Shown: positions 1 to 64,000 of the stretch, one piece after another
Layout of the letters: the number at the start of each line of letters is the position of its first letter
How positions within the stretch are numbered: the first letter of the stretch is position 1
Assembly (NCBI RefSeq): GCF_024362325.1
Contig: NZ_CP101497.1
Coordinates: 1,426,001 to 1,490,000, forward strand
DNA: 64,000 nucleotides
Origin: Microcella humidisoli
GTDB lineage: Bacteria; Actinomycetota; Actinomycetes; Actinomycetales; Microbacteriaceae
Direction: 5' to 3'
Made by a program: the position numbers and the translations under genes
The notes under the pieces: model-generated
Told to the model about the DNA's origin: nothing
Seen by the model: the letters and a program-made list of their open reading frames with translations, nothing else
Databases searched by the model: none

Positions 1-80
1 TCGTTGAGGATGTTGATGCCGGGCAGGTAGCCCGCGGTGACGGCATCGACGTGCACGACCACCTTGCGGGTGTCGGTCAC
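1..80 (-). CDS. livF: LivF-type ABC transporter ATPase (5' fragment)
   Basis: Only the first 26 codons are in the window; the gene runs off the left edge. It starts at a GTG whose first base is position 80, 4 nt after the stop of the livG-like gene. The visible peptide contains VDAVTAGYLPGINILN, which fits the N-terminal strand and A-loop region of LivF ATPases that couple ATP hydrolysis to hydrophobic amino-acid import. Its place as the last gene of a livH-livM-livG-livF order supports the call. Walker motifs lie outside the window, so the assignment rests on this short peptide and on synteny. Confidence 0.75.
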   Translation of the reverse strand, partial: MTDTRKVVVHVDAVTAGYLPGINILN

Positions 81-84
81 GGCG

Positions 85-1014
85 TCACTGCTTTGCGTCG
101 TCGGCGTCGTCATCGGCCAGCTCCTTGATCGCGGTCATGACCCCGGTGTCGAGGTCGCCCAGGTCTTCGTCGTGGTGCGAGCCGAGATAGGCGTCGATCA
201 CCGCGGGGTTCGCCATGACCTCGTGCGGGTCGCCCTCGGCGACAACACGGCCCTCGGCCATCACGACGACCCAGTCGGCGATGTGGCGCACCATGTGCAT
301 GTCGTGCTCGACGAACAGCACCGTCATGCCCTCGGTCTTGAGGTTGAGGATGTGGTCGAGCAGCGACTGCGTGAGCGCCGGGTTGACGCCGGCCATGGGC
401 TCGTCGAGCATGACGAGCGAGGGCTGGCTCATGAGCGCGCGCGCCATCTCGAGCAGCTTCCGCTGCCCGCCCGAGAGGCTCGCGGCGTAGTCGTCCTTCT
501 TGGCGTCGAGCTTGAAGCGCGTCAGCAGTTCGATCGCGCGCGCCTCGATCTCGGCCTCCTGCTTGCGCCAGAACCACGGGAACAGCGCGCGGGCGAGGCT
601 CTCGCCGCTCTGGCCCTTCGCGCCGAGCTTCATGTTGTCGAGCACCGTGAGCAGGCTGAGCGCCTTCGTGAGCTGGAAGGTGCGCACCTGGCCCTTGCGG
701 GCCACCTTGAAGGCGGGGATGCCCGAGATGCCCTGGCCGTCGAAGGTCCACTCCCCGGTGTCGGGCTTGTCGAAGCCCGTCAGAAGGTTGAAGAGCGTCG
801 TCTTCCCGGCGCCGTTCGGGCCGATGAGGGCCGTGATGGCGCCGCGCGGGATCTCGAGGTGGTCGACCTGGACGGCCGTGAGGCCGCCGAAGGTGCGCGT
901 GATGTTGTCGGCCACGATGATCGGGTCGACCTTCTTCACGCCGGGGGCCGGCTCGCCGATGTGCAGGCCGGTCGACTTGATGGGGGCGCCCTGAGCGCCG
1001 GCGCTACTTGACAA
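85..1014 (-). CDS. livG: Branched-chain amino acid-type ABC transporter ATP-binding protein (LivG)
   Basis: A 309-residue cytoplasmic ATPase of the HAAT (Liv) ABC importer family. Visible motifs in order: Walker A GPNGAGKTT, the ABC signature LSGGQRK, Walker B LVMLDEPMAGVNP and the H-loop VEHDM. The MAGVNP stretch after Walker B is typical of LivG. The start is a TTG at 1012-1014 that overlaps the livM stop by 11 nt; AAGGAG lies 7 nt upstream of it, which favours this rare start. An acidic tail (DDADDAKQ) and an N-terminal extension of about 30 residues before the ABC core are slightly unusual. It is translationally coupled to livM and livF. The substrate could be branched-chain amino acids, amides or urea and cannot be told from the ATPase. 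Confidence 0.92.
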   Translation of the reverse strand: MSSSAGAQGAPIKSTGLHIGEPAPGVKKVDPIIVADNITRTFGGLTAVQVDHLEIPRGAITALIGPNGAGKTTLFNLLTGFDKPDTGEWTFDGQGISGIPAFKVARKGQVRTFQLTKALSLLTVLDNMKLGAKGQSGESLARALFPWFWRKQEAEIEARAIELLTRFKLDAKKDDYAASLSGGQRKLLEMARALMSQPSLVMLDEPMAGVNPALTQSLLDHILNLKTEGMTVLFVEHDMHMVRHIADWVVVMAEGRVVAEGDPHEVMANPAVIDAYLGSHHDEDLGDLDTGVMTAIKELADDDADDAKQ

Positions 1015-1987
1015 AGGCCAGCTCCTTCTTGTTGCCGAAGATTCCTTGTGGTCGATAGATGACGATCAGCATGATCGCGACCCCCACCACGATGAAGCGA
1101 AGCTGACCGGCCTGGACGTTCGTCAAGAACGGCAGCCAGCCGACCTCGACCGCGCGGGCGATGAAGCCCGAGAAGAACGAGAGCAGCACCCAGAAGATGA
1201 CCGAGCCGATGATCGGCCCGAACACGGTCGCGGCGCCGCCGAGCAGCAGGATCGCGTAGATGAAGAACGTCAGCGAGGTCTGGTAGTTCGAGGGCACGAC
1301 CGCGCGGGGCAGGATGAAGACCATACCGGCGAGGGCGCCGAACACGCCGCCGATGATGAGCGACTGCATCTTGTAGAAGTACACGTTCTTGCCGAGCGCG
1401 CGCACCGCATCCTCGTCTTCGCGGATGCCCTTGATCACCCGGCCCCAGGGGCTCTTGAAGAGGCGCCAGGTGATGAACGCGGCGATCGCGACGAGACCCC
1501 ATCCGAAGATGCGCACCCACCAGTCGTACTCGTTGTAGACCCACGGGCCGAAGCCGTACGTGCCCGGGGGGATAGGGTTGAGGGCCTCGAAGCCGCCCTT
1601 GTACCCCTGCAGGCCGTTCGCCGAGCCGGTCACGGGCTCGAATTCGTTGGTGGTGAACAGCAGGCGCACGATCTCGGAGGCGGCGATCGTCACGATGGCG
1701 AGGTAGTCCGCCCGCAATCGCAGGGTCGGGATACCGAGGATGAGCGCGAACACGATCGAGGCCACGACCCCGGTGAGGATCGCCGCCCACACCGGCCAGC
1801 CGAAGGTCAGGGTCGCGATGGCGAATCCGTAGGCGCCGAGCATCATGAAGCCCGCCTGGCCGAAGTTCAGCAGGCCCGTGAAGCCGAAGTGGATCGCGAG
1901 CCCGATCGCCGCGAGGGCGTAGGCCGCCGTCGTCGGGGAGATGATCTCCTGCGAGGCGTTGGAGATGATTTGAATCCAGTCGATCAT
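1004..1987 (-). CDS. livM: Branched-chain amino acid-type ABC transporter permease (LivM)
   Basis: A 327-residue polytopic membrane protein with about eight to ten hydrophobic segments. It carries the LivM landmarks GLLNFGQAGFMMLGAYG near residue 40, LRADYLAIVTIAASEIVRL, and the cytoplasmic coupling loop GRVIKGIREDEDAVRALGKN, which contacts the ATPase. The C-terminus ends in the family-typical YRPQGIFGNKKEL. An ATG start at 1985-1987 is preceded by AGGGG and lies 9 nt after the livH stop. It forms the translocation channel with LivH. Substrate specificity is set by a periplasmic-type binding protein, and none is encoded in this window. Confidence 0.93.
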   Translation of the reverse strand: MIDWIQIISNASQEIISPTTAAYALAAIGLAIHFGFTGLLNFGQAGFMMLGAYGFAIATLTFGWPVWAAILTGVVASIVFALILGIPTLRLRADYLAIVTIAASEIVRLLFTTNEFEPVTGSANGLQGYKGGFEALNPIPPGTYGFGPWVYNEYDWWVRIFGWGLVAIAAFITWRLFKSPWGRVIKGIREDEDAVRALGKNVYFYKMQSLIIGGVFGALAGMVFILPRAVVPSNYQTSLTFFIYAILLLGGAATVFGPIIGSVIFWVLLSFFSGFIARAVEVGWLPFLTNVQAGQLRFIVVGVAIMLIVIYRPQGIFGNKKELAFVK

Positions 1988-1996
1988 GGTCAGCCC

Positions 1997-3319
1997 CTAG
2001 CCGATTCGTTCTTTGCGTCCGAGGATGCCCTGGGGCCGCACGAGCAGCACCAGGATGAGGATCACCAGCGCTCCGACATACTTCATATCGGAGGGGATGA
2101 TGAGCGTCGAGAGCTCGACGAAGAGCCCGACGATGAGGGATCCGACGAGCGCGCCGAAGGCCGTACCGAGACCACCGAGTGTCACCGCCGCAAAGGTCAG
2201 CAGCAAGATCTGGAAGCCCATGTCCCAGCTGACACCCGGACGGAAGTACGCCCAGAGCACTCCGGCGAGTCCCGCGAGAGCACCGGCCATCACCCAGACG
2301 ATGCGGATGACGCGGTCGACGTCGATACCGCTCGCCGCAGCGAGCGAGGGGTTGTCGGAGACCGCGCGGGTCGCCTTGCCGATGCGCGTGCGCAGCAGGA
2401 AGTACGCGACACCGAGGAGCACGATCACGCTTACCGCCATGCTGCCGACGTCGACCCAGGAGAGGCCGAACACGCCGATGGACAAGCTCGGGTCGGTCGC
2501 GCCAGGGAGCTGCTGAGGGTCGCCGCCGAAGAAGAGCTGGTAGGTGTATCGCACCGCCAGCGAGAGGCCGATCGAGACGATCATCATCGGAATGAGTCCG
2601 ACCCCGCGCTTGCGGAGAGGCTTCCACAGCGCTGAGTCGTTGACGTACCCGAAGCCCGCGCTGAGTACCAGGGCTATCGGGATCGCGATCCAGATCGGAA
2701 GGCCCATGATCGAGCCGAACAGCAGCGTCATGAGGCCGCCGAAGGTCACGAGTTCGGCGTGGGCGAAGTTGCTGAGGCCCGTCGTGCCGAACACGAGCGA
2801 GAGGCCGATGGCGGCGAGCGCGAGCAGCAGTCCGAAGTTGAGGCCGTTGAAGATGCGCTCGATCACCTGGTCGAACAGGCTCACGGTGTTGCGCTCGCCC
2901 TGGCCGATGAAGAAGTTGGCGACCGCGCTGCCCGACTGCCCGACCGTGATCGTGCGCACGTTCGGCTGCTCGAGCTCGGGGTCGATGACCGCGATGCCCT
3001 CGGGGAGCGTGTTCTCGTCGAGCGTGACGGTGAACTCGCCCTTCTCCGGAACGCCGACCGCCCAGCGGCCGTCCTCTCCGCTCTCGACCTCGACGCGGAA
3101 TCCGCCGCCCTCGACGACGAGCAGCACGTCGGAGAGCGGCTCGTCCGCCAGCTCGACGAGGCCGCTGATCTTGAAGTCGTACTCGTCGAGCCCGACCTCG
3201 TCGGCCGCGGCCGGCGCGGCGATCGACAGGGTGAGCGCAGAGACGAGTCCGGCGAGGAGCACGGCGGCGAGGCGGCGGTGCGCACGTCGGGGGAGTGGTC
3301 TGCTAGCAGCGTGTGCCAC
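1997..3319 (-). CDS. livH: LivH-type permease fused to a signal peptide and extracytoplasmic beta domain
   Basis: A 440-residue protein in three parts. Residues 1-39 look like a Sec signal (RR-rich n-region, then LAAVLLAGLVSALTLS, then APAAA). Residues about 45-140 are a beta-rich, membrane-free domain (DFKISGLVELADEPLSDVLL, GEDGRWAVGVPEKGEFTV) resembling the carboxypeptidase-regulatory or SpaA-like beta-sandwich folds. From about residue 150 it is an ordinary LivH permease (GLSNFAHAELVTFG, LLRTRIGKATRAVSDNPS, VRPQGILGRKERIG). I chose the GTG at 3317-3319 because GGAGG lies just upstream and the signal peptide follows directly; a longer ORF reaching 3448 has no signal-like N-terminus. First gene of the liv operon, divergent from guaB. 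LivH proteins usually have about 290 residues and lack the front domain. Confidence 0.85.
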   Translation of the reverse strand: MAHAASRPLPRRAHRRLAAVLLAGLVSALTLSIAAPAAADEVGLDEYDFKISGLVELADEPLSDVLLVVEGGGFRVEVESGEDGRWAVGVPEKGEFTVTLDENTLPEGIAVIDPELEQPNVRTITVGQSGSAVANFFIGQGERNTVSLFDQVIERIFNGLNFGLLLALAAIGLSLVFGTTGLSNFAHAELVTFGGLMTLLFGSIMGLPIWIAIPIALVLSAGFGYVNDSALWKPLRKRGVGLIPMMIVSIGLSLAVRYTYQLFFGGDPQQLPGATDPSLSIGVFGLSWVDVGSMAVSVIVLLGVAYFLLRTRIGKATRAVSDNPSLAAASGIDVDRVIRIVWVMAGALAGLAGVLWAYFRPGVSWDMGFQILLLTFAAVTLGGLGTAFGALVGSLIVGLFVELSTLIIPSDMKYVGALVILILVLLVRPQGILGRKERIG

Positions 3320-5096
<1,777 letters not shown>

Positions 5097-5107
5097 GCGC
5101 GCGCGGA

Positions 5108-5126
5108 GTGTGCGCGGCGCGCACAC
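5108..5126. terminator. Perfect hairpin after guaB (possible terminator)
   Basis: GTGTGCGC-GGC-GCGCACAC, an 8-bp perfect stem with a 3-nt loop, starts 12 nt after the guaB stop. There is no T-run, so intrinsic termination is uncertain; a role as an RNA 3'-end stabiliser is equally possible. Confidence 0.4.
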
Positions 5127-5148
5127 GGCGCTTCGTGCTATCCCAGGA

Positions 5149-5206
5149 CCGTGCGCTTCGGCTGTGACCGTGCGCCGTCGTGCACGGTCATGACCGCAGC
5201 GCACGG
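5149..5206. repeat. 58-nt structured direct repeat, copy A
   Basis: Runs from CCGTGCGCTTCGGC to GCGCACGG. It can fold as a two-tier hairpin: outer arms CCGTGCGC with GCGCACGG, inner stem GACCGTGC with GCACGGTC. It matches copy B (6257-6314) at 42 of 58 positions without gaps, in the same orientation. The two copies flank a single gene (5296-6243). Confidence 0.6.
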
Positions 5207-5295
5207 GCTCCTCCCCGCGAGCAAGCGGGAGCGAGCATCCACCTGCTCACTCTGGTCAACGGGTGGGGGCGCTGTGGTCGGTTCACACTGCCGGC

Positions 5296-6243
5296 ATGGA
5301 GATTCCCCACCACCTCATGAACGAGGGGATGCTCGTCTCGGGCACCCTCGACGCACTCGGCTACGACACTCGAGCTCTCCGCCGGGTCGCGACCGCGGGC
5401 ACCCTCGTGCGATTGGCTCGAGGCGTGTATGTCAATGCCGTCGTATGGCAATCGGCGACGCCGCGAGAACGGCACGTTCTGCGCTGTCGAGCCACCGCGG
5501 CTCGACTGGGCAACCAGGTCGTGCTCGCGGCCGCGTCGGCCGCAGCGGTGTTGGACCTCACCTATCTGGGCCGGTGGCCCGAGCGCGTCTGCGCGCTTAA
5601 CTCCGTCGCCGATGGCACTCGTGTGCGCGGGGGAATCGCATGGCGGGCTCATGACGATCGCCACACGGGGGTGCTCGATCTCGGGTGGGTTCGCACGACC
5701 GACCCCTACCGCACGGCGATCGAGGTCAGCGCGCGGGAAGGCTTTCTAGCCGGAGTCGTGACCGCTGACTCCGCGCTGCGCGCGAACGGGCACCGTGGAG
5801 CCGGAGACGGTGCGAGCGAGCTTCTCGCGATGGCGGAATCACTCCAGCTGCAGCGGGGAGTCCGCCGGGTCGAACGTGTAGCGGCGTTTGCCAACGGTCA
5901 CAGTGAGTCGGCGGGGGAGTCGTGGACTCGCGTCGTGCTCGCCGACCTCGGTGCTGAGCATCCTGAACTGCAAGTCGACATCGTCGACGACGGGCTGTGG
6001 CTCGCGCGTGTCGACTTCTGTTGGCCCGAGCGGCGCATCGTGCTCGAATTCGACGGCGCGAAGAAGTATCGCGCGCCCCTGCGAGGCGCTGCTCGCTCGG
6101 CGGAAGACATCGTGATCGAGGAGAAGAAGCGGGAAGATCGACTGCGGGCCGCGGGGTGGACCGTGTTGCGGATCGTCTGGGATGACCTGCGCGAGCCGGA
6201 GCGCCTGCGTCGGCTCCTCCGGCGGCATGGGCTCATCGGCTGA
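5296..6243 (+). CDS. AbiEi-like antitoxin N-terminal domain plus DUF559/Vsr-like C-terminal domain protein
   Basis: A 315-residue soluble protein. The N-terminal 45 residues (ALGYDTRALRRVATAGTL, VRLARGVYV) fit the winged-helix of AbiEi-type antitoxin proteins. The C-terminal about 100 residues look like a DUF559/very-short-patch-repair endonuclease-like PD-(D/E)XK fold: VDFCWPERRIVLEFDG supplies the D and E-x-D pattern with a K two residues later, then EEKKREDRLRAAGW and VLRIVWDDL. No AbiEii-type nucleotidyltransferase toxin is adjacent, so this is an orphan rather than a complete toxin-antitoxin pair. The ATG at 5296 is preferred over an in-frame start at 5263. The two 58-nt repeats on either side suggest a discrete insertion unit. 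Such proteins are common in actinobacteria and their role is not established. Confidence 0.7.
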   Translation: MEIPHHLMNEGMLVSGTLDALGYDTRALRRVATAGTLVRLARGVYVNAVVWQSATPRERHVLRCRATAARLGNQVVLAAASAAAVLDLTYLGRWPERVCALNSVADGTRVRGGIAWRAHDDRHTGVLDLGWVRTTDPYRTAIEVSAREGFLAGVVTADSALRANGHRGAGDGASELLAMAESLQLQRGVRRVERVAAFANGHSESAGESWTRVVLADLGAEHPELQVDIVDDGLWLARVDFCWPERRIVLEFDGAKKYRAPLRGAARSAEDIVIEEKKREDRLRAAGWTVLRIVWDDLREPERLRRLLRRHGLIG

Positions 6244-6256
6244 GGCGCTCGTCAAC

Positions 6257-6314
6257 CCGTGCTGTTCGGCAGAGACCGTGCAGTTCGGCGCACGGTGTTG
6301 GCCGAAACGCACGG
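6257..6314. repeat. 58-nt structured direct repeat, copy B
   Basis: Begins 13 nt after the stop of the AbiEi/DUF559-like gene. Outer arms are CCGTGC-TG-TTCGGC and GCCGAA-AC-GCACGG; the inner stem is ACCGTGC with GCACGGT around an 8-nt loop. 42 of 58 positions are identical to copy A at 5149-5206, and substitutions keep much of the pairing. Confidence 0.6.
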
Positions 6315-6361
6315 CATCACCTGGGGGCGGGCGAGCGCGAGTGGCAGGCGGGCGCGCGCGG

Positions 6362-7393
6362 CTACGCGCCCGGCGGCGGGGTCGGGATGCGGGCTCCGGT
6401 CTCGTGCGAGCGGATCACGGCGTGCGCGAGCTCGAGCGCACGGCGACCCGCCGACGCGGGAACGGGCGGCGGTGAGCCGGTGCGCAGGGCCGCGAGCACA
6501 GCATCCAGGTGCCGGTCGACGGTGCGCTCGAAGGAGCGCGCCTCGTCGTTGAAGTAGCCGGCCCGCCACACCCGCTCGGTCTCGTCACCCACCGACTGCA
6601 GCGTGAGCGAGCGCACCGTGTCGTGGATGACCGCGCGGCCCGCGGTGCCGTTCAGCTCGACGCGCTGGGTGTCGGGGTAGGCGTACGACGAGTCGTACGA
6701 GCCGAGCATGGTTCCGACGGCTCCCGATGCGAACTCGAGCGCGATGGCGACCGTGCTGAAGGCCCCGTAGGTCATGGAGGTCATCTGCGCGGCCACCGAG
6801 CTGATCGGCCCGCACAGGTGCTCGAGCATGTCGAAGCCGTGGCACTGCGTCTCGATGAGGTTGGCGTGCGGCGAGGGCCCGCGGTTGGCCTCGCCGCCGA
6901 AGCGCCAGGTGGCGAACACGAGGTCGCCGAGCTCGCCCGCCGCGATGGCGGCTCGCGCGCGCAGCACGGGTTCGGCGTAGCGGTGGTTGAAGTTGATGGC
7001 GAAGAACGTGTCGCCCGCGGCGTCGAGCAGCGCGTCGGCCTCGGCGAGCTCGAAGACGAGCGGCTTCTCGACGAGCAGTGGCACGCCCGCGCGCAGCAGC
7101 TGCAGCGTGGGCGCGAAGTGCTCCTCGTTCGGCAGGCTCACCATGACGAGATCGGGATGCTCGGCCTCGAGCATCCCGTCGATCGAGGTGTAGGCGCGCG
7201 TGCCGTACGCGGCCGCACGGGCCTCGGTGCGCGACGGGTCGCGACCCACGACGCCCACGAGCTCGGTGTCGACGCGGTCGGTGACGACGCGCGCGTGCTG
7301 GGCTCCCCAGCCGCCGGTGCCGACGACGGCGACCCGCAGCGGCTCGACCCCGTGCGCGCCCGGTCGCTCGATGCTCAGTGCGCTGCCGGCCAT
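6362..7393 (-). CDS. Gfo/Idh/MocA family NAD(P)-dependent oxidoreductase
   Basis: A 343-residue predicted cytoplasmic oxidoreductase. The Rossmann fingerprint is LRVAVVGTGGWGAQHARV (residues about 19-36), followed by the family EKP motif (LLVEKPLVF, about 107-114) and the C-terminal substrate-domain features NFNHRYAEP and GFDMLEHLCGP. The ATG at 7391-7393 has AGGAGG just upstream, which settles the start; the same frame stays open for 1.6 kb beyond it but is antisense to guaB3. Members act on sugars, inositol or their derivatives, and the substrate cannot be inferred. Divergent from guaB3 (81 bp) and transcribed alone. Confidence 0.85.
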   Translation of the reverse strand: MAGSALSIERPGAHGVEPLRVAVVGTGGWGAQHARVVTDRVDTELVGVVGRDPSRTEARAAAYGTRAYTSIDGMLEAEHPDLVMVSLPNEEHFAPTLQLLRAGVPLLVEKPLVFELAEADALLDAAGDTFFAINFNHRYAEPVLRARAAIAAGELGDLVFATWRFGGEANRGPSPHANLIETQCHGFDMLEHLCGPISSVAAQMTSMTYGAFSTVAIALEFASGAVGTMLGSYDSSYAYPDTQRVELNGTAGRAVIHDTVRSLTLQSVGDETERVWRAGYFNDEARSFERTVDRHLDAVLAALRTGSPPPVPASAGRRALELAHAVIRSHETGARIPTPPPGA

Positions 7394-7462
7394 GGTGCCC
7401 TCCTGTCGGCGGCGGTCGGCATCGACCGCCGAGCGCCACGTTACCCGCGCGCGCCCGCCCGA

Positions 7463-7468
7463 TAGGCT
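7463..7468 (+). promoter_or_regulatory. Minus-10 box TAGGCT, leaderless guaB3 promoter
   Basis: TAGGCT ends 6 nt before the GTG at 7475 (9 nt before the ATG at 7478), so transcription should start at or next to the start codon. No Shine-Dalgarno sequence is visible. Confidence 0.55.
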
Positions 7469-7474
7469 GGCGGG

Positions 7475-8596
7475 GTGATGGAGATCGAGATCGGCCGAGG
7501 CAAGCGGGCACGCAGGGCGTACTCGTTCGACGACATCGCCGTGGTGCCCAGTCGGCGCACGCGCGACCCCGAGGTCGTGTCGCTGGCCTGGAGCATCGAC
7601 GCGCTGACCTTCGCGATGCCCGTCATCGCGGCCCCCATGGACTCGGTCGTGAGCCCCGCCACCGCGATCGCCATCGGGCGACTCGGCGGCCTCGGCGTGC
7701 TCGACCTCGAGGGCCTGTGGACCCGGTACGAGGATGCGGAGGCGCAGCTCGCCCGCATCCGCGAGCTCGACGAGGCGGGCGCGACGGCCGAGATGCAGCG
7801 CATCTACGCCGAGCCCATCAAGCCCGAGCTCATTGGCGCGCGACTCGCCGAGATCCGTGCGGCGGGCGTGCCGGTCGCGGGCGCTCTCAGCCCGCAGCGC
7901 ACGCAGGAGCACCACCAGGCCGTCATCGACGCCGGGGTCGACCTGTTCGTCATCCGCGGCACGACGGTGAGCGCCGAGCACGTCTCGAACGGCAGCGAGC
8001 CCCTCAACCTCAAGAAGTTCATCTACGAGCTCGACGTTCCGGTGATGGTGGGCGGCGCCGCCACCTACACCGCGGCGCTGCACCTCATGCGCACGGGCGC
8101 GGCCGGGGTGCTCGTCGGCTTCGGCGGCGGGGCCGCGTCGACGACGCGGTTGAGCCTGGGCATCCACGCGCCGATGGCGACCGCGGTGAGCGACGTCGCC
8201 GCCGCGCGACGCGACTACATGGACGAGTCGGGCGGCCGTTACGTGCACGTCATCGCCGACGGCGGCCTCGGCACGAGCGGCGACATCGTCAAGGCCGTCG
8301 CGATGGGCGCCGACGCGGTCATGCTGGGCAGCACCCTCGCGCGAGCGACGGATGCTCCGGGCGGCGGGTGGCACTGGGGCGCCGAGGCGCACCACCCCGA
8401 GCTGCCGCGCGGCAAGCGCGTGCACGTCGGCCAGCTCGCCCCGCTCGAGCAGCTGCTGTTCGGACCGAGCACGACGGCCGACGGTCAGGTCAATCTCATG
8501 GGCGCTCTGCGACGATCGATGGCGACGACGGGCTATTCCGACGTCAAGGAGTTCCAGCGGGTCGACGTGGTCGTGGCGCCCTACTCGGCGCACTGA
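7475..8596 (+). CDS. guaB3: GuaB3 family IMP dehydrogenase-related protein
   Basis: A 373-residue IMPDH/GMPR-superfamily TIM barrel without CBS domains. It opens with EIGRGKRARRAYSFDDIAVVPSRRTRD, typical of the actinobacterial GuaB3 group, and contains PVIAAPMDSVVSP, YVHVIADGGLGTSGDIVKA and FGPSTTADGQVNLMGALRRSM. Where GuaB has the catalytic GPGSICTTR, this protein reads GFGGGAASTTR, so the nucleophilic Cys position is Ser. That makes ordinary IMPDH chemistry doubtful, although the purine-binding scaffold is intact. Either the GTG at 7475 or the ATG at 7478 could start it; the minus-10 box 6 nt upstream predicts a leaderless mRNA. It lies upstream of SURF1, DUF3817 and guaA in one direction. 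Confidence 0.88.
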   Translation: MMEIEIGRGKRARRAYSFDDIAVVPSRRTRDPEVVSLAWSIDALTFAMPVIAAPMDSVVSPATAIAIGRLGGLGVLDLEGLWTRYEDAEAQLARIRELDEAGATAEMQRIYAEPIKPELIGARLAEIRAAGVPVAGALSPQRTQEHHQAVIDAGVDLFVIRGTTVSAEHVSNGSEPLNLKKFIYELDVPVMVGGAATYTAALHLMRTGAAGVLVGFGGGAASTTRLSLGIHAPMATAVSDVAAARRDYMDESGGRYVHVIADGGLGTSGDIVKAVAMGADAVMLGSTLARATDAPGGGWHWGAEAHHPELPRGKRVHVGQLAPLEQLLFGPSTTADGQVNLMGALRRSMATTGYSDVKEFQRVDVVVAPYSAH

Positions 8597-8633
8597 GCCT
8601 CGCGCCCGCGCGCGCAGGAGGAGACCCCCGCCG

Positions 8634-9434
8634 ATGGCGACCGACGCCCCCGTTCCCTCGCTTCCGCCGTTCTGGCGCGTCGCCCGGCGTCCGCGCTGGA
8701 TCGCGGCGCTGCTGCTCGCGCTGGGTGTCGCGGGCGGTTTCGCGGCGCTCGGGCAGTGGCAGCTCGAGCGCTCGCTCGAGTCGACCGTGGTCGACGAGCG
8801 CGAGACCGAGTCGCCCGTGCCGCTCGAGTCGGTGGCCGAGCCGCAGCAGGTGATGACGACCGACGCGAGCGGCCGGCTCGTGACCGTGAGCGGCGAGTGG
8901 ATGCCCGGGGACGACCTCGTCGTCACGGGGCGGCTCAGCGGGGACGACGGATCCGGCGCCGCGGGCGAGCCGGGGGACTGGGTCATCCGCCACGTCGTGA
9001 CCGAGGGCGGCGCGAGCCTCGCGGTGGCTGTCGGGTACGGGCCAGTTGGGGCGGGCATCCCGACCCTGCCGGTCGGCGAGGCCGACCTGACCGGCCGCTA
9101 TGTGCCGAGCGAGTCGCCGCAGATCAGCGACTTCGAGGCGGGTGAACGCACGGCGATCGCCGTCGCCGAGCTGGTCAACCTGTGGGCCGAGCCGGGCCCT
9201 GTCTTCTCGGGCTACCTCGTGCTCGACGACGCGCCCGCGGGGCTCGAGACGATCGCGGCGCCCCCGCCCGAGCAGCAGACCGAGCTCAACCTGCTCAACC
9301 TGTTCTACGCGATCGAGTGGGTCATCTTCGGCGGCTTCGCGATCTACCTGTGGTGGCGCCTCGTGCGTGACGAGCAGGAGAAGATCGCGGCGGCCACGAA
9401 CGCAGAGACGGCTCAGCCCGCGCCCCTAAACTGA
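8634..9434 (+). CDS. SURF1 family protein (cytochrome oxidase assembly)
   Basis: A 266-residue membrane protein with one N-terminal transmembrane helix (about 22-40), a large extracytoplasmic domain and one C-terminal helix (about 226-245). The SURF1 hallmarks are present: GQWQLERS right after the first helix and LNLFYAIEWVIFGGFAIYLWWR at the end. SURF1 proteins assist haem A insertion and assembly of cytochrome c oxidase. AGGAGGAG lies about 11 nt before the ATG at 8634, which defines the start; the frame continues upstream inside guaB3 but without family sequence. Spaced 37 nt after guaB3. Confidence 0.88.
   Translation: MATDAPVPSLPPFWRVARRPRWIAALLLALGVAGGFAALGQWQLERSLESTVVDERETESPVPLESVAEPQQVMTTDASGRLVTVSGEWMPGDDLVVTGRLSGDDGSGAAGEPGDWVIRHVVTEGGASLAVAVGYGPVGAGIPTLPVGEADLTGRYVPSESPQISDFEAGERTAIAVAELVNLWAEPGPVFSGYLVLDDAPAGLETIAAPPPEQQTELNLLNLFYAIEWVIFGGFAIYLWWRLVRDEQEKIAAATNAETAQPAPLN
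9427..9432 (+). promoter_or_regulatory. Minus-10 box TAAACT overlapping the SURF1 stop
   Basis: TAAACT ends on the first base of the SURF1 TGA (9432-9434) and lies 6 nt before the DUF3817 ATG at 9439. Geometry fits a leaderless internal promoter for the DUF3817-guaA pair. Confidence 0.5.
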
Positions 9435-9438
9435 GTGC

Positions 9439-9855
9439 ATGGCGATCGGCCCGAAGCGCGCAGACATTCCCCTGATCCGACGCACCCTCGGGGTCTACAA
9501 GGTCTCGTCGATCATCACGGGCATCTTCCTGCTGGGCCTCGTCGTCATGATGGTGTGCCGCTACGGGTTCGGCGTCGACATCGAGTTCGGCGGGGTATCC
9601 GGAGGCCTCGCGCTCACCGACCCCGACGCGATCACGGGCTTCAACGTCTCGATCTTCCTGCTCGCCGTGCACGGCTGGCTCTACGTGCTCTACCTCGCGT
9701 GCGACTTCGTGCTGTGGCGCGTGCTGCGCTGGCCGTTCTGGAAGTTCCTGTGGATCGCCATGGGCGGCATCATCCCGTTCCTCTCGTTCTTCTTCGAGCG
9801 CCAGGTGCCGCGCGACGTCGAGGCGATCATCGCTGACCTGGAGGCCGCCGCATGA
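9439..9855 (+). CDS. DUF3817 family integral membrane protein
   Basis: A 138-residue membrane protein with three to four hydrophobic helices. Recognisable DUF3817 features are [20 protein letters not shown] near the N-terminus and [18 protein letters not shown] in the middle, with a conserved HGW. The function of the family is unknown. It overlaps guaA by 4 nt (ATGA), indicating translational coupling; this DUF3817-guaA arrangement is seen in many actinobacteria. No ribosome-binding site is evident, in keeping with the predicted leaderless start. Confidence 0.85.
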
Positions 9856-11426
9856 GCGACACCGCCCACCGCCCCGTGCTCGTCGTCGACTTCGGCGCGC
9901 AGTACGCGCAGCTGATCGCCCGTCGCGTGCGCGAGGCCGGCGTCTACAGCGAGATCGTGCCGCACACGATCACGGCGGCCGAGGTCGCTGAGAAGCAGCC
10001 CGCGGGCATCGTGCTGAGCGGCGGCCCCTCGAGCGTCTACGAGCCGGGCTCGCCGACCCTCGACCCGGGAATCCTGCAGCTCGGGGTGCCCGTGATGGGC
10101 ATCTGCTACGGCTTCCAGGTGATGGCGCAGCAGCTCGGCGGCGAGGTCGCGCGCACGGGCCGCCGCGAGTACGGTGCGACGGCGATGACGGTGCACGGCG
10201 ACGGCGGCGCGCTGCTCGCCGGCCAGCCCGAGAGCCAGACGACGTGGATGAGCCACGGCGACTCGGTCGCCCGCGCGCCCGAGGGCTTCGCCGTGCTCGC
10301 CTCGACCGCCGACACCCCCGTCGCGGCCTTCGCGAGCGATGAGATGAAGATGTACGGCGTGCAGTGGCACCCCGAGGTCAAGCACTCGGAGTACGGCCAG
10401 CGCGTGCTCGAGAACTTCCTGCACCGCGCGGCGGGCATCCCCGCTGACTGGAACAGCGGCAACGTCATCGCCGAGCAGGTCGCGCGCATCCGCGAGCAGG
10501 TCGGCTCCGCGCGCGTGATCTGCGGGCTCTCCGGCGGCGTCGACTCGGCTGTTGCGGCCGCGATCGTGCACGAGGCGGTCGGCGACCAGCTGGTCTGCGT
10601 CTTCGTCGACCACGGACTGCTGCGCGCCGACGAGCGCCGCCAGGTCGAAGAGGACTACGTCGCCGCGACCGGCATCCGTCTCGTGACGGTGGATGCTCGC
10701 GAGCAGTTCCTGACCGCCCTGGCGGGCGTCACCGACCCCGAGACGAAGCGCAAGATCATCGGCCGCGAGTTCATCCGTACCTTCGAGCAGGCCGCCGTCG
10801 ACCTCGTCGCCGAGGCGGCGCACGACGGCGGCGCGATCGAGTTCCTCGTGCAGGGCACGCTGTACCCCGACATCGTCGAGTCGGGCGGCGGTTCGGGCAC
10901 GGCCACCATCAAGAGCCACCACAACGTGGGCGGGCTGCCCGACGACCTGCAGTTCGCGCTCGTCGAGCCGCTGCGCACGCTCTTCAAGGACGAGGTGCGG
11001 GCGATCGGGCGCGAGCTCGGCCTGCCGGAGCCGATCGTCGCGCGCCAGCCCTTCCCGGGCCCCGGCCTGGGCATCCGCATCATCGGCGAGGTCACGCAGG
11101 AGCGCCTCGATCTGCTGCGCGAGGCCGACGCGATCGTGCGCGCCGAGCTGACCGCGGCCGGGCTCGACGCCGAGATCTGGCAGTGCCCGGTCGTGCTGCT
11201 CGCCGACGTGCGGTCGGTGGGCGTGCAGGGCGACGGGCGCACGTACGGGCATCCGATCGTGCTGCGCCCCGTGTCGTCGGAGGACGCGATGACCGCCGAT
11301 TGGACGCGCCTGCCCTACGACGTGCTCGCGCGCATCTCGAACCGCATCACCAACGAGGTCGCCGGCGTCAACCGCGTCGTGCTCGACGTCACCTCGAAGC
11401 CCCCGGGCACGATTGAATGGGAATGA
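9852..11426 (+). CDS. guaA: GMP synthase (glutamine-hydrolysing)
   Basis: A 524-residue two-domain enzyme converting XMP to GMP with ATP and glutamine. The N-terminal class I glutamine amidotransferase has [34 protein letters not shown] with the nucleophilic Cys, and [12 protein letters not shown] with the catalytic His and Glu. The ATP-pyrophosphatase domain has the P-loop [16 protein letters not shown], and the dimerisation domain ends in [13 protein letters not shown], the usual GuaA C-terminus. Full length. The ATG overlaps the DUF3817 stop by 4 nt. A run of strong hairpins follows the gene. Confidence 0.98.
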
Positions 11427-11762
11427 CCGCGCTCTGAGCGAGGCCGTTTCGGCGCGCTGGAGCTGAAGGCGAAGGCCATTTCTGGCCTTCGCGCGACGCC
11501 AGCGCCGAGCGCCGTCCCGGCGCTCGGGTCACGTGAGGCCCCGGCAGGGGATCTGCCGCTGACGCAATGTGCCGCCGACGGCACATGCCGCGAAGGGCAC
11601 AATGCCTGAGCGGGAGGGGCCGGAGCGTGGAGCGGCGGAGCCGCGGGAAGCTGGAATCGCGGCGGGCCGACCTCCGCATCCTCGAGCAGTCGTGGGAACG
11701 AGAAAGGGCCGCCCCGAAGGGCGGCCCCATCCTGAATCGGGTGCGCGGTGCGCGCTGCGCGG
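11427..11762. other. Gene-free convergent region with four strong hairpins
   Basis: A 336-bp gap between guaA (plus) and the Bax-inhibitor gene (minus) with no credible coding sequence. It holds four perfect inverted repeats: GCGAAGGCCA-TTTC-TGGCCTTCGC (11469-11492), CCGAGCGCCG-TCC-CGGCGCTCGG (11505-11527), ATGTGCCG-CCGA-CGGCACAT (11567-11586) and the terminator at 11706-11727. The first three lack T-runs on either strand. Confidence 0.6.
11706..11727 (-). terminator. Intrinsic terminator of the Bax-inhibitor gene
   Basis: On the minus strand GGGCCGCCC-TTCG-GGGCGGCCC is followed by TTTCTCGTT: a 9-bp perfect stem with a UUCG tetraloop and a partial T-run, 36 nt beyond the stop of the gene at 11763-12566. 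Confidence 0.8.
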
Positions 11763-12566
11763 TTAGTCGCCGCGCAGGATCGCGAGGAGGCGCAGGATCT
11801 CGAGGTACAGCCAGATGACGGTGACCATGATGCCGAAGGCGGCCGTCCAGCCGTACTTGGCGGGTGCTCCGCGCCGCACACCGGTCTGGATCGAGTCGAA
11901 GTCGAGCACGAGCGAGTAGGCGGCGAGCAGAATCACCAGGATGCCGAGCCAGAAGCCGAGCGGCATGCCAAGGAACGGGGTGTCGCGGAGACCGAACATG
12001 CTGTCGGTGACCCCGAACGCCATGAGGCCGAAGTTGATGAGCGAGAAGAGCGCGTAGCCGATCATCGCGACGAGGAAGATCTTCGTCGCGCGCTTCGAGG
12101 CGCGGATCTTGCCGCTCGCGAACAGGGCGAGCGTGACGCCGATCACGGCGAACGTGCCGAGCACTGCCTGGATGACGATGCCCTCGAACGCGGCGTTGAA
12201 CGTCATCGAGATGCCGCCGACGAAGAGGCCCTGCGCCGCCGTGTAGGCGAGGATCAGGCCGGGCGACGGCTCCTTCTTGAAGATGTTGACGAGCGCGAGC
12301 ACGAAGCCCACGATCGCGCCGGGGATCATGAGGATCGGCACGAACCAGCCGACGGCGGCGAACAGCATCAGCACGGCGAAGGCGCCCACGACCTTCTGGA
12401 TCGTGTTTTCGTACGTCATGCGGTCCATCTGGTCGGGCGTCGCCGACGAGCGCGCGTACAGCTCGTCGAGCTGCTCGGCGCTGGGCTCCTGGGTCCACTG
12501 CACCGCCTTGGTCGCACTCTGCGAGAAGGCGGGGGAGTTGGAGAATGCGGGGTTGGAAGTGGCCAT
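11763..12566 (-). CDS. Bax inhibitor-1 (YccA/BI-1) family membrane protein
   Basis: A 267-residue protein with a soluble N-terminus of about 60 residues (NPAFSNSPAFSQSATKAVQW) and seven predicted transmembrane helices. The YccA/BI-1 signature is visible in FGLRDTPFLGMPLGFWLGILVILLA and LVLDFDSIQTGVRRGAPAKY, with the WLYLEILRLLAILR C-terminal helix. Family members are putative pH-sensitive Ca2+ leak channels or protease modulators; the bacterial role is not firmly known. The ATG at 12564-12566 is placed by the family N-terminus and by TACACT on the minus strand (12578-12573), 6 nt before it, predicting a leaderless mRNA. The open frame extends upstream into antisense sequence, which I exclude. 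Confidence 0.88.
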   Translation of the reverse strand: MATSNPAFSNSPAFSQSATKAVQWTQEPSAEQLDELYARSSATPDQMDRMTYENTIQKVVGAFAVLMLFAAVGWFVPILMIPGAIVGFVLALVNIFKKEPSPGLILAYTAAQGLFVGGISMTFNAAFEGIVIQAVLGTFAVIGVTLALFASGKIRASKRATKIFLVAMIGYALFSLINFGLMAFGVTDSMFGLRDTPFLGMPLGFWLGILVILLAAYSLVLDFDSIQTGVRRGAPAKYGWTAAFGIMVTVIWLYLEILRLLAILRGD

Positions 12567-12572
12567 ACCCAG

Positions 12573-12578
12573 AGTGTA
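12573..12578 (-). promoter_or_regulatory. Minus-10 box TACACT, leaderless promoter of the Bax-inhibitor gene
   Basis: TACACT on the minus strand followed by 6 nt and the ATG at 12566. No ribosome-binding site is present. Confidence 0.5.
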
Positions 12579-12610
12579 GGGAATCTCGCCTCGAATGTGC
12601 TGGCGGGTGC

Positions 12611-13168
12611 CTAAGGCGCGGCTGAGGGCGGCGCGGCCTCGCCGCGGCTCCGGATGCCCGGCGCTGGCCGTGCGAGCGCCCACGCCCACCAGGCCGAGCC
12701 GGTGAGCACGACCGCCGAGATGCCGAGCGCGAGCGGCGTCTGCGCGTAGTCGCGGAACACCGCGACCGCGAGCACGCCGTTCAGCAGCACGGGGCCGAGG
12801 GCGAGATAGCTGCGCCACGGGCGGTGCCGGGCGATGAGCCAGCAGACGAAGCACACGCTGAGCGTCCACATCGCCTGCGGCCCGGTCAGCAGCAGCCAGA
12901 CGACGAGCCCGCTCGGCAGCAGCGGAACGAGCCGACGCCACGCGGTGGCGGGCAGGATCAGCCAGCCCAGCAGGTGCGCGGTGCTGCCGACGACGAGCGG
13001 CAGCAGGTTGAGCGTGCTCGCCGACTGCAGGTGCACGAGCCCGCCCACGATGAGCACGAGCCCGATGATCACCCGGTCGCGATAGCGGCCCCAGCGCAGC
13101 GGCAGGCGCGCAGCGGGCTCGACCCACCCCGGGCGATGGGGGAGCGCGTCGGCGTCGCTCGTGCTCAT
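12611..13168 (-). CDS. Uncharacterised polytopic membrane protein
   Basis: A 185-residue protein with a short hydrophilic N-terminus (STSDADALPHRPGWVEPAARL) and about five to six hydrophobic helices between residues 30 and 170, including TLNLLPLVVGSTAHLLGWLI and AMWTLSVCFVCWLIARHRPW. I do not recognise a family. Its ATG overlaps the stop of the preceding DUF4190-like gene by 4 nt, so the two are co-translated and both encode small membrane proteins. The tail is Ala/Pro-rich and probably cytoplasmic. Confidence 0.75.
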   Translation of the reverse strand: MSTSDADALPHRPGWVEPAARLPLRWGRYRDRVIIGLVLIVGGLVHLQSASTLNLLPLVVGSTAHLLGWLILPATAWRRLVPLLPSGLVVWLLLTGPQAMWTLSVCFVCWLIARHRPWRSYLALGPVLLNGVLAVAVFRDYAQTPLALGISAVVLTGSAWWAWALARPAPGIRSRGEAAPPSAAP

Positions 13169-13536
13169 GCGCCGATGACGAGCCAGACCGCGACGCCCGC
13201 GACGATCGCAGCGACGAGCCAGAGGTAGCCGAGCCCGACCGCGATCCACGCGATCACGGCCCCGCGCTCGCGGCCCTGCGACCGCCCGATCTGCCCGGCG
13301 GCGAGGTGGCCGAAGAGGGCGGCGAGCGGGCTGAACAGCGCCGCCAGGATGAGCGCCGCGACGGCGAGCGCGTTGACGCGCGCTCGCGGGGGAGCGGGCG
13401 GCGCGGGCAGGGCGAGGCCGGCGTCGATCGCCTCGGGCAGGGCGGCCTCGGGCGCGACCGGCGAGGGCGGCGTGACGAGGTGCTCGGCCGGAGGCGCCGC
13501 CGACGCGGGCGCGCTCTCGGGCTGCACGTCGCTCAT
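13165..13536 (-). CDS. DUF4190 domain membrane protein
   Basis: A 123-residue protein with a Pro/Ala-rich, low-complexity N-terminal half and a C-terminal two-helix membrane module: LAVAALILAALFSPLAALFGHLAAGQI, RERGAVIAWIAVGLGYLWLV. This matches the DUF4190 pattern (helix, GHIAL-type loop, G-R, helix) found in many actinobacterial proteins of unknown role. The ATG at 13534-13536 lies exactly 7 nt downstream of a minus-strand TACCGT within a palindrome shared with the divergent phosphodiesterase gene. It is coupled by ATGA overlap to the downstream membrane protein. Confidence 0.75.
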   Translation of the reverse strand: MSDVQPESAPASAAPPAEHLVTPPSPVAPEAALPEAIDAGLALPAPPAPPRARVNALAVAALILAALFSPLAALFGHLAAGQIGRSQGRERGAVIAWIAVGLGYLWLVAAIVAGVAVWLVIGA

Positions 13537-13543
13537 GCCCTCG

Positions 13544-13560
13544 ACGGTATCCCGTACCGT
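13544..13560. promoter_or_regulatory. Palindromic divergent minus-10 pair ACGGTATCCCGTACCGT
   Basis: ACGGTA-TCCCG-TACCGT. The right arm TACCGT (13555-13560) lies 7 nt before the plus-strand GTG at 13568; the left arm read on the minus strand is also TACCGT and lies 7 nt before the minus-strand ATG at 13536. Both arms thus have leaderless minus-10 geometry, only 5 bp apart. Confidence 0.55.
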
Positions 13561-13567
13561 GGTCGAG

Positions 13568-14641
13568 GTGACAGAGCACACGCCCGCGCGACCCGCGCGA
13601 CCCCTCGTGGTCGCGCACCGCGGCGCGAGCGGCTCCCGGCCCGAGCACACCGAGGCCGCCTACCGCCTGGCCCTCGCTCTCGGCGCCGAGGCGATCGAGC
13701 CCGACATCGTGGCGACGCGCGACGGCGAGCTCGTGCTGCGCCACGAGAACGAGATCAGCGGCACGACCGATGTGGCCGAGCGGCCCGAGTTCGCATCCCG
13801 CCGCACGACGCGCGAGATCGACGGCCAGCGCCTGACCGGGTGGTTCACCGAGGACTTCACGTGGGCCGAGCTCAGCACCCTGCGCGCCCGCGAGCGCCTG
13901 CCGCAACTGCGCGGAGCCTCGGCGCGCTTCGACGGGCGCTACCCCGTGCTGCGGCTGCGCGACCTGCTCCGCCTGCTCGACGAGGCCGCTCCCGCGCCGG
14001 GCACCGGCGAACCCGTGCGGCTCGTCGCCGAGGTCAAGCACGCCACCTACTTCGCGTCGATCGGCCTGCCCCTCGACGAGCTCATCGCCGCCGAGCTCAC
14101 CGGCTGGTCGTCGGCGCAGCCGGGGCGGCTCGTCGTCGAGGCCTTCGAGCAGTCGGTGCTGCTGCAGCTGCGCGATCGCGGGCTGCCCGCCGAGTACGTC
14201 TACCTGCTCGAGAAGTCGGGCAGCCCCGCCGATCTCGTCGCACGCCACGGCGCCGCCGCCCTCTCGTACGCGGGGCATCTGACGGATGCCGGGCTCGCCC
14301 GCCTGCGCGCGTCCGGCATCGACGGCGTGAGCGTCGACACCGCGCTGCTCGTGCGGGCGGAGCCGCGGGGCGCGAGCCGCCCCAGCTCGGCCTGGCGGTC
14401 GATCGGCGGCGGCCTCGCGGCCTCCGACCTCGTCGACCGCGCCCACGCCGCGGGGCTCGGCGTCTTCACGTGGACGCTGCGCCCCGAGAACCGCTTCCTG
14501 CCCGCGCCGTGCCGCATCGGCACCGCGGCCGCCGCCCACGGCGACTGGCTCGCGTTCTTCACGGCCATCATGCGCACGGGTCTCGACGGCGTGTTCGCCG
14601 ACCAGCCCGACCTCGCCATCGAAGCCCGCGCCGCGCTCTGA
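13568..14641 (+). CDS. Glycerophosphodiester phosphodiesterase
   Basis: A 357-residue predicted cytoplasmic GDPD-family TIM barrel that would hydrolyse glycerophosphodiesters to glycerol-3-phosphate and an alcohol. Family motifs are VVAHRGASGSRPEHTEAAY, EAIEPDIVATRDGELVLRHE and VAEVKH, giving the catalytic HR, E-x-D and E-x-K residues, and FTWTLRPENRF near the end. The loop that is usually HD reads HE here. I start at the GTG at 13568, 7 nt after TACCGT; the frame is open further upstream but is antisense to the DUF4190 gene. The length matches longer GDPD proteins of actinobacteria. Confidence 0.88.
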   Translation: MTEHTPARPARPLVVAHRGASGSRPEHTEAAYRLALALGAEAIEPDIVATRDGELVLRHENEISGTTDVAERPEFASRRTTREIDGQRLTGWFTEDFTWAELSTLRARERLPQLRGASARFDGRYPVLRLRDLLRLLDEAAPAPGTGEPVRLVAEVKHATYFASIGLPLDELIAAELTGWSSAQPGRLVVEAFEQSVLLQLRDRGLPAEYVYLLEKSGSPADLVARHGAAALSYAGHLTDAGLARLRASGIDGVSVDTALLVRAEPRGASRPSSAWRSIGGGLAASDLVDRAHAAGLGVFTWTLRPENRFLPAPCRIGTAAAAHGDWLAFFTAIMRTGLDGVFADQPDLAIEARAAL

Positions 14642-14690
14642 GCCGACGATGGCTCCGGATGCTCGCGCCGGGTGCGTCAGGGGCGCGACC

Positions 14691-14696
14691 TAGACT
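14691..14696 (+). promoter_or_regulatory. Minus-10 box TAGACT of pcrA
   Basis: TAGACT ends 9 nt before the ATG at 14706 with no Shine-Dalgarno sequence between, consistent with a leaderless or near-leaderless transcript. Confidence 0.5.
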
Positions 14697-14705
14697 GGGG
14701 CGGTC

Positions 14706-17039
14706 ATGAGCACCCCCGCCTCCGCCTCTCTCGCCGACGCCGATCCGCTGCTCGACGGGCTGAACCCGCAGCAGCGCACGGCCGTGCTCAGCCGGTCGGC
14801 GGCGCTGCTCATCGTCGCGGGCGCGGGCTCGGGCAAGACCGCGGTGCTGACGCGGCGCGTTGCGCGGCTCATCCGCGACCGCGAACTGTGGCCCAGCCAG
14901 ATCCTCGCCATCACGTTCACCAACAAGGCCGCGGCCGAGATGCGCGAGCGCGTCGAGCTGCTCGTGGGGCGCGAGGCCGCGCAGGGCATGTGGATCTCGA
15001 CGTTCCACTCGGCCTGCGTGCGCATCCTGCGGCGCGAAGCGGAGCAGTTCGGCTTCGGTGCGGCCTTCACGATCTACGACTCGGCCGACTCGCGTGCGCT
15101 TATCAAGCGGCTCGTGAAGGAGATGCAGGCCGACACGCTCGGGTTCACGGTGAGCGCCGTGGCGGGCAAGATCTCGCGCCTGAAGAACGAGCTCGTCGAC
15201 GCCGAGGGCTACAGCCGCCAGCTGAACCCGAACGACCCGACCGAGGTCATGTTCCTCGAGCTGTTCCGGCGCTACACGGCCGAGCTGCGGCGGGCGAACG
15301 CCTTCGACTTCGACGACCTCATCGCGCAGACGGTCTACCTGTTCCGCGCGTTCCCGAAGGTCGCGGCGCTCTACCAGCGGCGCTTCCGGCACATCCTCAT
15401 CGACGAGTACCAAGACACCAACCACGCGCAGTACGCGCTCATCCGCGAGCTGACGCGGCCCGTCGAGCCCGTCCACGTGCCCGTCGACACGCGCGTCGAG
15501 CTCGACGCGACCGGCGGCATCCCGGCGGCGAGCCTCACGGTCGTCGGCGACTCCGACCAGTCGATCTACGCGTTCCGCGGCGCCGACATCCGCAACATCG
15601 TCGAGTTCGAGCGCGATTTCACGGGGGCCGAGGTCGTGCTGCTCGAGCAGAACTACCGCTCGACGCAGACGATCCTCGACGCCGCCAACGCCGTCATCGC
15701 CAACAACTTCGACCGCATCGCCAAGAACCTCTTCACGGCCGTCGGCGCGGGCGACAAGATCGTGGGCTTCACGGGCTACACGCAGCACGACGAGGCGCAG
15801 TTCGTCGCTGACGAGATCCAGAAGCTGCACGAGGCGGGCACGCCGTACAGCCAGATCGCCGTGTTCTACCGCACCAACGCCCAGACGCGCGCGCTGGAGG
15901 AGATCTTCATCCGCTCGGGGCTGCCCTACCGCGTGCTGGGCGGCACGAAGTTCTACGAGCGCGCCGAGATCAAAGACCTCATGGCGTACCTCATCGCCGT
16001 CGCGAACCCGGCCGACGGCCTCGCGATGCGGCGCATCCTGAACACCCCGAAACGGGGCATCGGGCCGGCGACCGAGACGGCGCTCGCCAACCACGCCGAC
16101 GAGCTCGGCGGCACGATGCACGATGCGCTGCGGGATGCCGCGGCGCTCGGTCTCGGACCCAAAGTCACCGCGGCCATCCTCGACCTCGCCGGGCTGCTCG
16201 ATGAGCTCGCCGACGGCGTTACCACGATGCTGGTGCCGGATGTTCTCACGACGATCATCGAGCGCACGAACTACCTCGAGCTCTTGCGGGGCAGCCGCGA
16301 TCCGCAAGACGAGGCACGCGCGGAGAACGTGGAAGAGCTCGTGGCGGTGACCCGCGACTTCCAGAAGAACAACCCCGAGGGGCGCCTCGTCGACTTCCTG
16401 ACCGAGGTCGCGCTCGTCGCCGCGGCCGACGACCTCGACGACTCGAGCGGCACGGTCTCGCTCATGACCCTGCACACGGCGAAGGGGCTCGAGTACGACG
16501 CGGTCTTCATCACGGGCGTGGAGGAGAACCTGCTGCCGCACCAGATGAGCGCCGCCGAGCCGGGCGGCCCGGCCGAGGAGCGCCGGCTGTTCTACGTCGG
16601 CATCACGCGCGCCCGCAAGGTGCTGCATCTGAGTCTCGCGATGACGCGCTCGACGTTCGGCGACACGACCGTGGCGAGCCCGAGCCGGTACCTGCAGGAG
16701 ATTCCGACCGAGCTCATCGACTGGCGCGACTCGCCCGGCATGGGCGCCCGGTCGAGCACCCGCAGCCTCGGCTCGGGGCGCGATGGCTTCCGCTACTCGG
16801 CGTCTTTGCCGCCCGCCGGCAAGCCCAAGACCGAGTGGGCCAACAGGGTGACGGCGAGCGTGCGCGACAACGGCGACCTGACCCTCGCGGTCGGCGACCG
16901 CATCCGCCACGTCGACTTCGGCGACGGCACCGTGAGCGCCGTGACCGGCGTGGGCCCTAAGAGCATCGCCGAAGTGCAGTTCGAGACCGCGGGGCGCAAG
17001 CGCCTGCTCATCAAGATCGCTCCACTAGAAAAGCTGTAG
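14706..17039 (+). CDS. pcrA: ATP-dependent DNA helicase PcrA/UvrD
   Basis: A 777-residue superfamily 1 3'-5' helicase acting in nucleotide excision repair and replication-fork maintenance. Motifs in order: LNPQQRTAV (Q motif), AGAGSGKTAVLTRR (Walker A), ITFTNKAAAEM (Ia), IDEYQDTNHAQY (II), VGDSDQSIYAFRGAD (III), LEQNYRST (IV), SLMTLHTAKGLEYDAVF (V) and FYVGITRARK (VI). The C-terminal region has the Tudor-like VGDRIRHVDFGDGTVSAV seen in PcrA. There is an insertion of about 25 residues between motifs II and III (PVEPVHVPVDTRVELDATGG). The start follows a TAGACT minus-10 by 9 nt. Confidence 0.96.
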   Translation: MSTPASASLADADPLLDGLNPQQRTAVLSRSAALLIVAGAGSGKTAVLTRRVARLIRDRELWPSQILAITFTNKAAAEMRERVELLVGREAAQGMWISTFHSACVRILRREAEQFGFGAAFTIYDSADSRALIKRLVKEMQADTLGFTVSAVAGKISRLKNELVDAEGYSRQLNPNDPTEVMFLELFRRYTAELRRANAFDFDDLIAQTVYLFRAFPKVAALYQRRFRHILIDEYQDTNHAQYALIRELTRPVEPVHVPVDTRVELDATGGIPAASLTVVGDSDQSIYAFRGADIRNIVEFERDFTGAEVVLLEQNYRSTQTILDAANAVIANNFDRIAKNLFTAVGAGDKIVGFTGYTQHDEAQFVADEIQKLHEAGTPYSQIAVFYRTNAQTRALEEIFIRSGLPYRVLGGTKFYERAEIKDLMAYLIAVANPADGLAMRRILNTPKRGIGPATETALANHADELGGTMHDALRDAAALGLGPKVTAAILDLAGLLDELADGVTTMLVPDVLTTIIERTNYLELLRGSRDPQDEARAENVEELVAVTRDFQKNNPEGRLVDFLTEVALVAAADDLDDSSGTVSLMTLHTAKGLEYDAVFITGVEENLLPHQMSAAEPGGPAEERRLFYVGITRARKVLHLSLAMTRSTFGDTTVASPSRYLQEIPTELIDWRDSPGMGARSSTRSLGSGRDGFRYSASLPPAGKPKTEWANRVTASVRDNGDLTLAVGDRIRHVDFGDGTVSAVTGVGPKSIAEVQFETAGRKRLLIKIAPLEKL

Positions 17040-17089
17040 CGCGCGACCCGCACCATAATGGGGTCAGGATTCGACGGTGAGGACGGGCA

Positions 17090-17425
17090 ATGGACATCAC
17101 GGTGGTGCATCACCCCTTCGGGGTCGCCGAAGTCACGGTCGGCGGGCGCCTCAACATGGTGACGGCCGCGCGCATGCGCGAGGCCATCGAGCAGGCGATC
17201 GACGCCAACCACCCGAATGTCGCGGTCGACCTCTCGCAGGTCGTGTTCCTCGACTCCTCGGGGCTGGGCGCGCTCGTGGCCGGTCTCAAGGCCGTGCGCG
17301 CATCCGGTGGCGACCTGCGACTCGTGCGCCCCGCGGAGCAGGCCCAGCTCGTGCTCGAGCTCACCAACATGGGCTCCGTTCTGCAGAGCTTCGACTCGGT
17401 CGGCGCCGCCTTCCCCTATGCCTGA
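17090..17425 (+). CDS. STAS-domain anti-sigma factor antagonist
   Basis: A 111-residue SpoIIAA/RsbV-like protein. The conserved phosphoacceptor segment is VVFLDSSGLGALVAGLKAV, with the Ser pair at 56-57. In partner switching, the unphosphorylated STAS protein binds the anti-sigma kinase and releases the sigma factor; the kinase phosphorylates the Ser and a PP2C phosphatase reverses this. GAGGA precedes the ATG at 17090. The gene overlaps the next by 8 nt, and that gene encodes both a kinase-like and a phosphatase domain, so this is the likely substrate of both. No sigma factor gene is adjacent. Confidence 0.9.
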   Translation: MDITVVHHPFGVAEVTVGGRLNMVTAARMREAIEQAIDANHPNVAVDLSQVVFLDSSGLGALVAGLKAVRASGGDLRLVRPAEQAQLVLELTNMGSVLQSFDSVGAAFPYA

Positions 17426-19028
17426 GGTCGTCTCGCGGACGTTCCGCTTGAACTGCCCGCCCGACACGGTCGACACGCTGCAGGACCTGCTCGCGACCGT
17501 CTGGGCGCAGACCCCGCACCTCGACCCGGCCGACCGCATGGCGGCCGAGCTGTCGATCGTCGAGCTCGCGGCGAACGTCATGGAGCATTCGAACAACGGC
17601 GAGCCGGTGAGCTTCACGGTCTCGGTCGTGGTCTACGACGACCGCATCGAGGCGACCGCGACCGACGCGGGCGCGGTCGACCACGTCGATCTGCGGGATC
17701 GCGCGATGCCCGACGAGTACGCCGAGCGAGGTCGAGGGCTGCCGATCATGCAGGCGCTCTCCGACAGCGTCGAGCACCGCCGCGTCGAGGGCTACAACCA
17801 CTGGACGGTCGTGCGCGGGCGGCGTCACGGAGGGTCGCCACCCCGGAAGGCCATGCCCTCGATCTCGATCGCGGGCGTCATCGATGAGATGGCGCGGCAG
17901 CGCGCGCTCGACGACATGGGCATCCTCGACACGCCGCCCGAAGAGCGCTTCGACCGGGTCACGCGACTCGCCCGCCAGCTGTTCGGGGTCGAGACGGCCG
18001 CCGTCAACCTCATCGACGGCGACCGGCAATGGGCGAAGTCGGTGTCGGGGCTCGGCCCCGTCGAGATGCCCCGCGACGAGTCGATGTGCACCGTGACGGT
18101 GCAGGGCGATGAGCCGCTCGTCGTGCCCGACCTCGCCGCAGACCCCGTGCACGCGCACAAGGTCGTGCCCGGTCTGCTCGGCTTCTACGCAGGGTTCCCC
18201 CTCTACGCGCCGGGCGGCGAGCGCATCGGCGCGTTCTGCGTCTACGACTCGCAGCCGCGCCACTTCTCCGCGCGCGAGACCGAGATGCTGCGCGACCTCG
18301 CCGGCTGGGTGCAGCAGGAGTTGACGGTGAGCCAGGAGCTCAGCCGGGCATCCGAGGTGCAGCAGGGTCTGCTTCCGCAGCAGCTGCTGAGCCTGCCGGG
18401 GTGGAAGACCGCGGGCGTCTGCATTCCCGCGCGCGCCGTCGGCGGCGACTTCTACGACTGGTATCCCGTGGGTGAGGGCGCCGCGCTCACGCTCGCCGAC
18501 GCCATGGGCAAGGGCATCGCCGCGGCCATCATCGCCGCGACGGTGCGGGCCGTGCTGCGGTCGGCGGCCCGGTTCGGCGACGTCGCGGGTGCCGTCGACG
18601 CGGCGTCGGCGGCGCTCACGGTCGACCTCGACAACGCGGGCGTCTTCGTCACCGCCTTCCACGCGCGGCTCGACATGGACTCGGGAGTGCTGAGCTACGT
18701 CGATGCGGGGCACGGCCTCTCGATCGTCGCGCGCGCCGACGGCAGGTCTGAGCGCCTGCGGTCGAACGCCCCGCCGCTCGGGGTCGACCCCGAGACCGAG
18801 TGGCGCGTGCAGACCGTGCACCTCGACCCGGGTGACACGCTCATCGTCGTGAGCGACGGCGTGCTCGACCTCTACGACGGCACGCTGCGCTCGCTCGACA
18901 ACCTCGTCACGCTGGCCCTGCTCGCGCAGGATCCGTGGGAGATCATCGAGGCGATCCGGGCTCGGGCGCGCGGCGCGAGCAGCGACGACGTCACGGTGCT
19001 GATCGTGCGGCGCAACGACGCCGACTGA
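17418..19028 (+). CDS. RsbW-like ATPase, GAF and SpoIIE/PP2C phosphatase fusion
   Basis: A 536-residue cytoplasmic protein in three domains. Residues 10-135 are an RsbW-type HATPase: N-box [11 protein letters not shown] (E49, N53, H57) and G-box [10 protein letters not shown]. Residues about 160-300 are a GAF sensor ([37 protein letters not shown]). Residues about 330-531 are a SpoIIE-type PP2C phosphatase with metal ligands in GGDFYDW (D344), [11 protein letters not shown] (D480) and [11 protein letters not shown] (D523/524). Kinase and phosphatase for one STAS partner are normally separate polypeptides. The ATG at 17418 overlaps the STAS stop by 8 nt. An internal ATG at 17853 after GGAAGG could yield a separate GAF-PP2C form; this is speculative. 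Confidence 0.88.
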
Positions 19029-19074
19029 CCTCCGGCCGGGCATCCGCCGGTCGTGGGCGCCGGTGCGCGGGCGG

Positions 19075-19109
19075 TACAGTAGACACTGCGATTTGTCTCG
19101 ATATCGAGA
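19075..19109 (+). promoter_or_regulatory. sucC promoter with TCTCGATATCGAGA operator
   Basis: A minus-10 candidate TACAGT (19075-19080) is followed by the perfect 14-bp palindrome TCTCGATATCGAGA (19096-19109), which would fall about +6 to +20 of the transcript. The identical palindrome occurs before icd (41915-41928). A protein bound here would block early elongation. The regulator is not in the window. Confidence 0.65.
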
Positions 19110-19195
19110 AATCTCTCCGATGCGGAAGCTCCCGATCGAGAGGCCGACCGCATCCCCTTATCTTTCTCTTTTCGCACGCGGATGGGACGAGCAGC

Positions 19196-20359
19196 GTGGA
19201 TCTTTTCGAGTATCAGGCCCGAGACCTCTTCGAGAAGCACGGTGTTCCCGTGCTGCAGGGCATCATCGCCGACACCCCCGAGGAGGCTCGCGCTGCGGCC
19301 GAGCGCATCGGCGGGGTCACGGTCGTCAAGGCGCAGGTCAAGACCGGTGGCCGCGGCAAAGCCGGCGGCGTCAAGGTCGCCAAGACCGCGGATGACGCCG
19401 AGGCCGCGGCCCGCGACATCCTGGGCCTCGACATCAAGGGCCACGTCGTCAAGCGCGTGATGGTGGCGCAGGGCGCCGACATCAAGGAGGAGTACTACTT
19501 CTCGGTGCTGCTCGACCGCGCCAACCGCAACTACCTCGCGCTGTGCAGCTTCGAGGGCGGCATGGAGATCGAGCAGCTCGCCGAGGAGCGCCCCGAGGCG
19601 CTCGCGCGCGTCGCCGTCGACCCGGCCGTGGGTATCACGCTCGACAAGGCTCGAGAGATCGCCGTGGCCGCGAAGTTCCCGGCCGAGCTGGTCGAGAAGG
19701 TTGCCCCCGTGTTCGTGCTGCTGTACGGCGTGTACGTCGCCGAGGACGCGACGCTCGTCGAGGTCAACCCGCTCGTGCTCACGGGCGCCGGCGACATCGT
19801 CGCGCTCGACGGCAAGGTCAGCCTCGACGAGAACGCCGGCTTCCGGCAGCCGGGCCACGAGGCCCTCGAAGACAAGGATGCTGCGGACCCGCTCGAAGCG
19901 AAGGCCAAGCAGCACGACCTCAACTACGTGAAGCTCGACGGCGAGGTCGGCGTCATCGGCAACGGCGCCGGGCTCGTCATGTCGACGCTCGACGTGGTCG
20001 CCTACGCGGGCGAGAACCACGGCGGCGTCAAGCCCGCGAACTTCCTCGACATCGGCGGCGGCGCCTCGGCCGAGGTCATGGCCGCCGGTCTCGACGTCAT
20101 CCTCGGCGACCCGCAGGTCAAGAGCGTCTTCGTCAACGTCTTCGGCGGCATCACGGCGTGCGACGCCGTGGCCAATGGCATCGTGGCGGCGCTCGGCATG
20201 CTCGGTGACGCGGCGACGAAGCCGCTCGTGGTTCGCCTCGACGGCAACAACGTCGAGGAGGGCCGACGCATCCTCGCGGAGGCCGCCCACCCGCTCGTGA
20301 CGCTCGCGAGCTCCATGGACGAGGGCGCCGACAAGGCTGCCGAGCTGGCTGCGAAGTAA
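19196..20359 (+). CDS. sucC: Succinyl-CoA synthetase beta subunit (ADP-forming type)
   Basis: A 387-residue ATP-grasp subunit that, with SucD, interconverts succinyl-CoA and succinate with phosphorylation of ADP (or GDP) in the TCA cycle. Landmarks: [21 protein letters not shown] at the N-terminus, [18 protein letters not shown] in the nucleotide-binding region, [11 protein letters not shown], and [10 protein letters not shown] plus [13 protein letters not shown] in the C-terminal domain. The GTG at 19196 begins exactly at the family N-terminus, so the in-frame extension upstream is untranslated leader. The leader carries the TCTCGATATCGAGA palindrome shared with icd. sucD starts 14 nt after the stop. 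Confidence 0.97.
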
Positions 20360-20373
20360 GGGATACGCGAACA

Positions 20374-21276
20374 ATGTCGATCTTCCTCAACAAGGACTCG
20401 AAGGTCATCGTGCAGGGCATCACGGGCGGTGAGGGCACCAAGCACACCGCCCTCATGCTCAAGGCGGGCACGCAGGTCGTGGGCGGCGTGAACGCGCGCA
20501 AGGCCGGCACGACGGTGAGCCACACGGCGGCCGACGGCTCGAGCATCGAGCTGCCCGTCTTCGCGACCGTCGCCGAGGCGATGGCCGCCACGGGCGCCGA
20601 CGTGTCGATCGCGTTCGTGCCGCCGGCGTTCTCGAAAGACGCCGCGTTCGAAGCCATCGACGCGGGCATCCCGCTCCTCGTCATCATCACCGAGGGCATC
20701 CCCGTGCTCGACACGGCCGAGATCTGGGCGCACGCCCAGGCCACGGGCAACGCCACGCGCATCATCGGCCCGAACTGCCCCGGCATCATCACGCCCGGTG
20801 AGGCGCTCGTGGGCATCACGCCCGCGAACATCACGGGCAAGGGCCCCATCGGCCTCGTGTCGAAGTCGGGCACCCTGACCTACCAGATGATGTACGAGCT
20901 GCGCGATCTGGGCTTCTCGACGGCGATCGGCATCGGCGGCGACCCGATCATCGGCACGACGCACATCGACGCCCTCGCGGCGTTCGAGGCCGACCCCGAG
21001 ACGAAGGCCATCGTGATGATCGGCGAGATCGGTGGCGACGCCGAAGAGCGCGCGGCCGACTTCATCAAGGCGAACGTCACGAAGCCCGTCGTCGGCTACG
21101 TCGCGGGCTTCACGGCGCCCGAGGGCAAGACCATGGGCCACGCCGGCGCGATCGTCAGCGGCTCGGCGGGCACGGCGCAGGCGAAGAAGGAGGCCCTCGA
21201 GGCCGCCGGCGTCAAGGTCGGCAAGACGCCGAGCGAGGCGGCCGCCCTCATGCGCGAGATCATCGCGGGGCTCTAG
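20374..21276 (+). CDS. sucD: Succinyl-CoA synthetase alpha subunit
   Basis: A 300-residue subunit with an N-terminal CoA-binding domain ([23 protein letters not shown]) and the ligase domain. The phosphohistidine loop is [17 protein letters not shown], and [15 protein letters not shown] is the family signature around the conserved Cys. Translated 14 nt after sucC, hence one operon and a heteromeric complex with it. Full length. A strong hairpin terminator follows 20 nt after the stop. Confidence 0.97.
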
Positions 21277-21296
21277 CACCGCATCCCGCACGCACG

Positions 21297-21331
21297 ACGG
21301 CCCCGCTCCCTTCCGAGGGATGCGGGGCCGT
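21297..21331. terminator. Strong terminator between sucD and the convergent DUF4166 gene
   Basis: Outer stem ACGGCCCCGC with GCGGGGCCGT, inner stem TCCCT-TCCG-AGGGA, one bulged T. About 15 bp in total, so it can work for both convergent transcripts even without a T-run. Confidence 0.75.
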
Positions 21332-21342
21332 CGCCGTGCGGG

Positions 21343-22035
21343 CTACTCGCGTCGCTCGTGCCGCACGGGCAGCACGTGCGGCGGGGGCTCGTCGGCGGGA
21401 GGGAACACGCAGGTGAACCGGCCCTCGTACCCGAAGAGGAACCCGAACACCCGGTTGCGCACCTCGAGCCTGATCACGTACTCGCCCGTGGCGTCGTCGA
21501 ACGATTCGCGCAGGTCGGCCCGCCCCGAGAACAGCAAGGGGAAGCGGAAGGCGAGCGGTCCGGCGTAGAAGCGCTGGGCATCCGATCGCAGCCGCAGTGA
21601 GCCGTCGGGCTCGGCGCGCAGGTCGAGGTCGACCGCGAGGTGCTGGTGCGTGCCGAGGTAGTCGACGACGCGCCCGTCAGCGCCGAGGATCATCGTGGCG
21701 TCGAACCGGCCGGGCCGGCCGGGACGCCGCGGGTAGTCGAACGTGCGCACGAAGGTGACCGTCTCGCGCCCGAAGGGGTCGCGGTACGGGTGGTTCTCGA
21801 CCGTGAACGGCACCCGCTCGCCCGCGAAGGGGGCCAGGATGTTGCGGATGCGACCGATGTGCAGGAACGGCACGGTGAACCACGGTCCCCGACGGATGCG
21901 CGTCATGACGCCGCGCCCGTGGCAGGCGTACCCGGCCTCGAGTCCGACCCCGAAGCGCCGCTGCAGCATGGGATGCAGCCGGGTGAAGTCGTCGCCCATG
22001 GCGCGAGCGAAGATGCTCGCTGCGGTGTCGTTCAC
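21343..22035 (-). CDS. DUF4166 domain protein
   Basis: A 230-residue soluble protein. SIFARAMGDDFTRLHPMLQRRFGV at the N-terminus and the repeated Arg-rich beta segments (PFTVENHPYRDPFGRETVTFVRTF) match DUF4166, a family of unknown function sometimes fused to saccharopine-reductase-like domains; here it stands alone. It starts at a GTG that overlaps the stop of the SRPBCC-like gene by 4 nt, so the two form a coupled pair. The C-terminus is Pro-rich (FPPADEPPPHVLPVRHERRE). Confidence 0.75.
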   Translation of the reverse strand: MNDTAASIFARAMGDDFTRLHPMLQRRFGVGLEAGYACHGRGVMTRIRRGPWFTVPFLHIGRIRNILAPFAGERVPFTVENHPYRDPFGRETVTFVRTFDYPRRPGRPGRFDATMILGADGRVVDYLGTHQHLAVDLDLRAEPDGSLRLRSDAQRFYAGPLAFRFPLLFSGRADLRESFDDATGEYVIRLEVRNRVFGFLFGYEGRFTCVFPPADEPPPHVLPVRHERRE

Positions 22036-22640
22036 GGTGCCGCCAGGCCGGTGAGGCTCTCGGGGGCATCCGCCATCGCGCCGGCGCGGCCGATGCTCCA
22101 CGTGCAGTCGCGGGCCCGCGGGCGGTCGCCCCGCGCCGGCAGCGCCATGCGGGGCAACGGCCAGCGCTCGGGCTCCTCACCCCGCTCGGCCCAGCGTCGC
22201 AGGCGGGCGAAGCTGCACGCGGTCATCCAGGCCACGAGGCGGCGCACGACGAGGTCGTCGAGCACCCGGCCCCAGCCCGGCGCGTAGTCGTAGCCGGTGA
22301 TGAATCGCACGCCGTCCGCGACGGGCTCGTAGCGCCAGTAGCCTCGACCGTCGCGCAGCGGCGACAGCCGGTCGTCGGTGGTGAAGCGCAACGCCGAGGT
22401 GCGCGCGCCATCGGCTCCGTCGCGCGAGCCGAGCGCGATTCCCGTGCCCCGGATGGTGCGCACGAGCATTCGGCGCTCGTAGCGAAACCGCCACAGCCCG
22501 TCGTCGCCGCGCTCGGTCGGCACGATGCGGCTGAAGCGGGCGTCCCACCGCGCGTGCAACTCGGGGTCTTGCGTGAGCCGCCACACGGTGTCGAGGTCGG
22601 CCGCGATGACCGTCTCGACCCGGATCGAACGATTGCTCAC
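22032..22640 (-). CDS. SRPBCC/polyketide-cyclase-like protein
   Basis: A 202-residue protein whose N-terminal half has the START-like pattern IRVETVIAADLDTVWRLTQDPELHARWDARFSRIV, typical of SRPBCC ligand-binding folds. The rest (MLVRTIRGTGIALGSRDG, GWGRVLDDLVVRRLVAW) fits the helix-grip fold. The GTG at 22638-22640 is chosen because CACACT, a minus-10-like box, lies 6 nt upstream; an ATG at 22664 in the same frame would add eight residues and overlap the dyad in the promoter. It is coupled to the DUF4166 gene. Function unknown; a lipid or hydrophobic ligand is plausible for the fold. Confidence 0.7.
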   Translation of the reverse strand: MSNRSIRVETVIAADLDTVWRLTQDPELHARWDARFSRIVPTERGDDGLWRFRYERRMLVRTIRGTGIALGSRDGADGARTSALRFTTDDRLSPLRDGRGYWRYEPVADGVRFITGYDYAPGWGRVLDDLVVRRLVAWMTACSFARLRRWAERGEEPERWPLPRMALPARGDRPRARDCTWSIGRAGAMADAPESLTGLAAP

Positions 22641-22646
22641 GGTCTC

Positions 22647-22675
22647 AGTGTGCCACCGTGGCACGCGCCTAGACT
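22647..22675. promoter_or_regulatory. Divergent promoter with 15-bp palindrome between SRPBCC gene and dhaK
   Basis: GTGCCAC-C-GTGGCAC (22650-22664) is a perfect 7-1-7 inverted repeat. It overlaps the minus-strand minus-10-like CACACT (22652-22647) and ends 5 bp before TAGACT (22670-22675), the minus-10 of dhaK, which lies 9 nt before the dhaK ATG. This position suits an operator controlling both directions. Confidence 0.5.
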
Positions 22676-22684
22676 GACCGCGCG

Positions 22685-23677
22685 ATGAAGAAGCTCATCT
22701 CCGCCCCCGAAACCGTGGTGGCCGACGCCCTGCGCGGCCTCGCACTCGCCCACCCCGGCGTGCGGGTCGACCACGAGCGCCGCATCGTGTACCGCGCCGA
22801 GCCGAAGGACTACGGCACGGTCGCCCTCGTCAGCGGTGGCGGGTCGGGGCACGAGCCGCTGCACACCGGCTATGTGGGCTTCGGGATGCTCGACGCGGCG
22901 GTGGCGGGCGAGGTGTTCACTTCGCCGACGCCCGACCAGATCCACGCCGCCACGATCGCCGTCGAGCGCGGAGCGGGCGTGCTGCACATCGTGAAGAACT
23001 ACACGGGCGACGTCATGAACTTCGAGATGGCGGCCGAGCTCGCGCAGGCTGCTCGCATCGACGTGCGCGCGGTCGTCGTGGCCGACGATGTGGCCGTCGC
23101 CGACTCGCTCTACACGGCCGGGCGGCGGGGTACGGGCACGACCGTGCTGCTCGAGAAGATCGTGGGCGCCGCGGCCGAGCAGGGGCACGACCTCGACACG
23201 GTGCACGCTCTCGCCGCGCGCATCGCCGCGAGCGGCCGGTCGATGGGCATCGCGCTCAGCGGCGCCACGGTTCCCGCCGCGGGCTCGCCGACGTTCGAGC
23301 TCGCCGACGACGAGATCGAGTGGGGCGTCGGCATCCACGGCGAGCCCGGGCGCGAGCGGCAGCCCCTTGCGCCGATGCCCGAGCTCGCCGAGCGTCTCGT
23401 GGGTCCGCTCGTGGCCGATGCGCTGCCCGCGGGCGACGCGATCGTCATGCTGTCGGGTCTCGGCGCGACACCGCTCATCGAGCTCTACGGCATGCTCGCC
23501 GAGGTGGCGGCCCTGCTCGAGGCGGTCGGCGTTCGCCTGGCGCGCGTCGTCGTCGGCGAGACCATCACGGCGCTCGACATGGCCGGGTGCCTGCTGACGG
23601 TGCTGCCCGTCGACGCCGAGTTGCTCGCCTACTGGGATGCGCCCGTCGAGACCCCGGCGATGCGCTGGGGGCGCTGA
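22685..23677 (+). CDS. dhaK: Dihydroxyacetone kinase subunit DhaK
   Basis: A 330-residue substrate-binding subunit of the PEP-dependent dihydroxyacetone kinase. SGGGSGHEPLHTGYVGFGML (Gly loop and His56) and the substrate-binding His at residue 218 in WGVGIHGEPG are present; this His forms the hemiaminal with dihydroxyacetone in studied homologues. TMLPVDAELLAYWDAPVETP-type residues end the protein. TAGACT lies 9 nt upstream and there is no Shine-Dalgarno sequence, suggesting a leaderless message. The stop is 2 nt before the GTG of the DhaL-containing fusion, so both are made together. Confidence 0.95.
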   Translation: MKKLISAPETVVADALRGLALAHPGVRVDHERRIVYRAEPKDYGTVALVSGGGSGHEPLHTGYVGFGMLDAAVAGEVFTSPTPDQIHAATIAVERGAGVLHIVKNYTGDVMNFEMAAELAQAARIDVRAVVVADDVAVADSLYTAGRRGTGTTVLLEKIVGAAAEQGHDLDTVHALAARIAASGRSMGIALSGATVPAAGSPTFELADDEIEWGVGIHGEPGRERQPLAPMPELAERLVGPLVADALPAGDAIVMLSGLGATPLIELYGMLAEVAALLEAVGVRLARVVVGETITALDMAGCLLTVLPVDAELLAYWDAPVETPAMRWGR

Positions 23678-23679
23678 CC

Positions 23680-26600
23680 GTGCTGACCCTCGACGCGGCG
23701 ATCGCGTGGCTGCGCGGCTGGGCGGCCGAGACCGCCGCGCACGAGCAGTACCTCACGGCCCTCGATGCGGCGATCGGCGACGCCGATCACGGTGCCAATC
23801 TGCGCCGTGGCACGGCGGCCGTCGTCGCGCAGCTCGACGCGCAGCCTCCCGGCGGCGTGCGCGAGGCGCTGACACGGGCCGGGCTCACGCTCGTGAGCAG
23901 CGTCGGCGGAGCGAGCGGACCACTGTTCGGCACCCTGCTGCTGCGCGCGGGAGCCCAGTGCGGCGAGGCGGAGGCGCTCGACGGCGCGGGGCTCGTGGCG
24001 GCGCTGCGCGCCGGCGAGGCGGGGGTGCGCGACCGCGGCCGCGCCGAGCCCGGCAACAAGACCCTGCTCGACGCGCTCGTGCCCGCGATCGAGGCCATGG
24101 ATGCGGCGGTCGCGACCGGCGCGCCCCTCCCGGCCGCCGCATCCACCGCTGCGATCGCAGCCCGCGCCGGGCGCGACGCGACCGCGCAGCTCGTCGCGCG
24201 CCGGGGACGGGCGAGCTACCTCGGCGACCGCAGCCTCGGGTCGATCGATCCCGGTGCGGCCTCGGTCGCGCTGCTGCTCGACGCGCTCGCCGCGGCGCTC
24301 GACACGGGCGGGGACGCGGCCGTCGCTACCGGGGAGCCTGCGCGCGAGGCCGCTGTCGGCGACCCGGCCGAGGCGCGCGAGTCGTCATCGTCGAGCCCTC
24401 GGGCACCCGCGCCCGCAGTGACCGCAACGGTGGCCGACGCGCCCCCGCCCGCCCGCACGCGGAGCCCCCGGGTCGGGCTCGTGCTCGTCTCGCACAGCCT
24501 CGCGCTCGCCGAGGCCGCCGTCGCCCTTGCGCACGAAGTCGTGGGCGATGAGCCGCCGCGCATCGCGATCGCGGCCGGTCGTGCCGACGGCGGCACGGGC
24601 ACCAACGCCACGCGCGTCGCGGCGGCGATCAGCGAGGCCTCCGAGGGCGCGGGCGTCGTCGTGCTCACCGACCTCGGGTCGGCCGTGCTCAGCGCCGACA
24701 TGGCGCTCGAGCTGCTGGGCGGCCGCATCGACGTGCGCGTCGTGCCCGCGCCGTTTGTCGAGGGGCTGCTCGCGGCCGCCGTGCGCGCGGGCGCCGGCGA
24801 CGACCTCGCGGTCGTGGCCGCCGAGGCGAGCGCGGCCCTCACTCCGAAGCTCGCCCTGCTCGCGCCCCCCGATGCAGCGGTGCCCACTCCCGCGGCCCAG
24901 AGCGACGCGGCGGACGGCGCACCCGTGTCGATCGTCGCCGTCGTGCGCAACGAGGGCGGGCTGCACGCACGCCCCGCAGCCGAGATCGCCGCCCTGGCCT
25001 CGACGTTCGCGGCGACGATCACGCTCGAGGTCGAGGGCAAGCCCGCCGCGCCTGCGGGCAGCCCCCTCAGCATCTCGATCCTGACCGTCAAGGCCGGCAT
25101 GCCGGTGCGCATCGCGGCGACCGGCCCCGACGCCGCGGCGGCCGTGCGCGCGCTCAGCGCGCTGATCGAGAGCGGGTTCGGCGAACCGGTCGTCATCCCC
25201 CTGCCGAGCGACCCCGATGCGTCCGAGGCGCGCACCGGACCCCTCGGGGTGAGCGCGGGGCGCGTCATCGGGCCGGTCGCCGTGCTCGTGCACGCGATCG
25301 CCGAGCCGAGCGCGACGGCCATCATGGCGCCACCCGCTCGCGCCGCAGCGGCAGCGATCGTCGCGGATGCGCTGCACGCGACCGCGCAGGCCTACCGCCG
25401 TCGTGCCGACGAGACCGCCGGGCACCGCGCCGAGGTGCTCGTCGCGACCGCCGCGATCGCCGACGACGAGGTGCTGCGGCAGAGCGCGGTGCTCGCCGTG
25501 CGCGAGCGCGGACTCACCCCCGAGCGCGCGGTCTGGGAGTCGATCGGCCGCCTCGCCGAGGAGTACCGTGCTGCCGGCGGCGAGCTGCTCGACCGCATTA
25601 CCGACCTGCACGACGTGCGCGATCGCGCGATCGCGGCGATCACGGGCGTCGAGCCGCCGGGGCTGCCCGAGCGCCGCGATCCCTACATCCTGGTCGCCGA
25701 CGATCTCGCCCCGGCCGACACGGTGACGCTTGATCCCGCCCGCTGCCTCGCGCTCGTGACCGAGCAGGGTGGGCCGACCTCGCACACGGCGATCATCGCC
25801 CGCGAGCTCGGGCTTCCCGCCGTCGTCGGGGTGCCGGGGGCGACGCTCATCGCCGACGGCACGCTCGTGCTCGTCGACGGCGACACGGGCGAAGTCATCG
25901 TGCAGCCCGGCCCCGCCGAGCAGGCGACAGCGACCGGCGTCATCACGCTGCCCCCCTTCATCGGCCCCGGCCGCACGGCCGACGGGCACCGGGTCGTGTT
26001 GAGCGCCAACGTGGGCGCGCCGCGCGAGATCTCGCGCGCCGTCGAGCGGGGCGCCGAGGGCGTGGGGCTGTTCCGCACCGAGTTCTGCTTCCTCGACCGC
26101 GCCGATGAGCCGAGCATCGCCGAGCAGGTCGCCGCCTACCGCGAGGTCTTCGCCGCGTTTCCCGAGCAGCGCGTCATCGTGCGCACGCTCGATGCGGGCA
26201 GCGACAAGCCCCTGCCGTTCTTCACGCCGATCCACGAGCCCAATCCCGTGCTCGGCCTGCGGGGCGTGCGCACGGCGATCCGCGATCCCGGCGTGCTCGA
26301 CCGGCAGCTGCAGGCGATCGCCGAGGCGGCAGCGCTCGAGCGAGTCGACGTGGCCGTGATGGCGCCGATGATCGCGACGCTCGCCGAGACGCGCGAGTTC
26401 GCATCCCGTGCCCGAACGGCGGGAATCGCGAGCGTCGGCATCATGCTTGAGACGCCCGCCGCGGCGATCACGGCCGCCGAGCTGTGCGCCGAGGTCGACT
26501 TCTTGAGCGTCGGCACGAACGACCTCTCGCAGTACACGATGGCGGCGGACCGCATGTCGGCTGCGCTCGCCGCGCTCGCCGACCCGTGGCAGCCCGCGCT

Positions 26601-26871
26601 GCTGCGCATGATCCGGCTCGTGGGCGAGGCGGCCGAGGCCTCGGGCACCCCCATGGGCTTGTGCGGCGAGGCGGCGGCCGACCCCGACTTCGCGGCCGTA
26701 CTCGTCGGGCTCGGCGCCACGAGCCTCTCGATGGTCGCCCGGGCGATCCCGACCGTGGGCGCGCGGCTCGCGGGAGTGACGCTCGCGCAGTGCCGGGAGG
26801 CCGCCGCGGCCGCGTGCGCCGCGCCCGATCCCGCCGCTGCTCGTGCTGCGGCGCGCGCGGCTCTGCCCTGA
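23680..26871 (+). CDS. DhaL-DhaM(EIIA)-HPr-Enzyme I fusion, complete PEP phosphorelay for dihydroxyacetone kinase
   Basis: A 1063-residue soluble multidomain protein. Domains: DhaL, 1-215 (IGDADHGANLRRG, SVGGASGPLFGT: ADP/Mg binding and phosphoryl transfer); Ala/Pro/Ser linker, 216-263; DhaM EIIA of the mannose type, 264-395 (LVSHSLA, His272; GRADGGTGTNAT); HPr, about 416-502 (GGLHARPAAEIA, His429); Enzyme I, about 522-1063. Enzyme I is full length: phosphohistidine GGPTSHTAIIAREL (His702), PEP-domain FRTEFCFLDR, RTLDAGSDKPLPFF, GIMLETPAA, VGTNDLSQY and catalytic Cys995 in GLCGEA. E. coli DhaM is EIIA-HPr-truncated EI, and DhaL is separate. This polypeptide could pass phosphate from PEP to DhaL-ADP without outside PTS proteins. 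Starts at a GTG 2 nt after dhaK. Confidence 0.9.
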   Translation: MLTLDAAIAWLRGWAAETAAHEQYLTALDAAIGDADHGANLRRGTAAVVAQLDAQPPGGVREALTRAGLTLVSSVGGASGPLFGTLLLRAGAQCGEAEALDGAGLVAALRAGEAGVRDRGRAEPGNKTLLDALVPAIEAMDAAVATGAPLPAAASTAAIAARAGRDATAQLVARRGRASYLGDRSLGSIDPGAASVALLLDALAAALDTGGDAAVATGEPAREAAVGDPAEARESSSSSPRAPAPAVTATVADAPPPARTRSPRVGLVLVSHSLALAEAAVALAHEVVGDEPPRIAIAAGRADGGTGTNATRVAAAISEASEGAGVVVLTDLGSAVLSADMALELLGGRIDVRVVPAPFVEGLLAAAVRAGAGDDLAVVAAEASAALTPKLALLAPPDAAVPTPAAQSDAADGAPVSIVAVVRNEGGLHARPAAEIAALASTFAATITLEVEGKPAAPAGSPLSISILTVKAGMPVRIAATGPDAAAAVRALSALIESGFGEPVVIPLPSDPDASEARTGPLGVSAGRVIGPVAVLVHAIAEPSATAIMAPPARAAAAAIVADALHATAQAYRRRADETAGHRAEVLVATAAIADDEVLRQSAVLAVRERGLTPERAVWESIGRLAEEYRAAGGELLDRITDLHDVRDRAIAAITGVEPPGLPERRDPYILVADDLAPADTVTLDPARCLALVTEQGGPTSHTAIIARELGLPAVVGVPGATLIADGTLVLVDGDTGEVIVQPGPAEQATATGVITLPPFIGPGRTADGHRVVLSANVGAPREISRAVERGAEGVGLFRTEFCFLDRADEPSIAEQVAAYREVFAAFPEQRVIVRTLDAGSDKPLPFFTPIHEPNPVLGLRGVRTAIRDPGVLDRQLQAIAEAAALERVDVAVMAPMIATLAETREFASRARTAGIASVGIMLETPAAAITAAELCAEVDFLSVGTNDLSQYTMAADRMSAALAALADPWQPALLRMIRLVGEAAEASGTPMGLCGEAAADPDFAAVLVGLGATSLSMVARAIPTVGARLAGVTLAQCREAAAAACAAPDPAAARAAARAALP

Positions 26872-26895
26872 CCCCGGCACCCGTCAACCCCTCGT

Positions 26896-26943
26896 CCCGC
26901 GATCGCGGGCGGTGCTACTGTCGCCCTGCCGCCGTCCGGCGGC
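26896..26943 (+). promoter_or_regulatory. Promoter region of the APC permease with a 14-bp palindrome and a leader hairpin
   Basis: CCCGCGATCGCGGG (26896-26909), a perfect palindrome, ends 6 bp before a minus-10 candidate TACTGT (26916-26921). GCCGCC-GTCC-GGCGGC (26928-26943) would form a hairpin at the 5' end of the transcript. The ribosome-binding site GAGGGAG precedes the ATG at 26974. Confidence 0.4.
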
Positions 26944-26973
26944 GCGATGACGCCAGCTGACGAGGGAGCATCC

Positions 26974-28515
26974 ATGACCGACACCGCCGCTGCTCCGCCC
27001 ACCGCCGAGGGCAAGGGCCTCGCCACGGGGACGCTCGGGCTGGCCGGGTCGACCGTCATCGGCCTCGCATCGACAGCGCCGGTCTACTCGCTCGCCGCCA
27101 CTCTCGGCTTCGTCGTGCTCGCCGTGGGTGCGCAGGCTCCCGTGGCGTTCATCATCGCCTTCGTGCCCATGCTGCTCATCGCCTTCGCCTATCGCGAGCT
27201 GAACCGCGAGATCCCCGACTGCGGCACGGCCTTCACGTGGGCCACGAAAGCCTTCGGGCCCTGGGTGGGGTGGATGGCCGGCTGGGGCGTCGCCGTCGCG
27301 GGCATGATCGTGCTCTCGAACCTGGCCCAGATCGGTGCCATCTACCTCTGGCTGCTCATCGCCCCTGATGTCGCGAGCAACCCGGTCGCCGTGACCGCGA
27401 CGGGAGTGGTGTTCATCGCGATCATGACGTTCATCAGCTGGCGCGGCCTCGAGATCGGCGAGCGGCTGCAGAACGTCCTGCTGGGCGTGCAGTACCTGGC
27501 TCTCATCGGCTTCGTCGTCGCCGTCATCGTCTCGTTCGCCACGGGAACGGCGCCGGCCACCGCGACGCCGCCCACGCTCGAGTGGTTCAACCCGTTCGGC
27601 TTCGCGAGCTTCAGCGGATTCGTCGAGTCCATCCTGCTCGCGCTGTTCATCTACTGGGGATGGGACACCTGCCTCGCGCTCAACGAGGAGACGCGCGACC
27701 CGAAGCGCATTCCCGGCCGCGCCGCCGTGCTCACCACCCTCATCCTGCTCGTGACCTACGTCGGTGTCGCGGTCGCGGCGATGGCCTACGCGGGGCTCGG
27801 CACCGAGGGCCTCGGCCTCGGCAACGAGAACAACGCCGACGACGTCTTCTTCGCACTGAAAGACGCCGTGCTCGGCCCCTGGGCGTGGCTGCTCGTGCTC
27901 GCCGTCATGATCTCGGCGATCTCGTCGACGCAGACCACGATTCTGCCGACGGCGCGCGGCACCCTCGCGATGGGCGTCTACGGCGCGCTGCCCCGGCGCT
28001 TCGCCTCGGTGCACCCGCGGTTCCAGACCCCGGGATTCTCGACCGTGCTCATGGGTGTCGTGGCGTCGACCTTCTTCGTCGGCATGTCGCTCATCAGCGA
28101 CAACCTGCTGCAGGACACGATCCTGTCGCTCGGGCTGGCCATCGCCTTCTACTACGCCATCACCGGGTTCGCGTGCGTCTGGTACTTCCGGCGCACCCTG
28201 CTGCAGAGCGCGAGCACGCTGTGGATGCGCGGCATCCTGCCCTTCCTGGGCGCAGCCATGCTCACGGCCGCTTTCGGGTTCTCCGTGGTCGACATGCTCG
28301 ACCCCGACTACGGCTACACCGTGCTGTTCGGCATCGGCGGCGTCTTCGTCGTCGGCGTCGGCTCGCTCGCGATCGGCGCCGTGCTGATGGGCGTGTGGGC
28401 ACTGGTGCCGGCCTCGCGCCCGTTCTTCCGCGGCGAGACGCTCAACGAGAGCACCGAGGTGCTCGTGCCCGACAGCGATCTGCCGGTCATCCGATCGATC
28501 GACGGCGGTCGCTGA
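26974..28515 (+). CDS. APC superfamily amino-acid permease
   Basis: A 513-residue membrane protein with about twelve transmembrane helices. The first-helix signature GTLGLAGSTVIGLASTAPVYS and helix 2-3 region GTAFTWATKAFGPWVGWMAGWG are typical of APC family permeases, as is WGWDTCLALNEETRDPKR in the cytoplasmic loop of the fifth to sixth helices. The C-terminal tail (NESTEVLVPDSDLPVIRS) is hydrophilic. Likely a proton-coupled amino-acid or polyamine transporter; substrate unknown. The ATG at 26974, with GAGGGAG 7 nt upstream, is preferred to an ATG nine codons earlier. Single-gene unit between the dha genes and DUF6350. Confidence 0.88.
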   Translation: MTDTAAAPPTAEGKGLATGTLGLAGSTVIGLASTAPVYSLAATLGFVVLAVGAQAPVAFIIAFVPMLLIAFAYRELNREIPDCGTAFTWATKAFGPWVGWMAGWGVAVAGMIVLSNLAQIGAIYLWLLIAPDVASNPVAVTATGVVFIAIMTFISWRGLEIGERLQNVLLGVQYLALIGFVVAVIVSFATGTAPATATPPTLEWFNPFGFASFSGFVESILLALFIYWGWDTCLALNEETRDPKRIPGRAAVLTTLILLVTYVGVAVAAMAYAGLGTEGLGLGNENNADDVFFALKDAVLGPWAWLLVLAVMISAISSTQTTILPTARGTLAMGVYGALPRRFASVHPRFQTPGFSTVLMGVVASTFFVGMSLISDNLLQDTILSLGLAIAFYYAITGFACVWYFRRTLLQSASTLWMRGILPFLGAAMLTAAFGFSVVDMLDPDYGYTVLFGIGGVFVVGVGSLAIGAVLMGVWALVPASRPFFRGETLNESTEVLVPDSDLPVIRSIDGGR

Positions 28516-28570
28516 CCTCCGCGAGGCACTCCGGGTCGCCCGGTCGGGCGGCGCTAGGCTCGCCCCCGAC

Positions 28571-29794
28571 ATGACCCGCCGCCTGACCGCCGTGCTGAGC
28601 GCCCTCGAGGCGCTGCTCATCGTCGGTATCGGCATCGCCGTGCCGCTCAGCATCCTCACCGTCATGTGGGCGGTGCAGTTCGGCTTCCAGGTCGACTGGT
28701 CGGAGTTCTGGCGGGCCGCCGTCATCATCTGGCTCATCGGGCACGGGGTGACGGTGACCTTCCAGCTCGATGCGCAGACCGCGCTCGCGCTCGACGTGAC
28801 GGGCGTCGGCGACCCGTTCGTGGTCTCGATCGCGCTCAGCGGGTTCGCGCTGTGCACCCTGCTCGCCGGGGTCTCGCTCGCGCGCCGCCTTCGCCACGAG
28901 CCGCACCGTGTGCTCGGCGAGCTCGTGGCGCTCGGCACCGTCGTCGTGCTCTCGGGGCTTGTCGTGCTCAGCGCGAGCCAGCCCGGTGCCCTGCCGTCGC
29001 GCGGGCAGGCGCTGCTGTTCCCCGCCCTCGTGCTGGGGCTGGGGCTCGCGATCGGCTCGATCGGCGCGAGCAATCCGGCGCGCCTGCGGCTGCGCGCCCT
29101 CATCGCCGACGGCCCGCAGCCCTGGGTTGCCGCGGGCGGCGCGGCGCTGCGAGCGGGGCTCGGCACGGTCGCAACCGTCGTCGTGGCGGCTTCGCTCGTC
29201 ACGACCACCGCCCTCGTGCTCGGCTACGGCCAGATCATCGCCCTGTACGAGAGCGTGCAGGCGGGAGTGCTCGGCGGCATCGCGCTCACGGCGGCGCAGC
29301 TCGCCCTGCTGCCCACGTTCGTGCTGTGGGCCGCCGCCTGGCTCGTCGGCCCCGGTTTCGCGGTCGGCGCGGGCTCGAGCGTGAGCCCTATCGCGGCCTC
29401 ACTCGGTCCGCTTCCCGCCGTGCCGATCCTCGGCGCGCTGCCCGCCGAGCCCTCGCCGCTCGGCTACCTGACGCTCGCCGTGCCGCTGCTCGCGGCCTTC
29501 GCGGCCGGTATCGCCGTGCGGCCGCGGCTCGTCCGCGGCCTCGACGGTGCGTCCCTCGGCCTGTGGGCCCTCGGCACCGGGCTCGCCGCCGCCCTCGTCG
29601 CGGCCGGCGCCATGGCCTTCCTCGCGGTCGTCGCCTCCGGCTCCGCCGGGCCCGGACGACTCGCGGTCGTCGGGCCCGACCCGACGGCCGTGGGGCTGTG
29701 GATGCTCGTCGAGACCCTCATCGGAGCATCCCTGGGTCTGCTCGCCGGCGGTGTGCGGGGTCCCCGGCCGCTGGCCTCCGCGCGCACCCGGTAG
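28571..29794 (+). CDS. DUF6350 family polytopic membrane protein
   Basis: A 407-residue membrane protein with ten to eleven hydrophobic helices. The diagnostic stretch is VSPIAASLGPLPAVPILGALP in the second half, found in the DUF6350 proteins that sit just before purN in many Micrococcales. No catalytic motif is evident and the function is unknown. TAGGCT at 28555-28560 lies 10 nt before the ATG. The TAG stop at 29792-29794 forms the first three bases of the purN minus-10 box. Confidence 0.82.
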   Translation: MTRRLTAVLSALEALLIVGIGIAVPLSILTVMWAVQFGFQVDWSEFWRAAVIIWLIGHGVTVTFQLDAQTALALDVTGVGDPFVVSIALSGFALCTLLAGVSLARRLRHEPHRVLGELVALGTVVVLSGLVVLSASQPGALPSRGQALLFPALVLGLGLAIGSIGASNPARLRLRALIADGPQPWVAAGGAALRAGLGTVATVVVAASLVTTTALVLGYGQIIALYESVQAGVLGGIALTAAQLALLPTFVLWAAAWLVGPGFAVGAGSSVSPIAASLGPLPAVPILGALPAEPSPLGYLTLAVPLLAAFAAGIAVRPRLVRGLDGASLGLWALGTGLAAALVAAGAMAFLAVVASGSAGPGRLAVVGPDPTAVGLWMLVETLIGASLGLLAGGVRGPRPLASARTR

Positions 29795-29797
29795 CCT
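29792..29797 (+). promoter_or_regulatory. purN minus-10 box TAGCCT built on the DUF6350 stop codon
   Basis: TAGCCT: its TAG is the DUF6350 stop. It ends 6 nt before the purN GTG at 29804, the spacing expected for a leaderless transcript. Confidence 0.5.
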
Positions 29798-29803
29798 GGG
29801 CGG

Positions 29804-30397
29804 GTGCTGCGGGTCGTCGTGCTGATCTCGGGCGGCGGGTCGAACCTGCGCGCTCTGCTCGAGGCGACCCGCGATGCCGAGTACCCCGCCCACGTGGTCG
29901 CCGTCGGCGCCGACCGCGAGGCCGAGGGGCTCGCGCACGCCGAGGCGTTCGGGATTCCGGCCTTCACCGTGCCCTACTCGTCGTTCCCCTCGCGCGAGGC
30001 CTGGGGCGACGAGCTGCTCGCCACGATCGCCGAGTGGCAGCCCGACCTCGTCGTGCTGAGCGGACTCATGCGTCTTCTGCCGCCCGCGGTCGTCGAGGCA
30101 CTCGCGCCGCGGCTCATCAACACGCACCCCGCGTACCTGCCCGAGTTTCCCGGCGCCCACGGCGTGCGCGACGCGCTCGCCGCCGGCGTCGCGCAGACCG
30201 GCGCGAGCGTCATCGTCGTCGACACCGGCGTCGACACGGGCCCGATCCTCGCGCAGGAGCGCGTGCCCGTGCTGCCCGACGACACCGAGCACAGCCTGCA
30301 CGAGCGCATCAAGCCCGTCGAGAGGCGCCTGCTCATCGACGTCGTGCGCGGCATCGCCGACGGGTCCATCGGGCTCGGCGCAGCATCCACCCCCTGA
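29804..30397 (+). CDS. purN: Phosphoribosylglycinamide formyltransferase
   Basis: A 197-residue enzyme of de novo purine synthesis, transferring the formyl group of 10-formyl-THF to GAR. Seen: [15 protein letters not shown] (phosphate-binding loop), the catalytic block [21 protein letters not shown] containing Asn and His, and [13 protein letters not shown] with the catalytic Asp. GTG start at the family N-terminus, 6 nt after TAGCCT. purH follows 18 nt downstream, giving a purNH operon. purU, which produces formate from 10-formyl-THF, is elsewhere in the window. Confidence 0.97.
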
Positions 30398-30415
30398 TCA
30401 CCCCTGGAGACCTCA

Positions 30416-32011
30416 ATGGCCGGCCCCGCCCACGACCCTGCCCTCTACCGCCACCGCGACGCGGTGCCCGTGCGCCGTGCGCTCATCTCGGTGAGCGACA
30501 AGACGGGGTTGCTCGAGCTCGCGGCGGCGCTCGCCGCGGGCGGCGTCGAGATGGTGTCGACGGGCTCGACCGCGGCGACGATCGCCGCGGCGGGGCATCC
30601 CGTCACCGAGGTCGCGGCCGTCACCGGATTCGCCGAGACGCTCGACGGGCGCGTCAAGACCCTGCACCCGAAGGTGCACGCGGGCATTCTCGCCGACCTG
30701 CGCCTCGAGGCGCACGAGGCCCAGCTCGCCGAGCTCGGTGTCTCGCCGTTCGACCTCGTGATCGTCAACCTGTACCCCTTCGTCCAGACGGTCGCCAGCG
30801 GCGCGGAGGGCGACGCGGTCATCGAGCAGATCGACATCGGCGGGCCCGCGATGGTGCGCGCCGCCGCGAAGAACCACGCCAACGTCGCGATCATCGTCGA
30901 CCCGGCCGACTACGTCATGGTGACGAAGGCGCTCACGCTCGGCGGCACGACGCTCGCGCAGCGGCAGCGCTTCGCCGCCAAGGCCTTCGCGCACACGGCC
31001 GCGTACGACACCGCCGTCGCGGGCTGGTTCGCCGACACGCTCGGCGTGCGGGCGGAGCACCCGGCCAGTGACGGCAGCCCTTCGACTCTGCAGGTGTCGG
31101 CGCGGCTGCAGCAGGTGCTGCGCTACGGCGAGAACAGCCACCAGCACGCGGCGCTCTACCGCGCCGACGGCAGCCACGGCATCGCGCAGGCGACCCAGCT
31201 GCACGGCAAGGAGATGTCGTACAACAATTTCGTGGATGCCGACGCCGCCGTGCGCGCCGCCTACGACCACGAGGCTCCCGCTGTCGCGATCATCAAGCAC
31301 GCGAACCCGTGCGGCATCGCCGTCGGCGACTCGATCGCTTCAGCGCACGCGGCCGCGCACGCCTGCGACCCGGTCTCGGCCTTCGGGGGAGTGATCGCCG
31401 CCAACCGCGTCATCACGCGCGAGGCCGCCGAGTCGATCGCGCCCATCTTCACCGAGGTCGTCGTTGCGCCCGGCTTCGAGCCTTCCGCTTTGGACGTGTT
31501 GCGCGAGAAGAAGAACATCCGGCTCATCGAGCTGCCCGCGGGCTTCGCGCTCGGCGACGTCGAGCTGCGCCAGGTGAGCGGCGGGTGGCTGCGGCAGAGC
31601 GCCGACCGCGCGTTCGCGCCCGCGAGCGACTGGCAGCTCGTCTCCGGCCCTGCCGCCTCGGCCGAGCAGCTGGCCGACCTCGAATTCGCGTGGCGCGCGT
31701 GCCGAGCCGTCAAGTCGAACGCCATTCTGCTGGCCTCGGGCGGAGCATCCGTCGGCGTGGGCATGGGGCAGGTCAACCGGGTCGACTCGTGCCACCTCGC
31801 CGTGTCGCGCGCCGGCGATCGGGCGCGCGGCTCGGTCGCCGCGTCGGACGCGTTCTTCCCCTTCGCCGACGGCCTGCAGGTGCTGCTCGACGCGGGAGTC
31901 GCGGCGGTCGTGCAGCCGGGTGGCTCGGTGCGCGACGAGGAGGTCGTCGCGGCGGCCCAGGCGGCCGGCGTGACGATGTACCTCACGGGCGAGCGGCACT
32001 TCTTCCACTAG
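30416..32011 (+). CDS. purH: Bifunctional AICAR formyltransferase/IMP cyclohydrolase
   Basis: A 531-residue enzyme for the last two steps of IMP synthesis. The cyclohydrolase (MGS-like) domain has [19 protein letters not shown] and [16 protein letters not shown]; the transformylase domain has [14 protein letters not shown], the catalytic [11 protein letters not shown] and the C-terminal [14 protein letters not shown] lies before the ATG at 30416. Full length, with a short N-terminal extension ([14 protein letters not shown]). Product IMP is the substrate of guaB in this same window. Confidence 0.97.
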
Positions 32012-32190
32012 CCGCGAGCTGCGGGTGCCTTCTGCGCGCCGGACGGGTCCGTGCACGCGTCGGCCTGTGCATCGCGGGCGTCGATCGGTCCCGAATGAGC
32101 GTCGTCGTCGGTGCGCCTCGCAACATGCGACCGATGGATGCGATCGGGGGCACCGCTCACGGCGCCGTCGATCCGTGCGACCCTGTGGAC

Positions 32191-32559
32191 ATGACCGAAC
32201 TCCCGCCCGAACTCCGGGCTGAACGGCGCGACCTGGTGCTGGCCTTGCTCGATCTGTCGCCGGAGCGACAGCGCGTCCTGGCAGCCCTGCGCGCGTTCCC
32301 ATGGGACTCGGACGGCGCTGTCGAGCTTGAACCGCGGATGCTGCGCGTCACGCTCGAGCGAACAGCGCGTGGCACCCACTCGGTCGAGGAGTTGGCGCAG
32401 TGGGCCGACGACATCGAGGTGCGGGAGGACATCGCGATGACGGACGCGCGGGTGCGCGCGATCATCCATGTGCTCGCGAATCCGTACCTCGAAGGGCCGA
32501 CCGACGCCGTGCGGTTGCACGACTGGATCGCGGAGCTGGGCACCGACAACCCCCAGTAG
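32191..32559 (+). CDS. Small hypothetical protein
   Basis: A 122-residue acidic, soluble protein without membrane segments. I do not recognise a family. Notable features are the helical LRAERRDLVLALLDLSPERQRVLAALRAFPWDSD start and a C-terminal segment with regularly spaced hydrophobics (VRAIIHVLANPYLEGPTDAVRLHDWIAEL). Starts are possible at the ATG at 32191 or at in-frame codons upstream (an ATG at 32134, a GTG at 32185); none has a good ribosome-binding site. Its TAG stop is part of the minus-10 box of the next gene. The 179 bp between purH and this gene hold no clear promoter. Confidence 0.55.
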   Translation: MTELPPELRAERRDLVLALLDLSPERQRVLAALRAFPWDSDGAVELEPRMLRVTLERTARGTHSVEELAQWADDIEVREDIAMTDARVRAIIHVLANPYLEGPTDAVRLHDWIAELGTDNPQ

Positions 32560-32562
32560 CGT
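32557..32562 (+). promoter_or_regulatory. Minus-10 box TAGCGT built on the upstream stop codon
   Basis: TAGCGT, whose TAG is the stop of the preceding hypothetical gene, ends 7 nt before the ATG at 32570 of the dimethylargininase fusion. Leaderless geometry; no ribosome-binding site. Confidence 0.5.
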
Positions 32563-32569
32563 TAAACCC

Positions 32570-33766
32570 ATGACGCCCCTCGCTCGCCGCCTGCTCGACT
32601 CCGCCCTCGCCGCGCTCGCGGTCGCCCTCGTCACGCACCTCGTGACGGTCGTGCTGTTCGCCGCGATCAACGGCGCCACGGTCGAGGTGCTCGCGCAGGT
32701 CAACGGGGTCTTCGGGTTCTCGTCGATACTGCTGTTCGTCTTCGTCGCGGTCATCGGCACGGCGGGCGTGCTCGAGAACCGCTGGATCGCCCTCGCGGTT
32801 GCGGTGCTCGCCGCGTTCGTGTCGTCGTGGCTCGGCGCGCTGCTCGCGATCGTCGCGGCGGGCAACCCGATCAGCGGCGAGCTCATCGACTACCTGTGGA
32901 TCAGCGTGCTCGGCTTCAACCTCCTGTTCCAGGTCGTCGCCGTGCTCGCGGTGGTCACGGTGGGCCGGCGGGTCTGGATAGCGCGCCAGGCGGGCGCCGC
33001 GGCATCCCGCCGCCTGGCCATCGTGCGCATGCCGAGCTCGCGCCTCGCGGAGGGCGAGCTGACCCACCAGGAGCGCGTGCCCGTCGACATGGATCTCGCC
33101 GACGCCCAGTGGGAGGCCTACGTCGAGGCGCTGCGTGCCGAGGGCTTCACGCCCGTCGACGTGCCGCCGGCCGACGAGCTGGCCGACTCGGTGTTCATCG
33201 AAGACGCCCTCGTGATGGTCGGCGACACCGCGGTCGTCACGCGTCCGGGTGCCGAGTCGCGCCGCCCCGAGATCGAGGCCGCCGAGCAGACCGCGCGGGA
33301 ACTGGGTCTGCGCATCGAGCGCATCGTCGAGCCGGGCACGCTCGACGGCGGCGATGTGCTGCCCATCGGCGACGTGCTCTACGTCGGCCGCGGCGGCCGC
33401 ACGAACGCCGAGGGCATCCGGCAGCTGCGGGCCATCGCGCGGCGGCACGGTCGCGATGTCGTCGCCGTGCCCGTGACGAAGGCGCTGCACCTCAAGAGCG
33501 CCGTGACCGCGCTGCCCGACGGAACCGTGGTGGGGCATCCCTCGCTCATCGATGACGTGTCGATGTGGCGCAACTTCCTGCCCATGCCCGAGGTCGAGGG
33601 CGGCCATGTCGTCGTGCTGAGCGACGACGCCGTGCTCATGGCAGCGTCGGCGCCGCAGAGCGCCGAGCTCATCCGCTCGCTCGGCTACCGCGTGGTGACG
33701 GTCGACATCTCGGAGTTCGAGAAGCTCGAGGGCTGCGTCACGTGCTTGAGCGTGCTCGTGCGCTGA
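32570..33766 (+). CDS. ddaH: Membrane-anchored dimethylarginine dimethylaminohydrolase
   Basis: A 398-residue fusion. Residues 1-145 hold four hydrophobic helices ([73 protein letters not shown]) followed by RRVWIARQ. Residues about 150-398 are a complete [33 protein letters not shown], catalytic His307 in [14 protein letters not shown], and catalytic Cys392 in [16 protein letters not shown] hydrolyses dimethylarginine to citrulline and dimethylamine and is normally a soluble protein of about 255-285 residues. The enzyme domain would face the cytoplasm if four helices are crossed from an inside N-terminus. The start is set by the first helix and by TAGCGT 7 nt upstream. Confidence 0.85.
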
Positions 33767-33785
33767 GTTCGGTCGTAGGCCGAAC
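33767..33785. terminator. Hairpin after the dimethylargininase gene
   Basis: GTTCGG-TCGTAGG-CCGAAC directly after the stop codon; a 6-bp stem without a T-run, weak evidence for termination. Confidence 0.3.
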
Positions 33786-33843
33786 GCCGATAACGCCCGC
33801 ATCACGATTCGGGCCAGGTTCGACAATCGTCATACCAAACGCA

Positions 33844-33849
33844 TAGGCT
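33844..33849 (+). promoter_or_regulatory. Minus-10 box TAGGCT for the ABC exporter operon
   Basis: TAGGCT with a TTCGAC-like minus-35 at 33819-33824 (19-bp spacing). It predicts a leader of about 85 nt before the GTG at 33942, in contrast to the many leaderless genes here. Confidence 0.45.
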
Positions 33850-33941
33850 GGAAGGCTTCGCCCGGCCACCCCGGAACCCCTTCTGCCACCACTGAACATC
33901 GCCCCCCGCCACGAGCGGGGGAGCACCATCGAGGACGCACC

Positions 33942-35864
33942 GTGTCGACGACGAAACCAGACCAGCCCCGCCTGAGCACCTTCCGCGCGATCGCGCGCAT
34001 CTACCCCTACGCGAAGCCCGCCATGCCGTGGATCTACGCGGGCATGGGCGCGGCGCTCGCCGCGGGCATCGTCACGCTCATCATCCCGATCGTGCTGCAG
34101 GGCCTCGTCGACGGTCCGCTGCGCAGCGGCGACCCCGCGCAGATCTGGCCCGCCGCCATCATCGTGCTCGTGCTCGGTGTGCTCGAGGCCGTGTTCATCA
34201 TGCTTCGCCGCTTGTTCGTGCTGACCCCTGGCACCCACATCGAGGCGCGCATGCGCAACGGGCTCTACGCGCAGCTGCAAGACCTGCCGGTCGCCTTCCA
34301 CGACCGCTGGCAGTCGGGGCAGCTGCTGAGCCGCGCGGTGAGCGACCTCAACCTCATCCGCCGCTGGCTGTCGTTCGGCTTCGTGCTGCTCATCGTCAAC
34401 TCGGTGACGATCGTCATCGGCTTTGTCGTGCTCATCAACTGGAGCCTCTGGCTCGGGCTGCTCTTCCTCGTGATGAGCATCCCCCTGTGGATCTACGGCT
34501 ACCTGTTCGAGAACAAGTACTCCGTCATCGCGCGCCGCGCGCAGGACCAGCAGGGCGACCTCGCCACGGCGGTCGAGGAGAGCGTGCACGGCATCCGCGT
34601 GCTGAAGGCCTTCGGGCGCGGCAAGCACTCGCTGCTGAAGTTCGCCGATCAGGCCGAGCTGCTGCGCGGCACCGAGATCGAGAAGGCGAAGGCGATCGCC
34701 GGCATCTGGTTCTGGCTGCTGCTCGTGCCCGACGTGGCGTTCGCGCTCTGCCTGCTCGGCGGCGTCGCGCTCGCGGCGAACGGCGAGCTCACGGTGGGCG
34801 AGCTGTTCGCGTTCTTCGCGACGGCGACCGTGCTGCGGTTCCCCATCGAATCGATCGGCTTCCTGCTTTCGATGACCTTCGATGCGCGCACGGCCACCGA
34901 CCGCTTCTTCGAGGTCATGGACGAGGTCAACACGATCACCGATCCCGCGTCGCCGGTCACCGTCGCGGCGCCCACAGGTCGGCTCACGTTCGACAACGTG
35001 GTGTTCCGGTATCAGGATGCTCCCGCCGACCAGCCCGGAATCCTCGACGGCGTCACCCTCGAGCTCGAACCCGGCGAGACCATGGCGCTCGTGGGCATCA
35101 CGGGCAGCGGCAAGACGACGCTCACGGCCCTCGCGACGCGCCTGTACGACGTCACCTCGGGGCGCGTGCTCATCGACGGCGTCGACATCCGCGACCTCAC
35201 GCGCGAAGAGCTGCGCCGCCACATCGCCATGGCCTTCGAAGACGCGACACTCTTCTCGGCGAGCGTGCGCGACAACGTGCTGCTCGGCCGCCCGGAGCTC
35301 ACCGAGAGCGACGACCCGGCCGATGCCGCCGAGGCCGAGCGGGTGCTCGCCGAGGCGCTCGAGATCGCCCAGGCCGACTTCGTGCACAGCCTGCCCGACG
35401 GCGTCGACACGACCGTGGGCGAGGAGGGCCTGAGCCTCTCGGGCGGCCAGCGCCAGCGGCTCGCGCTCGCGCGCGCCGTCGCCGCGAACCCCGCCGTGCT
35501 CGTGCTCGACGACCCGCTGAGCGCGCTCGACGTCGACACCGAGGCCCTCGTCGAGGCGGCGCTGCGGCGCGTGCTCGCGACGACGACGGGCCTCATCGTC
35601 GCGCACCGGCCGTCCACGGTGCAGATGGCCGACCGCGTCGCGCTGCTGCAGGAGGGCCGCATCACCGACGTGGGCACGCACAGCGAGCTGCTGAAGCGCA
35701 ACGAGCACTACCGCTACGTCATCTCGTCGCTCGAGGACGAGGAGCTCGCGGCGGCCGAACGCGCCGACCGCGAGCTCAAGCTCGCCGAGCAAGAGGGTCG
35801 ACGCCGCGATGCGATCGACCGCGAGAGCAGAGTCATCGACAACGAGGGCGAGGTGACCCGATGA
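33942..35864 (+). CDS. ABC exporter half-transporter, subunit with degenerate ATP site
   Basis: A 640-residue type IV ABC half-exporter: six transmembrane helices (about 25-310) and a C-terminal nucleotide-binding domain (about 345-600). Walker A is GITGSGKTT, signature LSGGQRQR, H-loop IVAHRPST. Walker B reads [12 protein letters not shown], so the catalytic Glu is replaced by Asp. That marks it as the degenerate partner of a heterodimer, like TM287 or BmrC. The linker [17 protein letters not shown] forms the tail. The GTG at 33942 follows GAGGA. Overlap with the next gene is 4 nt, so the two halves are coupled. Substrate unknown; drug or lipid export is usual. Confidence 0.9.
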
Positions 35865-37669
35865 GCGTCACGGGGGTCGAGGGAGAAGAGCGCGACGACT
35901 TCTCGCGCGCCGAATCGAAGCAGATCCGCGCCCGATCGCTGCGGCTGCTGGGCTCGCTCGTGCGCCCGGTGCGCTGGCGCATCGTCGGCACGATGGTCGT
36001 GCTCGTCATCTCGATCGCGCTGCAGGTGGCGGGCCCCGCGCTCATCGCCCTCGGCATCAACACGGGCCTGCCGGCGCTGCTCGATCAGAACGACTGGATG
36101 CCCGTCGCGCTCATCGTGGGCGCCTACGTCGTCACGGGCATCGCGGGTGCCTCGCTCGCGGCCGCGTTCCAAGTGATCAGCGCGCGCTTGAGCCAGGCCA
36201 TCCTGCTCGATCTGCGCAAGCGTGTCTTCCTGCACACGCAGCGCCTCTCGCTCGAGTTCCACGAGTCGTACACCTCGGGGCGCATCATCGCGCGCCAGAC
36301 GAGCGACCTCGACTCCATTCGCGAGCTGCTCGATTCGGGGCTCACGCAGCTCGTCTCGGGGCTGCTCTACATGGGCTTCACCGCGGCGGCGCTCGTGCTG
36401 CTCGACCCGGTGTCGGGCATCGTGCTCGCGGTCTCGCTCATTCCCCTGCTGCTGCTGACGCGGTGGTTCCAGGTGCGCTCGCAGAAGCTCTTCCGGCAGA
36501 CGCGCGTGGCCTCGGCCCGGCTGATCGTGCACTTCGTCGAGACTATGACGGGCATCCGCGCCGTCAAGGCGTTCCGCAAAGAGCCGCGCAACGAGCGGCA
36601 GTTCGCCGGCCACGTCGAGGACTACCGCGACGCGAACGCGCGCGTCATCCGGCTGTTCGGCATCTTCGACCCGGGGCTCGTTCTCATCGGCAACGTGACG
36701 GTCGCGGCCGTGCTCGTGGTGGGGGCGTTCCGCGTCGTCGACGGCGCGCTGCTCATCGGCTCGCTGCTCGCCATCGTGCTCTACACGCGCCGGTTCTTCG
36801 ATCCGGCCGAGGAGATGGCGATGTTCTACAACTCCTACCAGTCGGCGGCGGCCGCGCTCGAGAAGATCTCGGGCGTGCTCGAAGAGGCCCCGAGCGTGCC
36901 CGACCCGACGACGCCGATCGACCTGTGGAAGGCACGCGGCACGGTGCACTTCGATCAGGTGCGCTTCTCCTACAACGACGACTCCGTCGTGCTGCCCGAC
37001 CTCGAACTGACCATCCCCGCCGGCCAGACGATCGCGCTCGTCGGAACGACCGGCGCGGGCAAGTCGACGCTCGCGAAGCTCATCGCGCGCTTCTACGACC
37101 CCACCGGCGGAGCCGTGACGCTCGACGGCGTCGACCTGCGCAAACTGCACCCGAAAGACCTGCGGCGCGCGATCGTCATGGTGACGCAGGAGGCCTACCT
37201 GTTCTCGGGCACCGTGGCCGACAACATCGCGCTCGGCAACCCTGACGCGACTCGCGACCAGATCGTCGCGGCGGCGAAGGCCGTCGGCGCGCACGAGTTC
37301 ATCGAGTCGCTGCCGAACGGCTACGACACCGACGTGAACAAGCGCGGCGGTCGTGTCTCGGCGGGGCAGCGGCAGCTCATCTCGTTCGCGCGGGCGTTCC
37401 TCGCCGACCCGACCGTGCTCATCCTCGACGAGGCCACGGCCTCGCTCGACATCCCGAGCGAGCGGCTCGTGCAGCAGGCCTTGCAGACCCTGCTGGCCGA
37501 CCGCACGGCCGTCATCATCGCGCACCGGCTCTCGACGGTGGCGATCGCCGACCGCGTGCTCGTCATGGAGCACGGCCGCGTGATCGAAGACGGCACGCCC
37601 GCCGAGCTCATCGCGGGCACGGGCAAGTTCGCCCAGCTGCACGCGGCCTGGCGCGAGTCGCTCGTCTAG
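35861..37669 (+). CDS. ABC exporter half-transporter, subunit with catalytic ATP site
   Basis: A 602-residue half-exporter with a charged N-terminal segment ([19 protein letters not shown]), six helices and a nucleotide-binding domain. Walker A is GTTGAGKST, Walker [13 protein letters not shown] with the catalytic Glu, and H-loop IIAHRLST; its signature is changed to VSAGQRQL. The altered signature pairs with the altered Walker B of the upstream subunit in one site, while this Walker B and the partner's LSGGQ form the competent site, the expected pattern of a heterodimer. The ATG overlaps the upstream stop (ATGA). Confidence 0.9.
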
Positions 37670-37699
37670 CGCGCGCTGCTGCCGTTCACGCCGCCTGGG

Positions 37700-37705
37700 T
37701 AGGGT
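37700..37705 (+). promoter_or_regulatory. Minus-10 box TAGGGT of the chromate transporter gene
   Basis: TAGGGT ends 7 nt before the GTG at 37713; leaderless geometry. Confidence 0.45.
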
Positions 37706-37712
37706 TCGCCGT

Positions 37713-38951
37713 GTGACCGATCGGCCCGTGGATGCTGCGCTCGAGTCCGACGACGCCGCGGCTGCTCCACGCGGCTCGGCGCTCGAGGTGCTCGGCCAGT
37801 TCACGGTGCTCGGCCTCACGTCGTTCGGCGGACCCGTGGCGCACCTCGGCTATTTCCGCGAGCGCCTCGTGGTACGCCGGCGGTGGATCAGCGAGCAGGG
37901 GTACGCCGACCTCGTCGCGCTCGCGCAATTCCTGCCCGGCCCGGCGTCGAGCCAGGTCGGGTTCGCGCTCGGGCTGCATCGCGCGGGCCTGCTCGGCGGG
38001 CTCGCCGCGTTCGCGGCGTTCACGCTGCCGAGTGCGGTGCTGCTCGTGCTCGCGGCGCTGGGAGCGCCGCTGCTCGACGGGCCGCTCGCCGAGGGGCTCA
38101 TCGCGGGGCTGAAGGTCGTCGCTGTGGCGGTCGTGGCGCACGCCGTGCTCGGCATGGCGCGCACGCTCACGCCCGACCTGCGGCGTGCGGCGATCGCGGT
38201 CGGCGCGGGTGCGCTCGTGCTGCTCGTCGGCTCCGGGTGGGCGACGCTTGCGGCGATCGCGGCCGGCGCCGTGCTCGGCCTGCTGCTGTGCCGCGCGGGG
38301 GCGGCCCCGGTCGCGGGGGCGGTGCGCATCCCGATCTCGCGTCGCGCCGGGGCGGCGAGCCTGGGCCTGCTCGCCCTGCTGCTCGTGGCGCTGCCGGTGC
38401 TCGCCGCGCTCGCGCCGAGCGTGCCGCTCGCCGTCGCCGACGGGTTCTTCCGCGCCGGGGCGCTCGTGTTCGGCGGCGGGCACGTCGTGCTGCCGCTGCT
38501 CGAATCGGCGGTCGTCGCGCCGGGGTGGGTGAGCGAGCAGCAGTTCCTGGCCGGCTACGGCGCGGCGCAGGCCGTGCCGGGCCCGCTCTTCACCGTCGCC
38601 GCCTTCCTCGGGGCCTCGATCGCGCCCGGCGCCGAGGGCGTGCTGCTGGCCGTCGTGGCGCTCGTGGCGATCTTCCTGCCGGGGCTGCTGCTCATCGCCG
38701 GCGTGCTGCCCTTCTGGGGCGCGCTGCAGGGGCGGCCTGCGGTGCAGGCGCTCGTGCGCGGCGCGAACGCCGCGGTCGTCGGCGTGCTCGCGGCGGCGCT
38801 CTACGACCCCGTCATGACGAGCGCGCTCGTCGACGCGCCGACGATCGCGCTCGCGGTGCTGTGCACGGTGCTGCTCGTCGTCGTCCGGGTGCCCGCGTGG
38901 GCGGTCGTCATCGTGGGTGCCGGCGGCGGCATGCTGCTCTCCGCGTTCTGA
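37713..38951 (+). CDS. chrA: Chromate transporter, ChrA family (two-domain)
   Basis: A 412-residue membrane protein formed of two homologous halves, as in long-chain CHR proteins. The first half has FTVLGLTSFGGPVAHLGYFRE, WISEQGYADLVALAQFLPGPASSQVGF; the second has FFRAGALVFGGGHVVLPLLE and WVSEQQFLAGYGAAQAVPGPLFT. The FGGP/FGGGH, QFLPGP/QAVPGP pairs are the family signatures. ChrA exports chromate and confers resistance, though some members have other roles. The GTG at 37713 is 7 nt after TAGGGT. Its stop codon lies in an 18-bp tandem repeat. Confidence 0.88.
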   Translation: MTDRPVDAALESDDAAAAPRGSALEVLGQFTVLGLTSFGGPVAHLGYFRERLVVRRRWISEQGYADLVALAQFLPGPASSQVGFALGLHRAGLLGGLAAFAAFTLPSAVLLVLAALGAPLLDGPLAEGLIAGLKVVAVAVVAHAVLGMARTLTPDLRRAAIAVGAGALVLLVGSGWATLAAIAAGAVLGLLLCRAGAAPVAGAVRIPISRRAGAASLGLLALLLVALPVLAALAPSVPLAVADGFFRAGALVFGGGHVVLPLLESAVVAPGWVSEQQFLAGYGAAQAVPGPLFTVAAFLGASIAPGAEGVLLAVVALVAIFLPGLLLIAGVLPFWGALQGRPAVQALVRGANAAVVGVLAAALYDPVMTSALVDAPTIALAVLCTVLLVVVRVPAWAVVIVGAGGGMLLSAF

Positions 38952-38996
38952 CCGAGACCGGCGTTCTGACCGAGACCCGCGTTCTGACCGCGCTCA
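38943..38996. repeat. Three 18-bp tandem repeats across the chrA stop codon
   Basis: GCGTTCTGACCGAGACCG (38943-38960), GCGTTCTGACCGAGACCC (38961-38978) and GCGTTCTGACCGCGCTCA (38979-38996). The first copy contains the chrA TGA. As the period is a multiple of three, all three copies place a TGA in the chrA frame. The third copy ends exactly at the amylase stop codon on the other strand. Confidence 0.9.
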
Positions 38997-40448
38997 GCGC
39001 TCGACGGCGCCCACGTGCAGGGCGACGACGCCGAAGCCGGGAACCTCGGCCGTGAAGCGGCCGGCGCCGTCGACCTCGATGACGGCTCCCGATACGGCCT
39101 CGGTGTAGCGGCCCGGCGCGAGCGAGGTCTCGAAGGTCGCGGTCGCGCTCGTCGCTGCGGCGTTGAACGCGGCGAAGCCGAAAGCGCCGCGCCCGAAGCC
39201 CGTCACGTGCTCGAGCGCGGCATCGTCGGCCTGCACGAACTCGACGCTGTCGGTGAGCGGTGCGTCGCCGACCGCCTGGCGGAAGGCGAGCATGCCGCGC
39301 ACGACATCCCACCGCTGCGGGCAGACCCATGTGCCGGGCTCGTATCGCGGCTGCGGCGACGGCGCGGCATCGGCGCACGAGGCCGGCAGCACCCGGCCAT
39401 CGGTGTCGAGCGGCGGCCCCGCATCCCGACCGGCGAAGGCGTAGCCACTCGTGAGCTGGGGCGTGCCGTACGGGTGGGCGAGCAGGAACGCGAGGGCGAG
39501 CGCGTACTGCTCGCCGTCGGCGTACGACAGGGTTTCGCCGTTGCGCTCGGTGTCGTGATTGTCGACGAAGCTGATCGCCTGCTCGCTCGGCACCGAACCG
39601 CCCTCGGGGCCGAAGACGACGTCGGGGTTCAGTCGGCCGCTCTCGACCATGCTCGTGAGCGTGCGGGCGTACGTGAACTCCCAGACCGAGCCGGTGGCGA
39701 GGTACTGCTCGGGCTGCACGGGTTCGGAGAGGCCGCGGATGACCTCCTGGTACACGCGCGTGCCCGCGGGCAGACCGTCGACGATCGCGGCGATGTGGTC
39801 GGGCGCCATGTGCTTGGCCGCGTCGATGCGGAACCCCGCGACGCCGAGCGACAGCAGGTCGTCGAGGTAGGCGCGCAGGCGCTGCTGCACGCTCGGCTCG
39901 CCCGTGCGCAGGTCGGCGAGGTTGACGAGCTCGCAGGTCTGCACCTCGGCGGCGTCGCGGTAGTCGATGATGTCGCCCGTCGGCGACTCGGTGCACCGGT
40001 GGAAGTCGTCAGGGCCCCAGATGTCGGGGTAGGAGTAGTGCTCGTACGCGCTGCCGGCCCAGCCCGTGCCGGGCGTGCCGAGGCCCGTCATGTGGTTGAT
40101 CACGGCATCGGCGACGATGTCGACGTCGTGCTCGGCGCACGTCGCGACCATGGCGGCGAACTCATCGCGCGTGCCGAGCCGCGACTCGATGCGGTAGCTC
40201 ACGGGCTGGTAGTGCCCCCACCACTCGTCGCGCACGACGTGCTCTTGCGGCGGGCTCGTGAGCACCCAGTCGATGCCGATCTCGGCGAGTGCGGGGCACT
40301 CCTCGGCGATCGCATCCCAGCCCCATTGGAACAGCAGGATGCCCGCATCGCGTCGCTCGGCGGGCTCGGGCGGCGCGGCGGCGGGAGTGCAGCCGGCCGT
40401 CAACAGCAGGGCTGCCGCCGCCGTCGCGGCGAGCAGTGAGCGCAGCAT
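38994..40448 (-). CDS. Alpha-amylase family (GH13) lipoprotein
   Basis: A 484-residue secreted lipoprotein. The signal MLRSLLAATAAAALLLTAGC ends in a lipobox with Cys20. GH13 regions: DIVADAVINHMTG (I), GVAGFRIDAAKHM (II, nucleophile Asp), YQEVIRGL (III, Glu acid/base) and FVDNHDTERN (IV, Asp), followed by a short C-terminal beta domain. Typical of small extracellular alpha-amylases hydrolysing alpha-1,4-glucans. GAGGGGG lies before the ATG at 40446-40448, which also starts the signal peptide. A 16-bp LacI-family-type operator overlaps the promoter, implying sugar-responsive control. It converges on chrA with an intergenic space of only 42 bp. Confidence 0.92.
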   Translation of the reverse strand: MLRSLLAATAAAALLLTAGCTPAAAPPEPAERRDAGILLFQWGWDAIAEECPALAEIGIDWVLTSPPQEHVVRDEWWGHYQPVSYRIESRLGTRDEFAAMVATCAEHDVDIVADAVINHMTGLGTPGTGWAGSAYEHYSYPDIWGPDDFHRCTESPTGDIIDYRDAAEVQTCELVNLADLRTGEPSVQQRLRAYLDDLLSLGVAGFRIDAAKHMAPDHIAAIVDGLPAGTRVYQEVIRGLSEPVQPEQYLATGSVWEFTYARTLTSMVESGRLNPDVVFGPEGGSVPSEQAISFVDNHDTERNGETLSYADGEQYALALAFLLAHPYGTPQLTSGYAFAGRDAGPPLDTDGRVLPASCADAAPSPQPRYEPGTWVCPQRWDVVRGMLAFRQAVGDAPLTDSVEFVQADDAALEHVTGFGRGAFGFAAFNAAATSATATFETSLAPGRYTEAVSGAVIEVDGAGRFTAEVPGFGVVALHVGAVER

Positions 40449-40477
40449 GCCGGACCCCCTCGTCGGACGCTCGCCGA

Positions 40478-40501
40478 GTGCAAGCGCTTGCACCGACTGT
40501 A
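40478..40501 (-). promoter_or_regulatory. Amylase promoter with LacI-family-type operator
   Basis: Minus-10 TACAGT on the minus strand (40501-40496) is followed by the perfect 16-bp palindrome GTGCAAGCGCTTGCAC (40478-40493), which covers the expected start of transcription. The centre AAGCGCTT is the type bound by LacI/GalR-family sugar repressors such as MalR. Confidence 0.7.
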
Positions 40502-40545
40502 GCGCACGGCGCCGCGACCTCCTCGGCCCCGCCTCCTGGCCGGGC

Positions 40546-40980
40546 CTAGGGGCGGCGCAGCCCCGCCGTGTTCTCGGCGATCGCCACGAGCGCCACGTTG
40601 ACCTCGACGATCATGCGCGCGAGCACGACCGCGACGAGCGTCGCGATCGGCACGAGCACGAGCGCACCGAGCACCGTGAGCACGCCCGAGACGGGCTGCC
40701 CGCCCGTCATGAGCCCCACGCCCGTCACGACGATGCTGAAGAAGGCGATGAGTCCCGAGAGCACGATGCTGACGAGCAGGATGGCGTAGATGAAGCCCGC
40801 GATGCGCCGCGTGATGAACGTCGTGAACCGGAAGTCGACGAGGGCCCGGAAGAAGCCCGGCACGGCGCTCACGTCGATCGACAGGGTCTGCTCGGCGGGG
40901 GCCGTCTCGGCCGGGGTCTCGACCGGCTCGGCGGCCTTCGGGGTGCGGCGGCGCGGTGCGGGGGTGGACGAGTCGGTCAC
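40546..40980 (-). CDS. DUF4282 domain membrane protein
   Basis: A 144-residue protein with a Pro/Thr-rich cytoplasmic N-terminus of about 45 residues and two transmembrane helices. FFRALVDFRFTTFITRRIAGFIYAI followed by a second helix and VPIATLVAVVLARMIVEVNVAL is the DUF4282 pattern; function unknown. The GTG at 40978-40980 has GGAGG 5 nt upstream, which decides the start. Monocistronic, upstream of the divergently placed amylase only by convergence with no shared promoter. Confidence 0.8.
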   Translation of the reverse strand: MTDSSTPAPRRRTPKAAEPVETPAETAPAEQTLSIDVSAVPGFFRALVDFRFTTFITRRIAGFIYAILLVSIVLSGLIAFFSIVVTGVGLMTGGQPVSGVLTVLGALVLVPIATLVAVVLARMIVEVNVALVAIAENTAGLRRP

Positions 40981-41053
40981 GAAGGCCTCCGAGGGGTGGG
41001 GATGCGCGGCACGCGCCGCTGCACGGCACAGTATCGCCGCGGAGCGTTCGGCG

Positions 41054-41407
41054 CTACGACGGGGCCCAGCGCGCCGTCGACAGGTCGAGCCGGTAGGCGT
41101 GCGCGGGCTCATCGGCGCCAGCCGCGCGCAGCGGCGTGCCCTCGGCGCAGTAGTGCGCGAGCGCCTCGGCCTCATGCCCCGCGGGTGGGCGGCCATCCGC
41201 CCGCACGACGCGCCACCACGGCACGCTCGAGCCCTCCGTCGCCATCACCCGGCCGACCGCGCGAGCGCCGCGTGAGCCGAGCTCGGCGGCCACGTCGCCG
41301 TAGGTCATGACGCGGCCGGGCGGGATGCCGTCGACCACGAGCAGCACGGCACCGCCGAAGTCGAGGGGCACCTCGCTCGCGGCGGGCATCCCGTGATCGA
41401 TCGCCAC
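41054..41407 (-). CDS. Alkyltransferase-like (ATL) DNA repair protein
   Basis: A 117-residue MGMT-fold protein. GGAVLLVVDGIPPGRVMTYGDVAAELG and RAVGRVMATEGS give the DNA-binding part of O6-alkylguanine-DNA alkyltransferases, with the Arg finger in the second. The active-site PCHR is replaced by PWWR (residues 63-66), so it cannot accept alkyl groups; ATL proteins instead bind alkylated guanine and flag it for nucleotide excision repair. The start may be the GTG at 41407 or an ATG six codons in. It lies 7 nt after the GNAT gene, in one transcript. Confidence 0.8.
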   Translation of the reverse strand: MAIDHGMPAASEVPLDFGGAVLLVVDGIPPGRVMTYGDVAAELGSRGARAVGRVMATEGSSVPWWRVVRADGRPPAGHEAEALAHYCAEGTPLRAAGADEPAHAYRLDLSTARWAPS

Positions 41408-41414
41408 CGAGTGG

Positions 41415-41867
41415 TCAGATGGTGAGCGAGCCGATCTTCTCGCCGTACTCGGTCTCGCCCGTCTCGACGAAGCCGATGCGACGGAAGAACTCGCCCGGGC
41501 CGTCGTCGCCGGTCTCCCAGATGACCGTGACGGTGTGGAATCCGCGCTGGCGCGCCTCTTCGGCGAGCTCATGCACCGCGAACTTGCCGATGCCGCGCCC
41601 CTGCGCCGTCGCGTCGACGTTGATGCGCCAGATGCAGCTGCGGAACTCGGGTTTCGGGTTCTCGGCGTCGAAGTTGCCGCGGATGAAGCCGACGACGTCG
41701 TCGCCGTCGAGCACCACGCGCGCCCAGGTGGTCGTCGGGTTCACGTAGGCGTCGGCCGCCGAATACGAGACGGGCGTGACGAACTGCTCCTGCCCCGGTC
41801 TGAGCGTCAGGCCGTTCGCCGCCACGATCGTCTTGGCCGACAGTTCTTCCAGTCTCAAGCTCCCCAT
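41415..41867 (-). CDS. GNAT family N-acetyltransferase
   Basis: A 150-residue acetyltransferase fold. The acetyl-CoA-binding motif A is INVDATAQGRGIGKFAVHELAEEARQRG, with Q/R-x-x-G-x-G/A, preceded by WARVVLDGDDVVGFIRG and followed by FFRRIGFVETGE. The N-terminal LEELSAKTIVAANGLTLRPGQEQFV resembles polyamine-type GNATs such as BltD/spermidine acetyltransferases, but the substrate is uncertain. TACCCT on the minus strand lies 7 nt before the ATG at 41867, predicting a leaderless transcript that also covers the ATL gene. Divergent from icd. Confidence 0.85.
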   Translation of the reverse strand: MGSLRLEELSAKTIVAANGLTLRPGQEQFVTPVSYSAADAYVNPTTTWARVVLDGDDVVGFIRGNFDAENPKPEFRSCIWRINVDATAQGRGIGKFAVHELAEEARQRGFHTVTVIWETGDDGPGEFFRRIGFVETGETEYGEKIGSLTI

Positions 41868-41874
41868 GCACCCC

Positions 41875-41880
41875 AGGGTA
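41875..41880 (-). promoter_or_regulatory. Minus-10 box TACCCT of the GNAT-ATL operon
   Basis: TACCCT on the minus strand ends 7 nt before the ATG at 41867. No ribosome-binding site precedes the gene. Confidence 0.45.
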
Positions 41881-41914
41881 GACGGTGCCTCTGATCGGCG
41901 GGGGCGCTGATGTA

Positions 41915-41951
41915 TCTCGATATCGAGACAACCCGGGGGAGCCGGTAGGCT
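41915..41951 (+). promoter_or_regulatory. icd promoter with TCTCGATATCGAGA operator
   Basis: The palindrome TCTCGATATCGAGA (41915-41928) lies 17 bp upstream of the minus-10 TAGGCT (41946-41951), so it covers the minus-35 position. The same 14 bp occur before sucC. The leader to the GTG at 41989 is about 30 nt. Confidence 0.7.
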
Positions 41952-41988
41952 GGCGGGCGGCACATCACCAACGGAAAGGCACCCCCTC

Positions 41989-43203
41989 GTGGAGAAGATC
42001 AAGGTCGAAGGAACGGTCGTCGAGCTCGACGGCGACGAGATGACCCGCATCATCTGGCAGTTCATCAAGGACCGCCTGATCCACCCCTACCTCGACCTCA
42101 CGCTCGAGTACTACGACCTCGGCATCGAGCACCGGGATGCGACCGACGACCAGGTGACGATCGACGCCGCGCACGCCATCATCAAGCACGGTGTGGGCGT
42201 CAAGTGCGCCACGATCACGCCCGACGAGGCCCGCGTCGAAGAGTTCGGCCTCAAGAAGATGTGGAAGAGCCCCAACGGCACCATCCGCAACATCATCGGC
42301 GGGGTCATCTTCCGCGAGCCGATCGTGATCTCGAACATCCCGCGCCTCGTGCCCGGCTGGAACAAGCCGATCATCATCGGCCGCCACGCCTTCGGCGACC
42401 AGTACCGCGCCACCGACTTCCGCTTCGAGGGCAAGGGCACGCTCACCGTGGAGTTCACGCCCGAAGACGGCTCCGAGCCCCTGAAGTTCGAGGTCTACCA
42501 GTCGCCCGGCAGCGGTGTGGCCCAGGTGCAGTACAACCTCGACGAGTCGATCCGCGACTTCGCGCGCGCCTCGCTGAACTACGGCCTCGCCCGCAACTAC
42601 CCCGTGTACCTCTCGACCAAGAACACGATCCTCAAGGCCTACGACGGCCGTTTCAAGGATCTGTTCGAGGAGGTCTTCGAGACCGAGTTCAAGGCGCAGT
42701 TCGAGGCCGCCGGCATCACCTACGAGCACCGCCTCATCGACGACATGGTCGCCTCGGCCATGAAGTGGGAGGGCGGCTACGTCTGGGCCTGCAAGAACTA
42801 CGACGGCGACGTGCAGAGCGACACCGTGGCGCAGGGCTTCGGCTCGCTCGGTCTCATGACCAGCGTGCTGACGAGCCCCGACGGCAAGGTCGTCGAGGCC
42901 GAGGCCGCCCACGGCACGGTCACGCGCCACTACCGCATGCACCAGCAGGGCAAGCCGACGTCGACGAACCCGATCGCCTCGATCTTCGCGTGGACCCGCG
43001 GCCTCATGCACCGCGGCAAGCTCGACGGCAACCAGGCGCTCATCACCTTCGCCGAGACCCTCGAGGATGTCGTGATCACGACGGTCGAGAGCGGCAAGAT
43101 GACGAAGGACCTCGCGATTCTCATCAGCTCCGAGCAGCCGTACCTGACGACCGAGGACTTCCTCGCGGCGCTCGACGAGAACCTGAAGACGCGCCTGGGC
43201 TGA
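41989..43203 (+). CDS. icd: NADP-dependent isocitrate dehydrogenase (eukaryotic-type)
   Basis: A 404-residue homodimeric enzyme oxidising isocitrate to 2-oxoglutarate and CO2 with NADP+. The N-terminal [34 protein letters not shown] (substrate-binding Ser and Arg), [17 protein letters not shown], and the metal-binding [29 protein letters not shown] are those of subfamily II IDH shared with eukaryotes. [12 protein letters not shown] is the NADP-binding loop. The GTG at 41989 starts the family N-terminus. The operator it shares with sucC suggests common regulation of TCA-cycle genes. Confidence 0.96.
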
Positions 43204-43213
43204 GCCGGCTCAC

Positions 43214-43249
43214 ACGACGGGCCCCGCACCGTGGTGCGGGGCCCGTCGT
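43214..43249. terminator. 17-bp perfect hairpin between icd and the convergent lipoprotein gene
   Basis: ACGACGGGCCCCGCACC-GT-GGTGCGGGGCCCGTCGT, 10 nt after the icd stop and 15 nt after that of the minus-strand gene. Symmetric, so probably bidirectional. Confidence 0.8.
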
Positions 43250-43264
43250 CGTTGCCGCAGGGGC

Positions 43265-43729
43265 TCAGCCGCCGCAGAGGGTGTCGATGGCGCCGAAGTC
43301 GGCGACGATGCTGCTGAGCGAGTCTTGGAATGCGTCGATGTCAGCGTTCTCGGGGTCATCGATGATCGCCTGGAGCGACGTGGAGACGCCGTCGAGCGAG
43401 GCGATCGCGGTGTCCAGCGTGGACTGCACTTCGGCGTTGTCGAGTGATGACGAGACGGCCTTCAGTTCGGTTGCCGCTTCGGTGAACCCGTCGACGACGG
43501 ACTGCGGGTCGGAGGTCGCGTTCTCTTCGAGCGCCTGCAGCTGTGTGCCGAGGTCGACGATCGGGTTGAGGATCTCGTTGCAGGCCTCTGTCACGCTCTG
43601 CTCCGCGGGAGCAGGGGCGGGTTCGACGGCGGAATCGTCGAGCGATGCGGGGCTCGAGCACCCGGCGATGAGTGCGATCGTCAGGGCCGCGGTCGCCGTG
43701 AGCAGCGAAGCGCGAGGGTGGTGCTGCAT
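43265..43729 (-). CDS. Small secreted lipoprotein, function unknown
   Basis: A 154-residue lipoprotein: signal RASLLTATAALTIALIAGC with lipobox Cys, then a largely alpha-helical, acidic body rich in Ala, Ser, Asp and Leu (DLGTQLQALEENATSDPQSV, EVQSTLDTAIASLDGVSTSL) likely to form an elongated helical bundle. Two Cys near the start (EACNEIL) and the very end (DTLCGG) could form a disulphide joining the ends. No family recognised. GGGGGA lies upstream of the ATG at 43727-43729. Divergent from the Cys-rich small gene. Confidence 0.8.
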   Translation of the reverse strand: MQHHPRASLLTATAALTIALIAGCSSPASLDDSAVEPAPAPAEQSVTEACNEILNPIVDLGTQLQALEENATSDPQSVVDGFTEAATELKAVSSSLDNAEVQSTLDTAIASLDGVSTSLQAIIDDPENADIDAFQDSLSSIVADFGAIDTLCGG

Positions 43730-43827
43730 GATTCCCCCAGGGGTCAATGTGAACAGTCTGCCCAGCCTAAGCCAGAGTGAGGGCTTCTCGACTCGTCGGG
43801 AGGGCGGTGGGATCGAGCACGGCACGG

Positions 43828-43856
43828 TTGCGAGAATATACCCCGGGGGGTATTCT
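43828..43856 (+). promoter_or_regulatory. Promoter with CsoR/RcnR-family-type operator
   Basis: Minus-35 TTGCGA (43828-43833), 17-bp spacer, minus-10 TATTCT (43851-43856). The perfect 16-bp palindrome ATACCCCGGGGGGTAT (43838-43853) fills the spacer and enters the minus-10. A/T-flanked C-run/G-run dyads of this kind are bound by the DUF156 regulators (CsoR, CstR and relatives). No such regulator is encoded in the window. Confidence 0.7.
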
Positions 43857-43901
43857 GACGATGCGTGTTCAGCGCCCCTCGTCCTCCGAAAGGAAATCCC
43901 C

Positions 43902-44018
43902 ATGTGCTCACCCGCCCGTTGCTCGGTCTGCGGCAAGGTCACCTGGTCGGGCTGCGGCCAGCACATCGAGCAAGCGCTCGACGGAGTGCCTGCCGCGCAG
44001 CGCTGCACCTGCGGCTAG
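43902..44018 (+). CDS. 38-residue Cys-rich small protein
   Basis: Encodes 38 residues with six Cys: CSPARCSVCGKVTWSGCG, then GQHIEQALDGVPAAQRCTCG. The CxxCG and CTCG pairs plus the His suggest a zinc or other metal site. AAGGAAA lies 7 nt before the ATG at 43902. I recall similar tiny uncharacterised proteins (CGKTTWxGCGxH pattern) in other actinobacteria, but their function is not known to me. It is the first gene behind the CsoR-family-type operator and is followed 115 nt later by a P1B ATPase, so a role in metal or thiol stress is a reasonable guess. Confidence 0.75.
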   Translation: MCSPARCSVCGKVTWSGCGQHIEQALDGVPAAQRCTCG

Positions 44019-44133
44019 ACCCGACCCGACCCGGGCGCCTCACGGCGGCCGCTCGAGGTGCGGATCGCGTTCCATCGCGGAGAAGAGCCCTCTGGCCCTG
44101 GTGGCGCCGGTGGAATCGCGCTAGACCGGAGTC

Positions 44134-46029
44134 GTGACCCGACTCTTCGCGCTCGTGCGCCGCTTCCCCCTCGTCGCCGTGACCGTCGCGATCGGGCTCG
44201 TCGCGGGCGTGCTCGTCGCCTCGGGACTCGAGCCGGCCGCGCGCTGGCTCATCTCGCTCTACGCGCTCGCGATCGCGGGCGTCGAGGCGGTGCGCATGAT
44301 CCGCGGGCTGCTGTCGAAGCAGTTCGGCCTCGACATCCTCGCCGTCACGGCGATCGTCAGCACGATCGTCGTGGGGGAGTACTGGGCGAGCCTCGTCATC
44401 GTGCTCATGCTCACGGGCGGAGAGGCCCTCGAGGTCGCGGCCGCGGGCCGCGCCCAGCGCGAGCTGCGCGCGCTTCTCGACCGGGTGCCTCAGCTCGCCC
44501 ACCGCATCGAGGCGGATGGTTCGATCGTCGATGTGGCCGCCGACCAGGTGCGCACGGGCGATCGTCTGCTCGTGCGGCCCGCCGAGATCGTGCCGGTCGA
44601 CGCCGAGCTCGCGAGCCCGCTCGGCGGCTTCGACGAGTCGTCGCTCACGGGCGAGAGCCTGCCGGTCGACAAGACCGCCGGAGACGCGGTGATGAGCGGC
44701 TCGGTCAACGGGCCGGTCGCCGTGGAGGTCGTGGCGACGGCCCTGGCCGCCGACTCGCAGTACCAGCGCATCGTCGAGCTGGTGCGCGACGCCGCGAGCA
44801 GCAAGGCCCCTCTCGTGCGGCTGGCCGACCGCTACGCCCTGCCGTTCACAGCCGTGTCGCTCGGCATCGCGGGTGTCGCCTGGGCCCTCAGCGGCGACCC
44901 GGTGCGCTTCGCCGAAGTGCTCGTCGTCGCCACCCCGTGCCCTCTGCTGATCGCCGCACCCGTGGCCTTCATGGGCGGCATGAGCAGTGCAGCCAAGCGC
45001 GGCATCGTCATGAAGAATGCCGGCTCGCTCGAGAAGCTCGCGCGGGCCCGCACCGTCGCCTTCGACAAGACGGGCACCCTCACCCTGGGTCGGCCGGTCG
45101 TCGTCGGAGCGCACGCCGAGCCGGGCTTCGAGCACGACGAGCTCGTGCAGCTCGTGGCCTCGGCCGAGCGCTACTCCTCGCACGTGCTCGCCGACTCGCT
45201 GCAGCAGGCGGCGGTCGACCGCGAGCTCGCGCTGCTCGACTCGACGGACGCGCGCGAGGTCCCCGCTCACGGCGTGATCGCCATGATCGGCGGTCGCGAG
45301 GTGGTCGTCGGCAAACCCGCGTTCGTCGGCGACCATGCGCCCGATGTGGTGCGGCGCACCGGTGAGAGCGGCGAGGCCGTGATCTACGCCGCGATCGACG
45401 GGCGGTTCGCGGGCGTCGTGGTGCTGCGGGATGCGGTGCGCGACGATGCCGCGGCCACTCTCGATGCCCTGCGCACCCTCGGGGTCACGCGCACGCTCAT
45501 GGTGACGGGCGACATCGCCGCGACCGCGGAACCGATCGCGGCGGGCCTCGGCATCAGCGAAGTGCACGCCGAGTGCCTCCCCGACGACAAGGTGCGCATC
45601 ATCCGCGAGGCGCAGCCGCGCCCGGTCGTCATGGTCGGCGATGGTGTCAACGACGCGCCCGTGCTCGCCGTGAGCGACGTCGGCATCGCCATGGGGGCGA
45701 GGGGCTCGACGGCCGCCAGCGAGTCGGCCGACGTCGTGATCCTGCTCGACGACATCTCGCGCGTCGCGCGTGCCGTCGCGATCGGGCAGCGCACCGTGCG
45801 CATCGCCCTGCAGAGCATCTGGCTCGGCATCGCGATCTCGATCGGGCTCATGCTCGTCGCGGCCGTCGGCCTGCTGCCGGCGATCGCGGGAGCCGCCCTG
45901 CAGGAAGTCGTCGACCTCGTGGCCATCCTCGGAGCCCTGCGTGCGGTGCGCGCCGGCGCGGCGCCCGTGCCGGGGCTCGATGTCATGCCGTCACGCCGCG
46001 GCGTGCCCGTGCTGCCGTCGGGTCAGTAG
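44134..46029 (+). CDS. P1B-type metal-transporting ATPase with TPCP motif
   Basis: A 631-residue heavy-metal-type P-ATPase with no N-terminal metal-binding domain. The transmembrane metal site reads VVATPCPLLIAAP (residues 264-276): TPCP rather than the CPC of copper or zinc pumps, as in the P1B-5 group (Nia-type, Ni/Fe). Other motifs: LTGESLPVDK actuator loop, DKTGTLT (Asp311), MVTGD, GDGVNDAPVL, and the last-helix AALQEVVDLVAILGALR. The nucleotide-domain HP motif is SSHVL, with Val replacing Pro. GTG start; TAGACC 6 nt upstream may be a second, leaderless promoter. No hemerythrin-like tail is present. The 3' end overlaps the convergent RnfD-FNR gene by 7 nt. Confidence 0.88.
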   Translation: MTRLFALVRRFPLVAVTVAIGLVAGVLVASGLEPAARWLISLYALAIAGVEAVRMIRGLLSKQFGLDILAVTAIVSTIVVGEYWASLVIVLMLTGGEALEVAAAGRAQRELRALLDRVPQLAHRIEADGSIVDVAADQVRTGDRLLVRPAEIVPVDAELASPLGGFDESSLTGESLPVDKTAGDAVMSGSVNGPVAVEVVATALAADSQYQRIVELVRDAASSKAPLVRLADRYALPFTAVSLGIAGVAWALSGDPVRFAEVLVVATPCPLLIAAPVAFMGGMSSAAKRGIVMKNAGSLEKLARARTVAFDKTGTLTLGRPVVVGAHAEPGFEHDELVQLVASAERYSSHVLADSLQQAAVDRELALLDSTDAREVPAHGVIAMIGGREVVVGKPAFVGDHAPDVVRRTGESGEAVIYAAIDGRFAGVVVLRDAVRDDAAATLDALRTLGVTRTLMVTGDIAATAEPIAAGLGISEVHAECLPDDKVRIIREAQPRPVVMVGDGVNDAPVLAVSDVGIAMGARGSTAASESADVVILLDDISRVARAVAIGQRTVRIALQSIWLGIAISIGLMLVAAVGLLPAIAGAALQEVVDLVAILGALRAVRAGAAPVPGLDVMPSRRGVPVLPSGQ

Positions 46030-47507
46030 CCGGCGAAGTAGTCCGTGCGCACGCGGCGGACTCCGGCCCGTCGGAGGGCCGTGCGGGCTGCCGCGACGAC
46101 GGAGGGCGCGCCGGAGACGTACCCGCGCCGCGCGGCGAGGTCGGGGATCAGCTCCCGGAGGGCATCCGCCGACAGCTGGTCGGGAGCCAGCTCGACGAGG
46201 CGCGTTCCGGCGGCGTCGATCACGTCTCGGTACAGCACCTCTCCTGGGTTCGACGAGATCACGACGAGCACGATGTCGCGCTGCTCGCCCCGCTCGGCGA
46301 GGCTCGCGAGCTGGCTCGCGAAGGGCGTGATGCCGATGCCCCCGGCGACCATGACGAGCGGGATGCCCGCATCGCGCGGCAGCAGGAAGTCGCCGGCCGT
46401 CTGCGTCGCCGCGATGCGCGTGCCCGGCTCGAGGGTGCCGAGGGCCGCCTTGAACGAGCTGCCGCCCTCGGGAGTGCGGATGCCGATCGTGAGACGCGGC
46501 TCGTCGGCGACCGCGCGCTCGGGGGCGGAGGCGATCGAGAAGGTTCGGCGCATGCCGCGGATGTCGGCAGCGTGCGGAAGATGCAGCTCGAGGTACTGCC
46601 CCGCCTCGAAGCGCAGGGGGCGGGACGGCTCGAAGCGGTACTCGGTCGCGAACGGCGACAGCGCCGCGCGGTCGACCAGCCGCACCGAGAAGCCCTCGCG
46701 ACGCGACACGGCGAAGGCCACGATGTTGCCGAGCACGAGGGCGAGCTCGGGCGAGGTGTAGATCGGTCCGAAGCCGAACGGCACCGAGAAGGCCACGGCG
46801 ACGACCGCGGCGGTCAGCCACTGCTGCCAGCGCCGTGGCGGCAGGGTCACGGGTTCGCTCAGCATGAAGCCCGCGAGGAAGACCACGGGGAACAGCTGCA
46901 GCACGGTCGTGATCGCGCCGAGCGGTGCCGTGCCTGTCACGACGAGCCGGATGCCGATGAGCACGATCGTGAGCCCGATGAAGATGAGCCCGACGTCGAG
47001 TCGGCGGGTGCGGTCGAGCAGCAGCAGAGCGCCGACCGCGACGGCGGGCAGCAGGGCGGGCGTCGCGACCCACCAGAACCCGACCCCCTGGCCGGCGTAG
47101 TAGCCGATGATGCCCGCGATGAGCACGCCCGTGGCGGCCGGGTTGAGCAAGTGGCGCCCGCGCCACACGATGAGGTACTTCGAGAGCGCCGCGAGCACGC
47201 CGGCGCCTGCTGCGGCGATGAGGCCCGGTGTGGTCAGGCTCGGCTGCACGATGCACGTGACGATGAGCGCCGTGATGACGCTCGACTCGCGGTGCGGCAC
47301 GACGTGCGCGAGCCGCGCGGCGATCTCGTTGGCGCCGAGCGTCGCGACGACGACGACGCCGAGCGTGCCGAGGATGGCGTATCCGTCGGGGCCGATCACG
47401 TCGAGGAACCCGAAGAGCACCGCCTGGGCGAGCAGGATCGCGAGCGTGATGGTCGCGAGCCGGTACATGCTCACGCGGCCGGTCAGCGCATCAACCCGTG
47501 CTCTCAT
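46023..47507 (-). CDS. RnfD/NqrB-like membrane domain fused to ferredoxin-NAD(P)+ reductase domain
   Basis: A 494-residue redox protein. Residues about 15-265 hold eight or nine helices with the NqrB/RnfD segment SKYLIVWRGRHLLNPAATG (109-127) and FLAGFMLSEPVTLPPRR. Residues about 272-494 are an FNR module: FAD-binding RTFSIAS (321-327), NAD(P)-binding AGGIGITPF (388-396), and the C-terminal GYVSGAPSVV and DYFAGY. It would take electrons from cytosolic NAD(P)H through FAD to an extracytoplasmic acceptor. Next to ApbE and two FMN-binding lipoproteins, these are the likely acceptors. In Rnf and Nqr complexes these parts are separate subunits. The ATG at 47507 overlaps the apbE stop by 4 nt. Confidence 0.85.
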   Translation of the reverse strand: MRARVDALTGRVSMYRLATITLAILLAQAVLFGFLDVIGPDGYAILGTLGVVVVATLGANEIAARLAHVVPHRESSVITALIVTCIVQPSLTTPGLIAAAGAGVLAALSKYLIVWRGRHLLNPAATGVLIAGIIGYYAGQGVGFWWVATPALLPAVAVGALLLLDRTRRLDVGLIFIGLTIVLIGIRLVVTGTAPLGAITTVLQLFPVVFLAGFMLSEPVTLPPRRWQQWLTAAVVAVAFSVPFGFGPIYTSPELALVLGNIVAFAVSRREGFSVRLVDRAALSPFATEYRFEPSRPLRFEAGQYLELHLPHAADIRGMRRTFSIASAPERAVADEPRLTIGIRTPEGGSSFKAALGTLEPGTRIAATQTAGDFLLPRDAGIPLVMVAGGIGITPFASQLASLAERGEQRDIVLVVISSNPGEVLYRDVIDAAGTRLVELAPDQLSADALRELIPDLAARRGYVSGAPSVVAAARTALRRAGVRRVRTDYFAGY

Positions 47508-48427
47508 GCGAACAGCTCCCCTCGAAACCCCGCGCTCGCCTCGAGGCGACCGTCGATGCTCAGTCGAACCCACTCGAACGAGAACGCTGCGGATAGACGC
47601 GCCGGATCGGTGAGAAACATGGCCGTGGCGAGGCCGTCGGCGACCAGTGCCGAATCGGCGACGACCCAGGTGGCGATGATGCCGTCGGCGACCGGCCGCC
47701 CGGTGACGGCGTCGACGATGTGGTGAAGCCCGGCACCCCACGAACGGCGAGTGAGCGCAGAGGCGCAGAGAGCGGCATCGTGCAGCTCGGCCACGCCGAC
47801 CGCCTTCGTCGGGTCGGCCGGGTTCTCGAGGGCGATCCGGATACTGCGCCCACCCCGTATGCGCACGTCGCCGCTCGCATCGACGAGCGTCTCGGTCACG
47901 CCGCGGGCGGCGAGCAGGTCGCCGACGAGGTCGACGAGATAGCCCTTGCCGGCGGCGCCGACGTCGAGCAGCACGGGAGCCACAGTGTCGAGCTGGAGCC
48001 CGTCGGCCGTGCGGCGCAGGGCGATCGAGTCCACCCAGCTCGGCGCCGGCAGGGGACCGCCGCTCGGGGTCAAGCGGTAGGCGGCGTCGTAGCCGAGGCG
48101 CTCGAGCGAGGCGCCGACGAGGGGGCTGAGCCGCGCATCCGTCAGCGCGTGCAGCTGCTCGTAGAGGTCGAGCAGCGGCTCGGCGTCGGCGGGCAGTCGC
48201 CACGAGCCGGCGTCGCGGGCGATGCGACTGACGAGCGAGTCGTCGCGGAACCTCGACCATTCGCGGTCGAAGCGCTCGATCCGCTCGAGCACGGCGGCGA
48301 GGTCGTCATCGGCGAGCGGCGCTCCGAGCGAGGCCACGGGGGTCTGCGCGCCGCCGACGCCGATGCGCCACGGCGCCCCGATCGCGTCGAAGCTCGTGGG
48401 CGCCGCGGCCTCAGCTCTCGAGCGCAT
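47504..48427 (-). CDS. apbE: FAD:protein FMN transferase (ApbE)
   Basis: A 307-residue ApbE-fold enzyme that attaches FMN covalently to Ser/Thr of target proteins using FAD. Visible family blocks: EWSRFRDDSLVSRIARDAG, LSPLVGASLERLGYD, LLDVGAAGKGYLVDLV, VDASGDVRIRGG, HHIVDAVTGRPVADG and ATWVVADSALVADGLATAMF with the Mg-binding Asp. No signal peptide or lipobox is evident from the ATG at 48427, unlike many ApbE lipoproteins. The start lies 17 nt inside the 3' end of the upstream FMN-binding gene, so the two are coupled. Its substrates are probably the two neighbouring lipoproteins. Confidence 0.9.
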   Translation of the reverse strand: MRSRAEAAAPTSFDAIGAPWRIGVGGAQTPVASLGAPLADDDLAAVLERIERFDREWSRFRDDSLVSRIARDAGSWRLPADAEPLLDLYEQLHALTDARLSPLVGASLERLGYDAAYRLTPSGGPLPAPSWVDSIALRRTADGLQLDTVAPVLLDVGAAGKGYLVDLVGDLLAARGVTETLVDASGDVRIRGGRSIRIALENPADPTKAVGVAELHDAALCASALTRRSWGAGLHHIVDAVTGRPVADGIIATWVVADSALVADGLATAMFLTDPARLSAAFSFEWVRLSIDGRLEASAGFRGELFA

Positions 48428-48845
48428 CCGCCTTGATCGCCGTGAGGGCCTCGCGGAAGCCGTTGCTCGTGAGCGAGGAGCCCGCGACGACGGTGACATC
48501 GAGGGTGTCGATGTCCTCCCCGATCACGAGGGCGCCGATGCCGTCGGCGAACTGGCCCTGATAGTTGGCCGTCGTCGGGTTGTTGGGGTTGACCGTGATC
48601 TCGACGTCGGTGACGAGGTCGTTCTCGAGCTCGATCACGACGATGATGTTCTCGTTGCCGTTGGGCGACTGGTAGGTGCCGTTCGCCTGGTAGGTGCCGT
48701 CGCGGTAGCTCGCGTCGACGGGCACGTCGGTGCCGGCCGCGGTCGAGCACCCCGTGAGGGTGCCGAGCAGGGCGGCGGTGGCGCCGATCGGGGCGGCGAT
48801 GCGCGCGGCAGTCGTGCGGGCGCTCGTGGTCAGCATGCGGGTCAT
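48411..48845 (-). CDS. FMN-binding domain lipoprotein 1
   Basis: A 144-residue lipoprotein: Arg-containing signal, lipobox LTGC with Cys33, then an FMN-binding domain of the NqrC/RnfG type. DASYRDGTYQANGTYQSPNG and LVTDVEITVNPNNPTTANYQ are typical of this family. The ApbE flavinylation site, usually S/T-G-A-T/S followed by LTS, appears as AGSSLTSNGF (121-130), so Ser124 is the predicted FMN attachment residue. GGAGA precedes the ATG at 48845. Very similar to lipoprotein 2 upstream; together they look like a duplicated extracellular flavin carrier. Confidence 0.88.
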   Translation of the reverse strand: MTRMLTTSARTTAARIAAPIGATAALLGTLTGCSTAAGTDVPVDASYRDGTYQANGTYQSPNGNENIIVVIELENDLVTDVEITVNPNNPTTANYQGQFADGIGALVIGEDIDTLDVTVVAGSSLTSNGFREALTAIKADALES

Positions 48846-48976
48846 CGGTTCTCCAGGGCGTCGCGGGGTTCAGGCGGCACTCAGCCGACGGTCATCAGCC
48901 TGTCGGGTCTCGGTGGGTATTCGCTGTACTCGCCTCAAGGGTTTGCCGCATGCCGCGCACGCGGCTCTCGACGGGC

Positions 48977-49444
48977 TCAGCTCTCGACCGCCTCCGCCTT
49001 GATCGACGCCAGCGCCGCACGGAACCCGGTGGAGGTGAGCGACGACCCCGCGACGACGGTGACGTCGAGCGAGTCGATGTCCTGCCCGACGACGAGCTCG
49101 CCGATGCCGCTCGCGAACTCCGCCTGGTAGGTCGAGCTGGTCGCGCTCGTGGGGTACAGGCCGATCTCGACGTCGGTCACGATGTCGTTCTCGAGCTGCA
49201 GCACGACGATGATGCTCTCGCCGCCCGCGGGCGATTGGTAGGCGCCATCGGCGCGATAGCTGCCGTCGCGGTAGCTGGCGTCGACGGCGGCCGTCTCCCG
49301 CGTCGCGTCGTCGGCGGGTTCCGGTGCGGCGACCTGCTCGGCGGCGGCCGCGCACCCGGTGAGGGTGCCGAGCAGCGCGAGGGTGCTGAGGGGCACTGCC
49401 GTGCCGATGCTCCCGGCGCGGGCTGTCCTCGTCCTCCGGTTCAC
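48977..49444 (-). CDS. FMN-binding domain lipoprotein 2
   Basis: A 155-residue paralogue of the next gene: lipobox LTGC with Cys31, an extra Ala/Glu/Pro linker (EQVAAPEPADDATRET), the same VDASYRDGSYRADGAYQSP start of the FMN domain, and AGSSLTSTGF (132-141) with Ser135 as the predicted flavinylation residue. GTG start at 49444 with GAGGAG upstream. It is the first gene of the flavin operon; 131 bp separate it from lipoprotein 1, leaving room for processing or a second promoter, though none is clear. Confidence 0.88.
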   Translation of the reverse strand: MNRRTRTARAGSIGTAVPLSTLALLGTLTGCAAAAEQVAAPEPADDATRETAAVDASYRDGSYRADGAYQSPAGGESIIVVLQLENDIVTDVEIGLYPTSATSSTYQAEFASGIGELVVGQDIDSLDVTVVAGSSLTSTGFRAALASIKAEAVES

Positions 49445-49517
49445 CGATGCTCCTCACTGTCGCGGCCTGCTCTCCAGCGTGCGGGCTGCGGGTAAGCGCG
49501 CGCCGAGAATCTGGCCC

Positions 49518-49549
49518 TTGCGACATTTATGTTCGTAAGGTTTACTAAC
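49518..49549 (+). promoter_or_regulatory. ROK regulator promoter with 19-bp imperfect palindrome
   Basis: Minus-35 TTGCGA (49518-49523), 17-bp spacer, minus-10 TTTACT (49541-49546), 7 nt before the ATG at 49554. GTTCGTAA-GGT-TTACTAAC (49531-49549; one mismatch in 8) lies across the minus-10 and suits autoregulation by the ROK repressor. The region is AT-rich against the background. Confidence 0.6.
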
Positions 49550-49553
49550 AAAC

Positions 49554-50696
49554 ATGACGATGGATGTCGACAGCTTCGGGCCGCGCCGCGTGCTGCGTCC
49601 GAGCGTCAAGGTGCTGCCAGAGCAGGCCCGGGCGCACAACCGATCCCTCGTGCTGCAGACCCTCTACCGCTCGGGCCCCTTGAGCCGTGCCGACCTCGCC
49701 CGCGAGACGGCCCTCACGCGCGTGACCGTGGGCGACCTCGTCGCCGAGCTCATCGACGAGCGGCTCGCGCTCGAGCTCGGCACGCGTGTCGACGCGAGCC
49801 GCCCCGGCAAGCCCGCGACACTGCTCGACCTCAACCGCGACGGCCACCGCATCGTCGGCATCGACCTCGGCGATACCGAGGTGTTCCGCGGCGCCCTCAT
49901 CGACCTCGACGGCATGATCCTCGAGCGTCGCGAGGTCGATGCGCGCGGCCTCGTGGGCGAGGACGCCGCGGCCGCGGCCCTCGCCCTCACCCGCCAACTG
50001 ACGGCGCTCGCCGACCGGCCCGTGCTCGGCGTCGGCATCGGATCGCCCGGCATCGTCGACCTCGCCGGATGCGTGCTCACGGCCCCCAACCGCGGCTGGA
50101 GCGATCTGCCCCTGCAGGCGCGCCTGCAGGCCGAGCTCGGGCTGCCCGTGATCGTCGCCAACGACGCGAACGCCGCGGCGCTCGCCGAGTACGGCTTCGG
50201 CGGAGCATCCGCCGACCTCATGCTGGTGATGATCGGCTACGGCGTCGGCGCGGGGCTGCTGCTCGACGGCACTCCGTTGTTCGGCTCGCGCTTCGCGGCC
50301 GGCGAGATCGGGCACGTTGTCGTCGGCACCGATGGCGGCGAGGCCTGCGCGTGCGGCAAGCACGGCTGCCTCGAGACCTGGCTCGCGGTGCCGCGACTGC
50401 GGGCGCGCCTCGCCGCGGGCGAGCCGCGCGAGGCGGTGCTGCGCCAGGCCGGCGAGCGTCTCGGCATCGCCCTGGCCCCCATCGTCGTGGCCCTCAATCT
50501 CAGCGAGGTGGTGCTCTCGGGCCCCGTCGAGCTGCTGGACGGGAGCCTCGCTGAGGCGACCGTCGACACCCTCCGTCAGCGCACCATGGAGCAGTTCCAC
50601 GGCGACCTGACGGTGCGGTTGACCACGCTCGGAGACGACATCGTGATGCGCGGCGCTGCCGTCATGGTGCTCTCCGCGCGCCTCGGGGTCTCGTGA
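49554..50696 (+). CDS. ROK family transcriptional regulator (NagC/XylR-like)
   Basis: A 380-residue regulator with an N-terminal winged helix (NRSLVLQTLYRSGPLSRADLARETALTRVTVGDLV) and a C-terminal ROK sugar-kinase fold: GIDLGDTEVFRGALIDL, GVGIGSPGIVD, VANDANAAALAEYGFG and the zinc motif CACGKHGCLE. Such proteins bind sugar or sugar phosphate and release operator DNA. It heads the aminosugar locus, 68 nt before the solute-binding protein, and probably senses N-acetylglucosamine or a phosphate thereof. A palindrome over its own promoter suggests autoregulation; none identical is seen before the transporter genes. Confidence 0.88.
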   Translation: MTMDVDSFGPRRVLRPSVKVLPEQARAHNRSLVLQTLYRSGPLSRADLARETALTRVTVGDLVAELIDERLALELGTRVDASRPGKPATLLDLNRDGHRIVGIDLGDTEVFRGALIDLDGMILERREVDARGLVGEDAAAAALALTRQLTALADRPVLGVGIGSPGIVDLAGCVLTAPNRGWSDLPLQARLQAELGLPVIVANDANAAALAEYGFGGASADLMLVMIGYGVGAGLLLDGTPLFGSRFAAGEIGHVVVGTDGGEACACGKHGCLETWLAVPRLRARLAAGEPREAVLRQAGERLGIALAPIVVALNLSEVVLSGPVELLDGSLAEATVDTLRQRTMEQFHGDLTVRLTTLGDDIVMRGAAVMVLSARLGVS

Positions 50697-50714
50697 GGGG
50701 CCCCTGCACCACGG

Positions 50715-50757
50715 GTGCCGGCCGTCGGGCCGGCACGACCATCGCCCTAGGAAAGGT
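50715..50757 (+). promoter_or_regulatory. Leader module 1: hairpin plus CATCGCCCTAGGAAAGG
   Basis: GTGCCGGCC-GTCG-GGCCGGCAC (50715-50736) followed at once by GACCATCGCCCTAGGAAAGG, whose AGGAAAGG is the ribosome-binding site for the solute-binding protein ATG at 50765. The same arrangement recurs at 52045-52103. Confidence 0.6.
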
Positions 50758-50764
50758 ACGCACC

Positions 50765-52021
50765 ATGAGAAAGCTCAGCATTGTCGCGTTCGGCGCGGCC
50801 GCCGCGCTCGCCCTCGCGGGTTGCGCCACGGAGGCCCCCGAGGCCACCACCGGCGCCGAGATCCGCGTCTGGCTCGTCGGCACCGACACCCCGCAGGAGG
50901 CCCGCGACTACCTCGTCGAGACCTTCGAGGCCGAGAACCCCGGCAACACCCTCGTGATCGAGGAGCAGGCCTGGGGAGGGCTCGTCGACAAGCTCACGAC
51001 GAGCCTCTCGGGTAGCGACAGCCCCGACGTCGTCGAGGTCGGCAACACGCAGGCGGCCGCCTTCACGAGCGCCGGTGCGTTCCTCGACCTGACCGCCGAC
51101 TTCGAGGCGCTCGGCGGTGACGACCTCTTGCCCGGGTTCGTCGAGGCCGGCACCTACGACGGGGTCTTCTCGGCGGCGCCGTACTACTCGGGCGCGCGCG
51201 TCGTGTTCTACGACACCGCGCTCTACGAGCAGCTCGGCCTCGAGGTTCCGACGACGCTCGACGAGTACATCGCCAACGGCATCGCGATCGCCGAGGCCAA
51301 CCCCGGCGTCTCGGGCATCTACTTCCCCGGCCAGGACTGGTACAACGCCCTGCCCTACATCTGGGAGAACGGCGGCGAGATCGCCACGTTCGAGGGCGGC
51401 GAGTGGGTGCCCGGCTTCTCGAGCCCCGAGTCGCTCGCGGGCCTCGCACAGGTGCAGCAGGTCATGACCGAGGCCTCGGTCGCGCCGAAGGATGGCAACG
51501 AGGCCGAGGCTCAGGTGCCGTTCTGCGCCGGCGAGATCGGGCACCTCAGTGCTCCGAGCTGGTTCAAGTGGAGCATCCTGGCCCCCGCCGACGCCGAGGC
51601 GCCCGGCTGCCCCGACAAGGAGGCCACCCTCGGTGTGTTCGCCCTGCCGGGCATCGACGGCGGCCCCGCTCAGGTCTTCGCGGGCGGCTCGAACATCGCC
51701 GTGTCGGCCAACTCGCAGTACCCCGAGCTGGCCAAGAAGGCGCTCGCGATCATGCTCAGCGAGGGCTACCAGTCGATTCTCGGCGGTGCCGGCCTCGTGC
51801 CCGCGCTCGTCTCGCTCGGCGACACGATCGGCACCGATGCGACCGCGCAGGCGATCTCGGCAGCGGCGAGCAACGCCAAGCTGACCCCCGCCTCGCCCGC
51901 CTGGGCCGAGGTCGAGGCGGCCGGCGTGCTGCAGGACTTCTTCGTGAAGATCGCGCAGGGCGGTGACGTCGAGGCCCTCGCGGCCGAGGTCGACGCTCGC
52001 ATCGCCGAGATCCTCAACTAG
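50765..52021 (+). CDS. Extracellular sugar-binding lipoprotein (ABC importer)
   Basis: A 418-residue family 1 solute-binding lipoprotein. Signal KLSIVAFGAAAALALAGC with lipobox; mature part has EIRVWLVGTDTPQEARDYLV, PDVVEVGNTQAAAF and GIYFPGQDWYNALPYIWENGG, typical of disaccharide or aminosugar binders of the MalE-like group (compare NgcE/ChiE types). Several Cys (PFCAGEIGH, APGCPDKEA) may form a disulphide. Together with the two permeases downstream it forms an importer; no ATPase is encoded, as usual for actinobacterial systems sharing an MsiK-type ATPase. The genes around it imply N-acetylglucosamine or its oligomers as substrate. Confidence 0.9.
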   Translation: MRKLSIVAFGAAAALALAGCATEAPEATTGAEIRVWLVGTDTPQEARDYLVETFEAENPGNTLVIEEQAWGGLVDKLTTSLSGSDSPDVVEVGNTQAAAFTSAGAFLDLTADFEALGGDDLLPGFVEAGTYDGVFSAAPYYSGARVVFYDTALYEQLGLEVPTTLDEYIANGIAIAEANPGVSGIYFPGQDWYNALPYIWENGGEIATFEGGEWVPGFSSPESLAGLAQVQQVMTEASVAPKDGNEAEAQVPFCAGEIGHLSAPSWFKWSILAPADAEAPGCPDKEATLGVFALPGIDGGPAQVFAGGSNIAVSANSQYPELAKKALAIMLSEGYQSILGGAGLVPALVSLGDTIGTDATAQAISAAASNAKLTPASPAWAEVEAAGVLQDFFVKIAQGGDVEALAAEVDARIAEILN

Positions 52022-52044
52022 CGGTTCAGCACGACTCATCCCCA

Positions 52045-52103
52045 CCGGTGGTGGCCAGTTGCCCCTGGCCACCACCGGACGGTGACCATCGCCCTAGGAA
52101 GGT
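52045..52103 (+). promoter_or_regulatory. Leader module 2: 14-bp hairpin plus CATCGCCCTAGGAAGG
   Basis: CCGGTGGTGGCCAG-TTGCCC-CTGGCCACCACCGG (52045-52078), then GACCATCGCCCTAGGAAGG (one A fewer than in module 1). An mRNA hairpin after a binding-protein gene usually stabilises its message and lowers downstream expression. A GTG at 52113 sits where the ATG is in module 1, but the permease starts at 52136 in another frame. Confidence 0.65.
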
Positions 52104-52135
52104 GACGACACCGTGTCAATCTACAAGGAGCACCC

Positions 52136-53122
52136 ATGGCTCTGGCACCCATCGGCACCCGGCCGGCATCGCCGCCGCCGCACGCCGACCTGCCGCCCCT
52201 CGCGGGCCGCGCCGCGCCACCCGCGCGCCGCCGCCGGCCCCGCACGCTGACTCCGGCCCTGCTGCTCGTGCCCACGGGCGTCGTGCTGCTGGCGATCATC
52301 GGCTGGCCGCTGCTGCAGCTCGTCATCATCTCGTTCCAAGAGTTCGGTCGGGCCCAGATCTTCGGGGCCCCCGCCCCCTGGGTCGGTCTCGACAACTACG
52401 TCGCCGTGCTGAGCGACCCGGTCTTCTGGAATGTGCTCGGCCGCAGCATCCTGTTCGCCGCCGCCAATGTCGCCCTGACCATGGTGCTCGGCACCCTCGT
52501 GGCACTGCTCATGACGCGCCTCAGCCGCTTCTTCCGGCTGCTGGTATCGGTCGGCCTGCTGCTCGCCTGGGCCATGCCCGCCCTCACGGCCGTCGTGGTC
52601 TGGGGGTGGATGTTCGACACCCAGTACGGCGTCATCAACTACGTGCTCAGCCAGCTGCCCGGCGTCGATCTCATCGGCCACTCGTGGCTCATCGAGCCGC
52701 TGAGCTTCTTCGCGGTCGCGACCATCATCATCACGTGGCAGAGCGTGCCCTTCGTGGCGTTCACGGTCTACGCGGGTCTGACGCAGGTGCCCGACGAGGT
52801 GCTCGAGGCCGCGCAGCTCGATGGCGCCGGAGCCGTCGCGCGGTTCCGCCTCATCGTCTTCCCGTACCTCAAGTCGATCTTCCTCGTCGTGACGATCCTG
52901 CAGGTCATCTGGGATCTGCGGGTCTTCACGCAGATCTACGCCCTGCAGGGCATCGGCGGTATCCGCGAGCAGACGAGCACGATCGGCGTCTACATCTTCC
53001 AGACCTCGCTCGGCACGGGCGACTTCGGGGCCGGCGGTGCCATCGCGGTCATCCTCGTGATCATCATGATGGCGATCTCGATCTACTACGTGAAGAAGTC
53101 GATCCAGGAGGAGACGCTGTGA
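52136..53122 (+). CDS. Sugar ABC transporter permease, MalF type
   Basis: A 328-residue permease with a cytoplasmic Pro/Arg-rich N-terminus (about 40 residues) and six transmembrane helices. The coupling (EAA-type) loop is DEVLEAAQLDGAGAVARFRLIVFPYL, with the conserved A-x-x-D-G-A. AAGGAG lies 5 nt before the ATG. The next permease starts inside the stop codon (GTGA). Works with the solute-binding protein upstream in import of an aminosugar, as inferred from context. Confidence 0.92.
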   Translation: MALAPIGTRPASPPPHADLPPLAGRAAPPARRRRPRTLTPALLLVPTGVVLLAIIGWPLLQLVIISFQEFGRAQIFGAPAPWVGLDNYVAVLSDPVFWNVLGRSILFAAANVALTMVLGTLVALLMTRLSRFFRLLVSVGLLLAWAMPALTAVVVWGWMFDTQYGVINYVLSQLPGVDLIGHSWLIEPLSFFAVATIIITWQSVPFVAFTVYAGLTQVPDEVLEAAQLDGAGAVARFRLIVFPYLKSIFLVVTILQVIWDLRVFTQIYALQGIGGIREQTSTIGVYIFQTSLGTGDFGAGGAIAVILVIIMMAISIYYVKKSIQEETL

Positions 53123-53973
53123 GCCCCGCCCTCGTCAAGCGGCAGGCGACGCAGGTCGCGCTCAGCGCGATCGCCGTGGTCGTCTTCCTCGTGAGCGTGT
53201 TCCCGGTCTACTGGATGCTCAACACGAGCCTGCTGCCCAACAACCTCATCCGCGGCCCGGTGCCGCACTTCTGGCCCGACGAGTTCACGCTGCGCAACTA
53301 CGAGCTCGTGCTGAGTGGCGAGGGCCGCGCGCCCTTCCTGCCCGCGCTCGGCAACTCGCTCATGGTCACGCTGCTGACGGTCATGGTCGCGCTGCTGTTC
53401 GCCTTCCTCGCGGCGCTCGCGGTCACCCGGTTCCGGTTCCGCGGCCGCAAGGCGTTCATCCTGACGATCCTCGTCATCCAGATGATCCCGGGCGAGGCCA
53501 TGATCGTCTCCACCTTCCGGGTGCTCGACGGCTGGCAGCTGCTCAACACGATCGTGGGCCTCACGCTCGTCTACGTCGCGACGGTGCTGCCGTTCACGAT
53601 CTGGACGCTGCGCGGCTTCGTCAACGGGGTGCCGATCGAGCTCGAGGAGGCGGCCATGATCGACGGCTGCACGCGCACGCAGGCCTTCTGGCGCGTGACG
53701 TTCCCGCTGCTCGCACCGGGGCTCGTCGCGACGGGCGTCTTCGCCTTCATCCAGGCCTGGAACGAGTTCCTGCTCGCCCTCGTCGTCATGAGTCGGCCCG
53801 AGATGATGACGCTGCCGGTGTGGCTGCGCACCTTCCAGCAGGCGACGCAGACCACGAACTGGGCGGCGATCATGGCGGGCTCGACCCTCATGGCGATCCC
53901 CGTCATCATCTTCTTCCTCGTCGTGCAGGGCCGCATGACGAGCGGGCTCGTCGCCGGGGCGGTGAAGGGATGA
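53119..53973 (+). CDS. Sugar ABC transporter permease, MalG type
   Basis: A 284-residue permease with six transmembrane helices. The EAA loop is IELEEAAMIDGCTRTQAFWRVTFPLL, and the family C-terminal region is FFLVVQGRMTSGLVAGAVKG. It starts at GTG overlapping the MalF-type stop by 4 nt and its own stop overlaps the ATG of nagZ, so transport and catabolism are translationally chained. Forms the channel with the preceding permease. Confidence 0.92.
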   Translation: MSPALVKRQATQVALSAIAVVVFLVSVFPVYWMLNTSLLPNNLIRGPVPHFWPDEFTLRNYELVLSGEGRAPFLPALGNSLMVTLLTVMVALLFAFLAALAVTRFRFRGRKAFILTILVIQMIPGEAMIVSTFRVLDGWQLLNTIVGLTLVYVATVLPFTIWTLRGFVNGVPIELEEAAMIDGCTRTQAFWRVTFPLLAPGLVATGVFAFIQAWNEFLLALVVMSRPEMMTLPVWLRTFQQATQTTNWAAIMAGSTLMAIPVIIFFLVVQGRMTSGLVAGAVKG

Positions 53974-55397
53974 GCGCCGTGCTCGGCACCCTCATGCCCG
54001 GCTTCGCGGGGCCCGAGCTGCCCGACTGGCTCGCCGACCGCTTGCGCGCAGGGCTCGGAGGCGTGTGCCTGTTCGGCGGCAATATCCGCTCGCGCGCGCA
54101 GCTCGTCGACCTGGTCACCGCGATTCGCGCGGCGAACCCGCACGCCGTCGTCGCGATCGACGAGGAGGGCGGCGACGTCACACGGCTGTTCTACGACGTC
54201 GGCTCGCCCTACCCGGGCAATGCCGTGCTCGGCCGGCTGGACGACCTCGCGCTCACCGAGCACGTCGGGCGCACGGTGGGCTGGCAGCTGCGGCTCGCGG
54301 GCATCGACCTCGATCTGGCGCCCGACGCCGACGTCAACTCGAACCCGCTCAACCCCGTCATCGGCACGCGCTCGTTCGGCGCCGACCCGCACCTCGTCGC
54401 ACGGCACACGGCGGCGTGGGTGCGCGGCCTGCAGTCGACGGGCGTCGCGGCGAGCGTCAAGCACTTCCCCGGCCACGGCGACACCGAGCTCGACTCGCAC
54501 CTCGCGATGCCGATCGTGCGCGGCGACCTCGCGGCGCTGCGCCAGCGCGAACTCGTGCCCTTCGTCGCCGCGATCACCGCGGGGGCGCGCACGATCATGA
54601 CCTCGCACATCCTGCTGCCCGACGTCGACGACAGCGGGCCCGCGACCTTCTCGACGCGCATCCTGCAGTCGATCCTGCGCGACGAGCTGGGCTTCGACGG
54701 TGTCATCGTGTCGGATGCCCTCGACATGGCCGGCGCGAGCGGCGAGCTCGGCATCCCGGCCGCCGCCGCCCGCGCGCTCGCCGCCGGCTGCGACCTGCTC
54801 TGCATCGGCACCGACAACTCGGATGCGCAGCTCGACGACATCGTCGCCGCGGTCGAGCAGTCGATCGCGCGCGGCGAGCTCTCACTCGCCCGAGTCGACG
54901 ACGCGGCCGCACGCGTGGCCGCCCTCGCCGCCGAGTCGCACCGCATCGCCGCCGCCGCTCCCGTGCCCGCGGGCATCACGGCCGACGACGCGCCGCCCGT
55001 CGATCTCGCCGTGCTGCGCGGGGCGATCGAGGCCGTGCCGGGCGTCGTCGTTCACCCGCACCGCCAGCTCATCGCCCTGCGCACCGTCGCCAACATCGCG
55101 GTCGGCGTGGCGCCGTGGGGTCCGAGCGCCGCGGGGGCCGAGGTCGTCGAACTCGGCGAGGGCGAGCCGCTCGCGCTCGAGCCGGGCGTGCAACCCGTGC
55201 TCGTGGGGCTCGGCGTGCACCGTCACGCCTGGGTGCGCGCGCTCATCGCGCAGTCGCGCGCTGCGCATCCCGACACGATCGTCGTCGATATGGGCTGGCC
55301 CGACGAGGCGCGCGAGCACGCCGACGTCGTGACGTGGGGCGCTTCGCGCGCCATGGGCGCTGCGCTGCTCGACTGGCTCGAGCGGAGCAGCTCGTGA
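53970..55397 (+). CDS. nagZ: Beta-N-acetylhexosaminidase, glycoside hydrolase family 3 (NagZ-like)
   Basis: A 475-residue cytoplasmic GH3 enzyme (no signal peptide). The NagZ-specific catalytic loop is VKHFPGHGDTELDSH, carrying the His-Asp dyad, and the nucleophile is in VIVSDALDMAG. DEEGGDVTRLF and NPLNPVIGTRSFG are also family features. It would release N-acetylglucosamine from imported chitobiose or peptidoglycan fragments. After the barrel (about residue 330) a second domain of about 140 residues (VVVHPHRQLIALRTVANIAVG, TIVVDMGWPDE) resembles the C-terminal domain of longer NagZ proteins. ATGA overlap with the permease; GTGA overlap with the ROK kinase. Confidence 0.9.
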   Translation: MSAVLGTLMPGFAGPELPDWLADRLRAGLGGVCLFGGNIRSRAQLVDLVTAIRAANPHAVVAIDEEGGDVTRLFYDVGSPYPGNAVLGRLDDLALTEHVGRTVGWQLRLAGIDLDLAPDADVNSNPLNPVIGTRSFGADPHLVARHTAAWVRGLQSTGVAASVKHFPGHGDTELDSHLAMPIVRGDLAALRQRELVPFVAAITAGARTIMTSHILLPDVDDSGPATFSTRILQSILRDELGFDGVIVSDALDMAGASGELGIPAAAARALAAGCDLLCIGTDNSDAQLDDIVAAVEQSIARGELSLARVDDAAARVAALAAESHRIAAAAPVPAGITADDAPPVDLAVLRGAIEAVPGVVVHPHRQLIALRTVANIAVGVAPWGPSAAGAEVVELGEGEPLALEPGVQPVLVGLGVHRHAWVRALIAQSRAAHPDTIVVDMGWPDEAREHADVVTWGASRAMGAALLDWLERSSS

Positions 55398-56326
55398 GCG
55401 CCCTGCGGCTCGGCGTCGACATCGGCGGCACCAAGGTGCACGCCGTCGCGCTCGACGATGCGGGCGCGGTCGTCGCCGAGGCCCGCCTGCCCACGGGTTT
55501 CGGAGCAGAGGCGGTCGTCGCGAGCGCGCACGCCGCCGTCGTGCAGCTCACCGAGCACCTCGGGGTCGCCCCGAGCGCCCTCACCTCGATCGGCGTCGGC
55601 GTGCCGGGCCGTGTCGACCCCGCGACGGGGCATGTCGCGCACGCGGTCAACCTGGGGCTCGACTCGCTCGACCTCGGCGCCCTGCTCGCCTCCCGGCTCG
55701 GCCGTGCGGTCGTCGTCGAGAACGACGTCAATGCTGCGGCGCTCGGTGCGTTCCACCTGCTCGGCGACCCGCGGCTGCGCTCGATGGCCTACCTCAATCT
55801 CGGCACCGGACTCGCGGCGGGTCTCGTGCTCGACGGCCGGGTGTGGCGCGGCTCGCGCGGCGTGGCCGGCGAGATCGGGCACATTCCCGTCGACCCGCAG
55901 GGGGAGCTGTGCCGGTGCGGCCAGCGCGGCTGCCTCGAGACCCTGGCCTCGGGCTCGGCGCTTGCGCGGCTGTGGCCGCAGGGCGCCGGCGCCCCGGCGA
56001 GCGCGCTCTTCGCGGCGGCCGGGGCCGGAGACGAGCAGGCGGCCGCCGTGGCCGAGCGGCTCGTCGGCAACGTGGCGGCGGCGGTGCGCATCCTGGTGCT
56101 CGCTGTCGACGTCGACGCGGTCGTCATCGGGGGAGGCCTGAGCTCTCTCGGCGATCGACTGCTCGGGCAGGTGCGCGCGCGGCTCGACGCCGACGCGCGC
56201 ACCTCGCCCTTCCTCGCCTCGCTCGCGCTCGCCGAGCGCGTGCTGCTCGTGCCGGCCGGCAGCCCGGTGGGCGCCGTGGGCGCCGCACTCGTGGGGGCGC
56301 CGAGCGCCGAGGTGGTCGGCGTATGA
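55394..56326 (+). CDS. ROK family sugar kinase (probable N-acetylglucosamine kinase)
   Basis: A 310-residue ROK kinase. LGVDIGGTKVHAVALDDAG is the ATP phosphate-1 loop, VENDVNAAALGAFH holds the catalytic Asp, GEIGHIPVDPQG supplies substrate-binding Glu/His, and CRCGQRGCLET is the zinc motif. Lacks the N-terminal HTH of the regulator at 49554. Placed between nagZ and nagB with 4-nt overlaps, it most likely phosphorylates N-acetylglucosamine to feed NagA; glucokinase activity is the alternative. Confidence 0.88.
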   Translation: MSALRLGVDIGGTKVHAVALDDAGAVVAEARLPTGFGAEAVVASAHAAVVQLTEHLGVAPSALTSIGVGVPGRVDPATGHVAHAVNLGLDSLDLGALLASRLGRAVVVENDVNAAALGAFHLLGDPRLRSMAYLNLGTGLAAGLVLDGRVWRGSRGVAGEIGHIPVDPQGELCRCGQRGCLETLASGSALARLWPQGAGAPASALFAAAGAGDEQAAAVAERLVGNVAAAVRILVLAVDVDAVVIGGGLSSLGDRLLGQVRARLDADARTSPFLASLALAERVLLVPAGSPVGAVGAALVGAPSAEVVGV

Positions 56327-57120
56327 CCGAGGTCGTCATCGTTCCGAACCCCGCTGCGGGCGGGGCGCTCGTCGCCGACGCGATCGTCGCGCTCGTGCAG
56401 CGGCGCCCGGATGCCGTGCTCGGGCTCGCCACCGGATCCAGCCCCCTGCCCGTGTACGAGGCCCTGCGTCCGCACGCGGCGCTGCTGCGCGACGTGCGCG
56501 GCTTCGCCCTCGACGAGTACGTGGGGCTGCCGGCGGGGCATCCCCAGTCGTACCGCGCGGTCATCGAGCGCGAGGTGATCGGTCCGCTCGGCCTCGACCC
56601 CGCGCGCGTGCGCGTGCCGGGCGACGATCTCCCCGCGACCGGGGCCGACCACGAGACCTCGCTCGCCGAGGCGGGAGAGCGTTACGAGGCCGCGATCGCG
56701 GCGGCGCGCGGCGTCGACCTGCAGCTGCTCGGCATCGGCGCAACGGGCCACATCGGCTTCAACGAGCCCGGGTCGTCGTTCGCCTCGCGCACGCGCGTCA
56801 AGACCCTCACCGAGCAGACGCGCCGCGACAACGCGCGCTTCTTCACCGCGCCCGATGAGGTGCCGCTGCACTGCATCACGCAGGGCCTCGGCACGATCCT
56901 CGCCGCCCGGCACCTCGTGCTGCTCGCCTTCGGGGCGGCGAAGGCCGAGGCGCTCGCGGCCGCGGTCGAAGGGCCCGTCACCTCGTCGCTGCCCGGCTCA
57001 GCCATCCAGCTGCACGGGCGCGTCACGGTCGTCGTCGACGACGCCGCCGCCTCGGCGCTGCGCTTCGCCGACTACTACCGGCACGCCTGGGCGCACAAGC
57101 CCGCGTGGCAGGGGCTCTGA
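56323..57120 (+). CDS. nagB: Glucosamine-6-phosphate deaminase
   Basis: A 265-residue aldose-ketose isomerase/deaminase giving fructose-6-phosphate and ammonia. Seen: LGLATGSSPLPVYEAL (phosphate loop), FALDEYVGLPAGHPQSY (catalytic Asp), LLGIGATGHIGFNEPGSSF (catalytic His and Asp/Glu region) and CITQGLGTIL. Complete length. Its ATG overlaps the ROK kinase stop. It ends the plus-strand operon, 13 nt from the stop of the convergent DUF1349 gene. Confidence 0.95.
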   Translation: MTEVVIVPNPAAGGALVADAIVALVQRRPDAVLGLATGSSPLPVYEALRPHAALLRDVRGFALDEYVGLPAGHPQSYRAVIEREVIGPLGLDPARVRVPGDDLPATGADHETSLAEAGERYEAAIAAARGVDLQLLGIGATGHIGFNEPGSSFASRTRVKTLTEQTRRDNARFFTAPDEVPLHCITQGLGTILAARHLVLLAFGAAKAEALAAAVEGPVTSSLPGSAIQLHGRVTVVVDDAAASALRFADYYRHAWAHKPAWQGL

Positions 57121-57133
57121 CGGCTCGACCCGC

Positions 57134-57751
57134 CTAGGCGGTCTCCTCGGCGTGCAGCGCGGTGTCGGCCGCGGTCACGCGCCAGTCGAGGAAGCGCACG
57201 CGCAGGCCCGGGCGGGTGGGGGCGCACAGCATCGGGCCGATGCGCGCCGACTCGTGCGGGAATCGCGCCACGCGCACCAGGCGCCACTCGGTGTCGGCGG
57301 ACGACCGCGCGCGGATGACGACGGCATCCGCGATACGGGATGCCCGCACCGTCACCGCCGTGCCCACCCAGTCGTCGACGTGACCGGTCGACCAGTCGCT
57401 CGCCCCGACGGTCACGACCGCGCCGAGCTGCTGGTGCCCGTCGCTGTGCTCGACACCCGCCTTGATCCAGTGGGCGTCGTCGACGATCACGGCGAGGCCG
57501 GCCTGGTCGAACTGGCCCGTGAACCCCTCGAGCTCGAACGTCACCTCGACCGCGGTGTCCGGCTGCCAGGGCGCGAGCAGCGCGTGCCCGTTCTCATGCC
57601 GGAAGCCGTATGCGGTGTCGCGCCACCAGTCGCTGCCCTCGGCGGCCTCGACGACGAGGGCGCCGGTCGCCTCGATCTCTGCGGAGACCGGCTCCCGGGT
57701 CCAGGTGCCGCGCGCGAACACCGGCTCGGCGGGGTTCTCGATGCCGCTCAT
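57134..57751 (-). CDS. DUF1349 (concanavalin-like) protein
   Basis: A 205-residue soluble protein: TGALVVEAAEGSDWWRDTAYGFRH, GFTGQFDQAGLAVIVDDAHWIKAGVE and WRLVRVARFPHESARIGPML are features of DUF1349, a jelly-roll family sometimes linked to sugar metabolism; the yeast homologue is annotated as regulation of enolase protein 1. No biochemical activity is established. The ATG overlaps the nagA stop by 4 nt, tying it to aminosugar breakdown. Confidence 0.82.
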   Translation of the reverse strand: MSGIENPAEPVFARGTWTREPVSAEIEATGALVVEAAEGSDWWRDTAYGFRHENGHALLAPWQPDTAVEVTFELEGFTGQFDQAGLAVIVDDAHWIKAGVEHSDGHQQLGAVVTVGASDWSTGHVDDWVGTAVTVRASRIADAVVIRARSSADTEWRLVRVARFPHESARIGPMLCAPTRPGLRVRFLDWRVTAADTALHAEETA

Positions 57752-58896
57752 GCGCTCGCTCCGACTTCCGCGCCCGCTGCCCACACGCGCTCGACCCGCC
57801 AGTGCTCGTCGAGCACCACGAGGTCGGCCGCGTACCCCGCGGCGAGCGAGCCCCACTCGTCGTCGCGACCGAGCACGCACGCGGGCGTGCGCGTGAGCGC
57901 CTCGACGGCCGCGCTCTCGTGCACGCCCGCGACCATGACCGCGTGCCGCAGCGCGGAATCCTGGGTCAACGTCGAGCCGGCGATCGTCGAGGTGTCCGCG
58001 AGGTGCGCGATGCCGTCGCGCACGTCGACGTTGAGCGAGCCGAGGCGGTAGTGCCCGTCGGCCCCGCCCGCCGCCGCCATCGCGTCGGTGACGAGCGCCA
58101 CCCGGTGGGGTGCGGCACGGAACACCATCTGCACGATCGAGGGGTGCACGTGCACGCCATCGGCGACGAGCTCGAGCGCGACGCGGTCGTCGTCGAACGC
58201 CGCCGCGATCGGGCCGGGGTCGCGATGGTGGATGCCCGGCATCGCGTTGAACACGTGCGTCACGAGCGTCGCCCCCGCGTCGAAGGCCGCCCGCGCGATG
58301 TGCTCGTCAGCCTCGGTGTGGCCGATCGCCACGACGATGCCGGCGTCGGCGAACTGCCGCACGGCGTCGAGGGCGCCGGGCAGCTCGGGCGCGATGGTGA
58401 CCTGCCGGATGGTTCCGCGCCCGGCGTCGATGAGGCCCTGGATGGTCTGCGGGTCGGGCTGGCGCAAGAACTCGGGGGCGTGCGCGCCGCGGCGGCCGAT
58501 CGCCAGGAACGGGCCCTCGAGGTGCGCGCCGACGATCGTCGGATCGGCCTCGGCGAGGCCCGCGACGAGCGACAGCGACTCGCGCACGTCGACGAGCGGA
58601 TTGGCGACGAGCGAGATGACCGACCGGGTCGTGCCGTGCGACCGGTGCACCGCGAGCGCCGTGGCGATCTCCTCCGCACCGTTGTCGAAGGCGGCTCCGC
58701 CGCCGCCGTGCCCGTGCAGGTCGATGAAGCCCGGCGTCAGGGTGCGGCCGTGCAGGTCGATCGTGGTCGTGGCGGGAGCCGGAGCATCCACCCCCGTCAG
58801 CCCGGCGGCGGCGATGCGATCGCCGTCGATCAGCACCCAGCCGTCTCGCCGACCGTCGGCGTCGAGCAGGCTCGCGTTCGTCAGCAGCGTCGGCAC
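57748..58896 (-). CDS. nagA: N-acetylglucosamine-6-phosphate deacetylase
   Basis: A 382-residue amidohydrolase. TPGFIDLHGHGGGGAAFDNG (metal-binding HxH-type loop), GAHLEGPFLAIGRRGAH with the catalytic Glu, IGHTEAD, TLVTHVFNAMPGIHHRDPG with metal-binding His residues, and VTDAMAAAG with the catalytic Asp are the NagA signatures. It makes glucosamine-6-phosphate for NagB. The GTG at 58896 has AGGGGG upstream. It follows purU by 10 nt on the minus strand, so it is co-transcribed with a folate enzyme and encoded opposite to the rest of the nag genes. Confidence 0.94.
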   Translation of the reverse strand: MPTLLTNASLLDADGRRDGWVLIDGDRIAAAGLTGVDAPAPATTTIDLHGRTLTPGFIDLHGHGGGGAAFDNGAEEIATALAVHRSHGTTRSVISLVANPLVDVRESLSLVAGLAEADPTIVGAHLEGPFLAIGRRGAHAPEFLRQPDPQTIQGLIDAGRGTIRQVTIAPELPGALDAVRQFADAGIVVAIGHTEADEHIARAAFDAGATLVTHVFNAMPGIHHRDPGPIAAAFDDDRVALELVADGVHVHPSIVQMVFRAAPHRVALVTDAMAAAGGADGHYRLGSLNVDVRDGIAHLADTSTIAGSTLTQDSALRHAVMVAGVHESAAVEALTRTPACVLGRDDEWGSLAAGYAADLVVLDEHWRVERVWAAGAEVGASA

Positions 58897-58906
58897 GGCA
58901 GACCCC

Positions 58907-59764
58907 CTAGGTGAAGATGATCGTGCGCTGCCCGTCGAGCAGCACGCGGTCTTCGGCGAACCAGCGCACGGCCTGGCTGAGCGTGCGACTCTCGATGTCG
59001 CGGCCGATCACGACGAGCTCATCGGGCGAGCGGGAGTGGTCGACGCGCGTAACGTTCTGCTCGATGATCGGCCCCTCGTCGAGATCGCTCGTGACGAAGT
59101 GCGCCGTCGCGCCGATGAGCTTGACCCCGCGGGCGTGCGCCCGCGCGTAGGGGTTCGCACCCTTGAAGCCGGGCAGGAAAGAGTGGTGGATGTTGATGGC
59201 GCGACCCTCGAGCGCCGCGCACAGCTCGGGCGAGAAGATCTGCATGTAGCGGGCGAGCACGACGAGCTCGATGTCGTGCTGCTCGACGACCTCGAGAATG
59301 CGGGCCTCCATGGCGGCCTTCTCATCGGCCGTCGTGACCGGGCGCGACTCGAACGGCACGTCGTAGAACGCGGCGAGCTCGCTGAGGTCGGGATGGTTGC
59401 CGAGCACGAGGGGTATCTCGATCGGCAGGTGCCCGCTGCGCTGGCGGAACAGGAGGTCGTTGAGACAGTGCGCGGCCTTCGAGACGAGCACGAGGGTGCG
59501 CAGCGGCCGGCCGACGGCGTCGATGCGGCACAGCATGCCGTAGCGGTCGATCACGGGCTGCAGTGCGGCGAGCAGCTCGTCGCGGTCGGCACGCGTCTCG
59601 GTCTGCAGTCGCAGGAAGAAGCGGCCCGAGCCGAGGCTCGAGAACTGCTGCAGCTCGGTGATGTTGCCCTCGGCCGCGACGATGGCGCCCGTGACGGCGT
59701 GCACGATGCCGGGGCGGTCGTCGCAGACGAGCGTCACGATCCAGTGGTGGGGGGTCTCGCTCAC
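58907..59764 (-). CDS. purU: Formyltetrahydrofolate deformylase
   Basis: A 285-residue enzyme: N-terminal ACT domain (WIVTLVCDDRPGIVHAVTGAIV) and C-terminal formyltransferase domain with INIHHSFLPGFKGANPYARAHARGV (catalytic Asn and His) and VTSDLDEGPIIEQ. It hydrolyses 10-formyl-THF to formate and THF, balancing one-carbon pools with purine synthesis. The GTG at 59764 lies 6 nt after a minus-strand TAGGCT, giving leaderless geometry. Divergent from the first MFS gene, with starts 53 bp apart. Confidence 0.95.
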   Translation of the reverse strand: MSETPHHWIVTLVCDDRPGIVHAVTGAIVAAEGNITELQQFSSLGSGRFFLRLQTETRADRDELLAALQPVIDRYGMLCRIDAVGRPLRTLVLVSKAAHCLNDLLFRQRSGHLPIEIPLVLGNHPDLSELAAFYDVPFESRPVTTADEKAAMEARILEVVEQHDIELVVLARYMQIFSPELCAALEGRAINIHHSFLPGFKGANPYARAHARGVKLIGATAHFVTSDLDEGPIIEQNVTRVDHSRSPDELVVIGRDIESRTLSQAVRWFAEDRVLLDGQRTIIFT

Positions 59765-59770
59765 GCGTCC

Positions 59771-59811
59771 AGCCTATTCGCCGGGGCGCGGCGCCCCCGC
59801 GCGGCTACGCT
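59771..59811. promoter_or_regulatory. Divergent leaderless minus-10 boxes of purU and MFS gene 1
   Basis: Minus strand TAGGCT (59776-59771), 6 nt before the purU GTG; plus strand TACGCT (59806-59811), 6 nt before the MFS GTG at 59818. The GC-rich 29-bp core between them contains GGGGCGC-GGCGCCCC. Confidence 0.5.
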
Positions 59812-59817
59812 GAGCGC

Positions 59818-61014
59818 GTGCGCCTGCCCTGGTCATCGCTGCTGCTGCTGTCGGCCGGCATCTTCGTGGCGGTCACGAGCGAATTCTTGCCGATTGGGCT
59901 GCTGCCCCAGCTGCGCGACGAGCTCGGCATCACCGAGGCCCAGGTGGGGATGCTCATCACGGTCTTCGCAGGAACCGTCGTCGTCGCGACCGCGCCGCTG
60001 ACGCACCTGACGCGAGCGGTGCCGCGCAAGCGTCTTCTCATCGTGCTGCTGGCCATCTTCGCCGTGGCCAACCTCGTCGCCGCACTCGCCCCCAGCTACG
60101 CGGTGCTCGTGGTCGCTCGCGTCATCGGAGGTGCCGCCCACGGAGTGTTCTGGGCGGTCGTGTCGCCGTATGCCGCGCGGCTCGTGCCGCCGGAACGCCT
60201 CGCGAGCGCGGTCGCGATCGCGACGTCCGGTGCGACCGTGGCGACCGTCGCGGGCGTGCCGCTCGGAACGCTGTTGGGGTCAGTCGTCGGCTGGCGCGCG
60301 TCGTTCGCCGTCATCGCCGGACTCGTCGTGGTGATCGCGGCGCTCATCGTCGCCGTGCTGCCGCCGGTCGAGCACCGCACCCACGCACGCGACGCCGTCG
60401 TCGGCCGACCGGCACGCGATGCGACGCTCGCCCCCGTGCTCGTGCTCTGCACCACGGTCGTCCTCGTCACCCTCGGGCACGCCACCTTCTACACGTACAT
60501 CGCGGCCTGGGTCATCGACGTCGCGGGATTCGAGGGCAGTGCCGTGGCGGGCGTCCTGCTGCTCTTCGGTGCTGCGGGCGCCATCGGCGTCGCGGTCGCC
60601 GGCGTGCTCGGCGACCGCTTCCCGCGCGCGCTCCTGCCCGTGCTGCTCGTCGGCGTGGGGCTCTCGGTCGCGGGCCTCGCGGCGCTCGCCGCGCATCCGT
60701 TCGCGGTCATCGTGCTGATCGTGCTGTGGAGCGCGTTCTTGGGCGGGGTGCCGGTCATCTTCCAGGCGCGCCTGCTGCAGACCGCATCCCCCGCCCTGCT
60801 CGACATCGCGGCGGCGTGGCTGACGGTCGCGTTCAACATCGGTATCGGCGGGGGCGCGCTGCTCGGAGGGTTCGTCATCGGTGCGTGGTCGCTCGCCGCG
60901 CTGCCGCTCGTCACTGTCGCGCTGCTGCTCGCGGCGATCGGGCTCGTCGCCGTCGTCGGCGGGCTCGCCCGCCCGTCACGCCATCAGATCTCGACGGAGT
61001 CTGCCGCCTCCTGA
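59818..61014 (+). CDS. MFS transporter 1 (DHA1, AraJ/drug-efflux-like)
   Basis: A 398-residue membrane protein with twelve predicted helices. Features of DHA1 exporters: VAVTSEFLPIGLLPQLRDELG in helix 1 and its loop, FAGTVVVATAPLTHLTRAVPRK (motif A region), ARVIGGAAHGVFWAVVSPYAARLV (motif B/C region) and VAGVPLGTLLGSVVGWR. Substrate unknown. It is clearly paralogous to the MFS gene at 62323 over its whole length. GTG start 6 nt after TACGCT. Its last 31 nt overlap the end of the convergent LtrA gene. Confidence 0.88.
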   Translation: MRLPWSSLLLLSAGIFVAVTSEFLPIGLLPQLRDELGITEAQVGMLITVFAGTVVVATAPLTHLTRAVPRKRLLIVLLAIFAVANLVAALAPSYAVLVVARVIGGAAHGVFWAVVSPYAARLVPPERLASAVAIATSGATVATVAGVPLGTLLGSVVGWRASFAVIAGLVVVIAALIVAVLPPVEHRTHARDAVVGRPARDATLAPVLVLCTTVVLVTLGHATFYTYIAAWVIDVAGFEGSAVAGVLLLFGAAGAIGVAVAGVLGDRFPRALLPVLLVGVGLSVAGLAALAAHPFAVIVLIVLWSAFLGGVPVIFQARLLQTASPALLDIAAAWLTVAFNIGIGGGALLGGFVIGAWSLAALPLVTVALLLAAIGLVAVVGGLARPSRHQISTESAAS

Positions 61015-62213
61015 ACCTCGCGCTCGGCCTCCTCATCGGTGGGCCAGACGTACTCGTCGATCACGACAACGAGCGCGACGATGCCGTTGACGATCCAGGT
61101 GAGCGCGAGCGGCGTCATGCCGGGTACGAGCGGCGCGAGGGCCCAGAGCACCGTGAGCGCCGCCATGCCGAGCAGGTGCGAGCGCAGCCACGGCCGCCCG
61201 ATCGAGCGCTTGAACAGCAGGTTGCCGAGCAGGTAGAGGGCCGCGGCCCCCACGACGATCGCGTTCGTGGCGGCATCGAGCGGGTCATCGGGATGCGCGA
61301 GCACGAGGTCGTCGCCGACCGCGAGCAGCACGACCCCGCCCACGAGCACCATGTGCAGGTAGGTGTAGGTGAGCCGCGCGATGCGACCCGTCTGCGCCGA
61401 GGCGCTGATGAAGCGGGTGCCGTGCTCGGCCCCGTGACTGAAGTACAGCAGCCAGAACAAGATCGTGCCGACGAAGGCGGCGAGCAGGGCGAGCACGCTC
61501 GACGTCGTGATCTCGGCGCGGCTGAAGAGCGTGCCGGTGACGATGATCGACTCGCCGAGGGCGAGGATCATGAACAGCCCCGCACGTTCTGCCATGTGGC
61601 CGCCGGCCACCTGCCAGCTCTCGATCGGCGAGGCCTTGATGCCCGGCACCCAGTAGCGCACGGCCGGCGCGGAGAGCTCGATGGCGAGAGCGATCGACCA
61701 CAGCACGAGCTGCAGGTCACCGCCGATGAGCGCCCCGGAGATCCAGAAGGGCGCCGAGTAGACGAACCAGATCGTGATGCGCGTCAGGTTGAGCGCGGCC
61801 TGCGGTTCGCCGACGCGGCGATAGCTCACGACCACGAAGAGGGTGCGCCCGATTTGCATGACGAGATAGGCGAGGGCGAACTGCAGGCCTCGATCGTCGA
61901 AGGCGTAGGGGATCGCGGTGCTCAGCACGAGACCGGCGAGCATCAGGGCGATGAGCATCCACCGCACGGGGCCCTTCTCGGGGTTCATCCAGTTCGTGAC
62001 CCACGTCGTGTAGATCCACACCCACCACACGGCCACGAGCATCACGAGGGTCTCGAGCGCGCCCCGAAAGGTCACGTGCTCGATGAGGTGGTGCGAGAGC
62101 TGCGTGACCGCGAACACGAAGACGAGGTCGAAGAACAGCTCGATGAACGCGACGCGGTCGGCGCCGGCCTCGCGGCTGCGGAACAGGCGGATTACGGGCA
62201 GGTAGCGGGTCAC
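60984..62213 (-). CDS. ltrA: Low temperature requirement A (LtrA) family membrane protein
   Basis: A 409-residue membrane protein with ten to eleven helices. LtrA landmarks: FIELFFDLVFVFAVTQLSHHL at the first helix, VWIYTTWVTNWMNPEKGPVR, FWLLYFSHGAEHGTRF and the C-terminal LLGMAALTVLWAL. The family is named from Listeria cold growth and has no settled function. I choose the GTG at 62213 because AGGAG lies 5 nt upstream; a GTG two codons earlier overlaps that site. Convergent with MFS 1 (31-nt overlap) and divergent from MFS 2. Confidence 0.88.
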   Translation of the reverse strand: MTRYLPVIRLFRSREAGADRVAFIELFFDLVFVFAVTQLSHHLIEHVTFRGALETLVMLVAVWWVWIYTTWVTNWMNPEKGPVRWMLIALMLAGLVLSTAIPYAFDDRGLQFALAYLVMQIGRTLFVVVSYRRVGEPQAALNLTRITIWFVYSAPFWISGALIGGDLQLVLWSIALAIELSAPAVRYWVPGIKASPIESWQVAGGHMAERAGLFMILALGESIIVTGTLFSRAEITTSSVLALLAAFVGTILFWLLYFSHGAEHGTRFISASAQTGRIARLTYTYLHMVLVGGVVLLAVGDDLVLAHPDDPLDAATNAIVVGAAALYLLGNLLFKRSIGRPWLRSHLLGMAALTVLWALAPLVPGMTPLALTWIVNGIVALVVVIDEYVWPTDEEAEREVQEAADSVEI

Positions 62214-62322
62214 GGGCACTCCTGGTGGCTGGCGGTAGCGCTAGCGTAGATGTGGATGCTCCGCCCGGGCATCCCCGGACCCGTCGGCCCGTTACGCCGA
62301 CCGCGAAAGCGCTTCTCGTCTC

Positions 62323-63555
62323 ATGTCTTCTGCTGATCGCCCGTTCCCCTGGGTCGGGCTCGTCACCCTCGCCACCGCCATCTTCGTGCTCGTCACGAGC
62401 GAGTTCCTGCCGACGGGACTGCTGCCCGTCATGGCGCGCGACCTCGCCGTCACCGAGTCGCAGATCGGCCTGCTCATCACGATCTTCGCGGGCACCGTCG
62501 TGGTCTCGGCGGCCCCGCTCGCGGCGCTCACCCGGCACTACTCGCGCAAGAGCCTGCTGCTCGCCGTGCTCGCGGTCTTCGCGCTCGCGAACGTGCTCGC
62601 CGCGATCGCGCCGAGCTACGAGCTGCTCATCGGCGCCCGGGTGCTCGGTGGGCTTGCGCACGGCCTGTTCTGGGCTATCGCGGGCGCCTACGCCGGGCAC
62701 CTCGTGCCGCGGCACCAGCTCGCGCGTGCCGTCGCCGTCACGAGTGCGGGCGGCACGACGGCCTTCGTGCTCGGCGTGCCGCTCGGCACCGCGCTCGGCA
62801 TCGCGCTCGGGTGGCGGGCCGCGTTCGGCGTCATCGCGGCCGTCGTGGTCGTGCTCGTCGTGCTCGTCATCCGGTTCCTGCCCGCCGTGGACCACCGCGT
62901 GACGCTCGCGACGGGCGAGATCAAGGTGCCCGTGCGGCGCGACCCCACGATGCCCTCCGTGCTCTTCATCTGCCTGCTCGTCGTCATCATCGTCACGGGC
63001 CACAACGTCTTCTACACCTACATCGCGCCGTTCGTGCTCGACACCGCGGGCTTCGCGCCCGAGGCGCTCAGCATCCTGCTCTTCCTCTACGGCGGCGCGG
63101 GTGCCATCGGCCTCGTGCTGGCGGGCGTGGTCGGCGGGCGGTACCTGCGGGGCGGGCTGTACGGGATGCTCGCGGGGGTCATCCTCGCCGTCAGCGTTCT
63201 GGCGCTCTTCGCCGGGGTTCCCGTGGTCGTCGTCATCGCGTTCGTCGTGTGGGGCGCAGCATTCGGCGGCCTGCCGACGCTGCTGCAGACGCGCCTGCTG
63301 CAGGTGGCCTCGCCCAACGTGCGCGACGTCGGCGCGGCGCTGCTGACGACCTCGTTCAACATCGGCATCGGCGGCGGGGCCGCGATCGGCGCCGTGCTGT
63401 TCTCGTTCTCGGGCACGACCTGGCTGCCGTGGGTCGAGGCGGGCGCGCTCGCGCTCGCGATCCTCGCCCTCATCATCATGGAGGCGCGGCGGCGGGCGCG
63501 CGGCGTGCCGCTCGTGACCCGTCCGATCGCGATCGTCGAGGCCGAGTCGCCGTAG
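62323..63555 (+). CDS. MFS transporter 2 (paralogue of MFS transporter 1)
   Basis: A 410-residue twelve-helix DHA1-type transporter. VLVTSEFLPTGLLPVMARDLA, LITIFAGTVVVSAAPLAALT, ARVLGGLAHGLFWAIAGAYAGHLV and VLGVPLGTALGIALGWRAA line up directly with the same segments of MFS 1. Substrate unknown. Upstream AAGCGCTT (62307-62314), 8 nt before the ATG, resembles the centre of the amylase operator but lacks symmetric flanks. No ribosome-binding site is obvious. The stop is 18 nt from that of the following LtrA gene. Confidence 0.88.
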   Translation: MSSADRPFPWVGLVTLATAIFVLVTSEFLPTGLLPVMARDLAVTESQIGLLITIFAGTVVVSAAPLAALTRHYSRKSLLLAVLAVFALANVLAAIAPSYELLIGARVLGGLAHGLFWAIAGAYAGHLVPRHQLARAVAVTSAGGTTAFVLGVPLGTALGIALGWRAAFGVIAAVVVVLVVLVIRFLPAVDHRVTLATGEIKVPVRRDPTMPSVLFICLLVVIIVTGHNVFYTYIAPFVLDTAGFAPEALSILLFLYGGAGAIGLVLAGVVGGRYLRGGLYGMLAGVILAVSVLALFAGVPVVVVIAFVVWGAAFGGLPTLLQTRLLQVASPNVRDVGAALLTTSFNIGIGGGAAIGAVLFSFSGTTWLPWVEAGALALAILALIIMEARRRARGVPLVTRPIAIVEAESP

Positions 63556-63561
63556 GCGTCG

Positions 63562-63585
63562 CTACCCGCGCGACTACCCGCGCGA
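63562..63585. repeat. Two 12-bp tandem repeats across the LtrA-2 stop codon
   Basis: CTACCCGCGCGA twice (63562-63573, 63574-63585). On the minus strand each reads TCGCGCGGGTAG, Ser-Arg-Gly-stop in the LtrA-2 frame, so a second in-frame stop follows the first. Confidence 0.85.
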
Positions 63586-64000
63586 CTTTCCTCCGCGGCG
63601 CACCCGCAGTGCGGTGTCGAGCGCGGCCGTGGCCACGAGCAGGGCCGTGGCACTGAGCGACACGAGCACGGGTGATGCGATGAGGGCGAGGGGGGCCAGG
63701 GCGAGCATCCCGAGGCCGGCGACGGCCGCGACGAGCACGCCCGGCGCGCCCACGATACGGCGGAAGATCGCGCAGCCCAGCAGGTACAGCGCCGGTCCGC
63801 CGACGATGCTGACGATCGCGATCGTCGACCAGGTGTCGGGTTTTCCGACGACGAGCTTGTCGGCGACGCCCGTCAGCACGATGCCGCCGATGATGACGAC
63901 GTGCGCGTAGGCGTAGGCGGACCGCGCGATCGCGCCCGTCTTCGCGCCTTTTTCCAAGCGCCGCTCGCCCCACCACTCGCCCTGGTCGAAGTAGAACCAC
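63574..64000 (-). CDS. ltrA: LtrA family membrane protein 2 (5' part outside the window)
   Basis: The C-terminal 141 residues of a second LtrA-like protein; the frame is open to the right edge. WFYFDQGEWWGERRLEKGAKTG corresponds to the FSHGAEHG region of the first LtrA, followed by IARSAYAYAHVVIIGGIVLTG and three or four helices. A TTG at 63957 should not be taken as the start because the family sequence continues upstream of it. The arrangement MFS 2 (plus)-LtrA 2 (minus) repeats the MFS 1-LtrA 1 arrangement. Confidence 0.85.
   Translation of the reverse strand, partial: WFYFDQGEWWGERRLEKGAKTGAIARSAYAYAHVVIIGGIVLTGVADKLVVGKPDTWSTIAIVSIVGGPALYLLGCAIFRRIVGAPGVLVAAVAGLGMLALAPLALIASPVLVSLSATALLVATAALDTALRVRRGGKSRG

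Follow-up and report, generated by a model that had tools for sequence, protein, structure and literature searches.

The flavin-based extracellular electron transfer system of Listeria (FmnB, PplA, Ndh2) combines an ApbE-type enzyme with surface FMN lipoproteins that are fed by cytosolic NADH, and its route through the membrane consists of Ndh2 and quinone. Flavinylation by FmnB is described as extracytosolic (PMC9973259), and according to a review (PMC12052999) most characterised ApbEs are exported lipoproteins, a periplasmic location of the enzyme being essential in Salmonella. A protein fusion defines a further class, the NQR/RNF-like flavinylation systems (127 clusters in Meheust et al. 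2021, PMC8238504; also described by Huang et al. 2024, PMC11334425), in which NqrB/RnfD and a PF00175 domain form one protein and genes for ApbE and FMN_bind proteins adjoin. As the two papers present it, the class is found mainly in Actinobacteria and CPR, the carrier side is extracytosolic and electrons are proposed to follow an NAD(P)H-FAD-membrane-flavin logic, while the membrane domain is described as having no covalent-FMN site (PMC11334425). No experimental characterisation of the fusion class was found in the literature.

The window analysed here, a 64-kb stretch of the Microcella humidisoli genome, contains a flavin electron-transfer locus, which confirms what had been observed in the original prediction. 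Four adjoining genes on the minus strand (46023..49444) encode two FMN_bind-type lipoproteins (the carriers), an ApbE flavin transferase and an RnfD/NqrB-FNR fusion. Carrier 1 (48977..49444, minus strand; 155 aa) starts with GTG and has its lipobox cysteine at Cys31, and carrier 2 (48411..48845, minus strand; 144 aa) at Cys33. The end of carrier 2 is overlapped by the 5′ part of the ApbE gene (47504..48427, minus strand), for which the ATG at 48427 (307 aa) is the likelier start, the longest open start being the ATG at 48499 (331 aa). The ApbE stop codon is in turn overlapped by the start codon of the fusion (46023..47507, minus strand; 494 aa), which joins an RnfD/NqrB-like membrane domain (residues 1-268; 46704..47507, minus strand) to an FNR module for FAD and NAD(P)H (residues 269-494; 46026..46703, minus strand) with R-x-F-S and GGIG motifs. 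Searches for sigma-70 promoters and terminators returned none.

This operon belongs to the NQR/RNF-like systems described in those papers. Specifically, the fusion carries the C-terminal NAD-binding domain (PF00175), ApbE and FMN_bind genes lie within five genes of it, at least one of the neighbouring products has a signal peptide or lipobox (Cys31 and Cys33), and the covalent-FMN motif [ST]GA[ST] is absent from all 494 residues of the fusion. The architecture, which had been regarded as unknown, was already published as class-defining, and the earlier interpretation as a whole is partly supported. The window differs from the class in its two tandem carriers, in xGSS in place of [S/T]GA[S/T] and in an ApbE without export signal. 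With the RNF complex it shares the RnfD membrane-domain fold and the RnfG carrier fold, and with Na+-NQR an NqrB-like membrane fold, an NqrC-like carrier and an NqrF-like FAD domain; unlike RNF it has the NAD(P)H module fused on, and unlike Na+-NQR its membrane domain has no covalent-FMN motif. Furthermore, the genome (99.98% complete) has no match at E <= 0.1 to PF02508 (RnfA/E, NqrD/E), a family matched in 5 of 14 control genomes. This agrees with the predicted absence of Rnf/Nqr partner subunits for the family searched, RnfB, RnfC and NqrA lying outside its scope; one RnfD/NqrB-like domain is present in the genome. The Listeria system likewise pairs an ApbE-type enzyme with surface FMN lipoproteins, but its membrane route differs from that of the window.

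The predicted domain calls and single-chain fusion are upheld by a profile of relatives and by fold comparison, from which the RnfD/NqrB-like and FNR assignments were made; the window's own fusion and carriers score below Pfam thresholds. The membrane-domain fold is common to RnfD and NqrB, and K110, H119, N122 and E218 are invariant in 22 diverse membrane domains. RnfD is not among the first 60 PDB matches listed for the whole-fusion profile or the first 50 listed by Foldseek. In the Foldseek list the places are filled by matches to the FNR half. Seven of the 110 distinct fusions contain [ST]GA[ST], namely those in L061, L153 and L166 and those of four distinct congeners (L046, L047, L048 = L163, L050), in which it takes the form TGATPL. 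The latter was considered as a covalent FMN site and treated as a chance occurrence, because a profile alignment to RnfD, in which the stretch with the covalent site is not significantly aligned, puts the TGATPL loop immediately ahead of the (D/E)P motif. The covalent site of RnfD presumably lies at a different position from this loop. An apparent ApbE-RnfD-FNR triple fusion in L060 was also rejected, since its linker can be read as the fusion N-terminus in another frame, probably through an assembly or sequencing frameshift.

Conservation of the genes as a unit, also predicted, was borne out in relatives. The scan of genome contigs retained the best 80 of 394 relatives. Among 110 distinct fusion loci, ApbE is nearby in 99, a carrier in 96 and both in 92, and 90 of these 92 have the order carrier-ApbE-fusion; a recognised ApbE and/or carrier is missing from the available sequence of the other 18, several of which lie next to a contig end or come from CPR genomes. 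(The duplicate loci L163, L099 and L098 were removed from the 110-locus counts but are still in the counts on 106 carriers, on TGATPL and in the early motif and distribution counts.) The unit is conserved in Actinobacteria, and the fusion also occurs in Chloroflexi and CPR genomes. Around 64 named loci with both partners, a co-directional downstream gene follows within 250 bp in 14 and a close upstream gene is found in 25. Pfam scanning of 20 of the 39 neighbour entries (one entry, that in L173, being the fusion itself) gave no recurrent redox partner; PRPP synthetase was found five times, a cation P-type ATPase twice and an FAD amine-oxidase-like protein once (L147), along with Hsp20, RuvC and others. 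Iron regulation was likewise rejected: when the DNA preceding the first carrier was compared with a DtxR/IdeR-like box in 29 loci, no site matched at more than 12 of 19 positions (L050), a level that occurs six times in the 64-kb window.

We consider it probable that the operon encodes a single-chain NAD(P)H dehydrogenase that passes electrons to surface flavin lipoproteins, with ApbE flavinylating these at GSS, most likely before export. More specifically, we infer a one-way path in which the FNR module would take hydride onto FAD on the cytosolic side, electrons would cross the membrane through a flavin bound non-covalently in the RnfD/NqrB-like domain, and they would then reach FMN covalently bound on the small lipoproteins, which may reduce a non-dedicated external acceptor such as Fe(III) or O2, or a different redox partner. 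This route from NAD(P)H through FAD and the membrane to surface flavins, as originally predicted, matches the proposal made for the class (PMC8238504; PMC11334425). A crossing of the bilayer with neither an Fe-S nor a haem centre is a point against it.

The transferase itself is well recognised (PF02424, E 6.5e-39; E 8.3e-19 for the best of the solved FAD:protein FMN transferases) and has no recognisable N-terminal signal peptide or lipobox. From 102 ApbE rows (99 distinct), 95 (93 distinct) were re-placed on a homology alignment, with agreement, and seven for which no placement on the conserved core was obtained (L173, L156, L035, L098, L150, L165, L160) were dropped. By a Kyte-Doolittle rule over 14 residues (rather than SignalP), a hydrophobic N-terminus is absent from all 95, whichever in-frame start within 80 codons is taken; the window ApbE scores -0.95 and the highest 1.33, whereas the E. 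coli ApbE control is positive at 2.23. Fewer than 25 open codons precede the conserved core in 38 of the 95, and 27 readable ApbEs from a class-wide sample of 30 (L180, L188 and L203 were read out of frame) also have no hydrophobic N-terminus (maximum 1.31). In the sections consulted, PMC8238504 and PMC11334425 were not found to state that the ApbE is signal-less. Exported carriers that are served by an ApbE in the cytosol do not fit the usual picture of extracytosolic flavinylation, including that of Listeria FmnB. That picture would be kept if ApbE were exported without a recognisable signal or carried out by a partner, as the exported ApbEs of other organisms, the periplasmic requirement in Salmonella and the extracytosolic carrier side in the class papers might suggest, but the N-termini described above make this unlikely. 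Neither Tat export of the carriers nor a hitch-hiking of ApbE on it is suggested, since both window carriers lack the loose Tat-like RR pattern, which is present in 15 of 106 carriers. With no export signal on ApbE, FMN attachment is most likely cytosolic and ahead of Sec export.

The carriers have an RnfG-like and NqrC-like fold, and carrier 2 contains the FMN_bind domain (PF04205, E 0.01), which is matched by 11 of 21 aligned carriers. A lipobox is found in 94 of 106 carriers, and 105 reach at least 1.3 by the hydrophobicity rule (L053 has 0.72). The original prediction had stressed a single-chain fusion with two carriers; both are present, but carrier 2 clusters in a tree with the single carriers of close congeners and only 8 of 96 loci with a carrier have two. 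The pair is a duplication local to the lineage, the second carrier having the role predicted for the first, and does not define the class. FMN is predicted to be attached to the second Ser of GSS, i.e. Ser135 of carrier 1 (49040..49042, minus strand; in VAGSSLTS) and Ser124 of carrier 2 (48474..48476, minus strand); VAGSSLTS pairs with VSGATYTS of 8p2a in a weak profile alignment (E 0.053). Both carriers read T-V-V-A-G-S-S, which departs at three positions from the canonical D-x-x-[S/T]-G-A-[S/T] given in a review: D is usually replaced by T or S, S/T usually by A, and A by S. The assumption that ApbE flavinylates the carriers on the surface is weakened by the motif and the missing export signal. 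The departure might mean that GSS holds flavin without a covalent bond, or holds none, and that ApbE has another substrate, the more so as the same review reports that changing the motif G or A in a Klebsiella pneumoniae model protein about halved flavinylation (changing D had a minor effect). We regard this as improbable. GSS is invariant in 21 of 21 aligned carriers, and xGSS is present in 95 of 104 and GA[S/T] in 8 of the 9 others. Moreover, ApbE and carrier occur together in most loci, no ApbE but that of the locus passes the cut-off in 14 of the 19 good genomes from the genus, and these two carriers are the only ones found in the M. humidisoli genome.

A partial, decaying or regulatory RNF/NQR remnant (e.g. 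a SoxR-reducer-like one) rather than an autonomous electron route is suggested by the folds common to RNF and NQR, but is very improbable given the fused FNR module, the invariant membrane residues, the conservation across Actinobacteria, the further occurrence of the fusion in genomes of Chloroflexi and CPR, and the unmatched PF02508.

The operon approaches a minimal transmembrane flavin electron-transfer system, with one protein, one transferase and one small carrier, and this compactness makes it a good model for flavin-only electron movement across a membrane. As a tentative extension, for which we would not yet claim even odds, a signal-less cytosolic ApbE in Actinobacteria may recognise the divergent [A/S]GSS and flavinylate lipoprotein precursors, which would then pass through Sec with FMN already on. 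Because the signal-less enzyme is the only ApbE in 14 of the 19 genomes, the assumption of extracytosolic flavinylation is directly testable there. If ApbE is indeed cytosolic, the cell would no longer need to export FAD, and ‘extracytosolic flavinylation’ would not be extracytosolic across much of a major phylum.

The four adjacent minus-strand genes of the original prediction (46023..49444) are present where it placed them: the lipoprotein carriers 1 (48977..49444) and 2 (48411..48845), 131 bases apart, then ApbE, and a 494-residue fusion of an RnfD/NqrB-like membrane domain with an FNR module (46023..47507). They are tightly packed, with the likelier ApbE start, an ATG at 48427, inside the 3′ end of carrier 2 (early in the frame there is just one alternative, at 48499) and the ATG of the fusion overlapping the ApbE stop codon. 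The fusion architecture had been considered uncharted, which it is not: in Meheust et al. 2021 (PMC8238504), NQR/RNF-like systems are defined by exactly such a fusion beside ApbE or FMN_bind genes, with 127 clusters (six with a VIT1 iron transporter), mainly from Actinobacteria and CPR, and are proposed to be unidirectional. No experimental study of this class was found in the open-licence full-text literature. The operon is an ordinary, well-conserved member of this known class, and it was rightly separated from RNF and NQR, because the genome has no PF02508 match. Across all 494 residues of the window's fusion [ST]GA[ST] is not found, in agreement with the modelled Ktedonobacter complex, described by Huang et al. 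2024 (PMC11334425) as missing the covalent-FMN site from its membrane domain; the pattern occurs somewhere within 7 of 110 fusions. Four distinct congeners (loci L046, L047, L048 and L050) have TGATPL, similar to the attachment motif of RnfD/NqrB, in a fusion loop where the window has TGTAPL (residue 191 on); the loop is apparently a different one and the likeness a matter of chance.

In a survey of 60 genomes (the window's own and 59 relatives), the fusion, counted at ≥450 aligned residues, was found in the window's genome, 21 of 25 congeners, 6 of 11 other family members and 2 of 23 other order members; three of the remaining congeners hold only C-terminal pieces and one holds nothing. Matches at E ≤ 1e-30 occur in 5 of 296 phylum genomes, the window's own included. 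A scan of named genomes confirmed at least 394 relatives, the best 80 of which come from Microcella (home of the nearest named relatives), Agreia, Leifsonia, Herbiconiux, Arthrobacter, Microbacterium, Cellulosimicrobium, Nakamurella, Nocardioides, Aeromicrobium, Dictyobacter and several CPR bins. The operon also appears, among Microbacterium matches, on a contig labelled Stenotrophomonas maltophilia (JACEFY010000060.1), probably through contamination of that assembly.

Gene order was compared in 113 fusion loci (110 distinct), with ApbE in 99 of the distinct loci, a carrier in 96 and both in 92. The expected conservation of the neighbourhood holds for the order carrier-ApbE-fusion, kept in 90 of these 92 (the exceptions being L060, which seems to be frameshifted, and L173 from CPR), but not for the four-gene form, as two carriers occur in only 8 of the 96 carrier-bearing loci. 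ApbE lies 3′ of the fusion in the CPR loci L173 and L170, as does the carrier in L173. A convergent heavy-metal P-type ATPase (44134-46029, plus strand; TIGR01525, E 1e-150; TIGR01512, cadmium family, E 1.4e-139) shares 7 bases (46023-46029) with the 3′ end of the fusion, and 18 of 21 genus loci have a close homologue near the fusion, against none of eight family/order stretches of about 15 kb each. The divergent neighbour at 49554 (plus strand) we take to be a ROK-family-like gene. The flanking genes recur within the genus and, except for isocitrate dehydrogenase in stretch L058, were not found in those eight stretches, which leaves three genes as the functional unit. In some Microcella the gene next to the carrier is a predicted ORF of great length (about 1060-1270 aa), which in two cases lies between the two carriers (L051 1981-5790; L052 1966-5394; L047 2032-5478; L048 9954-13145).

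In the carrier tree, the upstream copies of the window and of loci L036 and L037 group in a supported clade (99/95), to which L038 attaches (98/95), and this group sits within the downstream copies of that lineage. A separate clade (100/100) unites the second copies of L051-L053, and L111 (Schumannella) adds a third case. The simplest reading of these sequences would be two or three local duplications, while an older duplication followed by losses is possible. Both carriers of the window keep the same attachment motif, and a division of labour between them is conceivable. The upstream copy of L053 (9979-10434) has neither lipobox nor hydrophobic signal region and keeps the FMN_bind domain and GSS motif; it may be decaying, mis-assembled or relocated.

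Electrons from NAD(P)H would first reach the FAD of the FNR module, then cross the membrane domain and go on to carrier FMN. Residues invariant across 22 diverse membrane domains, including K110, H119, N122, P123, W145, W146, E218, P219 and T221, presumably shape flavin pockets. Since no Fe-S or haem centre was recognised within the unit, the crossing would rely on flavin alone, and this is the main physical puzzle of the system.

The attachment motif of the carriers does not fit the canonical D-x-x-[S/T]-G-A-[S/T], for which a review (PMC12052999) reports, in one model protein, minor effects of changing D and a rough halving of flavinylation on changing G or A. Among 104 carriers from distinct loci, AGSS occurs in 79, SGSS in 14, GGSS in 2, ASSS in 1 and GA[S/T] forms in 8; of 102 motif hits, 82 carry T or S at the D position and 16 carry D itself. 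GSS is invariant in a 21-row carrier alignment, and a weak profile alignment (E 0.053) pairs it with SGAT of 8p2a. Carriers without covalent flavin are possible.

According to the review (PMC12052999), most ApbEs are exported, while some act in the cytosol, for instance on a soluble fumarate reductase; work on a multi-FMN protein of Streptomyces regards flavin transferases as extracellular (PMC10339131). The cluster ApbE does not look exported. The conserved core gave an anchor for 95 (93 distinct) of the 102 ApbE rows, and none of these gained a hydrophobic N-terminus from any in-frame start within 80 codons (top Kyte-Doolittle score over 14 residues, 1.33); fewer than 25 codons are open 5′ of the core in 38 of the 95. 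For comparison, E. coli ApbE scored 2.23 and all but one of the 106 carriers reached 1.3 or more, and a lipobox is found in 94 of the 106 carrier rows. No ApbE exceeded 1.31 in a sample from the class (27 readable of 30). The second ApbE of the window's genome also lacks a signal peptide and lies directly 5′ of a membrane reductase that carries FAD/NAD and [2Fe-2S] domains and seems to resemble MsrQ (together at 1082745-1085206; 5950-8411 of stretch L064); no further FMN_bind carrier exceeded the cut-off in this genome (PF04205 search and carrier profile).

Most likely, these sequences suggest, ApbE would attach flavin to the carrier precursors in the cytosol, the site of FAD, and Sec would then export the modified chain; a precursor might be modified while unfolded, because a seven-residue motif is reported to be enough for ApbE (PMC12052999). 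Export of ApbE by an unrecognised kind of route is a possible alternative. A second, exported ApbE is no explanation within the genus, because 14 of 19 good-quality genomes have no match above the cut-off besides the cluster ApbE, with no score higher than 0.64 among the 14. Where and whether the carriers are flavinylated is the part of this operon that is worth an experiment.
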